Source: a virus. Taken from it: a stretch of 38,946 nt of DNA. Of the stretch, positions 1-38,946 are shown piece by piece. The stretch covers positions 1-38,946 of the IMG/VR virus record IMGVR_UViG_3300042935_000982, one strand, 5' to 3'. The position numbers and the translations under genes are program-made. The notes beneath the pieces were generated by a model, which was not told the origin of the DNA, did no database searches, and worked only from the letters and a program-made list of their open reading frames with translations. Within the stretch, counting starts at the first letter, position 1. Every line of letters begins with the position of its first letter.

Positions 1-1170
1 TAGTGACTTAATTGTTGAAACAAGTTCACTCACTGCCTCTGTTACTGAAACCTTAATTTCGTCAACAGCTTTTACAAGCTCAGAATCAGCTGAATCTGTT
101 TCAACAACAGACTTTTCAACTTCAACATTATCGGAAGCTTCTTCTTCTGCATCTTCTGCAGGTGCTTCTTCTGGATCAGCAGACTTAACCACTGTTTCCT
201 CAACAGCGTCAACTGCGTCAACTGACTTTTCTACGGTTTCTTCGGCAGGAGCTTCAGCAACAACTTCTTCAGTTGCAACTTCTTCAACGGTCTCTTCTAC
301 TACTGTATTATCTTCTGACACGTTGTTCTCCTCCTCTATATTGTTTTTAACAATTGACTCGTTATTGTCAATCGCTGTTTCAAGCGTTTCGCTTGAAGTT
401 TCTGGGGTTTCGGAAACATCTTCAGATTTAGCAAGGTCCGTGGAACCAATAAACTTGTTTAAAATTGATTTAACTGTCATAGCTTTTTCTGTATCCTTTG
501 TCTCAACAAAACCAATATTTTTCATACTGACTTCACATGATGGGCAACTTGAATCATCAACTTCTGAAAGTCTGACGATACCGTCATTCTCACACCAGTA
601 GACATTTTCAAGGTCTGCTTTTGCAATTATACCATCCGTTTGTTCATCTTTGTTAACTTTCTGAATTGACACCACGTTTGCAAATTGATTTGCTGGATTG
701 TCTACCAAAGATAATTCATTAAGTTCATAATCTTTAACAACTCTAATTGTCTTAGCAACATTTTCATCATAAGCATTTTCTGAATCTTTAATTATTCCGC
801 CGATTGAAAAACCTGAAAGAGTGCCATCAAGTACCTTTTCCCAGGTATCTTGAGCACCTTTAGAAATGTACGCATCTACATAAACACCATTATAGAGTTT
901 ATCTGTAGACTTATCAAAAAACTTTTCTTGTCTAAAATTAACAACTTTGCCAACTGCAATAGCTTGATGCATTTCTCTTAAATTACCACGGAATGTTTCA
1001 AAAGCTTTTATACTAACATCTGTAGGAACAATGTCTGCTTGCTTGTCAAGGTTATCAAGCGTAGCAAATCCAGAAACGATTCTACGCTCTACATCCACTT
1101 TAGCAATTGGCATAGATAACTTTATATCATCGTTATCTGAAGTCCAATAAGCCTTGCTTAAATTAGTCAT
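1..1170 (-). CDS. Prohead protease, XkdF-like (3' end outside window)
   Basis: About 390 residues are visible and the frame runs off the left edge. The first 170 residues look like the XkdF/peptidase S78-type prohead protease that matures phage capsids: a REMHQ motif with a candidate catalytic His near residue 68, and a DGTLSGFSIGG motif with a candidate Ser near 122. Near residues 190-215 is a short Cys-containing insert ending CPSC. From about residue 250 the chain becomes a long, low-complexity Glu/Val/Ala-rich acidic tail, which I infer acts as a fused scaffold. The ATG has AGGA upstream. It follows the portal gene, as expected in a head module; capsid genes should lie beyond position 1. 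Confidence 0.8.
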   Translation of the reverse strand, partial: MTNLSKAYWTSDNDDIKLSMPIAKVDVERRIVSGFATLDNLDKQADIVPTDVSIKAFETFRGNLREMHQAIAVGKVVNFRQEKFFDKSTDKLYNGVYVDAYISKGAQDTWEKVLDGTLSGFSIGGIIKDSENAYDENVAKTIRVVKDYELNELSLVDNPANQFANVVSIQKVNKDEQTDGIIAKADLENVYWCENDGIVRLSEVDDSSCPSCEVSMKNIGFVETKDTEKAMTVKSILNKFIGSTDLAKSEDVSETPETSSETLETAIDNNESIVKNNIEEENNVSEDNTVVEETVEEVATEEVVAEAPAEETVEKSVDAVDAVEETVVKSADPEEAPAEDAEEEASDNVEVEKSVVETDSADSELVKAVDEIKVSVTEAVSELVSTIKSL

Positions 1171-1219
1171 GTTAATCCTATTATATATGTATTTTTTATA
1201 TGTTTATAATATTGTTATA

Positions 1220-2779
1220 TTATACTACAGATCTTCCTTCGCCACCAGGATTTCTTCCTGTTGTGGTTGCAGATGAATCTGAAGCCTGATCAGTTCTTTG
1301 CTGATCTCTTTGTCTTGTACCAGCCATTTGAGCATTTTGCTCTGCACGTTGTTGAGGGGTCATAACTACTGGAGTATCTCCTTGTGGAACTACTGGGAGT
1401 CCAAGTCTTGGTCTAATATCATTTGGAACAACAACTTGTGCTCTTAGATATCTTTCATCAATTTGACTTTGAGTATTTTCATCAGTCAAAGTTAGCTCAT
1501 TAAACTTTAATAAAAGAATGTCTGTCTTTTCTTTAATAAGTTTATTAATTGTTTTCTCTAAATTCTTTTGAGCTGGTCTTGCTACTTGTTCTTTAAATGT
1601 TCTGTCAGATACAAGTGCAGATGCGATTGAACTACCAGGATCTGAACCAACTTTTGAAATTGGAACCTGATGTGCCATAAGAATATCGTGAACATTTGAA
1701 GTCCTGTACTTATCAAATGATCCTTCTTGAATTCCATTTTCAACTGGCTCCATCTTAAATTCAACCTTGTTATCTGCAGCATCTCCAGGAAGTGGGATGT
1801 AAAGAGTTCTATGGTTTTGTCCACGAAGACCAGATTGTAAGAATCTAAATAGTTTATCTTCTGCTTCTGAACTTAACTTTGCACCCTTTAGAGTAACAAT
1901 GTATCTTGGGACAGCCTTGTTTTCAAAATAGTCAATATTATATCTTGCAGCAAGTTGATCTCCAACTACTGAAGTTGCAGCAGACACAACATCTGGAACA
2001 CCATAATATGTATTCTTTGGGCTGTATTTTTTAATATGAATAAGTTCATTTGGTCTTTGATCTGTTGTAACTGGATTTACTGTTTTTTTATCTTGAAAGT
2101 TTTTAAAGAAAACAACTCTTTGATTTACAATCTGAACATAGCCATCACGCATACGTCTTACACGAACTGTTGTTGCAGGAATGTGACCAATGTATCCAAT
2201 CTCTCCAGTATTCTTTCTTCCAATTTCAATATACCCATTTCCAGTTGCCTCATAGTCTGTCATTGCTTTTTCAAGGACATGGGTAAAAGTATCTTCATCA
2301 TTCAATTCTTCAAGCCAATTTGCAAGCTCAGACTTTGCTCTTTCAACTTTTCTTTGTGCTCTGACTCTTTGATCAACATTTTCAATTTCTTCAATTCTAG
2401 CTTTAACGATGTCAGACATTATAAAACCATATCCAAGACCAACTGTATTTGCAACCTTTGCATTAATTGCAGCATGGTTTGCAAAAGAATTATCAAAAAA
2501 GAATGCCAACTCATCAAGATTGTAGGGTGGTAGAACAACATCAAAAAGACCATAGGCTGTGGTTATATCTTGTTCTGGAAATAGCTGCTTAGACTTTGCA
2601 CCGTCTTGACCAGTATAAGCCTTGCTCATTCTTGTAATTCTACGTTTAAAGTTTGCATCTATACCGTCAAAACTTTTTACAAGTTCTGCTTCAGTCATAA
2701 AATCATCTGTTTTATTTGCAGATGGTTTATTCTTGTCTAGATTGTCAATTCTAGCAATAACTTCATCATTCATCTCCAT
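1220..2779 (-). CDS. Portal protein, PBSX-like
   Basis: A 519-residue protein of usual portal length. It would form the dodecameric ring at the capsid vertex through which DNA is packaged. It resembles PBSX/P2-type portals: a segment DYEATGNGYIEIGR followed by KYSPKNTYYGVPD, and a later region (HQVPISKVG) with the mixed alpha/beta pattern of the family. The C-terminus is Gln/Arg-rich. I chose the ATG at 2779 because AAGGGG lies 9 nt upstream; a GTG 17 codons earlier has no such site. It overlaps the preceding small gene by 14 nt and is followed by the prohead protease. Confidence 0.85.
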   Translation of the reverse strand: MEMNDEVIARIDNLDKNKPSANKTDDFMTEAELVKSFDGIDANFKRRITRMSKAYTGQDGAKSKQLFPEQDITTAYGLFDVVLPPYNLDELAFFFDNSFANHAAINAKVANTVGLGYGFIMSDIVKARIEEIENVDQRVRAQRKVERAKSELANWLEELNDEDTFTHVLEKAMTDYEATGNGYIEIGRKNTGEIGYIGHIPATTVRVRRMRDGYVQIVNQRVVFFKNFQDKKTVNPVTTDQRPNELIHIKKYSPKNTYYGVPDVVSAATSVVGDQLAARYNIDYFENKAVPRYIVTLKGAKLSSEAEDKLFRFLQSGLRGQNHRTLYIPLPGDAADNKVEFKMEPVENGIQEGSFDKYRTSNVHDILMAHQVPISKVGSDPGSSIASALVSDRTFKEQVARPAQKNLEKTINKLIKEKTDILLLKFNELTLTDENTQSQIDERYLRAQVVVPNDIRPRLGLPVVPQGDTPVVMTPQQRAEQNAQMAGTRQRDQQRTDQASDSSATTTGRNPGGEGRSVV

Positions 2780-3137
2780 GTTGTTGCAACCCCTTTGCAG
2801 CATCAGCAAAAGCACCAGTGTCGAATTCACTTGGTATGTAGCCCTGCTTCATTCTGTCAATCTGAACAGAATGCTCTTCATCAGTAATCCTTGTGACTCC
2901 TGCCATAAACTTTGCTTCTCCTGGACCAGCACCATAGTGTGCTGCAGCTTGAGTAATTCTATTAATAGCAGTTATATCATATTTTCTGGCTGGAATATTC
3001 ATAAAACTTCCATCGCCATCTCCAAATATTTTTCCTGTTTCTGTTTTCCAAACATATATACCGTATTCAGCATCGTTTTCTACAACTCTTACTTTTGGTT
3101 TGTTTGGCAATTTTTGCAATCCATCTAGATAATCCAT
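2766..3137 (-). CDS. Hypothetical protein upstream of portal
   Basis: A 123-residue soluble protein with no family I recognise. It starts MDYLDGLQKLPNKPKVRV and contains a helical stretch (NRITQAAAHYGAGPGEAKFM). The ATG at 3137 has no ribosome binding site. Instead an extended -10 box, TGG TACAAT, ends 6 nt before it, which suggests a leaderless transcript. It overlaps the portal start by 14 nt, so it is likely co-expressed with the head genes. A TTG start 16 codons upstream would overlap the previous gene and is less likely. Confidence 0.6.
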   Translation of the reverse strand: MDYLDGLQKLPNKPKVRVVENDAEYGIYVWKTETGKIFGDGDGSFMNIPARKYDITAINRITQAAAHYGAGPGEAKFMAGVTRITDEEHSVQIDRMKQGYIPSEFDTGAFADAAKGLQQHGDE

Positions 3138-3163
3138 GACAATATTGTACCACAAATTATGAT

Positions 3164-6100
3164 TTAAACCAAATATTCGTCCCAAGTGATGTCATTTATT
3201 ATTACAATAGAGTCTTGAGTAACATTAACCACGCTGTTATCATTAGCAATTCCAGAAGAAAGACCAGCATAGGTATTAAAAACTTCTTCTCCATTCAAAG
3301 AAAGAACGGTAACTTCCAAGGACTGTTCATCTAAAACTTGGGTCCATGTTGCAGATCCAGACCAGTAGTTCCAAAGTTGATCATCAACAACATTCCATTC
3401 ATCGTAAACAAGCAACCCTTGCTTAATAGGATTTAATTCCATAAAGCTTGCAACATTGTCTACTTTTACTCCAGAATATATTTCAATCTCACCAATAATT
3501 CCATTTAAAGGTATTGAGTTTTCTTGCAAAGATATGGCAATATAGTTCCAAGAAAGTGGTTCAATTACGACACTGTTAACAAGCTTTCCATTTAAAAAGA
3601 ATTTTGCAGTAGTAAACTCTGTGCCATTAATAGAATCAAAAATTCTAAAGAAAGCTCTTTTACCATCATCTTCAGGATCTAAAACTATATCATAAGAGTT
3701 ATTGGAACTAAATATTTTACCAATCTTTCTTCTTTCAATAAATAATTTAGACCTGTTATACATTAAAAACATTTGTAATCCAACAACTTCTTGATCATTT
3801 TTTAAAGTTTGATTTATTGGAATAGCAACTCCTTTTATTAAATTTTCATCTACATCTGGCAAAATTTCTATTCCAGAATCTCCAGCTAAATATAAATATG
3901 GGGAAGATTCAGTATCAATGATTACTGGAGTTTTTCTTTTATAGACATACTGATCTTCATTTTTAACTATTGGATAGAACTTTCCTGTAGCAGGTGTATT
4001 AATTGAATAAAATTGACCCTCGTCAAAAGACAGTGAAGCAAATCCCATATTTTTAATCTTTACATTTTCTGTATTTACTCCTTTAGAAGAAATTTCAATA
4101 TGAACAGTTATGTAGTAATTGGTAAAACCAGATACATCTTTTGGAGGGTAAATAATAGTTCTATCATTAATCTTATATTTTGTATCTTCTGAAGAAGTAA
4201 TCTCTCCTAAATCTAAAATTTTATTCATTCCAATGTTTTCTATATTTGTAAATTGAGTATAAACTACTTGTCCAAGCTCAGAAATATTTTGCAATGTTAC
4301 ATAAACTTTTGTTGACAAAGAATCCTCATAGTTTGAAGACGTTACATTGTAATTTGAAAAAATTGAACTTGGTGTGTCAATATTAAACTGTATTAAATCC
4401 AAGTCGTACTTCAATTCACCATTAGCCTGAGTAATGTACTTTCCAAAATACGACAAGGGTATTGAGTTTTCCCAATATCCTGCAGCTCCCACATCTAAAA
4501 CTATTGAAGTGTTTGTTGTTTTTGGTAACAAGGTATAGGATCCAACATACTCATACAAGTCTTCGTTAAAGTTTTTAATTGCTATTCCAGACGAGTTAAA
4601 TATTTGATAACCATCTTTATCTGTAAAGAAATCATTGTTTATTGTTAAAGAAAATATTTTTCCAAGGAATGTTTCTTGTTGATTACCTGCAAAATTTAAA
4701 GAAAGGGTTTCTGGTCTTGAAAAGAAAGATCCAACAGTTGAATAATATTCTTGTTCAATTTTATTAAAGTCAATACCAACTGCAAAAAAAGAATTTATGC
4801 CAACAGAGGCTGAGTTTAAAATAGTTTCATTGTAAATATATTGAATACTTCCAGAGTTTATTGCTACTTCAAAGATATTAGAGTCAGAACTGTTTGAAAT
4901 ATAAATCAGAGACTGCCTAGTTGAAACATCGCTTGAAGACTTAAGTATTGAATGCAAAGACCTTGTTTGATAACTTGTTTGATTTAGTTTTGAAAAATAA
5001 ATTGTTCCATAGGATCCATTTGTTGCATAATAATTATTTGGATCCATTGAAATATATGGGTAGTCTTCATCTTGAATTATATAATTTTCTTCATAAAATC
5101 CTGAAGTAATTAAAGATTTTTGACTGTCTGTTAATGTTGAAACATTGTTAAATATAATTTCTGGTAATTTATATTCTGGCAACGTAATGCCTTTATCATT
5201 AGCCACAAGGTTATTGTAAAATCCATCATTCCACTTGCTTCTATCTGGGTATCTAATTGTAGAACTATATCCAGAAAATGGAAAATCTACATAAGACAAT
5301 GTTCCATTTTTTGATGCAATAATATTTTCTTGCTCTTGAACTCCTTGACCAAAAACGTATCTCTTTTTTGCAACTTGCTCTGCAACTACATAGGGGAATA
5401 TTGAAAAAGAATCTAGTTCAAAAAGATAGATAAATTCATTTGTAAAAAATCCTAAATAGTCTTCATTTTCTGGTGGGAAAGTTCCAATTTCTAATGATTC
5501 AATTGTAATTGATATTACTTTTTCTCCATTTATCATTAAGAAAATTTCATTTGGACTTTGACAAAAATGAACCAACATTGGTCTATACCATTTTCCAATA
5601 AAATAAGACTTAGTGTATTTTCCAACATTTACAGTTATAAAATCTCTATCAACATAGATTCCGTCTTCTGATGAAAGTGGTCCAAAGATTCTTCTTCTTG
5701 TAGTTGTTTCAGGATTAATTCTTAGCCAAAATTCTGTTGTAAGTGTTTTATTATATCCATACTGGTTTAAAAATCCTTTACCAGGAAATACAAGTGAGGG
5801 GAAGTTATAGTATTGATCAGAATCTAAATAAGCAGTAGAGCCAGAATTTGTAAGATACTCTGCATATCCTGAAGAAGATGAAACAATGCTTAATGCATCT
5901 TTATTTAATTTAATATTTCCAGAAGATCCATAGACCATTGGCACACCAGAAAGGTTTGCAAAGAGTGAGGTATTTAAACACAAAACATATCCATCGTTTG
6001 AAGAATCGTTAAAACCATAGGGGTCTAAAACTACGCTATTTATTGACTGGGGAAAATCTATTAAAGATAAAACGCTATTTGGCAATGCGGTTAAAGATGC

Positions 6101-6727
6101 ACTAGAAATTCCAGTACTTACTGAGTTATAAGGCTCAGACCATTGTCCAAGAGAGACCCCGTTAAAATAAATAGAAGACTCTTCTTCATTAGCATCAACA
6201 TCTGGATCAAACACAACTCTTATAAAAGGAGAAAAGCTTTCTCCAACTGTAGGTTCTGTATGAGAAATTTTTTCCCAGTTATTTGTTTTTAAAAATGAAT
6301 ATCTTGTATATGATTCCTCTCCATCTAAAACAAATCCTATATCTGCATAAAAAATAAAACTTTGTTCAGGAATGTAGATATAGTTGGATAAACAGACGCT
6401 ACCCTTATTTGGGTCAAACTCTAGGGAGGATACAGAAGATGATAAAGATACTGTAAATTCTATTGTTGCTGCAGATGCTGTAGCAAGATATATTTTATTT
6501 ACATTTAAGTCCTTATTTACATTTAAGTCATCAAAAGGATATCCAGAAAGTGTGAACACGGATGCAGAACTAACAGCATTATCAAAATCCCAATAAGAAC
6601 TAGTTATTTGCTTTTCTTCTTGTGAAATTAAAGAAACAAAATAATTTGGCTCATCCATAGCCCACAAAGCCACTGGATGCTCTGCATAGACTCTTGAAGC
6701 ATAAAGATTTGAACTTGTGTAGGACAT
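3164..6727 (-). CDS. Large structural protein with LamG-like domains
   Basis: 1187 residues, Ser/Asn/Tyr-rich and beta-rich, starting MSYTSSNLYASRVYAEHPVALWAMDE. That opening is typical of phage minor tail proteins carrying concanavalin-A-like (LamG) lectin folds. Several internal segments repeat the LamG pattern (for example FWLRINPETTTRRRIFGP, then HFCQSPNEIFLMINGEKV). It probably sits at the virion surface and binds glycans; the receptor is unknown. GAGGT lies 7 nt before the ATG, and an extended -10 (TGA TAAAAT, 6744-6752) lies just upstream. It could be a tail fibre or a large minor tail protein. Confidence 0.65.
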   Translation of the reverse strand: MSYTSSNLYASRVYAEHPVALWAMDEPNYFVSLISQEEKQITSSYWDFDNAVSSASVFTLSGYPFDDLNVNKDLNVNKIYLATASAATIEFTVSLSSSVSSLEFDPNKGSVCLSNYIYIPEQSFIFYADIGFVLDGEESYTRYSFLKTNNWEKISHTEPTVGESFSPFIRVVFDPDVDANEEESSIYFNGVSLGQWSEPYNSVSTGISSASLTALPNSVLSLIDFPQSINSVVLDPYGFNDSSNDGYVLCLNTSLFANLSGVPMVYGSSGNIKLNKDALSIVSSSSGYAEYLTNSGSTAYLDSDQYYNFPSLVFPGKGFLNQYGYNKTLTTEFWLRINPETTTRRRIFGPLSSEDGIYVDRDFITVNVGKYTKSYFIGKWYRPMLVHFCQSPNEIFLMINGEKVISITIESLEIGTFPPENEDYLGFFTNEFIYLFELDSFSIFPYVVAEQVAKKRYVFGQGVQEQENIIASKNGTLSYVDFPFSGYSSTIRYPDRSKWNDGFYNNLVANDKGITLPEYKLPEIIFNNVSTLTDSQKSLITSGFYEENYIIQDEDYPYISMDPNNYYATNGSYGTIYFSKLNQTSYQTRSLHSILKSSSDVSTRQSLIYISNSSDSNIFEVAINSGSIQYIYNETILNSASVGINSFFAVGIDFNKIEQEYYSTVGSFFSRPETLSLNFAGNQQETFLGKIFSLTINNDFFTDKDGYQIFNSSGIAIKNFNEDLYEYVGSYTLLPKTTNTSIVLDVGAAGYWENSIPLSYFGKYITQANGELKYDLDLIQFNIDTPSSIFSNYNVTSSNYEDSLSTKVYVTLQNISELGQVVYTQFTNIENIGMNKILDLGEITSSEDTKYKINDRTIIYPPKDVSGFTNYYITVHIEISSKGVNTENVKIKNMGFASLSFDEGQFYSINTPATGKFYPIVKNEDQYVYKRKTPVIIDTESSPYLYLAGDSGIEILPDVDENLIKGVAIPINQTLKNDQEVVGLQMFLMYNRSKLFIERRKIGKIFSSNNSYDIVLDPEDDGKRAFFRIFDSINGTEFTTAKFFLNGKLVNSVVIEPLSWNYIAISLQENSIPLNGIIGEIEIYSGVKVDNVASFMELNPIKQGLLVYDEWNVVDDQLWNYWSGSATWTQVLDEQSLEVTVLSLNGEEVFNTYAGLSSGIANDNSVVNVTQDSIVIINDITWDEYLV

Positions 6728-6758
6728 AGATTACCTCTATCCTATTTTATCATAGAGC

Positions 6759-8699
6759 TTAGCTTGTAATATCTACAATTTCACAAGATCCAGCTACACA
6801 ACTTAATTCTTGACTACCAGTTGTACCATCGGTTGTTTCATATAAAGAAAGCATTTCCCACTTAATTGAATCTGGCATCTTGTTTAAATATGATTCATAT
6901 TCTTCTTTAGAAATCTCTTGATATGGAGCTTGCTTATAAGAATGCTCTGTTGATGGAAGAAAAGATACTCCACCAATTGAATCAAAGTTATCAAATACCC
7001 AAGCACCAACACGCATCCATTCATCCTCTTCAACATTAACAGTAACACTTGGATTATGCTCTGTCCAATGAGTTCTGTATGTTTTCCACATTTCAAGATG
7101 ATCAATTGCAGTTAAGTCTTTAGTAAGAACTGCATTCTTTGGAGCCTTAATTGGAAAATAAAATACAGTTGTAAGTTCTGGCTTCATTACATCTGGTTCA
7201 AATGGAATTCCAGAATCCTTTAGGAATTGTGTTAGGGGATCTTTATTATCTGCTCTAACACTTCTAATGTAATATTCTGAATACCACGGATGAATTCCAG
7301 AAGATACCCCTGTGAGCTGTGAGACTGTTCCTGAGGGCTTTACACAGGTAATTGATACTGATGGGTTAATGTTTAAAGACTTAGCCTCTTTATCATTTAC
7401 TGAAACAGATAGATCTCTCATCTCATCAAGAAGTGATTCAAGAGCCTTCCCATTTGTAGCAGTAATTTTATTTCCATAGATACCTGTCAAAGATACGCCA
7501 AGAAGTCTTTCTTCTTCACAATTGTCTTTCCAAGTTTTTCTAATGTACTTAAAATTAGTTAAAGTTGATTGCCAAGTTCCAAGAATTGTCGCAAGTCTAA
7601 CTTTTTCAAGAAGAGTTTCTTTTGTATCAGCTGAATCAATTACAACTTCAGTTAAATTACAAAACTCATTTGGACGAAGAAGAATCTCTCCACAAGGATT
7701 TGTACCACCAACAAGACTTGAGTCTCTACGACCAAACTTATCAATGTGCTTACGAACAGAATCAATATTATAAATTCCACGTTCGCCAGACTTTGATTCA
7801 TACAGATTTCTCCACTCACGAAGGAACTGTGCAGTATTTGGCTTTGAATTATATACAGCAGAATTGTTTGCCAATGCTCTTTGACCATTGCCTTCCCACC
7901 ATTGACCACTCTTTGCTTTTGCCATTTCAAAATCGTCTAGATTAGAAAGTGAAATCAAAGCACTTCTACGAACTCCTCCAACAACAACAACTTCTCCAAT
8001 CTTACACATTAGGTCGTGTGCCTCAATTGACTTTAATCGTCTTCCTGATGCAAACTTAAATGTTTCAATTGTAAAATTAAACAAATCTACCAAAGGAGCT
8101 GGACCAGATGCTCTTCCACCAAACACTTTTAGTCTTGCTCCAGCAGGACGAACCTTTGATACATCCCAGTTTGGAATTTGACCTTGACAAAGAAGTGCAA
8201 TCAACTCTTTGTAAGCTTTTGCCCATCCAAGTTTTGAATCGTCAACAACAATTGTTGTATCTGTTTGAAAGAATGATTCTGAAATAATTGGTAGTTGATT
8301 AATATATTTTTGTTCAACACTAAAACCAACTCCAGTTCCGTTCATAAGGATGTACATAGCCTCATCAAAGGCTCTAGGATTGTCTACAGCGATGAACGAG
8401 CAATTGTAGGCTGCAATGTGGTCTCTTTCTAAAGCAGGTCCAGCGGTCATCAGTGCCCTCATAGATGGCATTATGTGATGATGCAAGATTGCTTCTCTAA
8501 CTTCATTAAAAACTTTTGCATTTGGACTATAGCCGTGATTTAGTACAAGATGGTCTCGCATAAAGTTACAATATCTGTCAACTGTTTCCTCCCACGTTTC
8601 TCTACGGTTTTCGCTTTCAATCCAACGAGCGTACCTTGAAATATGAATAAAATTGCGATATGGATCTGTTATAGATCCGTTGGAGTCAATAAATGACAT
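6759..8699 (-). CDS. nrdJ: Class II (adenosylcobalamin-dependent) ribonucleotide reductase
   Basis: 646 residues, similar in plan to the monomeric Lactobacillus RTPR. It reduces ribonucleotides to deoxyribonucleotides using B12 as radical generator. Key residues are visible: a redox Cys near 100 (AAYNCSF), the NPCGE motif with the thiyl-radical Cys near 336 and Glu near 338, the partner Cys 11 residues later (EFCNLTE), and a C-terminal CVAGSC pair (about 634/639) that re-reduces the active site. The start at MSFID is preceded by AGAAGGA; a TTG start 19 codons upstream is possible. It lies between tail and lysis-like genes, an odd place for a metabolic gene. Confidence 0.92.
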   Translation of the reverse strand: MSFIDSNGSITDPYRNFIHISRYARWIESENRRETWEETVDRYCNFMRDHLVLNHGYSPNAKVFNEVREAILHHHIMPSMRALMTAGPALERDHIAAYNCSFIAVDNPRAFDEAMYILMNGTGVGFSVEQKYINQLPIISESFFQTDTTIVVDDSKLGWAKAYKELIALLCQGQIPNWDVSKVRPAGARLKVFGGRASGPAPLVDLFNFTIETFKFASGRRLKSIEAHDLMCKIGEVVVVGGVRRSALISLSNLDDFEMAKAKSGQWWEGNGQRALANNSAVYNSKPNTAQFLREWRNLYESKSGERGIYNIDSVRKHIDKFGRRDSSLVGGTNPCGEILLRPNEFCNLTEVVIDSADTKETLLEKVRLATILGTWQSTLTNFKYIRKTWKDNCEEERLLGVSLTGIYGNKITATNGKALESLLDEMRDLSVSVNDKEAKSLNINPSVSITCVKPSGTVSQLTGVSSGIHPWYSEYYIRSVRADNKDPLTQFLKDSGIPFEPDVMKPELTTVFYFPIKAPKNAVLTKDLTAIDHLEMWKTYRTHWTEHNPSVTVNVEEDEWMRVGAWVFDNFDSIGGVSFLPSTEHSYKQAPYQEISKEEYESYLNKMPDSIKWEMLSLYETTDGTTGSQELSCVAGSCEIVDITS

Positions 8700-8766
8700 T
8701 GTGTAACACGTCCTTCTGATAAAATGGGAATAGTTATATTCTACACGAGTATTCAAGGAGAAGCAA

Positions 8767-9000
8767 ATGGAGTTAACAATTCAAGAAGTAAATCTTTACA
8801 ACAACTTAGTTAAAGATAAAAAAGCATTACAAATTCTTTGTCCATTTAACGAAAATGAAGAATTTCCAGATATGGTAATTAGCAGAATGGATAGTAGTGA
8901 TAAAGTTTATTTTTATTGCTTATCTTGTCAAGCATCTTTTTATCCAGGAATTAACACGGTTGAAAAAATTAAAGGATATATTTCTTTATCTATCTCTTAA
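8767..9000 (+). CDS. Small Cys-containing protein, possible zinc ribbon
   Basis: 77 residues, not recognised. It has a CP pair in LQILCPFNENEEFPD and a YFYCLSCQASFYPG segment, a spacing that suggests a treble-clef or zinc-ribbon fold with one ligand missing or replaced. AGGAG lies 6 nt before the ATG. It is one of two plus-strand genes inside the leftward late region. It diverges from the ribonucleotide reductase gene and overlaps the end of the convergent downstream gene by 11 nt, so it needs its own promoter; a TATATT box lies about 30 nt upstream. Confidence 0.6.
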   Translation: MELTIQEVNLYNNLVKDKKALQILCPFNENEEFPDMVISRMDSSDKVYFYCLSCQASFYPGINTVEKIKGYISLSIS

Positions 9001-9520
9001 ATAAAATTCTTGAGTTGTTTGTTGACTCTTGAATATATTTTTTATTAGTGAAACTTTTATCCCCTGGTTTTTTAATTTTATCTTTAACTGAAAATGTATC
9101 AAATACTGTTCCAGGAGCAAAGTAAGAAACAATTCCTTGACCAATTACTAAAGCATAAATTTCATCATCTATTTCTACTGAGTCATTTGTTAAGTTAATA
9201 CAAAGTGTAGGACATTTAAAATCTATCTCGTATTCATCTCTTGGAATAGATCTTTTAGAAACTGGTCTAGTTTTAATTTCAGCTTTTGAACACTGGTAAT
9301 AAATTTTATCTGCAAGCTCTTGCATATTTTCAGTATTATTATAAAAGTAAGCATTAAATCTTTGTTCTGCTGGATATTCTGGAATAAACAAACTAATGCA
9401 TATATCAGCGTTTTGTTCGTGAACAGCTAAATTATGAACAGTTTCTTGTCTAATATATTTCTTTAAAAAATCTTTAACTAATTTAGAATCTTCATCATTT
9501 TTAATATATACTTTAGCCAT
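8990..9520 (-). CDS. Hypothetical protein, degenerate amidase_3-like
   Basis: 176 residues. The order of motifs resembles the C-terminal two thirds of N-acetylmuramoyl-L-alanine amidase (Amidase_3): ADICISLFIPEYP where the family has DLFISIHAN, then FNAYFYNNTENMQELADKI, CPTLCINLTND where the family has PAVLVELGFLSN, and IDDEIYALVIGQGIVSYF. The zinc His and catalytic Glu of these motifs are absent, so if related it is probably inactive. This family call is an inference by eye. The ATG has no ribosome binding site; TATAAT (9527-9532) ends 6 nt upstream, suggesting leaderless expression. It follows a glycosyltransferase gene. Confidence 0.5.
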   Translation of the reverse strand: MAKVYIKNDEDSKLVKDFLKKYIRQETVHNLAVHEQNADICISLFIPEYPAEQRFNAYFYNNTENMQELADKIYYQCSKAEIKTRPVSKRSIPRDEYEIDFKCPTLCINLTNDSVEIDDEIYALVIGQGIVSYFAPGTVFDTFSVKDKIKKPGDKSFTNKKYIQESTNNSRILFKR

Positions 9521-9527
9521 ACATATA

Positions 9528-10619
9528 TTATAACGCAAGAATTTTTCTACAAACTTCATCCCAGTCATATCCTCTTTGCTTCATAGAGAACTGTTCTGTT
9601 ACAAGTTCAAAGTTTTTAGTTCTTTCTTCAAGTCTTACTTTTGGATCAAGGAGCTCTGCCATATGACCAACCCATTCATCTGGAGTGTTTGCAATTCTTC
9701 CAACACCAGCATCTGCAAATAATTGATATTCTGGAAGTCCTCCAGATGATATAAAAGGAATTCCTGCTGCTGCATTTTCTAAACCTTTTAGATATGACTT
9801 TGCATGATTAAATTCAACATTTCTTAATGGAACAATTCCAACATCCATTTTTCTATATAGTTCTGGAACTCCTAGCATTGTTTTCATTGGTTCAAATGTG
9901 CAAAGCTTTTTATCAATACCTATTTGATCAGATGCTTGAGGAGCATTAATAATATTTCCAGCATGATGAAATTTTAAATGTTTTTTCTTTAAGAAATCTC
10001 CAAAGAATGGTTTTAAAGTTTCTAAATCTCCAGATCTCCAGGGAGTTGCCCCTACCCAACCGAAGACTGGAAGCCAACCTTTGTGATCTTTTCTCATCTT
10101 CCATCTTTCAATATCTATACCATTTCTAACCATAAACACTGGCTTTCCTGGATATTTCTTTTCATAGAAATCTTTTAAAAATGGGGTAGATGTTATTAAT
10201 GCATCTGCTTGTTCAATAATTGCAATATAATGATCTCTATTATTATTTGGATTTGCATCTGGATGAGTTGTTTTATAAGCAAGATTAGATTCTTCAAGAC
10301 CTTCCATATGATCATCAATATCAACAACTATCTTTTGACCAAATTCTCTTGCCTGTCTTACTTGGTCAACACATCTTTCTAGCATGATAAGCTTTAATAC
10401 AACAATATCCCAGCCGTGAATGGCTTTTTCATCTGGAATTAAAATTCCAAATCCGTGATCTGGATTAAATCCTGGAAGTCCAATTCCAGTTTCCCATCCA
10501 TGCTCCTTCAATTGCTTCATTGGTAAATAACATCTATACCAACCACAGCCATTTGGTTGTAATGGTTTTATACCAAATGTCCAGTCATAAGTTAGAAAAG
10601 CAATTGTCGGAGATGGCAT
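9528..10619 (-). CDS. Glycosyltransferase, GT-B fold (group 1-like)
   Basis: 363 residues with the two-domain layout of GT-B sugar transferases. The N-terminal half has YDWTFGIKPLQPNGCGWYR and a VVDIDD motif; the hinge region has PVFMVRNGIDIERW. The C-terminal nucleotide-sugar domain has FGWVGATPW, a VPLRN motif and KGLENAAAGIPFISS, which matches the usual donor-binding E/A-G-P pattern. It probably transfers a sugar to a virion protein, host surface glycan or DNA; the acceptor cannot be read from sequence. The ATG lies 10 nt after the holin-like gene, with only a weak GAAG upstream, so it is probably translated as part of that operon. Confidence 0.78.
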   Translation of the reverse strand: MPSPTIAFLTYDWTFGIKPLQPNGCGWYRCYLPMKQLKEHGWETGIGLPGFNPDHGFGILIPDEKAIHGWDIVVLKLIMLERCVDQVRQAREFGQKIVVDIDDHMEGLEESNLAYKTTHPDANPNNNRDHYIAIIEQADALITSTPFLKDFYEKKYPGKPVFMVRNGIDIERWKMRKDHKGWLPVFGWVGATPWRSGDLETLKPFFGDFLKKKHLKFHHAGNIINAPQASDQIGIDKKLCTFEPMKTMLGVPELYRKMDVGIVPLRNVEFNHAKSYLKGLENAAAGIPFISSGGLPEYQLFADAGVGRIANTPDEWVGHMAELLDPKVRLEERTKNFELVTEQFSMKQRGYDWDEVCRKILAL

Positions 10620-10629
10620 GGTTAAACTA

Positions 10630-10839
10630 TTACTTCGATCCTAGACCAAAAGTAGTATCTTTAGGATTGATAAACCTAAACACTACCCATGCTGCAGACG
10701 AAACTCCAGCATTTAGAATAGCTTTTACAGTATCTCCATCAAGTGAAAATACGTCTGCACCATTAGCTACAAACTGTGTAAAGATTGCAATAATAAATGC
10801 ATTTAGTGCGGATTGTAGAATTTTCTTATCTAGTACCAT
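10630..10839 (-). CDS. Putative holin
   Basis: 69 residues with two hydrophobic segments, about 10-29 (ALNAFIIAIFTQFVANGA) and 40-56 (ILNAGVSSAAWVVFRF), followed by a short INPKDTTFGLGSK tail. This size, topology and tail resemble small class II phage holins of Gram-positive phages. A holin permeabilises the inner membrane at lysis. AGGAG lies 8 nt before the ATG, and a near-consensus promoter (TTGACA, 17 nt, TATACT) lies 31-60 nt upstream, unusually strong for this window. An endolysin is not obvious next door; the amidase-like gene two genes downstream is the nearest candidate but lacks key residues. Confidence 0.65.
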   Translation of the reverse strand: MVLDKKILQSALNAFIIAIFTQFVANGADVFSLDGDTVKAILNAGVSSAAWVVFRFINPKDTTFGLGSK

Positions 10840-10870
10840 GTTAATTCTCCTGTCTATAGTACTTAATAAA

Positions 10871-10899
10871 AGTATATATTAAAAACAATGAATTGTCAA
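10871..10899 (-). promoter_or_regulatory. Sigma-70-type promoter for holin-like gene
   Basis: Reading leftward, TTGACA (10899-10894), a 17-nt spacer and TATACT (10876-10871) form a near-perfect vegetative promoter in the gap before the holin-like gene. The predicted start is about 25 nt before the holin ATG. Confidence 0.75.
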
Positions 10900-10901
10900 C
10901 A

Positions 10902-11123
10902 TTACCAAAGTTCTGTCATTAATGATTTTAATTCTTCTTTTGTTATACCAAGTGCCTCTAGTTTATTTTTAGCAGACTCTTTTCTTGCGTGAGCTTCTTC
11001 ACAAGAATCAAGTGTTGGAGAAAATCTTACTCCAATTTTTTCTTTATTTTCATAAACTTCCCAAAAGTGCATTGGTGGGAAACATTCTGTTTCATAACCT
11101 ATATATTTAAAAGTTCTTGCCAT
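10902..11123 (-). CDS. Hypothetical protein
   Basis: 73 residues, charged and soluble, not recognised. It begins MARTFKYIGYETECFPP and ends in a helix (AKNKLEALGITKEELKSLMTELW). TAGGAG lies 7 nt before the ATG. It starts 9 nt after the tail-collar gene stop and so is probably the last gene of that tail-fibre operon, just before the holin promoter. Its position suggests a small tail-fibre assembly or accessory protein, but nothing in the sequence proves this. Confidence 0.6.
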   Translation of the reverse strand: MARTFKYIGYETECFPPMHFWEVYENKEKIGVRFSPTLDSCEEAHARKESAKNKLEALGITKEELKSLMTELW

Positions 11124-11132
11124 TTTTTTCTC

Positions 11133-12542
11133 CTAGTGTTTAATAATATAGTTTAAAGCCATATAAGGCTGTAGATTTGATGGGGAATCTGAAGCTGGAT
11201 TCGTGTGTGTGTGACTTCCACCTTCACCACCAGTAGTATTAAATGCTGCAATATCTACAGTATGAGCATGATTATTTGTTCCATGATAATGTGCTGCACC
11301 AGTGCTACTGGTTGTTGTAGTTGGTGGATTGTAATTATGAGTGTGAGCGTTTCTGGCAAGAGTATACCCAGTTCCAGAAAGGGCGACAAAACCTATATTT
11401 GAATTGGATGCACCAGTACCTTCTTCACCAATATTTAAAGTATGATCATGATTTACATCAGCATTTCCAGTATTTGGAGCAGCATTATTAGTTCCAGTAT
11501 TGGGAGGATCAATTGAGTGGTTATGAGCAGTGCTTGCACTTGCACTATTTGAAGCTGCATGTTGATGTGTCATTGAGCCACCAGTTTCACCACGAGTATC
11601 AAACTGTGTTTGAGCACCATCTATTCCAACTACGACTCTTCCTTTTAAGTTTGGAACATTAAAGTTTGCACCAGATCCGCCAAAAGTATATCCCACGGTT
11701 GAAAAAAGATTTGCATAAGTAGTTGTTGAATATGAACCTCCGTCACAAATTAGCCATCCAGTTGGGGCAACTGAAGCAGAGTGTATTGAAATCATTCCAG
11801 TTGGAGTATTTGTGTTTATTTGAGTTTGAATGCTAGAAGTAACTCCATCTACATAGTTAAGTTCTGCTGTACTAGCAGTTACACCATCAAGTATATTAAG
11901 TTCAGCAGTAGTAGAAGTTACACCGTCAAGAATATTTAATTCTGCTGTTGTTGAAGTTACTCCATCTAGGATATTTATCTCTGCAGTACTAGAAGTAACA
12001 CCATCCATAATATTTAATTCAGCAGTAGATGCAGTAATACCGTCTATAACATTAAGTTCTGTTGATGTAACAGTAAGTGCAACTCCACCATTAATTGTTC
12101 CTCCAGTAATTACTGGACTAGTTAAAGTTTTACCTGTTAGAGTTTCAGTACCAGCAATTGTTGCAAAGTTTGCATCAGAAAGTGCTGTATTAAATTGTGC
12201 AAGAGTACCAGTTAATGTATTACTAGTTAAATTAATAGTTTTATTTGTAATAGTTTGAACTGTTCCAGTTCCAACAACTGATTGTCCTGCACCAGTACCA
12301 TGAACGTCTGAAGTAGCTCCAGTATGACCAGAAATATCTGAATCATTTGCAGTAATTCGGGCATCAAAATCTACAAGATTTGCATGAAGACTTACATCTC
12401 CAGTTGCATTTCCATCTTCTGAATTTCCATAATAAAATAGTTCAAATGCATTTTGAATATCTGCAGAATCTGATAGTTCTGGAACATATGTATCAAATGC
12501 ATTACTATCAAACCCTTTTGTAATACTAATTTTTTCTGCCAT
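11133..12542 (-). CDS. Tail fibre with tandem repeats and tail-collar domain
   Basis: 469 residues. The N-terminal region is fibre-like ([23 protein letters not shown]). From about residue 160 come six 13-residue repeats of the form [13 protein letters not shown] phage tail-collar domain follows ([22 protein letters not shown], then [12 protein letters not shown]). The last 130 residues carry seven HxH motifs (HQH, HNH, HDH, HTH, HYH, HAH, HTH). In T4 long and short fibres such motifs bind metal along the trimer axis; I infer the same here. It ends ALNYIIKH, like its three paralogues at 16103-18219. The ATG follows the preceding stop by one base. Confidence 0.82.
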
Positions 12543-12543
12543 T

Positions 12544-13140
12544 TTATGCACCTACTCCAGCAGTTAAATAAAGATTTACAGTAGTTGCAGATGCTGAAAT
12601 AAAAGATATAGATCCTGAAGAAAGTTCTGCACCTTTTAATTCTGCAATAAAAGTTTTAACAGCAGGGTCTCCAACATTTACAATATCTTTATTTGAAATA
12701 GATATAAAAGCTGGATTATTTAATTCTGCCGTTGCTTGAATAAGAATTGAGTTTGGATCTAGACCTTCTGGGGCACTAGAATAAAAATCTGCTAGGGGTA
12801 TTGAAATAGATCCAGTTCCAGATGTAAAATTAACTAGTTTTTGAATACTATGAGATATTGGTTGAAATTTTAATACAGCTTGCCAAATAGTTCCACCAGG
12901 AACAGCATTTAGTTTATAAATAACCCCATAATTTCCACCAAGTAGTCTATTTATATAAAGATCATTTACTTTTGCATCTACAAGACTTGCTACATTTGCT
13001 GCTGCTGTAGGAAGACCAACACCAGAATAGAATTGCGAACCTGCTTCTCCTTGTGGACCAATGTCAACACTTACAGATATTGAAGAAGGTGGTCCAACTA
13101 CAACCAGTTCATCATTAGATATGATTGTATCTATTGCCAT
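12544..13140 (-). CDS. Small tail/baseplate-like protein with GPQG motif
   Basis: 198 residues, beta-rich. Near residue 28 is a short collagen-like IGPQGEAGSQF followed by a linker, as in many phage fibre adaptors. The rest is a Ser/Ala-rich beta domain. Its order and motif match the protein at 23918-24364, and each is preceded by a paralogous partner gene (13142 and 24364), so the pair appears duplicated. It begins one base after the previous stop, suggesting translational coupling. I infer it links a fibre to the tail. Confidence 0.6.
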   Translation of the reverse strand: MAIDTIISNDELVVVGPPSSISVSVDIGPQGEAGSQFYSGVGLPTAAANVASLVDAKVNDLYINRLLGGNYGVIYKLNAVPGGTIWQAVLKFQPISHSIQKLVNFTSGTGSISIPLADFYSSAPEGLDPNSILIQATAELNNPAFISISNKDIVNVGDPAVKTFIAELKGAELSSGSISFISASATTVNLYLTAGVGA

Positions 13141-13141
13141 A

Positions 13142-13519
13142 TTAAGTTACCGCCACATCTTGTGTAACACTTATTGTTCCAGTTAAAAGTGTAAATACTT
13201 TTCCATAAGATGTTGACAATGGATTTGTATTTTCAATTTGAATATCATATAGGTATGTTGGATTTGTTAGTTGCCTTCCACCATCTGGAAGAATCATACA
13301 AGAAACGTGGTCTCCATCTACGACAGTTGCAGATGCACTGGTTATGTCAAGAGAATCTATAACAGATGCAGATGCCCCTCTAGATTCAGCAACTACAAAC
13401 AATGGGCTATAGTCAGTAAGGTCGTCAAATACTCCACCAGCAGAATTTTTTGGGTATATAAAAAACTCAAAAGTGTCACCAGCATAGTAGCTAAAGTTAT
13501 ATGTACCTGGAAATGCCAT
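13142..13519 (-). CDS. Small beta-sandwich baseplate-like protein
   Basis: 125 residues starting MAFPGTYNFSYYAGDTFEFFIYPKN. The opening 'G-T-F' strand, the LTDYSPLFVVAESRG strand and the late YLYDIQI strand match the plan of the protein at 24364-24708 (GSTFRRTLTYTLDN, LSGYTSRLQVRQ, HVYDLEIV). Such domains occur at the base of receptor-binding proteins in phages of Gram-positive hosts; a BppU-N-like role is an inference. AAGGTG precedes the ATG, and an extended -10 (TGG TATAAT, 13538-13546) starts this operon. Confidence 0.6.
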   Translation of the reverse strand: MAFPGTYNFSYYAGDTFEFFIYPKNSAGGVFDDLTDYSPLFVVAESRGASASVIDSLDITSASATVVDGDHVSCMILPDGGRQLTNPTYLYDIQIENTNPLSTSYGKVFTLLTGTISVTQDVAVT

Positions 13520-13537
13520 AGTTAATCACCTTAAATT

Positions 13538-13546
13538 ATTATACCA
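13538..13546 (-). promoter_or_regulatory. Extended -10 promoter, TGG TATAAT
   Basis: A perfect TATAAT with an upstream TG lies 18 nt before the ATG at 13519, in the 55-nt gap after the gene ending at 13575. The same TGn TATAAT form occurs before 25959 and 27405. Confidence 0.6.
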
Positions 13547-13574
13547 TGTTAGTTATTATTTGAAAAAAATCATA

Positions 13575-14288
13575 CTACAAATACTGCTTTTTTTTCCAAA
13601 TATTTTTCTTATACCATCCAATTATCATACTTCTTGGAACCCATAAAGGGACTCTGCTATCTGATTGATCAACTATTTCAGACTTCCAATTTTCTCTTTT
13701 AAATGGTATAAGCTGAATTATTGGAGTTCCTTTTTTTATAATACCTTCAAACCCCTCTTTTATTGCAAAAGGAATAGCTCCAGCCCCCAACCCTCCATCA
13801 GCGTCAACTACTCCAGATGAGCTAATAAAAGGAAGTTCATAATGATTTAGCGGATGAGTAACTAATAGGCTATATCCCTTTGGAACTACAACTCCAATTT
13901 CAAACTTCCATGCCTGAAAAAATTTTGTAAATCCAGGAACCAATGGAATTGAGTCAACTAACTCTAATGACCTTAGTGTTAATGGTGGAACTGGCGATGA
14001 CCAGGAAAAGTCTGGAAACCCATCTAGCTGTTTCACTATAATGTCACATGGAAGTTCTAAAATGTAACCTGCTTCAAATGCATCTATAAATGGAATACAA
14101 CCTTTTATCCCCACATTTGTTGAATTGGCTGTAACAACTTTTAAAGATTGTCCACCTAATGTTATTTTTGAATCAAAGTACCATTCTGGAATTTTATCTT
14201 TGGCTGGGACTGGAGTTCCTATATAATCAACTTGACTGCCAAAATCTTTGCTCTTCCAGAATAGAATTTTATTTTCTTTGCCAATCAC
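13575..14288 (-). CDS. Conserved protein, DUF6065-like (copy 2)
   Basis: 237 residues. It is paralogous to the gene at 15386-16087: both share IPEWY near residue 35, a CIPFIDAFEAGY/CMPIFDMMTAGY block, PxGYSxxxxHP, LPF, a V-D segment and a C-terminal GTPIIQLIPFKRENWKS. I think this is the DUF6065 type, whose function I do not know. It starts with GTG, supported by AGAAGGA 9 nt upstream; the adjacent gene stops 3 nt earlier. The two copies flank a glycosyltransferase and a small helical protein, so the four genes may form one unit. Confidence 0.6.
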   Translation of the reverse strand: MIGKENKILFWKSKDFGSQVDYIGTPVPAKDKIPEWYFDSKITLGGQSLKVVTANSTNVGIKGCIPFIDAFEAGYILELPCDIIVKQLDGFPDFSWSSPVPPLTLRSLELVDSIPLVPGFTKFFQAWKFEIGVVVPKGYSLLVTHPLNHYELPFISSSGVVDADGGLGAGAIPFAIKEGFEGIIKKGTPIIQLIPFKRENWKSEIVDQSDSRVPLWVPRSMIIGWYKKNIWKKKQYL

Positions 14289-14290
14289 TA

Positions 14291-14920
14291 TTATTTATCC
14301 TTCTGTTTTAAATAATCTTTAAAATTTCCTTTAAATACTGAACTTCCTATATGATATGGATTAATTGTTGTATCTATAAATACTTTTCCTCCAAGACTTT
14401 TCCACTTTTTACAAAATGAAAAATCTTCAGACAATATTTGATCATCAACAACCATAACTTCAAATGCCATAGCATCATTTCCAGAATTGTATTTTTTACT
14501 AATGCTAAACACTTCTTTAGCAACTTTTTTAGATATTTTTAAAAACCCAGTGCCAACATAGTCTACTTCCATAATGTCTTCATCAGTATGTTTTTCAAAA
14601 CTTACATTGTATCTATTTTCTGTTTTAAGCATTACTGGTGCTCCAATAAAATCTTTATCAGAGTTTACTAGTTTTACTAAATCCTCTGGTTCCCAGGCTT
14701 GGTCTGAATCAATTAGTATAAGGTCCTCATAGTCAGAATTTATAAAAATAGACAGAAGCCTATTTCGAGCCAATTCTAGGATAGGTTCGTCAACTATTAT
14801 GTCCAAGTAGCAATCTATATTGTTCTTATTTAAAAAAATTTGACTTTTAAATATAGAAGATAGGTAGTACGCACTAACCATTGCATTACTTGAAACTGTT
14901 CCTATAAATATTTTTTTCAT
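14291..14920 (-). CDS. Glycosyltransferase, GT-A fold
   Basis: 209 residues starting MKKIFIGTVSSNAMVSAYY. The motif LILIDSDQAWEPEDLVKLV supplies a DSD (DxD) site for metal and nucleotide-sugar binding, followed by a VGTGFLKISK segment and VVDDQILSEDFSFCKKW, which resembles the late acidic motif of GT-A enzymes that modify glycans at surfaces. Acceptor unknown. The ATG at 14920 follows the preceding stop (TAA A ATG), so translation is coupled. It sits between the two DUF6065-like genes inside the fibre region, which suggests modification of fibres or of the host surface. Confidence 0.7.
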   Translation of the reverse strand: MKKIFIGTVSSNAMVSAYYLSSIFKSQIFLNKNNIDCYLDIIVDEPILELARNRLLSIFINSDYEDLILIDSDQAWEPEDLVKLVNSDKDFIGAPVMLKTENRYNVSFEKHTDEDIMEVDYVGTGFLKISKKVAKEVFSISKKYNSGNDAMAFEVMVVDDQILSEDFSFCKKWKSLGGKVFIDTTINPYHIGSSVFKGNFKDYLKQKDK

Positions 14921-14921
14921 T

Positions 14922-15389
14922 TTATCTATTAATCGCTGTATTGTAATTAATTTCCCATTCATAGTCTCCAAGACCGTGAATTCTTTGATACCTTCTTAGT
15001 GCAATTATGCTATCAATAATTCCTTTTCTATAATCGTCACTCATTTTTTCTCCTCTATACCTTCCAGTTGTAGCTAAGTCCAAAAGGTCGTATAGTGGGG
15101 AGTATACGTTATCAAAATTAAATATAGAATTTATAAATTTTGAGTCAATAGGAAATTCTTTACCTGCTTCTTTTAGCTGTTTTAAGCATTCTATTGCCAT
15201 ATCCATAGTTTCAGCATTTGGAGTTGTATTCATATAATTCATCATTGTTGTAAATAAAAGCAAAATAGTAATTTCATCTTCACTTAGATATTTTTTTTGT
15301 AATTCTTTATTTATTTTTAAGATTAAATGATGATCTTCTTTTTCAGTTGTTACTATTTCATTAACATACTTTTCTATATTTTCTTTCAT
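14922..15389 (-). CDS. Hypothetical helical protein
   Basis: 155 residues, mostly helical and charged, not recognised. It contains KINKELQKKYLSEDEITILL and a GRYRGEKMSDDYRKGIIDSI segment. I chose the second ATG (15389) because it overlaps the previous stop as ATGA and has AAGGTATGGGA just upstream; an ATG two codons earlier is possible. It is coupled to both neighbours in the cluster 16087-13575. Confidence 0.55.
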   Translation of the reverse strand: MKENIEKYVNEIVTTEKEDHHLILKINKELQKKYLSEDEITILLLFTTMMNYMNTTPNAETMDMAIECLKQLKEAGKEFPIDSKFINSIFNFDNVYSPLYDLLDLATTGRYRGEKMSDDYRKGIIDSIIALRRYQRIHGLGDYEWEINYNTAINR

Positions 15390-16087
15390 TCCCATACCTT
15401 TTTTGTTCTATAAAATGTTTTATATCTATTGCCTATCTTTTTTTTAGCAAATTGAAATAAATCATTTTGACTTACAGTAGAAAAAGAAAAATTAGATTTC
15501 CAATTTTCTCTTTTAAAAGGTATAACTTGAACAATTGGAGTTCCATATGGGATTAAACCAGTAAATCCCTCTTTAATAAAGAATGGAAAATTAACCATAA
15601 TCGGATGCTTGTCTGTATCTACAATTGCTGGCAATGTATAAAAAGGTAAATCTGGTCTATATGTTGGATGAATAAACATTGTTGAATATCCTGGTGGTGT
15701 CTTTATAATCCAAGGTTGAATAAATTTTAAAGCTATATCTTTTCTATATCCGTCTGGAGCATCGTATTCACTAAATTGAACTTTTCCATGGGACTCTATT
15801 GCTGTAAGCAAGTCTGTACTCCATTTAATTTCTCCATCTGGCTCAAAGTAAATGTCAGATGGCAATGTAATTGTATATCCAGCAGTCATCATGTCAAAGA
15901 TTGGCATACAAGCTTTTAAAGTATGATCTGGATTTCCATTATTTCCAACAGAAAACTTTTCACCTGTAAATTTACTTTGTTTTTTATACCATTCTGGAAT
16001 AAGGCTAGATGTTTTTTGAGGCTTATCAAAAACTTCCGAACTTATTTTGTTTACAGCTATAAATTGAATTTCTTTGCTTTTTCTCAC
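15386..16087 (-). CDS. Conserved protein, DUF6065-like (copy 1)
   Basis: 233 residues with the same block order as the copy at 13575: LIPEWYKKQ, CMPIFDMMTAGYTITLPSD, PPGYSTMFIHPTYRPDLPF, IVDTDKHPIMVNFPFFIKEGF and GTPIVQVIPFKRENWKS. The His-Pro and Asp residues are conserved and could form a binding site, but I know no activity. It begins with GTG with only GGTAA upstream. The two copies are clearly diverged, so the duplication is not recent. Confidence 0.6.
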   Translation of the reverse strand: MRKSKEIQFIAVNKISSEVFDKPQKTSSLIPEWYKKQSKFTGEKFSVGNNGNPDHTLKACMPIFDMMTAGYTITLPSDIYFEPDGEIKWSTDLLTAIESHGKVQFSEYDAPDGYRKDIALKFIQPWIIKTPPGYSTMFIHPTYRPDLPFYTLPAIVDTDKHPIMVNFPFFIKEGFTGLIPYGTPIVQVIPFKRENWKSNFSFSTVSQNDLFQFAKKKIGNRYKTFYRTKKVWE

Positions 16088-16102
16088 TATATTACCAATC
16101 TA

Positions 16103-16891
16103 TTAAATCTTAATGAAGTATAACACATTTACATAAGGAATGTCAATGCCAGAAGAGACTGCGGTGGTGGTATTGCTACTAGCAATAGAGTGAGTATGTG
16201 TTGGCTCTGTATGTGATGAACTTCCCTGAAGAGATCTACCACCATGTGCATGACTTACAGAGTTTTCTGAACTATTTGTTGCAACATTGGAAGAGTTTGA
16301 AGTATGTGTATGTGCTGCTCCAGCAGCAGTGCCAGTTCCATCAGATTTTGTAAGAGTAGTACCTGCTCCTCCACCTGTTGTAAATGCAGCAACATTAAAA
16401 TTAGCATAGTGACTATGATTTGCACTCACTGAGCTTGCAAAGCTTCCAGAAAATGTATTATGACTATGTGTTCCAGCCGTAACATTTGTTGTTAAGTTTG
16501 TAGCATTCATGCCGCTAACTGTGTGACTATGTGTTACTGCATTTGTTGTATTTGCACTAAAAGATGGAGTGTATATACTTGAAACTGCGGTAGGCTGACC
16601 ATAAATATATCTTCTAGATGTTCTTAAATCTGGTACTTTAAAGTTTGTATTATTTGTTCCACCGTATATATTTCCTATTACATTATAAAGAGCTTGATAC
16701 TGAGGATATGTTGAGGCATTTAACACCCTTCCGTCACAAGGAATATATCCAAAAGATATACACTGTAAGTCTGTTGAATAGCTTGTTAGTAGGCTTGCAG
16801 CAGAAGCCTTCATCATTAATGCCCCACTTGGAATTTTATTATTTAAAGAAGATGAAGCATCTATTCCTTCTTTTACATTTAAATTTACCAT
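16103..16891 (-). CDS. Tail-collar protein with HxH repeats (paralogue 3)
   Basis: 262 residues. The first 100 residues hold a tail-collar/microcystin-dependent type domain: FGYIPCDGRVLNASTYPQYQAL, then TNFKVPDLRTSRRYIYG. The rest is Ser/Thr/Asn/Gly-rich with six HxH motifs (HSH three times, HTH twice, HAH once), typical of a metal-knitted trimeric fibre tip. It ends VNVLYFIKI. It overlaps the stop of the preceding paralogue by 7 nt. A role in host recognition is inferred. Confidence 0.75.
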   Translation of the reverse strand: MVNLNVKEGIDASSSLNNKIPSGALMMKASAASLLTSYSTDLQCISFGYIPCDGRVLNASTYPQYQALYNVIGNIYGGTNNTNFKVPDLRTSRRYIYGQPTAVSSIYTPSFSANTTNAVTHSHTVSGMNATNLTTNVTAGTHSHNTFSGSFASSVSANHSHYANFNVAAFTTGGGAGTTLTKSDGTGTAAGAAHTHTSNSSNVATNSSENSVSHAHGGRSLQGSSSHTEPTHTHSIASSNTTTAVSSGIDIPYVNVLYFIKI

Positions 16892-17571
16892 TTTATATAA
16901 TACCTCATAGAAATTACATTGTCTGGAATGTAGGAGTCAGAAACAGCATTAGTTACCAAAGTTGCTGAGTGTGCATGGCTTGATGCTGCAGAAGACACAT
17001 TCATATTCATTGTATGACCATGATCGTGTTGTGCTGTATCTAGTCCTGCAGATGACCCCCAAGAGTGAGTGTGTCCATAGATTGCTAGATTTGTTCCTTG
17101 TCCAGAACCATTACTTCTATTTGCTAGAGTACTTGAAACATTTATTCCAACACCTGGTGCTGACATATTATGATTATGAGCTTCTGTAGCGTTTTGACTA
17201 TTGCTTGAAACTGTATGAGTGTGAGCAGCAGTTGTATAAGAACCTGCTAAAACTGCAGAAGAAGTTGCAGTATGAGTATGAGAACTTGATCCGCCATAGG
17301 AAATATCATTTCCAACTGTACCGCAAGGAAAGATCCAACTAGCTTGAGCATTTAAATTTGGCAACTTGCAAACAAGACCAGCAGCATCATAGTAAGTTCC
17401 TAATACTGAAAATAAAGATGGATATGCCACTTGTGTAATTGTTGAACCATCACAAGATAAAAAACCAGTTGGAGTAGAACTTGAATTTAACATTATAATA
17501 TCACCTGGAGAATATAAAAATCCTCCAGAGCCATCTATACTAACCCCTTCTGCTACTTTTAAATTTGTCAT
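16885..17571 (-). CDS. Tail-collar protein with HxH repeats (paralogue 2)
   Basis: 228 residues: N-terminal MTNLKVAEGVSIDGSGG, then a collar domain (STPTGFLSCDGSTITQVAYPSLFSVL, CKLPNLNA), then a fibre tip with HTH, HNH, HTH, HDHGH and HAH motifs and the end MRYYIKW. The N-terminal MxNLKVxEG block is shared with the paralogues on both sides, so the three probably attach to the tail in the same way and arose by tandem duplication. Starts 6 nt after the previous stop. Confidence 0.75.
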   Translation of the reverse strand: MTNLKVAEGVSIDGSGGFLYSPGDIIMLNSSSTPTGFLSCDGSTITQVAYPSLFSVLGTYYDAAGLVCKLPNLNAQASWIFPCGTVGNDISYGGSSSHTHTATSSAVLAGSYTTAAHTHTVSSNSQNATEAHNHNMSAPGVGINVSSTLANRSNGSGQGTNLAIYGHTHSWGSSAGLDTAQHDHGHTMNMNVSSAASSHAHSATLVTNAVSDSYIPDNVISMRYYIKW

Positions 17572-17577
17572 ATCTAA

Positions 17578-18219
17578 TTATACCTTCATGATAAAATTTA
17601 CATAAAAAATTGATGGGAGGGCTGTGTGAGATACATTTGAAGTTGGAGATGTAGGAGTTGCAGGTGTTGGATGAGAATGGGTATTCCCACTTGTTCCATC
17701 TATAGTGGCTCCAGTTTGTGCATTATGCGTGTGTCCTGCATTTGCATTTCCAGTTCCAATACCAGTATTCCCACTAGTGGTCCCACCATGAGTGTGATTT
17801 CTTCCAATAACATTAGCCTGTGTTCCATTTGATCTATTTGCAGGTCCTGAATCTCCCCAAGCATTTACATTTATGCCAGCATTTCCACCGTGGCTATGAG
17901 CAGAATTGTTTGCACTTTGACCAAAAGTTCCAGTGGTTGCTGTATCTGAAACTGTTGCAGTATTAAAATTTCCAAGAGCATGAGCAAAAGAATGACTATG
18001 TATTTGATTGCTACCAACTGAAATATTAGATATTCCACCTGAAATTTTTCCTATTAAATTAGGAGTTCCATTTGTTCCATCACATAATACCCATCCAGAT
18101 GGTATTTTGTTAGATGGTCCTGCAAATGGTAGTATATGTCCTGTTACTGGTAATACATTTATAAATGAAGTACTTCCACTTTGAATAGTTAAATTTTCTT
18201 TTAATTTTAAATTAGCCAT
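17578..18219 (-). CDS. Tail-collar protein with HxH repeats (paralogue 1)
   Basis: 213 residues. N-terminus MANLKLKENLTIQSG, a short collar domain (NKIPSGWVLCDGTNGTPNLIGKISGG), then five HxH motifs (HSH, HSH, HTH, HTH, HSH) and the end FYVNFIMKV. The collar domain is shorter than in the other three paralogues, lacking the tyrosine-rich loop between CDG and PNL. The start overlaps the stop of the 1390-residue fibre gene by one base, so the products are probably made together. Confidence 0.75.
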   Translation of the reverse strand: MANLKLKENLTIQSGSTSFINVLPVTGHILPFAGPSNKIPSGWVLCDGTNGTPNLIGKISGGISNISVGSNQIHSHSFAHALGNFNTATVSDTATTGTFGQSANNSAHSHGGNAGINVNAWGDSGPANRSNGTQANVIGRNHTHGGTTSGNTGIGTGNANAGHTHNAQTGATIDGTSGNTHSHPTPATPTSPTSNVSHTALPSIFYVNFIMKV

Positions 18220-21200
18220 TAGATAGATACCGCCGTTTTAACTATTTCAATATTGGTTCCAGATGTTACTGCAACAGTAAGTACAGCATTTGGTGCAGAA
18301 TAAGATGGGGTAATTGTAACTGTTGGAGCAGTTCCCTGTGTAAGAATTGCATACTCAGTAATTACTGGAGTAGCAGTTCCTCTTGCAAGCATTAATACCT
18401 TTGAAACATAATTTCCAGATGCAGTTGATCCATATACAATAAATTCTGCGGAAGAATAAACTGTTGTATCAAATGAAGATGTTGCAGAAGTTGTTCCAGT
18501 AGAAACATCTGTATTAACTGTTGATTTAAATGTCATATCTCCGCCAGAGTTTATAACAAGTCTATTTACATTTGATGTTCCAAACTGAATGGATCCACCT
18601 TCTACTGCAGTTATTTGAAGTGCACCAGTTCCTCTATGAAGTATTTGCGTATAAGTATTAGAGCCAGTATTCCCTCTAAGGAATCTAGCACCATAGTCTG
18701 TGTATGTAGTATCTCCAACTAAATCAATATAAGCATAACCACTGTCAGTTCTTCCACTACCTATATGTAGATTTTGTGATTGAGTAGAAACACTAGAATC
18801 TCCAATGTTAATAGATTGAATAAATGTTGGATTGGTATTAAATACTAACAATCCAGATCCAGTTTCATCTGATAATAATGCTGCAAGTTCTGAAGAGTTA
18901 GTAAATGAAGATCCACCACCAGAAGCATCTGCCCATTCTAAGGCTGTAGCTCCTGCATTTACAGTAAGAACTTGACCAGCAGTTCCAAGAGTTGTAAGAC
19001 CAGTTCCACCGTACTGATATCCAATTGTTGATCCAAGCCAAGTTCCAGAAACAACTGTTCCTAAAGTCCAGCCAGCACTTGCAGATAAATATTGTGCTCT
19101 TATATAGCCTTCATTATCTGCAATAACTATATTATTACTTGTTGAAAGACCTTCTGATTTACCAATATAAACGTTATACGATCCAGTATTATTGACACCA
19201 GCCTCGTATCCGAATGCGGAATTGTAATCTCCAGTGTTTTCCGATAGTGCAAAATAACCTACTGCATAATTCCAGTCTCCAGTATTTCCATAAAGAGCAG
19301 GTCCAATACTGTAGTTATCCCATCCACTATTATTTTCTAAAGCATGATAACCGATTCCATAATTATAACTTCCAGTATTATCAGCTAATGCAGTACCGCC
19401 AAATGCAAAGTTACTGCCTCCAGTATTATTTTCCAAGGAGTTATCGCCAATTGCAAAGTTGTTTGTTCCACTTCCACCACTAAAAGCATTTTGTCCTATA
19501 CCAAAATTTGCAAATCCAGTAGCATTTGCTGTTGCAGAATAGCCAATTCCAAAGTTATCATTTTGACTAGATCCCTGTGGCTTTATATTTCTTATTTGTA
19601 TATCTGCAAATGCAAATGATGCGTGAGTAGTGTCAATATTTACCGCTTCATCTGGTTCTGGGGTATATCCTTGGAAGAATTTAAATACTCCATCAGATGC
19701 GTCTCTAAATAAACCTGCGTGAGCATAACCTGCATCATAATATCCACCTGCAAATCCTAAATCTGGATTAGCCTCTTCTTTTGCGTGTGCAGTTCCACCA
19801 GAAATATAAGATGCTCCTGGATCTGATTTTATAACAACAAACTGTGTAGGGGTTGCAGAAGCAACTGTTAATAAATCTCCAGAAGATATATTAAATGCTG
19901 ATGGACTTACTCCAGTAATTCTAATATCCATTTCAGCAACATACAAATTATCTGCAGTATAAATAATAGATCCACTTGAATATACAGCATTTGTAATAGT
20001 TGAATCTAAAGCAGCATTTAAATAAATTAAATTATCATGAGTTGCTACTGTCTTGGTATTTTCAGTTGTTGTAGTTCCAGCAACATGTAAATTTCCATCA
20101 ATCCAAAGATCTTTTGCTACGCCAACACCACCAGACACAATTAAAGCACCTGTAGTAGCATTAGTAGCCTCTGTTGTATTGCTAATTGTAATAGCATTTG
20201 TGGAAGACGCACCTCTATCAGTAACAGTTTCAAAAGTATCTGATTCAGAAGTTAAATAACTTCCAGCAAGTTGATATGTAGTTGAAGCGGATGCCTTAGT
20301 TAAGTAATTTGTTGAAGCAGAAGACTCTGTTAAATATCCAGTAAAATCAACATTTTGCCAAGATACACTTGTACCATTTGTTTGTAAAAACTTTCCATTA
20401 TTTCCAGTTTGATCTGGATATGATGCTCCACCAGAAACTGTTTCATTTACCCATTTTGAAGTAGAAGTGTCCCAAACAATTGCCTGTCCATCTGATGGAG
20501 TTCCAGTAATTACAACATTTGAAAGACTGTCTAAAGAATGATTGTGAGAAGTTGAAGAATATCCTGCTATAGAATGATCTCCCCAGCCATAGGCTGTGTT
20601 CCATGCTGATGTTGATGCAGAAGTAATGCTATAGGCATCAGAGGCAGCGAATACTGGATCAGACTCTGCAGTAAGATACCCTTCAGATGAATGATCTCCC
20701 CAGCCATAGGCTGTGTTCCATGCTGATGTTGATGCAGAAGTAATGCTATAGGCATCAGAGGCAGCGAATACTGGATCAGTTTCACTGGTTAAATAACTTC
20801 CAATGGGCTGGTATGTAACAGATGCATTATTTTGTGTTAAATATGTAGACGTTGCAGATGCTGTTGTAAGATAGTCTGCCAAAGTTAAATCAAGGGCATC
20901 TACTGCTCTTTCATCTGTAAAGTATAAATTAGTTCCTTCTGAAAGATTTGTTGTGCTATATGAAGACATTCCTAAAAATGCAGTATCTTGAATTGATGCA
21001 TCTGAAAATTGTAATTCTCCATTATTATTAAATGCAAAATTTATAGATCCTGCACCAGTTGTAAGAATAATTCCAGAGTCATCACTTAATTGAATTTTAT
21101 TTAAATATGTCTCAAGATTTATTGCACCATCAGTAATTCCATCATAGGATCTAATATTTATTACACTATCATATGTATACCCGTTTTGAGTGGCAATGGG

Positions 21201-22391
21201 GTAAGAAGTAGTTCCGTCATTTGTTAAATTCCATTTATCAGATTCTTCATTCCAAATAATAGAAACATTGTCTGATGATCCACGCTCTATTTCTATACCA
21301 GAATTTAAAGATGGACTTCCTGATACACCTGAATTTAAAATAATAATATTATCTTCAACATTAAGATTTTCTGTATTTAAAGTAGTAGTTGTTCCATTAA
21401 CAGTTAAGTTTCCAGTAATAATTAAATTACCAGTTTTTGTTTGCTCTGTTGCAGATGTATCAATAAGTCCTGCTTCTATTGCAGTTTTATTAATCCAAGC
21501 ACCAGAAAAATCATCATAAGCTAGTAATTCATTATTTTGTATAGATGCACTATATCCAATTCCAACATCATGAATCTCTGCTAATTCAAAACCATTTTGA
21601 ACCTTAACAAAAATTTCACCATTGCTATTATTTTTTCTAGTAACTATACCAATAAATACTAGATGGGCTGGAGCATATGGTTTGTTTACAAGACCATAAA
21701 TTAAATTACCATCTGTTCCAAGCCATACTGGATCTCCTGCTGAACCTGCAGAGGATGTATCAAGACCTGCCAACAGACCCTCTGTTACAACTTTAACTGT
21801 TGAATTATTTGATCCACCAGTTTCTAAAAGTCCAAGAGTTTTACTAGAAGTAGCTTCAGATGTATTAGAGGCTTTTGAAACAATTATATTAGTTCCATTT
21901 GCAGAACTTACATATACTGCTTGACCTTTTGCAATAGAACCATTTAGCTTAACATCATGTTTTAATACTGATGTAAAACCAGCAGTTGGGGCACTAGTTA
22001 CCTCAATATGCAATTGATTTAATTCATCTTCATAATGTACAGAAGCATTTACATGATTACCATGTGTAAATAATGGAGCAACATAATCTTGAACTTCTTC
22101 TTGAGATAATGAAATTACTCCATTTACTTCTACCCAATAAGTTCCATCATATACATAAAATTCACCAGTATCATTTTTATACCAGGAATCCCCAATTTCT
22201 GGAGAAGGTGGTTCTGTTGTGCTAACGGTAGTTCCACCGCCAGCACCTGCACCAAGGACTGACCAAGCTCCTGCTTGGTAAACCTTTGCTACTGATGCTG
22301 AAGTATTAAAGTATAGTTCTCCCTCGGATCCACTTATAGGATCTGAAGGTAGATTAACTATCTTTAAAGTACTTAAAAATTTCTTTGCCAT
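18219..22391 (-). CDS. Long modular tail fibre, 1390 aa
   Basis: N-terminus MAKKFLSTLKIVNLPSDP with an EGELYFNTSASVAKVYQ attachment-like block shared with the fibre at 22454. About residues 325-390 hold the NLTVNGTTTTLNTENLNVED domain, also in that fibre. Two nearly identical 39-residue units (SASTSAWNTAYGWGDHS) lie near 530-610. About residues 945-1075 contain eight NFAIGxxALxNNTGS units, like the coiled head repeats of trimeric adhesins. Residues near 1212-1247 are encoded by DNA identical to the fibre at 26020. AGAAGGA precedes the ATG. It is the likely main receptor-binding fibre; the domain mosaic suggests frequent recombination. Confidence 0.8.
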   Translation of the reverse strand: MAKKFLSTLKIVNLPSDPISGSEGELYFNTSASVAKVYQAGAWSVLGAGAGGGTTVSTTEPPSPEIGDSWYKNDTGEFYVYDGTYWVEVNGVISLSQEEVQDYVAPLFTHGNHVNASVHYEDELNQLHIEVTSAPTAGFTSVLKHDVKLNGSIAKGQAVYVSSANGTNIIVSKASNTSEATSSKTLGLLETGGSNNSTVKVVTEGLLAGLDTSSAGSAGDPVWLGTDGNLIYGLVNKPYAPAHLVFIGIVTRKNNSNGEIFVKVQNGFELAEIHDVGIGYSASIQNNELLAYDDFSGAWINKTAIEAGLIDTSATEQTKTGNLIITGNLTVNGTTTTLNTENLNVEDNIIILNSGVSGSPSLNSGIEIERGSSDNVSIIWNEESDKWNLTNDGTTSYPIATQNGYTYDSVINIRSYDGITDGAINLETYLNKIQLSDDSGIILTTGAGSINFAFNNNGELQFSDASIQDTAFLGMSSYSTTNLSEGTNLYFTDERAVDALDLTLADYLTTASATSTYLTQNNASVTYQPIGSYLTSETDPVFAASDAYSITSASTSAWNTAYGWGDHSSEGYLTAESDPVFAASDAYSITSASTSAWNTAYGWGDHSIAGYSSTSHNHSLDSLSNVVITGTPSDGQAIVWDTSTSKWVNETVSGGASYPDQTGNNGKFLQTNGTSVSWQNVDFTGYLTESSASTNYLTKASASTTYQLAGSYLTSESDTFETVTDRGASSTNAITISNTTEATNATTGALIVSGGVGVAKDLWIDGNLHVAGTTTTENTKTVATHDNLIYLNAALDSTITNAVYSSGSIIYTADNLYVAEMDIRITGVSPSAFNISSGDLLTVASATPTQFVVIKSDPGASYISGGTAHAKEEANPDLGFAGGYYDAGYAHAGLFRDASDGVFKFFQGYTPEPDEAVNIDTTHASFAFADIQIRNIKPQGSSQNDNFGIGYSATANATGFANFGIGQNAFSGGSGTNNFAIGDNSLENNTGGSNFAFGGTALADNTGSYNYGIGYHALENNSGWDNYSIGPALYGNTGDWNYAVGYFALSENTGDYNSAFGYEAGVNNTGSYNVYIGKSEGLSTSNNIVIADNEGYIRAQYLSASAGWTLGTVVSGTWLGSTIGYQYGGTGLTTLGTAGQVLTVNAGATALEWADASGGGSSFTNSSELAALLSDETGSGLLVFNTNPTFIQSINIGDSSVSTQSQNLHIGSGRTDSGYAYIDLVGDTTYTDYGARFLRGNTGSNTYTQILHRGTGALQITAVEGGSIQFGTSNVNRLVINSGGDMTFKSTVNTDVSTGTTSATSSFDTTVYSSAEFIVYGSTASGNYVSKVLMLARGTATPVITEYAILTQGTAPTVTITPSYSAPNAVLTVAVTSGTNIEIVKTAVSI
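18649..18756 (-). repeat. 108-bp exact repeat shared by two fibre genes (copy A)
   Basis: Identical base for base to 26846-26953, in the same orientation, 8.2 kb apart. Both encode the SGYAYIDLVGDTTYTDYG segment in the same reading frame. Confidence 0.95.
20572..20779 (-). repeat. Tandem 117-bp repeat inside the long fibre gene
   Basis: 20572-20662 and 20689-20779 are identical over 91 bp with a period of 117 bp (39 codons), encoding two ASDAYSITSASTSAWNTAYG units. The other 26 bp of the period differ. Confidence 0.95.
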
Positions 22392-22410
22392 TTTTTCCTT
22401 CTAAATATGA

Positions 22411-22434
22411 GGGGCTAGGGTTTAATCTAGCCCC
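22411..22434. terminator. Hairpin between two fibre genes
   Basis: A perfect 8-bp stem, GGGGCTAG/CTAGCCCC with an 8-nt loop, fills the 62-nt gap between the stop at 22454 and the ATG at 22391. No clear U-tract follows on either strand, so it may be a weak terminator, an attenuator or an RNA processing element. Confidence 0.45.
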
Positions 22435-22453
22435 CCACATATTATATTATACT

Positions 22454-23899
22454 TTATCCAATTACTACAACACGATAAGTGTCAGCAGAAATTGTTGAAG
22501 CACTGTTGATTTTAATAGTTATAGCAGATGTTGTTGTATGTTCTACATCAACTTCTACCTGTGCATAATCAGCAGCAACTTCGTATACTTGAACTGTTAC
22601 ATCCTTGGTTGCAAGGTTGTGTGTAACCGTCCATGTGCATATTCCACTTGTTGATGTTAGCGATCCATTAGATTCTGCATATTTCTTTGGGAATCCGTCA
22701 GCAACAAAAGCTGATTCTAAATCAGACTTGTTTACTGCCAGACCACTTGCAGTTGTAAGGTATGAACCTGAACCTGATAGTAGTGTGATATCAATTGATC
22801 CTGAAGAGATAGAGATTGAAGTGCTACCAGTTAGGTATGCATCAATTTCACTATCTACAGCAGTGTTGAAATCAGTAACATCAGATGCAACGTGAGTGTG
22901 ACCTTCTAAAGAAAGAGCAGTGGCTGAAGCAGAATTTGAATCATCTGCAACTACATCAACCGTCCACTTATTCTCTGATTCATCCCAGTACAAGGAAGTA
23001 TTTGTGTAACTTCCACGCTCAACCTCAATACCAGCATCTGTAGTTGGAGTACCAGTAACATTTGAATTAAGAACAACAAGGTTATCCTCAACTTCAAGTG
23101 TTGCTGTATTTAGGTAAGTAGTAGAACCACTTACTGTCAAATTACCAGTAACTGTCAGATCTCCACCAACTGTAACATCATCTGGTAAACCAATAGTTAC
23201 AGCTCCTGCAGAAGCAGAAACAGTAATTTCATTGTTTGTTCCAGATACAGAAGTTACACCAGTGTTTTCAATTGTAAGACTTGATCCTTCACCACCTGAA
23301 CCAGTTACACTGATACCTGCACCAGATGCACTTGCACCTGCTACATAGTCACCAGTTGTATCTGTACCAAGAGCGACTGAATCTGCCACAATATCTGCTG
23401 TAATTGTTACATCTTGACTTCCATCAAAACTAACACTTCCACTAAGAGATCCACCAAGACTAATAGTTCTTGATGTTTCAAGTGTTGTTGCAGTTCCAGC
23501 ATTACCAGATGTATCTACATCAATTGTTGCTGCAAGATCAATAGTAACAGCTCCAGCTGAACCAGACAGAGTTATGTTAGTATCAGTATTTGCAACAGAA
23601 ACAACGCCAGTATTTGCAATTGTTAAAGAGTTACCTTCATCATCATAATTTACAGATATTCCATATCCAGCTTCAATAAGATCTGCAACAGCGTCATCAA
23701 TTGACTCAGAACCTGCACTAACAGGAACCCAAGCACTTGACGAGGTATTGTAAATCTTTAATGTTTTAGAAGCTGTATTGTAATACAGTTGACCATCTGC
23801 TTCATTTCCAGTATTTGGATCTGTTGCAAGATTATGAATAACACCATTTTGTAATTCATTACGGTTTAAATCAATACTTGTTAAAAATTTTCTAGACAT
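22454..23899 (-). CDS. Tail fibre protein, 481 aa
   Basis: N-terminus MSRKFLTSIDLNRNEL with GQLYYNTASKTLKIYN, the same attachment-like block as the 1390-residue fibre. The middle is a run of Ser/Gly/Thr beta-strand repeats (NTGVVSVANTDTNITLSGSAGAVTI, then a similar unit with ITVSASAGAVTI). About residues 245-315 hold NLTVSGSTTYLNTATLEVED. The C-terminal 70 residues (WTVTHNLATKDVTVQVYEV, ending TYRVVVIG) are a domain common at the tips of phage fibres. GGGAGG precedes the ATG. Confidence 0.78.
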   Translation of the reverse strand: MSRKFLTSIDLNRNELQNGVIHNLATDPNTGNEADGQLYYNTASKTLKIYNTSSSAWVPVSAGSESIDDAVADLIEAGYGISVNYDDEGNSLTIANTGVVSVANTDTNITLSGSAGAVTIDLAATIDVDTSGNAGTATTLETSRTISLGGSLSGSVSFDGSQDVTITADIVADSVALGTDTTGDYVAGASASGAGISVTGSGGEGSSLTIENTGVTSVSGTNNEITVSASAGAVTIGLPDDVTVGGDLTVTGNLTVSGSTTYLNTATLEVEDNLVVLNSNVTGTPTTDAGIEVERGSYTNTSLYWDESENKWTVDVVADDSNSASATALSLEGHTHVASDVTDFNTAVDSEIDAYLTGSTSISISSGSIDITLLSGSGSYLTTASGLAVNKSDLESAFVADGFPKKYAESNGSLTSTSGICTWTVTHNLATKDVTVQVYEVAADYAQVEVDVEHTTTSAITIKINSASTISADTYRVVVIG

Positions 23900-23917
23900 A
23901 TATTTTCACCTCCCTCA

Positions 23918-24364
23918 TTACGATAAATAAGCCTTTCCTGAAAATGATCCAGTAAAGGTTAAAATTACAGAGTTATTATTTGGATAGTTATATGACCCCT
24001 CAACAACTGTTCCGCCTGAATCAACCACTGTAATATTAGGGATAAACCCTAAACCATGTGTTATAGTCCATGTTGAAGCTGGCACTGATTGGGTATGAAC
24101 ATATCCCAATTCATTAGCTCCAACTAAATCTACTGGAGTTCCCCAGCCAGATTCAGTTTTTGGACCATACAAATTCATGTTTGTTGTATTTAAGAAAAAA
24201 TCTCCAACAATACCAATAGTATTATTTGGAGCAGATGTACCATTAAGTATTCCAGTTCCTCTTCCACCTTGTGGACCAGAGGTTCCTAATTGAACTACTA
24301 CATTTTCTTCGTTAACAGATATGTTATTTACAATTTGATCAATTTCTACTTTTAATTCTGCCAT
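23918..24364 (-). CDS. Small fibre/baseplate protein with GPQG motif
   Basis: 148 residues: MAELKVEIDQIVNNISV, then a collagen-like SGPQGGRGTG near residue 30, a GDFFLNTTNMNLYGPK block, and a C-terminal WTITHGLGFIPNITVVDSGG tip-like domain related in style to the end of the fibre at 22454. Its ATG overlaps the upstream stop (TAATG). With the upstream gene it forms a pair that recurs at 13519-12544. Confidence 0.62.
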   Translation of the reverse strand: MAELKVEIDQIVNNISVNEENVVVQLGTSGPQGGRGTGILNGTSAPNNTIGIVGDFFLNTTNMNLYGPKTESGWGTPVDLVGANELGYVHTQSVPASTWTITHGLGFIPNITVVDSGGTVVEGSYNYPNNNSVILTFTGSFSGKAYLS

Positions 24365-24708
24365 TATCGTGTTACCTCTGGAGTTACACTAAATGTTCCT
24401 TCAATTAATCTATCAACAAAATCAGATGGACTTACTATTTCTAAATCATAAACGTGGTTTCCTGCAGGAAAATTAGATGTAGCACTTGCTGCAATGAATA
24501 TATCAATAGTTCCTGCAGAACCTCCAACAGTAATACCGCTTCCAGAAGCTAGGGAAACAATTGGATCTGTAGAATAATATGCTTGCCTTACTTGAAGTCT
24601 TGAAGTATATCCAGATAAGTCAACAGGGAGATTGTCCAGGGTGTATGTTAAAGTCCTTCTAAAGGTACTACCTTGAGGACAAACAAAGTTTACAAGCCCT
24701 GGGGTCAT
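24364..24708 (-). CDS. Small beta-sandwich baseplate-like protein
   Basis: 114 residues starting MTPGLVNFVCPQGSTFRRTLTYTL, with LSGYTSRLQVRQAY and HVYDLEIVSPSDFVDRLIEG. Similar in strand pattern to the protein at 13142-13519. Small proteins like this are often found just before receptor-binding fibres. I chose the ATG at 24708 because AGGAG lies 8 nt upstream; a GTG three codons earlier overlaps that site. Confidence 0.6.
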   Translation of the reverse strand: MTPGLVNFVCPQGSTFRRTLTYTLDNLPVDLSGYTSRLQVRQAYYSTDPIVSLASGSGITVGGSAGTIDIFIAASATSNFPAGNHVYDLEIVSPSDFVDRLIEGTFSVTPEVTR

Positions 24709-24759
24709 GTTGGGCACTCCTATTTAAATTTTCTTACTTTTCTATTATACCAAACTATT

Positions 24760-25074
24760 TTATTTCTTATCTGCAATATATGCTACTAAAACATCGTGAA
24801 TTACTTTTACTTCTCCAGTTAATTGCTTAACATCTGCTTTAATTTCACCTTGATTTGATCCAAGATTATTTACCTTGTCTGCAAGGCTTGAGCCACCATT
24901 TGGAAATATTTGATGCTCTACACGATCAAGGCGATCTGCTATAGTTCTACCCTTTTCATCTTTACCAAGAATTCTTTCAAATTTTCTTACGGTTGCATAT
25001 CCAACGCCTAAGATGGCGGTAAGCGATAAAAACATTTGCCAGTTTTCAACAAACATAGATATTGAATTATTCAC
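24760..25074 (-). CDS. Membrane-anchored coiled-coil protein
   Basis: 104 residues. A single membrane segment lies near 12-28 (WQMFLSLTAILGVGYATV), followed by a charged stretch (RKFERILGKDEKGRTIADRLDR) and a probable coiled coil to the end. This layout resembles small phage membrane proteins sometimes annotated as holin accessory or superinfection factors, but I cannot assign a function. Start is GTG; an ATG six codons later lacks a ribosome binding site. It diverges from the DUF7455-like gene. Confidence 0.55.
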   Translation of the reverse strand: MNNSISMFVENWQMFLSLTAILGVGYATVRKFERILGKDEKGRTIADRLDRVEHQIFPNGGSSLADKVNNLGSNQGEIKADVKQLTGEVKVIHDVLVAYIADKK

Positions 25075-25144
25075 GATTTTATGGTATACTCCAAAGTAAG
25101 ACTTAAAAACAATTATAACATATAAATAACATAGGAGTTAATAA

Positions 25145-25372
25145 ATGCCTGAAACAAAAGTAAAAAAGCAAGAAGATAAAGTATTAAAAATTGCAGATCG
25201 TTGTGATAGATGTGGTGCTCAAGCATTTGTACTTGCTACTGGAGTTTCAGGTGAATTAATGTTCTGTGGTCATCATTATCACAAATATGAATATGCAATT
25301 ACTCAATGGGCTTATAAGATTGTTAATGAATTAGATACTATTAATGAAAAGTCTGCAAGTAGCAATATTTAA
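25145..25372 (+). CDS. DUF7455-type zinc protein
   Basis: 75 residues with ADRCDRCGAQAFVLATGVSGELMFCGHHYHKY: CxxC, about 18 residues, then CxHH, matching the DUF7455 family that is widespread in Actinobacteria and their phages. The Cys/His set should bind one zinc. Its role is unknown. AGGAG lies 7 nt before the ATG and a TATAAA-like box sits in the divergent gap at 25075-25144. It is a lone plus-strand gene in the leftward fibre region, and is the best single clue to an actinobacterial host. It overlaps the end of the convergent gene by 4 nt. Confidence 0.78.
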   Translation: MPETKVKKQEDKVLKIADRCDRCGAQAFVLATGVSGELMFCGHHYHKYEYAITQWAYKIVNELDTINEKSASSNI

Positions 25373-25959
25373 ACCGCTATTTCTTGTACTGTTAAAAAGA
25401 AATTATGAAGTGTTCCAGCATTACGGGGACAAACCACTGTTCCAGAAAGTGCTTTAATATAAACTCTTAAATTTGAAATTGTAGTACTAGGAGAATAAGA
25501 GTTAGTACTAATAAATGTATAAAATGGCATATCATTATAAATAACAGCATTTCCAGTATCATTAAAAGTAAATTCATCAGTACCATTAAGAGATACAGCT
25601 AGTTGAATACTATCTGAAGCGGTATTAAATTCGTAAGCAACTCCAAAAGTAATTAATAACTTAGATGCTACTTTTGAATTAGTTGTATATGTTTGATTAT
25701 AAAAATTATAGTTAGTGGTTCCATAAACTGCCTGAGTTTGATTTTCTTTAATAGACATTGTTTTTACTGTAGATCCAGAATCTATTGCTAAATATGTTGT
25801 TGAAGCACTAGTTTTTGTTAAATATGTAGAACTTGCTGTAGATGATTCTAAATAATCAGCAGTTAAATCAATTCCAATAATATCCCAAGCAGTTCCATTA
25901 AATTCATATCCATCAAAAATTTGACCAACAGAGGCGGATCCAGGAAATATTGTAGACAT
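25369..25959 (-). CDS. Short tail fibre-like protein
   Basis: 196 residues. N-terminus MSTIFPGSASVGQIFDGYEFNGTAWDIIGID, a common fibre attachment motif, then STYLTKTSASTTYLAIDSGST linker repeats shared with the long fibres, then a beta-rich C-terminal domain of about 125 residues (IKENQTQAVYGTTNYNFYNQ onward) that is probably the binding tip. An extended -10 (TGA TATAAT, 25969-25977) ends 9 nt before the ATG and no ribosome binding site is seen, so the transcript may be leaderless. Confidence 0.68.
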   Translation of the reverse strand: MSTIFPGSASVGQIFDGYEFNGTAWDIIGIDLTADYLESSTASSTYLTKTSASTTYLAIDSGSTVKTMSIKENQTQAVYGTTNYNFYNQTYTTNSKVASKLLITFGVAYEFNTASDSIQLAVSLNGTDEFTFNDTGNAVIYNDMPFYTFISTNSYSPSTTISNLRVYIKALSGTVVCPRNAGTLHNFFLTVQEIAV

Positions 25960-25968
25960 AGTAATATA

Positions 25969-25977
25969 ATTATATCA
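25969..25977 (-). promoter_or_regulatory. Extended -10 promoter, leaderless pattern
   Basis: TGA TATAAT ends 9 nt before the ATG at 25959, so transcription would begin at or next to the start codon. Confidence 0.55.
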
Positions 25978-26019
25978 TTAGATATATACTTGGTTAAAAT
26001 TATTTATTTAAAAAAATTT

Positions 26020-27405
26020 TTATGCCCAACTTATTGGAGTAACTGATAAATAAGGAAAACTTATGTTTGCTGTTGTTAGTGCAGTTGTAGTTCTATAAGC
26101 TTGCATTGTAATAGTTGTAGTGCCAGCATTTAGTAAAGTTGTAAAATCACTTGAAGCACTTTGACCTGAACCATTGGCTGCAATTCCAGTAGTCCATAAA
26201 GCATTTCCCCAACCTTTTGCACCACCAGAACTCCAAGTTGTTGCACCAGTTGCAGTAGTAGATACACGCAGACTTTCTGCAGATGTATTTGGACCAGCAG
26301 TAAGCCAAGCAGAGTAGCTAACTGTGGCATATATAGCAGAAGGACATGTAATTGATACCTGAACAGTTCCACTTGCAGTTGTAGTTACATCAGAAAATGT
26401 TACTGCTGTTACTGCCATAACATTATCAGAAGAACCACTTGTACTGTAATCAATAACTGGTGCTGGCAAAGAGTCTGTAACTTTTCCAGTTGTGGAAACA
26501 TTTCCAGTAAAAGTAGTATTTCCAGCAGAATTTATTGTCATTATAGTTGTATTATTTGTTCCTAGAGAAAGTGAGCCAGCAGCAGTTACGTTAAAAAGAT
26601 TAAGGTCTGCTGTACTGGTGTACAAATTCATTACAGTTCCGTTGACATTGTTTCCAAGTCTTATGTCTGAAGTTGCGGCATTAGGGTCAACAATGTGAAC
26701 ATTGGAAGATGGACTACCTGTACCAATTCCAATATCTCCAGCAGAAGTTATTGTCATTCTGGTTGTATTACTTGTTCCTAAGGTTATAGATCCAGCATTT
26801 TCAGCAATTAACTGAAGAGCACCAGTACCCTTATGTAACAAATTTGTATAAGTATTAGAGCCAGTATTCCCTCTAAGGAATCTAGCACCATAGTCTGTGT
26901 ATGTAGTATCTCCAACTAAATCAATATAAGCATAACCACTGTCAGTTCTTCCAGGACCAATATGTAAGTATCGTGCTGCTGTAGATGTTGTGTTATCTCC
27001 AATAGCAATTGAGTTTGAAACAAAAAGCTCTCCAGCAGTATCAATTGTTAATCTTCTTGTTGTACCTTGTACAAATTGTAAATTTCCTAAAGAATTAGTT
27101 GTTAAATCATTTGGAGATTCATAAATTTTCCAAAGATTTCCACCAATCCAAGATATTCCTTCGCCTACTCCTGGATCATTAAACTCTAAATTTCCAACTT
27201 GATTTATATTATAATTATTTAAATTAAGAGACCCGTTCATATTTATTGCTGCAGTCTCTACTGTTCCAGTAAATGTTGGACTTGCTTTTGTTGCGTATGT
27301 TGTTGAAGCAGAAGATTGAGTTAAATATGTTGTTGAAGCAGAAGCCTGAGTAAGCAAAGATCCAATTTGAGATGAAGAAGCTGTTCTAACAATAGTTACT
27401 GCCAT
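26020..27405 (-). CDS. Tail fibre protein, 461 aa
   Basis: N-terminus MAVTIVRTASSSQIGSLLTQ followed by ASASTTYLTQSSASTTYATK linker repeats and a NINQVGNLEFNDPGVGEG block. Residues near 151-186 (SGYAYIDLVGDTTYTDYG) are encoded by DNA identical over 108 bp to the 1390-residue fibre. Two units of the RMTITSAGDIGIGT / IMTINSAGNTTFTG type follow, then a C-terminal beta domain. An extended -10, TGG TATAAT, ends 8 nt before the ATG, and no ribosome binding site is visible. Confidence 0.76.
   Translation of the reverse strand: MAVTIVRTASSSQIGSLLTQASASTTYLTQSSASTTYATKASPTFTGTVETAAINMNGSLNLNNYNINQVGNLEFNDPGVGEGISWIGGNLWKIYESPNDLTTNSLGNLQFVQGTTRRLTIDTAGELFVSNSIAIGDNTTSTAARYLHIGPGRTDSGYAYIDLVGDTTYTDYGARFLRGNTGSNTYTNLLHKGTGALQLIAENAGSITLGTSNTTRMTITSAGDIGIGTGSPSSNVHIVDPNAATSDIRLGNNVNGTVMNLYTSTADLNLFNVTAAGSLSLGTNNTTIMTINSAGNTTFTGNVSTTGKVTDSLPAPVIDYSTSGSSDNVMAVTAVTFSDVTTTASGTVQVSITCPSAIYATVSYSAWLTAGPNTSAESLRVSTTATGATTWSSGGAKGWGNALWTTGIAANGSGQSASSDFTTLLNAGTTTITMQAYRTTTALTTANISFPYLSVTPISWA
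26846..26953 (-). repeat. 108-bp exact repeat shared by two fibre genes (copy B)
   Basis: The partner of 18649-18756; the flanking sequence diverges at once on both sides. Confidence 0.95.
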
Positions 27406-27413
27406 AATGATTA

Positions 27414-27422
27414 ATTATACCA
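27414..27422 (-). promoter_or_regulatory. Extended -10 promoter, leaderless pattern
   Basis: TGG TATAAT ends 8 nt before the ATG at 27405, in the 23-nt gap after the glycosyltransferase gene. It would start a transcript at the fibre start codon. Confidence 0.6.
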
Positions 27423-27428
27423 TTATTG

Positions 27429-28211
27429 CTATTTTCTAGGTTTTAATGGAATCATATTTTCTTTTATATAATTCAAGATATACTTACTCCATACATCAAT
27501 AAAATCAGTATTATTTATTAAACTATGCCACTTTTTAATAAGCATTAATTCTTGCTCATCATTACCACGATAATCTTTATTTCCAAGCTTTACAGTAGTT
27601 GATTGTCTAGAAGTTTTATACTTGCAATCTGGAATAGATAATATTTTAGACCACATATACTTATCAACAGGGTATTCTTTTGGAGTTTTTTCCCAGCCAG
27701 GACTTTTATCATATATTTCTCTAGTGTGCATAGCTCCAGTTAATGATATAAAATTATTTCCTGGTCTATGAAGTAGAAATAGGAAGTCAATATTATTATC
27801 AAGATATCTTTTAAAAAATATATTCTTATTATCGTGGGTTACAAACATTGGAAAAGGATGAACAAAGTCATGACCCTTTATTTCTTTTAACATAACCTCT
27901 ATATGGTTTTTTACAAATAAGTCATCATCTGCTAAATATGTAATATATTGTGCATCAGGAAAGTCTTTTATTACTTTATCCCTATTTTCTTCCCCCATTT
28001 TTTCATAACCTTTTTCATTATCATAAAAGGTTATTCTGCTATCTATTTTTTTAAACTCTTCAACAACATACCTTGTGTCGTCCCCAACACCATCACCAAC
28101 AATGGCAAAGTCAAAATCTTTATATGTTTGTTTTAAAACACTATCAATTGAATATTTTATTCTATCAGCTTTATTATGCGTTGGCATAATTACTAATACT
28201 TTATGCCCCAT
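27429..28211 (-). CDS. Glycosyltransferase family 2
   Basis: 260 residues. The N-terminus VLVIMPTHNKADRIKYSIDSVLKQTYKDFDFAIVGDG is the classic GT2 nucleotide-binding fold, and ITYLADDDLF (near residue 95) gives the metal-binding DxD. It should transfer a nucleotide-activated sugar. It overlaps the RmlC-like gene by 11 nt, so the two are co-translated and may make and attach one sugar. Target (fibre, capsid or host glycan) is unknown. Confidence 0.85.
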   Translation of the reverse strand: MGHKVLVIMPTHNKADRIKYSIDSVLKQTYKDFDFAIVGDGVGDDTRYVVEEFKKIDSRITFYDNEKGYEKMGEENRDKVIKDFPDAQYITYLADDDLFVKNHIEVMLKEIKGHDFVHPFPMFVTHDNKNIFFKRYLDNNIDFLFLLHRPGNNFISLTGAMHTREIYDKSPGWEKTPKEYPVDKYMWSKILSIPDCKYKTSRQSTTVKLGNKDYRGNDEQELMLIKKWHSLINNTDFIDVWSKYILNYIKENMIPLKPRK

Positions 28212-28755
28212 ATTGTTTAGGAAAATATTCTTTTACATCAACAGGGATTAGTTCACTATCAAGTGGTAGTAGCCAGCGATCTGGTGCATCATGATGATAT
28301 GTATCTGTTGGATGATTAATTAAAAATGTTTCCAATTCAGAGGTATTGATATTCATATGCCAAACTCCTTTTGGAATTGACAGCTGTCTGTTTCCAGGAT
28401 TCGATAGAACAACAACTTGATGCTGACCATACGTTGGGGAATCCAATCTTGCATCATAAAGAATAGTTGTCATTTCGCCAGAAATCAGGGTATAGCGATC
28501 AATCTTATTCTCATGAAGTCCCCACCCCTTAGTCTGATCCTTCTTAAGAGAGAACATATAGCAATATACCACAGGGTCTTTCCAAAAATCATTTTCTTCA
28601 CCTTGCCAAATTTCAAATACACGACCTCTATGATCAGAGTGTATTACTGGCTTTGTTACAATAACACCGTGAAGATTCTTTTCAACTCTAGTGCCGTCTT
28701 TCTTGGCTGTAAGAACATCTTTCTTTGCAGCTTCTAATGTGTGATCTAGATTCAC
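28201..28755 (-). CDS. RmlC-like sugar-nucleotide epimerase (cupin)
   Basis: 184 residues resembling dTDP-4-dehydrorhamnose 3,5-epimerase: VIHSDHRGRVFEIWQGE at the start of the fold, GWGLHENKIDRYTLISGEM where the family has the catalytic-His RGLHxQ region, DARLDSPTYGQHQVVVLS, and RQLSIPKGVWHMNI. The family inverts C3 and C5 of 4-keto sugars. True substrate is uncertain because no other sugar-nucleotide genes are present, so host pathways would have to supply it. GTG start, supported by AAAGGG 6 nt upstream and a promoter at 28793-28821. Confidence 0.75.
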   Translation of the reverse strand: MNLDHTLEAAKKDVLTAKKDGTRVEKNLHGVIVTKPVIHSDHRGRVFEIWQGEENDFWKDPVVYCYMFSLKKDQTKGWGLHENKIDRYTLISGEMTTILYDARLDSPTYGQHQVVVLSNPGNRQLSIPKGVWHMNINTSELETFLINHPTDTYHHDAPDRWLLPLDSELIPVDVKEYFPKQYGA

Positions 28756-28792
28756 GACATGCCCTTTCTATGACATATTTCAATATATATAT

Positions 28793-28821
28793 ATTTTAGC
28801 ACAAAAAATAAAAATTCGCAA
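28793..28821 (-). promoter_or_regulatory. Promoter for epimerase/glycosyltransferase operon
   Basis: Reading leftward: TTGCGA, 17 nt, TAAAAT with an upstream TGn. Another TTTTTGCGA copy lies 15 nt further upstream (28831-28840). The rest of the 185-nt gap to 28941 is AT-rich and includes an imperfect AATCCCC/GGGGATT inverted repeat; I see no gene. Confidence 0.55.
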
Positions 28822-28940
28822 AAATTAAGCTCGCAAAAATCGGCGAAATAGTATAACCAATCCCCCCTTTATAACTCCGTTATATATGGAAAATTTGCGG
28901 GGATTTATAAATATGCAGAAGTATTCCCTATATGAAGATA

Positions 28941-29354
28941 TTAGATATATCCGCCATCTTTAAGACCTGCTTGTATTTCATATATATTACCTTGCCAATG
29001 ATTTCTATATATAATAAAAGATTTAATAGAGGCAAATGAATATAAAGCCAGAAATATAACTCCCCCGAACTTTGCAAATTGTTCACTATGAATTAGTTCG
29101 TGTCTTAATATAGCATTAGATAGATCATGAGGATTTCCTGCTTCACAGCGTTTACACCCTTTTACCTGCTTTACTAATACTAAATCTCCAATAGTGATAG
29201 CAGTAGCCTTTAGATACTTTCCTTTTATACCATAGTTAAGATAGATGCCATTTTCTAATTGAATTGTCGTACCGCCAATTATTTTTGAAATCAATAAGCC
29301 CAGAAATGTTGACAAATTTAACTTATTTAGCCTTTGTCTCTTGTTATTGTCCAT
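28941..29354 (-). CDS. Putative membrane-associated zinc metalloprotease-like protein
   Basis: 137 residues. RHELIHSEQ (His85, Glu86, His89) is a gluzincin-type HExxH motif, and EIQA (Glu126) is placed like the third zinc ligand. A CKRC pair lies at 67-70. A hydrophobic stretch between the motifs (FAKFGGVIFLALYSFASIKS) may be a membrane or buried helix. Similar HExxH-plus-E mini-domains occur in actinobacteria and phages without known substrates. It begins 2 nt after the stop of a tiny membrane peptide gene, suggesting coupling, with a TTGACA promoter upstream of both. Confidence 0.65.
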   Translation of the reverse strand: MDNNKRQRLNKLNLSTFLGLLISKIIGGTTIQLENGIYLNYGIKGKYLKATAITIGDLVLVKQVKGCKRCEAGNPHDLSNAILRHELIHSEQFAKFGGVIFLALYSFASIKSFIIYRNHWQGNIYEIQAGLKDGGYI

Positions 29355-29356
29355 AA

Positions 29357-29470
29357 CTAGCTACCAACAAGAGTTGACAATAAAATTGCTACTAATACAA
29401 TCCAGAAGATGTATCTAATGTAATCTTGATTATTCATATTCCTTAATCCTTGTTTTTCTAATAATTTCAT
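29357..29470 (-). CDS. Single-pass membrane peptide (37 or 26 aa)
   Basis: A small open frame from ATG 29470 (37 residues, GGGGG about 7 nt upstream) or ATG 29437 (26 residues, AAGGA 2 nt upstream). It ends with YIRYIFWIVLVAILLSTLVGS, a clear membrane helix. Its TAG stop is 2 nt before the metalloprotease-like ATG, so the two are probably translated as a pair. No homology is claimed. The promoter at 29527-29555 supports expression. Confidence 0.5.
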   Translation of the reverse strand: MKLLEKQGLRNMNNQDYIRYIFWIVLVAILLSTLVGS

Positions 29471-29526
29471 TGCCCTGCCCCCAACCTTTTCTAGAACTTT
29501 TTATTTTTAGGATTCGCTGCACTCAT

Positions 29527-29555
29527 AGTGTAATTGCAATTTATATCATTGTCAA
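29527..29555 (-). promoter_or_regulatory. Sigma-70-type promoter
   Basis: Reading leftward: TTGACA (29555-29550), 17 nt, TACACT (29532-29527). It lies about 57 nt before ATG 29470 and would drive the membrane peptide and the metalloprotease-like gene. Confidence 0.65.
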
Positions 29556-29646
29556 GTTGAGCTGCCAGAAACATTGAACTATTAAATTATTTGTAACACA
29601 ATTGTAACATATTGTCTCACATAATGAGATATATATTCATATCCCT

Positions 29647-29708
29647 GAAAATCTGAATATTTTTATATTTGCAGCTAGATCCCATTTTGAAGAAAATCTG
29701 AATATTTT
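29647..29708. repeat. 17-bp direct repeat in gene-free region
   Basis: GAAAATCTGAATATTTT occurs at 29647-29663 and 29692-29708, 45 bp apart. The surrounding 29560-29735 is very AT-rich and has no gene I can support. Confidence 0.7.
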
Positions 29709-29735
29709 GTTAATGTGTATGATGCGTAAATAATG

Positions 29736-29762
29736 AAAAAGCTCACCTATTTATTAGTGAGC
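29736..29762 (-). terminator. Rho-independent terminator of left early operon
   Basis: Reading leftward after the stop at 29772: GCTCAC, a 10-nt loop, GTGAGC, then TTTTT. This closes the three-gene leftward operon 30284-29772. Confidence 0.75.
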
Positions 29763-29771
29763 CCATTCTGG

Positions 29772-29957
29772 TTAGATGATTTGAAAGTCCTCAACGATTT
29801 CACAATTCAAACAATTTTCTAAGTCATCACAATAACAGCCGTGGAATTCTCCTGCACAGTCTTTGCAATACATAACACTTTTTGACTTTGAATTTATAGA
29901 GTTGAAAGCCTTCGATAGTTTGTGTCCATCGTGTAGTAATTGTAGTGTGTTAGTCAT
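29772..29957 (-). CDS. Small Cys-rich zinc-binding protein
   Basis: 61 residues. The C-terminal half YCKDCAGEFHGCYCDDLENCLNCEI has three CxxC-like pairs plus a His, enough for one or two zinc sites. Not recognised beyond that. GAGGG lies 7 nt before the ATG and overlaps the previous gene's stop codon, so translation is coupled. Last gene before the terminator. Confidence 0.65.
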   Translation of the reverse strand: MTNTLQLLHDGHKLSKAFNSINSKSKSVMYCKDCAGEFHGCYCDDLENCLNCEIVEDFQII

Positions 29958-29960
29958 AAT

Positions 29961-30149
29961 TTAACCCTCTAGCGTGTTGCAGATGATAGCACCTATTGCA
30001 GATACTAAACCAATAACGGCGGTTACTATCATAACCGTTGGACTCATACCGTTTAGACCAATGACTAGCAGTTGTAGTTCAAGTAGTAGTGCAGGTAGTG
30101 AGAATACTGCAATAAAGGTTAATGGTCCTATAAGGTTGTAGATAAACAT
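29961..30149 (-). CDS. Small two-helix membrane protein
   Basis: 62 residues, almost all hydrophobic: helix 1 about 5-31 (LIGPLTFIAVFSLPALLLELQLLVIG), helix 2 about 36-57 (PTVMIVTAVIGLVSAIGAIIC). GAGGGATTC precedes the ATG. It sits in an early-type operon, so an exclusion or host-membrane role is possible but unproven. Confidence 0.6.
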   Translation of the reverse strand: MFIYNLIGPLTFIAVFSLPALLLELQLLVIGLNGMSPTVMIVTAVIGLVSAIGAIICNTLEG

Positions 30150-30152
30150 AAT

Positions 30153-30284
30153 TTAGAATCCCTCTGTTAGTTCGTAGGAGTCAGGCTCACAGATGATGCA
30201 ATACACATTCTCCCAAGCGGTTAGTTTGTCTCCACATTCAACACACTTGGTTTTAGTAATGTTCTCGTATGCTAGTTCAGTCAT
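30153..30284 (-). CDS. MTELAYEN zinc-ribbon microprotein (copy 1)
   Basis: 43 residues: KCVECGDKL, then YCIICEPDSYEL, a four-Cys zinc ribbon. It is a close paralogue of the 44-residue protein at 32284-32418 on the other strand. AAAGGAAG precedes the ATG at 30284. Its leader (AAACAAACGAAAGG) matches the leaders of the right-arm genes, and a degenerate copy of the shared promoter lies at 30317-30338. First gene of the leftward early operon. Confidence 0.75.
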   Translation of the reverse strand: MTELAYENITKTKCVECGDKLTAWENVYCIICEPDSYELTEGF

Positions 30285-30316
30285 TTTGACTTCCTTTCGT
30301 TTGTTTCTATGTTCTA

Positions 30317-30338
30317 AACTTAGCAGAAAACACCGACA
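30317..30338 (-). promoter_or_regulatory. Degenerate TGTC-type promoter (minus-strand copy)
   Basis: Reading leftward: TGTCGGTGT, 7 nt ending TGC, TAAGTT. It has the same 16-nt phasing as the 13 plus-strand copies but only the first five bases of the TGTCAGACC block are close. It drives the gene at 30284. Confidence 0.5.
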
Positions 30339-30389
30339 AAAGCAAGCCAGAAACGCCTTTTTTAGGTGAACATTTGGTGAACAATAATT

Positions 30390-30520
30390 CACAGGTTATC
30401 CACAGGATCCAGGCTGCGCCCCGTTGTCCACAGGTTATCCACAGCCTGTTAAGAAGATGTTAATAAGTCCCCATATTCTGTGTATAAGTTGTGTATAACT
30501 ACTATGATTTGTGTGTATAA
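30390..30520. other. DnaA-box cluster, candidate replication origin
   Basis: Plus-strand boxes: TTATCCACA at 30396-30404 and 30435-30443, TTGTCCACA at 30424-30432. Minus-strand boxes (read as TGTGTATAA on plus): 30479-30487, 30490-30498, 30512-30520. All fit the consensus TT(A/G)TNCACA. The whole lies between divergent promoters in the 420-nt gene-free gap 30285-30705. A shared 16-bp unit (CACAGGTTATCCACAG) occurs twice, 39 bp apart. Confidence 0.65.
30413..30422 (+). repeat. GCTGCGCCCC element, copy 1
   Basis: A GC-rich 10-mer, part of a 19-bp stretch (30405-30423) that recurs inverted at 36635-36653. Other copies or near copies: 32115 (CCTGCGCCCC), 33093 (ends CCCT), 34371, 35421, 36636 (minus), 38106. 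Confidence 0.65.
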
Positions 30521-30589
30521 GTTGTGGATTGTTGTTAACCTATTGTTCATCTATTGTTCATCTTACTACCCCCCGAAATGGGGCAAAAT

Positions 30590-30611
30590 TGTCAGACCCC
30601 TCTGCTAAGAT
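30590..30611 (+). promoter_or_regulatory. TGTCAGACC promoter 1
   Basis: TGTCAGACC, CCTCTGC, TAAGAT. First rightward promoter after the DnaA-box region; drives the gene at 30706 through a leader of about 88 nt. Confidence 0.8.
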
Positions 30612-30633
30612 GAAATCATAAAGCAGTTGAGAA

Positions 30634-30676
30634 TGAGCCTAGCAAATAATCCCGCAAGGGTGAGCCTAGCAAATAA
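30634..30676 (+). promoter_or_regulatory. Leader RNA element: repeats around a GNRA hairpin
   Basis: Within the leader from promoter 1, TGAGCCTAGCAAATAA occurs at 30634-30649 and 30661-30676, flanking CCC-GCAA-GGG (30651-30660), a small stem with a GNRA tetraloop. No other leader here has this. Confidence 0.5.
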
Positions 30677-30705
30677 GTCTTAACACAAACGAAAGGTAAA
30701 CCAAA

Positions 30706-30855
30706 ATGGCTTACACTAAAATAAAAAATGCAAGACTGCTAGTAGATGCAGTCAATGGCTTAGAGTTAATCCTCAAGCACGACCCAACCAATCAACGAAT
30801 GATTGACTACTACAATCTACAAATAAAACTTTTGACTAGGCGTGTCTACGGGTAA
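30706..30855 (+). CDS. Hypothetical small protein
   Basis: 49 residues, basic and helical (ARLLVDAVNGLELILKHDP, ending LLTRRVYG). Not recognised. ACGAAAGG lies 8 nt before the ATG. First rightward gene; the next promoter begins 4 nt after its stop. Confidence 0.6.
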   Translation: MAYTKIKNARLLVDAVNGLELILKHDPTNQRMIDYYNLQIKLLTRRVYG

Positions 30856-30858
30856 AAC

Positions 30859-30880
30859 TGTCAGACCTCTATGCTAAGAT
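30859..30880 (+). promoter_or_regulatory. TGTCAGACC promoter 2
   Basis: TGTCAGACC, TCTATGC, TAAGAT, just after the stop at 30855; drives 30912 and 31121. Confidence 0.8.
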
Positions 30881-30911
30881 AAAACTAATAAACAAACGAA
30901 AGGTGAGCCAA

Positions 30912-31121
30912 ATGACTTACACTCTAATAATGGAAGAAGTGACTACCCCAGCAGGTAACACATTCTTCAACAGCATTCGCTACTATGACGAATGCGAGAT
31001 TTGCCAATCTGCTATGGCTAAAGGTGAGATGCCTTTCATCTCTCACGATAACTGCCTATACAAGGGTAAGCGTATCGTAGGTCACTCTCTTGCACATTGT
31101 ACCGCAGGGAGTTGCTACTAA
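30912..31121 (+). CDS. Hypothetical Cys/His protein
   Basis: 69 residues. CEICQ near residue 29 and AHCTAGSC near the end, with DNC between, could bind zinc. The ATG at 30912 is favoured (AAAGG 9 nt upstream); a GTG three codons earlier overlaps that site. Its stop overlaps the next ATG by one base. Confidence 0.62.
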   Translation: MTYTLIMEEVTTPAGNTFFNSIRYYDECEICQSAMAKGEMPFISHDNCLYKGKRIVGHSLAHCTAGSCY

Positions 31122-31252
31122 TGAACATCTGTCAAAACTGTGATGAATGGTCAGAGTGGAAAACCTGCCCTGCCTGTGATGAATCTATCTGTGGCTATTG
31201 TATCTACTATGTAGAGCAAGACCTAGCCAACTGTGACAACTACGGTCACTAA
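31121..31252 (+). CDS. Zinc-ribbon microprotein
   Basis: 43 residues with three CxxC pairs: ICQNCDEW, TCPACDES, ICGYC, plus a late Cys. This is a compact zinc-binding fold, RING- or ribbon-like in spacing, but too short for a firm call. Starts in a TAATG overlap with the preceding gene; a promoter follows its stop by 3 nt. Confidence 0.65.
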   Translation: MNICQNCDEWSEWKTCPACDESICGYCIYYVEQDLANCDNYGH

Positions 31253-31255
31253 AAC

Positions 31256-31277
31256 TGTCAGACCTCTATGGTAAGAT
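31256..31277 (+). promoter_or_regulatory. TGTCAGACC promoter 3
   Basis: TGTCAGACC, TCTATGG, TAAGAT; heads the five-gene run 31309-32077. Confidence 0.8.
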
Positions 31278-31308
31278 AAAACTAACAAACAAACGAAAGG
31301 TGGTCAAA

Positions 31309-31524
31309 ATGACTACACTAAATACAAGAGAGTTTATAGACTCTTACAATGCACTAAACAAGGCAAAGCACCCACTTAGCCACACCTCTAGTTCTGGCTA
31401 TGTAGCATTAGCAACAATTCTAGAAATCTCAATTAACTGGAAAATGGGTATCAACCAAATCCAAGAAAGTCTAGATGAAAAGACTAACCAATGGAAAAAC
31501 GAATTAGAAAGTTTGGTGAAATAA
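31309..31524 (+). CDS. Hypothetical protein
   Basis: 71 residues (MTTLNTREFIDSYNALNKAK at the start). Helical, with a Ser/Thr-rich loop and a middle helix (YVALATILEISINWKMGINQ). Not recognised. AAAGG lies 8-9 nt before the ATG. First of five closely spaced genes. Confidence 0.6.
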   Translation: MTTLNTREFIDSYNALNKAKHPLSHTSSSGYVALATILEISINWKMGINQIQESLDEKTNQWKNELESLVK

Positions 31525-31692
31525 ATGAAAGACTTAATCTTAATTGCACTAATCGCAGGTAGTAGTTTTGGCTTACTATTTGCATACATTCAACAGATGA
31601 TGAACAAGGATAACTACATTGCAGAATTGCAACACGCTTTGGTTGAAGCATACACAGAACTAGAACTAAAGAACTTAGGGGTGATGAAATAA
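31525..31692 (+). CDS. Small N-terminally anchored membrane protein
   Basis: 55 residues: one membrane helix (LILIALIAGSSFGLLFAYI, about 4-22) then a charged helix (YIAELQHALVEAYTELELKN), probably cytoplasmic. It starts directly after the previous stop. The layout resembles small phage anchor or i-spanin-like proteins; function unknown. Confidence 0.6.
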   Translation: MKDLILIALIAGSSFGLLFAYIQQMMNKDNYIAELQHALVEAYTELELKNLGVMK

Positions 31693-31859
31693 TGATGACA
31701 CGAAAAGACTATGTAAAAATTGCAGAAATTCTAAATGCTTATCACCTAGACATTGAAGCACAAGTTTTCAAGGATTTGCTTTCAGACTTTCAAACTTTCT
31801 TCAAAAGAGATAATCCTAACTTTGACAAAACACGATTTGAAAATGCGGTGATGAAATAA
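31692..31859 (+). CDS. Small phage protein with DNPxFDxxRF motif
   Basis: 55 residues (or 54 from the adjacent second ATG). MTRKDYVKIAEILN at the start and FFKRDNPNFDKTRFENA near the end; the latter motif is frequent in small proteins of actinobacteriophages, with no known function. Coupled to both neighbours (TAATG overlaps). Confidence 0.65.
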   Translation: MMTRKDYVKIAEILNAYHLDIEAQVFKDLLSDFQTFFKRDNPNFDKTRFENAVMK

Positions 31860-32011
31860 TGAAATTCGTACATAATAAAATTGACGGAACTTTTATTCTT
31901 GGAATTAGTTTCTCTAACTACTACAATAAAAAAACAGAAACCAAAAATTCTTCCCTGATTTTTGATTTAGGAAAACATTCGTTTGCGTTTGTGTTGCGTG
32001 GTGAGTACTAA
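31859..32011 (+). CDS. Hypothetical small protein
   Basis: 50 residues, beta-rich (MKFVHNKIDGTFILGISFSN, then SLIFDLGKHSFAFVLRGEY). Not recognised. ATG overlaps the preceding stop (TAATG). Confidence 0.55.
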   Translation: MKFVHNKIDGTFILGISFSNYYNKKTETKNSSLIFDLGKHSFAFVLRGEY

Positions 32012-32077
32012 ATGGAAGCAGTTTTAATTCTTGTTGCCACTCTAGTTTTAATTTTAATTTGGAGTTTTACAGATTAG
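32012..32077 (+). CDS. 21-aa membrane microprotein
   Basis: A short frame, MEAVLILVATLVLILIWSFTD, which is a single membrane helix. It starts directly after the previous stop in the same coupled string, which supports translation, but its size leaves real doubt. Confidence 0.45.
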   Translation: MEAVLILVATLVLILIWSFTD

Positions 32078-32083
32078 AAAATT

Positions 32084-32114
32084 TCCTGGTTTGCTTTTTG
32101 CATTCCAGGATTTT
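32084..32114 (+). terminator. Weak terminator-like hairpin
   Basis: TCCTGG (32084-32089), a 15-nt loop, CCAGGA (32105-32110), then TTTT, directly after the last gene of the 31309-32077 operon. Confidence 0.4.
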
Positions 32115-32189
32115 CCTGCGCCCCGTTTTCCACAGCTTATCCACAGATCGTTAAGAAGGTGTGGATAAGTCCCCAAATCCTGTGGATTA
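32115..32189. repeat. Second DnaA-box module, diverged copy of the origin-like region
   Basis: CCTGCGCCCC, then TTTTCCACA (32126-32134), TTATCCACA (32137-32145), minus-strand TTATCCACA (32160-32168) and a one-mismatch box (32181-32189). It shares GTTAAGAAG and TAAGTCCCCA blocks, in the same order, with 30449-30480. A single further box lies at 33102-33110. Confidence 0.6.
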
Positions 32190-32235
32190 TTGTTCACCCA
32201 AAGTTAACCTAAAACACGCCCTGAAATACCAAAAT

Positions 32236-32257
32236 TGTCAGACCCCTGTGGTAAGTT
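32236..32257 (+). promoter_or_regulatory. TGTCAGACC promoter 4
   Basis: TGTCAGACC, CCTGTGG, TAAGTT; drives 32284 and 32418. Confidence 0.75.
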
Positions 32258-32283
32258 TATCTTATAAAGAAATGAGGATTCCA

Positions 32284-32418
32284 ATGACTGAATTAGCCTT
32301 TGAGAATGTAACTAAACTTAAGTGTTTAGAGTGTGGTGACAAATTAACACCTTGGGAAAATACCCTTTGCATAATTTGTGCACCTGATGAATTTGAATTA
32401 GATGAGGAGTGGAACTAA
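32284..32418 (+). CDS. MTELAFEN zinc-ribbon microprotein (copy 2)
   Basis: 44 residues: KCLECGDKLTPWENTLCIICAPDEFEL. The four Cys and most other positions match the minus-strand copy at 30153-30284. GAGG lies 7 nt before the ATG. The upstream DNA (an ATTATTGTTCACC block) is also shared with copy 1, so gene and control region were duplicated together in inverted orientation. Its stop overlaps the next ATG. Confidence 0.75.
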   Translation: MTELAFENVTKLKCLECGDKLTPWENTLCIICAPDEFELDEEWN

Positions 32419-32609
32419 TGAGAGTCTATGAAATTGCTAAGGAACTTAGTATTCCTTCAAAAGATGTCAGAATGTATTTAGAGTACATTGGACAACCTGC
32501 TAAAAGTGCATCGTCAAGTGTTGAAGATGTATTTGCTGAAGTCGTTATACACCGCATTAACGAGACTTTCAAGGACTTCGTGCCTTATTGGGTGCAACCA
32601 CCATTCTAA
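32418..32609 (+). CDS. Stand-alone IF2 N-terminal-like domain protein
   Basis: 63 residues. MRVYEIAKELSIPSKDVRMY followed by LEYIGQPAKSASSSVEDVFAE closely follows the IF2-N domain (PF04760) found at the start of bacterial translation initiation factor IF-2: the (R)VYELAKEL helix, the SxK helix start, the K-S-x-SSS turn and a final helix. No GTPase domain follows. A phage could use it to act on the ribosome or IF-2, or as a nucleic-acid binding helix bundle; this is inference. Coupled to the zinc-ribbon gene (TAATG). Confidence 0.75.
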   Translation: MRVYEIAKELSIPSKDVRMYLEYIGQPAKSASSSVEDVFAEVVIHRINETFKDFVPYWVQPPF

Positions 32610-32612
32610 AAC

Positions 32613-32634
32613 TGTCAGACCTATCTGATAGAAT
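32613..32634 (+). promoter_or_regulatory. TGTCAGACC promoter 5
   Basis: TGTCAGACC, TATCTGA, TAGAAT, directly after the stop at 32609; drives 32667. Confidence 0.78.
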
Positions 32635-32666
32635 AAACAAACAACCTACTAGAAATGAGAAATAAA

Positions 32667-32972
32667 ATGGGACTAATGACTTCACTCGCAATTGGCGAAT
32701 TAGAAATGACAATAGAAGATCAGATCGGTATTCACTTGCGATCAAACTTCTATCCACCAATTCCACTTTCAATGGTACAGCCTTGCGTTGATGCAATTAA
32801 TGCTTACTGGAATGAAGACATTGATGCTGAAATTGAAATGCCAGAGGGCGTTTATTATCGTGGTAGTAATCTTGCACCTGCTCACGCAATTGTTGAGCAA
32901 CACCGATTAGATCCTTGGGTGATGCAAGACGATGACTACTATGAAGAATATGAGTATCAGGATATGGAGTAA
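32667..32972 (+). CDS. Hypothetical acidic protein
   Basis: 101 residues: MGLMTSLAIGELEMTIEDQIG at the start, VYYRGSNLAPAHAIVEQHRLDPW in the middle, then a very acidic Asp/Glu/Tyr tail (DDDYYEEYEYQDME). Not recognised. The start is chosen at ATG 32667, with GAGAA upstream; ATGs 4 codons before and 3 after are possible. The acidic tail could suggest nucleic-acid mimicry, but that is speculative. Confidence 0.6.
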   Translation: MGLMTSLAIGELEMTIEDQIGIHLRSNFYPPIPLSMVQPCVDAINAYWNEDIDAEIEMPEGVYYRGSNLAPAHAIVEQHRLDPWVMQDDDYYEEYEYQDME

Positions 32973-33087
32973 AAAATTGTTTGAGATAATTCTCTTAATA
33001 ATTTTTGCACCATTCATAATAATTCCGTTGTTAGGATTCATAATTGGAGTAATGACTTCTAACGATGACGGCGACCCTCACTGGTGA
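32950..33087 (+). CDS. Small membrane protein overlapping upstream gene
   Basis: 45 residues, overlapping the previous gene's end by 23 nt in another frame. A hydrophobic stretch of about 25 residues (LFEIILLIIFAPFIIIPLLG) is followed by a short DDGDPHW tail. GAAGA precedes the ATG. Function unknown. Confidence 0.5.
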   Translation: MSIRIWSKKLFEIILLIIFAPFIIIPLLGFIIGVMTSNDDGDPHW

Positions 33088-33167
33088 GGCGAGCTGCGCC
33101 CTGTGGATAACTTTGTTACCTGATTGTTATTAAGTTAATTAAGAAACACCCCCAAAATACCCAAAAA

Positions 33168-33189
33168 TGTCAGACCTCTGTGATAGATT
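33168..33189 (+). promoter_or_regulatory. TGTCAGACC promoter 6
   Basis: TGTCAGACC, TCTGTGA, TAGATT. The -10 box ends only 6 nt before the ATG at 33196, so this transcript is probably leaderless, unlike the others. Confidence 0.75.
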
Positions 33190-33195
33190 TGTTTT

Positions 33196-33336
33196 ATGAA
33201 ACAAAGTGAGAATTACAAACTACCTGCAAGCCCCGAACAGTTGAGGGCTAGACTTGAGTTGCGTAGGAGTAATGCAGCCGTACCTCACAGAAATAAAAAG
33301 GCTTACACACGAAAGACTAAGCACAAGGAATGGTAA
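33196..33336 (+). CDS. Small basic protein
   Basis: 46 residues, rich in Arg and Lys (EQLRARLELRRSNAAVPHRNK, ending TRKTKHKEW). Likely binds nucleic acid or RNA. No ribosome binding site; the promoter -10 lies 6 nt upstream, so it would be read from a leaderless mRNA. The next promoter begins 4 nt after its stop. Confidence 0.55.
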   Translation: MKQSENYKLPASPEQLRARLELRRSNAAVPHRNKKAYTRKTKHKEW

Positions 33337-33339
33337 AAA

Positions 33340-33361
33340 TGTCAGACCTCTGTGATAAGAT
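33340..33361 (+). promoter_or_regulatory. TGTCAGACC promoter 7
   Basis: TGTCAGACC, TCTGTGA, TAAGAT; heads the five-gene run 33392-34364. Confidence 0.8.
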
Positions 33362-33391
33362 AAATCTATACCTACAAACGAAAGGAACACT

Positions 33392-33631
33392 ATGTTCACT
33401 CTCCACAATCCAATGAAAGTGATGAACGAACGCTATGTCGTTACCTCACACCCTTGCCCAACTTGCAACGAAACCAAAACAGTTTCAATCTCATCAGATA
33501 AGTTATTTGCATACAATCAAGGTGCTTATGCCCAAACAGTTTTGTCAGACTATGATGCAGACATTCGTGAAAGATTCATTTCTGGAATGTGTGGCATTTG
33601 CTGGGATTCAATGTTTGGAGATGATGAATAA
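33392..33631 (+). CDS. Conserved phage zinc-binding protein
   Basis: 79 residues: HPCPTCNETKTVSI near the start, LFAYNQGAYAQ in the middle and ERFISGMCGICWDSMFG near the end. The two CxxC pairs should bind zinc. I recognise this pattern from small actinobacteriophage proteins of unknown function. AAAGGAACACT precedes the ATG. Stop overlaps the next ATG. Confidence 0.68.
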   Translation: MFTLHNPMKVMNERYVVTSHPCPTCNETKTVSISSDKLFAYNQGAYAQTVLSDYDADIRERFISGMCGICWDSMFGDDE

Positions 33632-33747
33632 TGAGTGAACTACTAATAAACCTATTTGAGGGTGTTATAGATGAAAAGGCAATTGAGAAATTGTCTACCG
33701 AAGAATTGCAAGCAATTGAAAAAATGTTAAAGGAAGCAGGTTACTAA
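33631..33747 (+). CDS. 38-aa helical protein
   Basis: MSELLINLFEGVIDEKAIEK then LSTEELQAIEKMLKEAGY, probably a helical hairpin. Begins in a TAATG overlap with the preceding gene and ends one base before the next ATG, which supports translation. Function unknown. Confidence 0.55.
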   Translation: MSELLINLFEGVIDEKAIEKLSTEELQAIEKMLKEAGY

Positions 33748-33748
33748 A

Positions 33749-34090
33749 ATGGGTGCAAGAATTAATTTCGTATTTGATGACGGAACAGATAGTCTAGTTA
33801 ATCTTTATTCACATTGGGGTGAATCTAGTTGGCAAGATGATTTAGTTGGTGCGTTAATACACGCACAACCACGCAAGGGTGATACCTCATACTTTACTCG
33901 TATGGTTATCTCACATCTAATGAAAGACTATGTGTTAGATGAAACTGGTTTTGGTATCTATGCAATTAACCGTTCAGAAATTGGCAACCAATCATTTGAC
34001 AAGACAGTTGTATTAGATTTAGTAAACAATCTACTTACCGATTTAGATGACGGTAGCACTATTGATTTGTATGGAAAGGTATTTGCATAA
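33749..34090 (+). CDS. Conserved phage protein (MGARINFVFDDG type)
   Basis: 113 residues starting MGARINFVFDDGTDSLVNLYSHWGESSWQ, with KGDTSYFTRMVISHLMKD in the middle. I have seen this sequence style in small actinobacteriophage proteins, always without function. Coupled at both ends (one-base gap before, TAATG overlap after). Confidence 0.65.
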   Translation: MGARINFVFDDGTDSLVNLYSHWGESSWQDDLVGALIHAQPRKGDTSYFTRMVISHLMKDYVLDETGFGIYAINRSEIGNQSFDKTVVLDLVNNLLTDLDDGSTIDLYGKVFA

Positions 34091-34239
34091 TGAGTCAAAT
34101 GAAAGATTTGTATGGTATTTTAACAGAGTGGTATCCAGACGGAAACTACACAGAGCAACAATTGTGGGAAGCAATTGCAGAATCACAAGGTATGGACTAT
34201 TCAGAAATTGCAGATGGAGATTTAGCAGAATGGCTATAA
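34090..34239 (+). CDS. Hypothetical acidic small protein
   Basis: 49 residues: MSQMKDLYGILTEWYPDGNY, ending SEIADGDLAEWL. Helical and acidic, not recognised. ATG overlaps the previous stop; its own 3' end overlaps the next gene by 10 nt. Confidence 0.58.
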   Translation: MSQMKDLYGILTEWYPDGNYTEQQLWEAIAESQGMDYSEIADGDLAEWL

Positions 34240-34364
34240 AACTATTTAATCGCAAACCAGAATTAACAGAAGATGAAATATTTGCTAAGTTAGATTTACT
34301 AATGGGGAAGATGTCTTCTATTGATATTTATATTGAATACCTTGAACTAAGGGAAGGGATGTAG
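34230..34364 (+). CDS. Hypothetical small protein
   Basis: 44 residues: MAIKLFNRKPELTEDEIFAK, then a helix ending IYIEYLELREGM. GGAG lies 10 nt before the ATG, inside the previous gene. Ends the operon; a terminator overlaps its stop codon. Confidence 0.58.
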   Translation: MAIKLFNRKPELTEDEIFAKLDLLMGKMSSIDIYIEYLELREGM

Positions 34365-34385
34365 GGGCGAGCTGCGCCCCATTTT
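34364..34385 (+). terminator. Terminator formed by the GCTGCGCCCC element
   Basis: GGGGCG, loop AGCTG, CGCCCC, then ATTTT. Here the recurring GC-rich element is the 3' half of a perfect 6-bp stem, suggesting that it terminates the upstream operon. Confidence 0.6.
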
Positions 34386-34472
34386 GATCCATTTGTCAAG
34401 TATTTACGATGTGATTAAGGACACACCGAAAAGTGTCCACATAGTGAGATTATGGGGTGTCGGATTTGGAAA

Positions 34473-34494
34473 TGTCAGACCTTTCTGGTATAGT
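34473..34494 (+). promoter_or_regulatory. TGTCAGACC promoter 8
   Basis: TGTCAGACC, TTTCTGG, TATAGT; drives 34543. Confidence 0.78.
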
Positions 34495-34542
34495 ATTACT
34501 ATAACAACAAGGGAACAATCCCACAAAAGAAAAGAGAAGCAA

Positions 34543-34701
34543 ATGGCAAAAATCACAGCCCCAACTGTTGGCTCACAGTTCACCACAGCAAAGAGCAAGG
34601 TTACTGGCGAAGTTCAGGAAGTAGTCAAGAACGCAAACGGTTCATACCGAGTTCGTCTTGATGTAAACGGAGAGCCACGCTGGACTACTTTAACTAAGTA
34701 G
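34543..34701 (+). CDS. Conserved small phage protein
   Basis: 52 residues: MAKITAPTVGSQFTTAKSKV, GEVQEVVKNANGSYRVRLDV, ending GEPRWTTLTK. Beta-rich, basic; reads like a single small beta-barrel. Seen in style in other actinobacteriophages, function unknown. GAGAAG precedes the ATG. Single-gene transcript: the next promoter follows. Confidence 0.65.
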   Translation: MAKITAPTVGSQFTTAKSKVTGEVQEVVKNANGSYRVRLDVNGEPRWTTLTK

Positions 34702-34727
34702 TTTTAGTTAGGGGGTCTGGCTAAAAC

Positions 34728-34749
34728 TGTCAGACCCCTATGCTAAGAT
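34728..34749 (+). promoter_or_regulatory. TGTCAGACC promoter 9
   Basis: TGTCAGACC, CCTATGC, TAAGAT; drives 34782. Confidence 0.8.
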
Positions 34750-34781
34750 TACTTTATACCTACAAAAGAATGGAGTCCCCA

Positions 34782-35258
34782 ATGGGCTTAGATATGTACC
34801 TTCGTGCAAGTGAATATGTGTACCGTCACAACTTTAATCGTCAGACGGATGAGGACACAATTAACCCTGTGTTTAATGAAATTGTTAAGCATCTTGAATT
34901 AGAAGATGTAATTGACAAAACTGGTTTTGCTGGCATCTCTGTTGATGTACCAATGGGTTACTGGCGTAAATCAAACATGATTCATCATTGGTTTGTAAAT
35001 AACTTAGCAGATGGTGTTGATGAATGTCAGCCAATCACAGTTCGTAGAGAAGACCTAGAGCAGTTGAAAGAAACCTGCATTGAAGTAATTGCTAATCCAG
35101 AAAGTGCGGAAGAATTATTGCCAACAGGTAGTGGATTCTTTTTTGGTTCTACTGACTATGATAAGTATTACTTTGGAGATTTGAACGACACTATTGGTAT
35201 CATCACTAGATGCCTTGATAGCAAGTTCGACTATTTTGAGTATCAAGCCTCTTGGTAA
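34782..35258 (+). CDS. Conserved phage protein (MGLDMYL type)
   Basis: 158 residues starting MGLDMYLRASEYVYRHNF, with MGYWRKSNMIHHWFVNNLADG in the middle and GSGFFFGSTDYDKYYFGDLNDT near the end. Proteins with this MGLDMYL opening and GFFFGST block are frequent in phages and bacteria, with no known function. GGAG lies 6 nt before the ATG; the frame is open 14 codons further upstream, but that would overlap the promoter region. Confidence 0.65.
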   Translation: MGLDMYLRASEYVYRHNFNRQTDEDTINPVFNEIVKHLELEDVIDKTGFAGISVDVPMGYWRKSNMIHHWFVNNLADGVDECQPITVRREDLEQLKETCIEVIANPESAEELLPTGSGFFFGSTDYDKYYFGDLNDTIGIITRCLDSKFDYFEYQASW

Positions 35259-35342
35259 GATAACTCAATTAATTAAAAGGTAGCCAATACCGCCAGGTTG
35301 TTGGTGATTGAATGATAGAGATCTAAATCCTGGCACACCTTT

Positions 35343-35419
35343 GGTCTGGTGGCTCAGTTGGTTAGAGCACCGCCCTGTCACGGCGGAGGTCGTGGGTTCA
35401 AGTCCCATCCAGATCGCCA
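35343..35419 (+). tRNA. tRNA-Asp (anticodon GTC), CCA encoded
   Basis: Full cloverleaf: acceptor GGTCTGG/CCAGATC (one G-U pair), D arm with GGCTCAGTTGGTTAGAGC, anticodon stem CCGCC/GGCGG with loop CTGTCAC (anticodon GTC), T arm GTGGG-TTCAAGT-CCCAT, discriminator G, then an encoded CCA. It lies alone between the gene ending at 35258 and a GCTGCGCCCC element that starts 2 nt after the CCA. Confidence 0.95.
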
Positions 35420-35494
35420 AGCTGCGCCCCGTTATCAAATCGTTATATAAAGCTATTAAGAGACACAAATATATCTGCCAGTTTAACTTGAAAT

Positions 35495-35516
35495 TGTCAG
35501 ACCCTTGTGCTAAGAT
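35495..35516 (+). promoter_or_regulatory. TGTCAGACC promoter 10
   Basis: TGTCAGACC, CTTGTGC, TAAGAT; drives the DUF932 gene at 35550. Confidence 0.8.
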
Positions 35517-35549
35517 AAGACTATTAAACAAACAAACAAAGGAAACAAA

Positions 35550-36539
35550 ATGGCAGATGCAGTAGAAATTATAAACGGTGTTGGCTCTATGTATTCATTT
35601 CGTGAACCTGCTTGGCATGGTTTAGGAACTGTTGTTACAGAAGAACACACTACAAGTGAAGTTATGGACATAGCACACTTATCAAATTGGAATGTTCGTC
35701 TTGAAGATGTTCAACTACCTGAGGATTACACATCAAGCAAATCTAACTTTCTTGTTGTTCGTGACCACCCAGAAGATGGACACCCAGATGTTCTAGCAGT
35801 TGTTGGTGAGCGATACCAGACTTTACAGAATGAAGAACTATTTGCTTTTGCAGATAATCTTCTTGACGGTGCTCGTTGGGAAACTGCTGGCTCATTAAAA
35901 GATGGTCGTGTTGTATTTGGTTCTCTTGCTCTTGAGCGTGAAACCGTACTTGACCCTGATGGTGTAGCAGATGTTGTGAAGTCTTACTTACTTGTAAACA
36001 CATCACACGATGGTTCTCTTGCTGTTCGTGCATCAGTAACACCTGTTCGTGTTGTGTGTGCAAATACTCTTGACCTTGCTCTTCGTGGTGTTAAGCAGTC
36101 TTTCAAAATGCGACACACATCAACACTTGAGGGTCGTATCTTAGTTGCTCGTGAAGCATTGGGTCTTGCCAATACTTACATGGACGAATTCGACAAGATG
36201 GCTCAAGAACTTATTCAAAAGGAAATCACAAAAGATACTTTTAATAAGATTGTTGAAATGGCTTACCCAATGCCAAAGCAAGATGCAAAGGGTGCTATGA
36301 CCAAGTGGGAAACCAAAATTGATTTGCTAGATGAGATTTTTGCATCAGACACAAACTCAATGATTAACAATACTGCTTGGGGTGCTTTTAACACATTGAC
36401 TGAAAGACTTGACTGGTATCGCTCTGCCCGTAATGGCAACAACGAGGGAATCCTTGCAAGTGCATCAGGCTTTGACCCAGTTATCACAGCAGAAAAAAAT
36501 AAGTTGCTTTCCATTGTAAAGGAAATCGCTTTCGCCTAG
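35550..36539 (+). CDS. DUF932 / TIGR03299 phage-plasmid protein
   Basis: 329 residues. PAWHGLGTVV near residue 20, LVVRDHPEDGHPDVLAVVGERY near 70-90, then a beta region and TPVRVVCANTLDLALRG near 165-180 followed by helices. This is the DUF932 (phage/plasmid-like TIGR03299) pattern, at the usual length. The family is common on phages and plasmids; the role is not established to my knowledge. AAAGGAAAC precedes the ATG. Alone in its transcript, followed by a structured 3' region. Confidence 0.88.
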   Translation: MADAVEIINGVGSMYSFREPAWHGLGTVVTEEHTTSEVMDIAHLSNWNVRLEDVQLPEDYTSSKSNFLVVRDHPEDGHPDVLAVVGERYQTLQNEELFAFADNLLDGARWETAGSLKDGRVVFGSLALERETVLDPDGVADVVKSYLLVNTSHDGSLAVRASVTPVRVVCANTLDLALRGVKQSFKMRHTSTLEGRILVAREALGLANTYMDEFDKMAQELIQKEITKDTFNKIVEMAYPMPKQDAKGAMTKWETKIDLLDEIFASDTNSMINNTAWGAFNTLTERLDWYRSARNGNNEGILASASGFDPVITAEKNKLLSIVKEIAFA

Positions 36540-36603
36540 TAAGACAAAATCCGAACGGTAGGAAACTCTCAGTTACACAGAGTATAAATAAGGGTAGCAC
36601 GGT

Positions 36604-36653
36604 CCTGAGCATGACCACTAAACTGCTCCCTCTTCGGGGCGCAGCCTGGATCC
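36604..36653 (+). repeat. 3' element A (with inverted GC-rich repeat)
   Basis: CTGAGCATGACC...TAAACTGCTCCC, containing a GAGCA/TGCTC inverted repeat, is closely matched at 38073-38100. It is followed by CGGGGCGCAGCCTGGATCC (36635-36653), the exact reverse complement of 30405-30423. Both elements lie after the stop of the gene ending at 36539. Confidence 0.6.
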
Positions 36654-36699
36654 CAGCTCCTCGTTTACGATTAAGGTGGGGTAGAAATACCCCCAAAAT

Positions 36700-36721
36700 T
36701 GTCAGACCTCTGTGGTATGAT
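36700..36721 (+). promoter_or_regulatory. TGTCAGACC promoter 11
   Basis: TGTCAGACC, TCTGTGG, TATGAT; drives 36753. Confidence 0.8.
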
Positions 36722-36752
36722 GAAATCATAACCTACTAAGAAAAGAGATAAA

Positions 36753-37526
36753 ATGCCAAACTGGGTATTTAATAGTCTAGTTGTATCTGGCGAACAGTCA
36801 GAATTAGATAAGATGGTTGAGCAATTAAATCAACCTTTTGAAAAACATTTCCCTGATTCAAAGTTTAATCAAGAAACAAAAGTATGGGAAAAATTTCCAG
36901 ATGTTCAAGTCTATGACAATCCTGTCTTTGCATTTTGGAACATTGTAAAACCAACAGACCTTGAAACATACTATGGTGAAGAAGTGTTTAAGAAAGAAAC
37001 TCTTGCCCCTGAAGATTTTATGGCAGAGTTTGTTCGCTCTATGAGAGAAGACCAAGACTGGTATCATTGGAACTGCCGTAACTGGGGAACTAAATGGGAC
37101 ATTGGTGTTGTCAATGGTGACGAGTATCCTAACACTATTAAAACAGTTAATGATGATGGTTCTATTATGTATCACTTTGAAACCGCTTGGTCTCCTGTTG
37201 GTGAGGTTCTAATGAAACTATCAGAGATGTATCCAACACTTAACTTTGACTATGAGTATGAAGAAGAGACTGGTTGGGGTGGTGCTTGCACATTCTTAGG
37301 TGGAGAAGACATTGCCTGTGATGAGTATGACTCCCCAATGTCACACTCTGACTACAAGGAACGAGATAAAGAATGTATCTGTGAGTATGGAGACCCTGAA
37401 AACGGCTATGAAGATTGCCCTATAGATACTACTAAATTCAAGTGGGATTCAGAACTAGAGGAATGGGTAGAATTGTCAGACCTCTCTGATACACTAGTTT
37501 CAACAACCAACCTACAAGGAGAATAA
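36753..37526 (+). CDS. YubB/DUF1281-like protein, ferredoxin-like fold
   Basis: 257 residues. MPNWVFNSLVVSGEQSELDKM at the start and YHWNCRNWGTKWDIGVV near 110, then FETAWSPVGEVL near 150, match the YubB-type ferredoxin-like (DUF1281/Api92) domain found on phages and plasmids; function unknown. The C-terminal third is acidic with a Cys cluster (CICEYGDPENGYEDCP). GAAAAGAGA precedes the ATG. The last codons (VELSDLSDTLVS) are also promoter 12 for the next gene, so this 3' end is under two constraints. Confidence 0.8.
   Translation: MPNWVFNSLVVSGEQSELDKMVEQLNQPFEKHFPDSKFNQETKVWEKFPDVQVYDNPVFAFWNIVKPTDLETYYGEEVFKKETLAPEDFMAEFVRSMREDQDWYHWNCRNWGTKWDIGVVNGDEYPNTIKTVNDDGSIMYHFETAWSPVGEVLMKLSEMYPTLNFDYEYEEETGWGGACTFLGGEDIACDEYDSPMSHSDYKERDKECICEYGDPENGYEDCPIDTTKFKWDSELEEWVELSDLSDTLVSTTNLQGE
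37474..37495 (+). promoter_or_regulatory. TGTCAGACC promoter 12 (inside a coding region)
   Basis: TGTCAGACC, TCTCTGA, TACACT, located within the last 18 codons of the gene ending at 37526; drives 37528. Confidence 0.72.
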
Positions 37527-37527
37527 A

Positions 37528-38049
37528 ATGGATTTCCCAATCCCAGCAAGTATAACACCAATGCCAGAATCAAATGCAACATTCGTTAAAGAATTCGTAG
37601 AGGCAGGAGAACTAAAGCCTATCTATGACCCAAAGGCAACTATCGTTGTCCGAAAAGGTTACTACTACGGTACACCATCAGATTCAAAGTTTGAACTAGA
37701 AAATGCAGACGACATCTCAAGAGCGTTTTGGAGAGTAGATGCACTAACAGAAACTAACCAAAGAAACTCACGAGCATACGACAAGGTTAAAGATTATCTT
37801 GTTGAGAACTACGATGAGATTGGTGAAGAACACGCAACTGAAATTGCAAACATTCTTAGCATTGACTTGTCTAAAGAAATTGAAGTTGAGTTCAATGTAA
37901 CAATCAAGGCAACTGTCTCAATGCCTGTCAATGAAGATGTGTCTGACTTAAGCATCTATGACTTTGACATCACAATTGAATCAAATGAATCTAAGTATGA
38001 GATTTTAGAATCTGATGCAGACATTGATTCGATAGATGAAAGATACTAG
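37528..38049 (+). CDS. Hypothetical acidic protein
   Basis: 173 residues: MDFPIPASITPMPESNATFV at the start, a VVRKGYYYGTPSDSKFELEN region, then an acidic beta-rich C-terminal half (IEVEFNVTIKATVSMPVNED). Not recognised. AAGGAG lies 6 nt before the ATG, only one base after the previous stop. Confidence 0.62.
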   Translation: MDFPIPASITPMPESNATFVKEFVEAGELKPIYDPKATIVVRKGYYYGTPSDSKFELENADDISRAFWRVDALTETNQRNSRAYDKVKDYLVENYDEIGEEHATEIANILSIDLSKEIEVEFNVTIKATVSMPVNEDVSDLSIYDFDITIESNESKYEILESDADIDSIDERY

Positions 38050-38050
38050 G

Positions 38051-38100
38051 TTTCCTAGTAGGTAGGAAAAGTGCTGAGCATCACAATAAACTGCTCCCCT
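38051..38100 (+). terminator. 3' hairpin and element A, second copy
   Basis: TTTCCTA, loop GTAGG, TAGGAAA (38051-38069) is a perfect 7-bp hairpin one base after the stop at 38049. It is followed by CTGAGCATCAC...TAAACTGCTCCC, matching 36604-36630. No U-tract; possible terminator or mRNA-stabilising 3' end. Confidence 0.5.
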
Positions 38101-38186
38101 CTCAAGCTGCGCCCCCCATTTAATAAGTCTATTAGTCTTAGGATAGGATTAAGAAGACACCAAAATATCCCCAAGCCGTGCAAAAA

Positions 38187-38208
38187 TGTCAGACCTCTGT
38201 GGTAGGAT
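38187..38208 (+). promoter_or_regulatory. TGTCAGACC promoter 13
   Basis: TGTCAGACC, TCTGTGG, TAGGAT; heads the run starting at 38238. A GCTGCGCCCC element lies upstream at 38106. Confidence 0.8.
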
Positions 38209-38237
38209 ACAAAGTATCAACCTACAAAAGGACAAAA

Positions 38238-38408
38238 ATGATTGACACAACAGACCCACTCTTAAATGAGTTGGCAGAACACTTTGTTGAATTACATGGT
38301 GTTGGTGGTATTGAATTAGAACAATGGGAAACTGCTTATAAATTTGTAAAGCATTTTTATCATACAGAAGAAATGGTACAAATAGTAATTAGGAGTAAAA
38401 AGGTATGA
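38238..38408 (+). CDS. Hypothetical small protein
   Basis: 56 residues: MIDTTDPLLNELAEHFVELH then GGIELEQWETAYKFVKHFYH. Helical, not recognised. AAAAGGA precedes the ATG. Overlaps the next gene by 4 nt (ATGA). Confidence 0.6.
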   Translation: MIDTTDPLLNELAEHFVELHGVGGIELEQWETAYKFVKHFYHTEEMVQIVIRSKKV

Positions 38409-38662
38409 CTTATCTAGTAGCAACAACAGAAGTGATTTATTCAGAAGAAGCATTGATTAAAATGATGTTAAATACAGGTGAGTATGGTATTCATGGTTAT
38501 CCTATTAGTCACGAAGCAATGATTGAATTTGTTAAAGATCAAGAATGGCAGATAGAACATAATTTATTCCTTGACAAATTTGATGTACCCGCACAGATTT
38601 CAATTAAAGATGAAGACGGCACAGACCTATTCTTTGCCAAGAACAGACTGGAGATAGTGTAA
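38405..38662 (+). CDS. Hypothetical protein
   Basis: 85 residues, mixed alpha/beta (MTYLVATTEVIYSEEALIKM at the start, DKFDVPAQISIKDEDGTDLF near the end). Not recognised. Coupled to both neighbours: ATGA before, TAATG after. Confidence 0.6.
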   Translation: MTYLVATTEVIYSEEALIKMMLNTGEYGIHGYPISHEAMIEFVKDQEWQIEHNLFLDKFDVPAQISIKDEDGTDLFFAKNRLEIV

Positions 38663-38889
38663 TGTATTTGACAGGAACCTTTCAAGGAACTTTTGAATCA
38701 CAATGGTCAATGAAGATAGATCAAAAAGACTGGGAAGCGTATGTAGCAGAGAACCCAGAATTTGACAATGATGATGCTTGGAATCATTTTAAGAACCTTG
38801 GCTACTATGATGAGTGTGACGACTCTGCTGACTTAGAACAGACAATGATTTCTTTAGAGTATCACGGATTAGAAGTGGAGATTAACTAA
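38662..38889 (+). CDS. Hypothetical acidic protein
   Basis: 75 residues: MYLTGTFQGTFESQWSMKID, then an acidic region (NPEFDNDDAWNHFKNLGYYD). Not recognised. Starts and ends in one-base overlaps (TAATG) with its neighbours. Confidence 0.6.
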   Translation: MYLTGTFQGTFESQWSMKIDQKDWEAYVAENPEFDNDDAWNHFKNLGYYDECDDSADLEQTMISLEYHGLEVEIN

Positions 38890-38946
38890 TGGATTTGTAT
38901 TTCTATGATGTAGAGTTTGTATTTGAACACATGGTTATTTTAGTTA
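38889..38946 (+). CDS. Start of a further coupled gene (cut by window end)
   Basis: The ATG overlaps the previous stop (TAATG). The 19 visible codons read MDLYFYDVEFVFEHMVILV and stay open to the edge. Nothing more can be said. Confidence 0.5.
   Translation, partial: MDLYFYDVEFVFEHMVILV

Follow-up and report, generated by a model that had tools for sequence, protein, structure and literature searches.

A predicted array of PafBC-type promoters in the early arm of an actinophage genome fragment

The early arm of the lake phage DNA investigated here carries 14 units that match, in sequence and spacing, the promoters of the actinobacterial activator PafBC, the structure of whose complex has already been solved. 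The window, i.e. the whole stretch of 38,946 nucleotides that was analysed, is a fragment of a larger genome; its relatives reach 94-101 kb. We interpret the 14 units as PafBC-type promoters (with a probability of about 0.86), at which host RNA polymerase with SigA and host PafBC would start transcription of the early arm without any phage protein; binding, activation and trigger are predictions from the sequence.

The 13 plus-strand copies of TGTCAGACC listed in a preliminary description of this DNA were all confirmed, lying between 30590 and 38195 (Table 1), against 0.18 expected by shuffling (largest count 3). Each belongs to an exact TGTCAGACC-N7-TAnnnT unit, found on the plus strand only and within 30590-38208, and behind every one of these units lies a gene of the early arm, which runs rightward. 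In all 13 plus copies TAnnnT follows at exactly 16 nt from the T of TGTC, and it is preceded by TGn, which makes it an extended -10; the fixed phase described earlier was thus borne out. The pattern TGTCRG-N10-TAnnnT gave 14 matches in the window, namely the 13 plus-strand units and one on the minus strand at 30338, as compared with a mean of 0.69 and a maximum of 3 in first-order Markov sequences, and it gave none in the other 30 kb of the 38.9-kb window. An even spread of the motif over the genome and over both strands, which had been named as evidence against a promoter role, was the contrary of what was found, no site of the window lying outside 30317-38208.

Table 1. Predicted promoter units and DnaA boxes, in window coordinates
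Feature	Position	Strand	Downstream gene or remarks
PafBC-type promoter 1, TGTCAGACC-N7-TAAGAT	30590..30611	+	gene 30706-30855
PafBC-type promoter 2	30859..30880	+	ORF 30903-31121
PafBC-type promoter 3	31256..31277	+	ORF 31300-31524
PafBC-type promoter 4	32236..32257	+	ORF ending 32418 (MTELAFENV...)
PafBC-type promoter 5	32613..32634	+	ORF 32655-32972
PafBC-type promoter 6	33168..33189	+	ORF 33196-33336
PafBC-type promoter 7	33340..33361	+	ORF 33392-33631
PafBC-type promoter 8	34473..34494	+	gene MAKITAPTV..., end 34701
PafBC-type promoter 9	34728..34749	+	gene MGLDMYLRA..., end 35258
PafBC-type promoter 10	35495..35516	+	DUF932 gene 35550-36539; near -35 TTGAAA
PafBC-type promoter 11	36700..36721	+	gene 36753-37526 (DUF1281_C)
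PafBC-type promoter 12	37474..37495	+	within end of preceding gene; ORF 37528-38049
PafBC-type promoter 13	38187..38208	+	gene ending 38408 (MIDTTDPLL...)
PafBC-type promoter 14, TGTCGGTG-N8-TAAGTT	30317..30338	-	minus-strand gene ending 30153 (MTELAYENI...)
DnaA-box 9-mers upstream of promoter 1	30396..30443, within 30396-30520		TTATCCACA at 30396 and 30435, TTGTCCACA at 30424
DnaA-box 9-mers upstream of promoter 4	32137..32168
DnaA-box 9-mer upstream of promoter 6	33102..33110	-

The minus-strand unit (TGTCGGTGTTTTCTGCTAAGTT) has the same geometry as the plus copies. It had been regarded as degenerate, which proved to be wrong: its reading TGTCGGTG-N8-TAAGTT is the canonical published form of the motif, and in several relatives the minus copy reads TGTCRGTGG. 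The gene behind it is a paralogue of the gene behind promoter 4. The core TGTC[A/G]G was present in 14 of 14 window sites (the invariant core of PafBC, or RecA-NDp, promoters is TGTCR), and in all 14 the distance from TGTCRgtg to TAnnnT is 8 nt. After TGTCR, the minus copy and most of the related phages show 'gtg' and the 13 plus copies 'gac'; in the plus copies, ACC stands in place of the weak gtg of the mycobacterial consensus. The best matches to TTGACA in the window units were no better than those at random positions, except at 35495, the sole copy with a near -35 (TTGAAA at 17 nt), so that the earlier placement of the box within the -35/-10 spacer, with no standard -35, holds with this one exception. 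An ordinary sigma-70 promoter was rejected, since no TTGACA-like hexamer occurs beyond chance 16-18 nt before the -10, again except at 35495.

The array had also been likened to the stoperators of mycobacteriophage L5, which are repeated, oriented, short sites as well. Stoperators are bound by a phage repressor, also away from promoters. A set of repressor operators of this type would agree with many identical co-oriented sites in one phage, but the L5 sites have another sequence, every window copy keeps the fixed distance of 16 nt to the extended -10 of a gene start, the copies are confined to the early arm, and the window showed no candidate for a repressor. Membership in the L5 class was therefore rejected, and an operator or stoperator set is extremely unlikely. 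The preliminary description had recognised no regulator in the window, with which we agree.

Other features of the window were also recorded. A tRNA-Asp gene (gtc) at 35343-35419 lies in the early arm, directly before promoter 10. A 66-aa ORF with an IF2_N domain (E 5.5e-09) occupies 32409-32609, which is unusual as a free-standing phage protein, and a ribonucleotide reductase gene (phrog_367) at 6759-8756 on the minus strand sits in the structural arm.

The '-26 element' of the actinobacterial RecA-independent DNA-damage promoters (RecA-NDp / PafBC) has the consensus tTGTCRgtg - 8 nt - TAnnnT (PMC5656591), and the window unit, when written as TGTCAGAC-N8-TAnnnT, is equal to it, with identical spacing. 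In M. smegmatis, uninduced reporters with intact P1 were halved without pafBC (PMC5656591). ClgR, the Clp regulator, was reported on the same P1/RecA-NDp motif (Wang 2011, to the extent that it is cited in PMC5656591), and it, or another host factor, might read the box in place of PafBC. Later structures, however, put PafB directly on the -26 motif and PafC on SigA domain 4 (PMC11804915), and the activity of recA P1 is gone without pafBC (PMC5656591), which makes a reader of that kind very unlikely. With PafB sitting at -26 and PafC touching SigA domain 4, PafBC would explain why the box lies within the spacer and why a -35 is absent.

Similar units were found in actinobacterial chromosomes. 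TGTCAGACC-N7-TAnnnT occurred in 149 of 395 genomes of the class to which IMCC19121, a freshwater acI bacterium, belongs, with up to 14 per genome, as compared with about 10 genomes for the reversed control. The genes behind these promoters encode UvrB (three), RecA, UvrA (three), RadA, DnaE (three), a dGTPase and a RecB-like nuclease; one of each was named by NCBIfam and the rest by matching starts. The three UvrB starts lie 6 nt after the -10. TGTCAGACC, i.e. the ACC form, is also the sequence at native recA, uvrA and uvrB promoters within the class. Many large actinomycete genomes (8-11 Mb) carry 5-14 TGTCAGACC-N7-TAnnnT each, with uvrA and dnaE downstream in the loci that were read. For such large-genome actinomycetes, a lack of conservation of the mycobacterial motif has been reported (PMC9380542); the TGTCAGACC form is likely to be their native variant of the PafBC motif, and a search for TGTCRGTG would miss a regulon using it.

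In the order of IMCC19121, TGTCRGTGG-N7-TAnnnT was present in 94 of 101 genomes, and promoters of the canonical form were found, among others, at DnaE2-like genes, next to a likely SOS box. The recA gene of IMCC19121 shows TGTCAGTGCCGCCTGCTACCTT followed by the SOS-box-like tcgaacagatgttc, a PafBC-type promoter with an SOS-like box that resembles the P1/P2 pair of mycobacterial recA. The ACC form in this order amounted to 24 sites versus 11 in the control, about a twofold excess, with several of the sites within one repeated element. This Nanopelagicales element, ctagtaa(t/a)TGTCAGACC(c/a)(c/a)ATCCCTA(a/c)TAT..tcaagatc, was observed at loci L431, L436, L441, L443, L444, L445, L449, L451 and L452; it resembles the end of a mobile element and inflates the TGTCAGACC counts there. 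A scan of genome contigs with the canonical motif gave mostly chance matches and one acI genome.

The portal protein (51%), the ribonucleotide reductase (63%) and the DUF932 protein (54%) of the window are closest to those of Streptomyces Stanwilliamsviridae, indicating that the phage is an actinophage. Its host would accordingly be an actinobacterium, and PafB and PafC were read in IMCC19121, which represents a candidate group. IMCC19121 encodes adjacent WYL proteins identified as PafB (PDB 6sj9, E 5e-43; 9fnd, 1e-37) and PafC (6sj9, 4e-23), neighboured by a tRNA-methyltransferase-like gene and a tatC-like gene, both named from sequence. The PafB recognition helix RMFERDK, with both of the arginines named in PMC6789036, R44 and R48, is identical in IMCC19121 and Arthrobacter. 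Each of the 101 genomes sampled from the order has WYL proteins, in most cases as an adjacent pair. No genome with an exact match to the phage tRNA-Asp was found; it is 88% identical over 70 nt to the tRNA-Asp of IMCC19121, a value not decisive for the host.

The preliminary description had also suggested that related phages be scanned for the motif, and this revealed one-strand arrays in dozens of freshwater phage contigs. When viral contigs were scanned for the ACC form, at least 120 loci were obtained (L009-L128 listed). Five or more units were present in 62 of the 120 listed loci, and 553 of 570 units lay on the main strand of their locus. TGTCRG stood exactly 10 nt before TAnnnT 439 times in the 120 listed loci, versus 4 to 95 times at other spacings, the ACC copies used to find the loci being left out of this count. 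The consensus in these loci was wTGTCAGTGG. Fifty whole phage records contained up to 18 copies of the pattern each, versus 0-3 in the reversed control; a minority showed only one or two copies, which may be due to chance. WhiB, an actinobacterial marker, was encoded in 16 of the 50 records, and a WYL domain in none. When relatives of the DUF932 protein were picked by protein and not by motif, the array was present in most of the 26 loci. In a 99.6-kb relative, 10 of 11 sites lie in the last 10 kb, and longer relatives confine the array to one arm. Judging from these arrays, many other freshwater phages probably use PafBC-type early promoters likewise. In the literature searched, which did not extend to subscription papers, no report joining PafBC with phage promoters was found.

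A phage activator or sigma factor encoded outside the 39-kb fragment might read the box and merely share the PafBC site. Its gene could be missing from a fragment of this size, Nanopelagicales phages that have been isolated carry genes for WhiB and a sigma-70 factor (PMC10202952), and the 16 records with WhiB point in the same direction. Nevertheless, the same unit upstream of chromosomal repair genes must be read by a host factor, none of the 50 records has a WYL protein, and early genes need transcription before phage proteins exist, so that a phage-encoded reader is very unlikely. The host activator is the likeliest reader, because the box matches the PafBC promoter and the same unit stands at chromosomal DNA-repair genes. 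Of the modes of control first considered, that by a single trans-acting factor dedicated to the early arm was therefore retained, whereas a phage sigma factor and a repressor operator were rejected.

CRP-type sites were analysed upstream of 548 non-redundant phage promoters from the listed loci L009-L128 and L293-L318. GTGA-N6-TCAC was found upstream of 197 of these 548, with 37 sites expected from the overall contig density, while palindromes with a spacer other than 6 numbered only 0-2. The centres lie at about -64, -74 and -84 from the predicted start, which is the geometry of class I CRP activation, with 10.5-bp phasing (R 0.70; null 95% 0.175). This helical phasing is independent evidence that the units are true promoters, and it supports composite PafBC and CRP promoters in the related loci. 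HTH_Crp_2 proteins were present in all five genomes checked from the order of IMCC19121. No CRP-type site was found in the early arm of the window. Exact DnaA boxes (TTATCCACA) in the listed related loci lay within 150 bp upstream of promoters in 147 of 175 cases (33 expected), clustering at 50-150 bp, and the 50-bp bins to 150 bp downstream were empty. This clustering is conserved among relatives. The boxes showed no helical phasing to the promoters, and DnaA is therefore not claimed as a classical activator; an origin, DnaA titration or regulation are possible roles.

According to the proposed mechanism, host polymerase with the housekeeping sigma factor would find no -35 at the window units. 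Host PafBC would be switched on by ssDNA bound by its WYL domains, as the PafBC promoter complex requires bound ssDNA (PMC11804915), and at TGTCAG (about -26) it would bridge to sigma region 4 and recruit polymerase to the extended -10. The ssDNA signal could come from phage DNA as it enters or replicates, and basal PafBC activity may suffice at first. The mode would be sigma adaptation by a host activator, and the extended -10 might also permit some PafBC-independent transcription. On balance, we favour the broader view that the early programme of freshwater actinophages runs on global regulators of the host, with PafBC promoters, often a phased CRP site and DnaA boxes, an ssDNA signal from infection itself and no phage regulator.

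If this is true, a damage sensor of the host serves as the start switch of the phage. LexA/SOS is known as the signal on which prophages leave; in the present case, phages that look lytic appear to enter on a programme run by the second damage response of actinobacteria. For phages of the most abundant lake bacteria this would be a specific way of starting that can be put to the test, and a host that has lost pafBC is predicted to be protected. The array could also serve as a sequence marker for assigning hosts to metagenomic actinophages.

Among known systems, the Streptomyces phage Yaboi (Stanwilliamsviridae) has homologous DUF932 genes in its early/terminal-repeat region, but its promoters lack the -26 box and show a TTGC or TTGA -35 with a TAGACT -10. 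No array was present in any of ten stretches taken from nine cultured actinophages, and short-query BLAST searches for the promoter in named phages gave chance matches only. As the box or array is missing from the Streptomyces relatives and the cultured actinophages, the freshwater lineages appear to have exchanged one promoter type for another. The PafBC (RecA-NDp, P1) promoters of mycobacteria and other actinobacteria share with the window units the TGTCRG core, the 8 nt to TAnnnT and the lack of a -35, and PafB and PafC are present in candidate hosts. The chromosomal promoters, however, are scattered at repair genes such as recA, uvrA and uvrB, while those of the window are phage-borne, with 14 copies in less than 8 kb at phage early genes; also, ACC replaces the weak gtg in the window and the -10 is always extended. 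The middle promoters of phage T4, with a MotA box near -30 and an extended -10, are a known case of sigma appropriation. There, too, the -35 is replaced by an activator box within the usual spacer, and the activator makes contact with sigma region 4, but T4 brings its own MotA and AsiA, whereas the window phage most likely relies on host PafBC, and for early genes.
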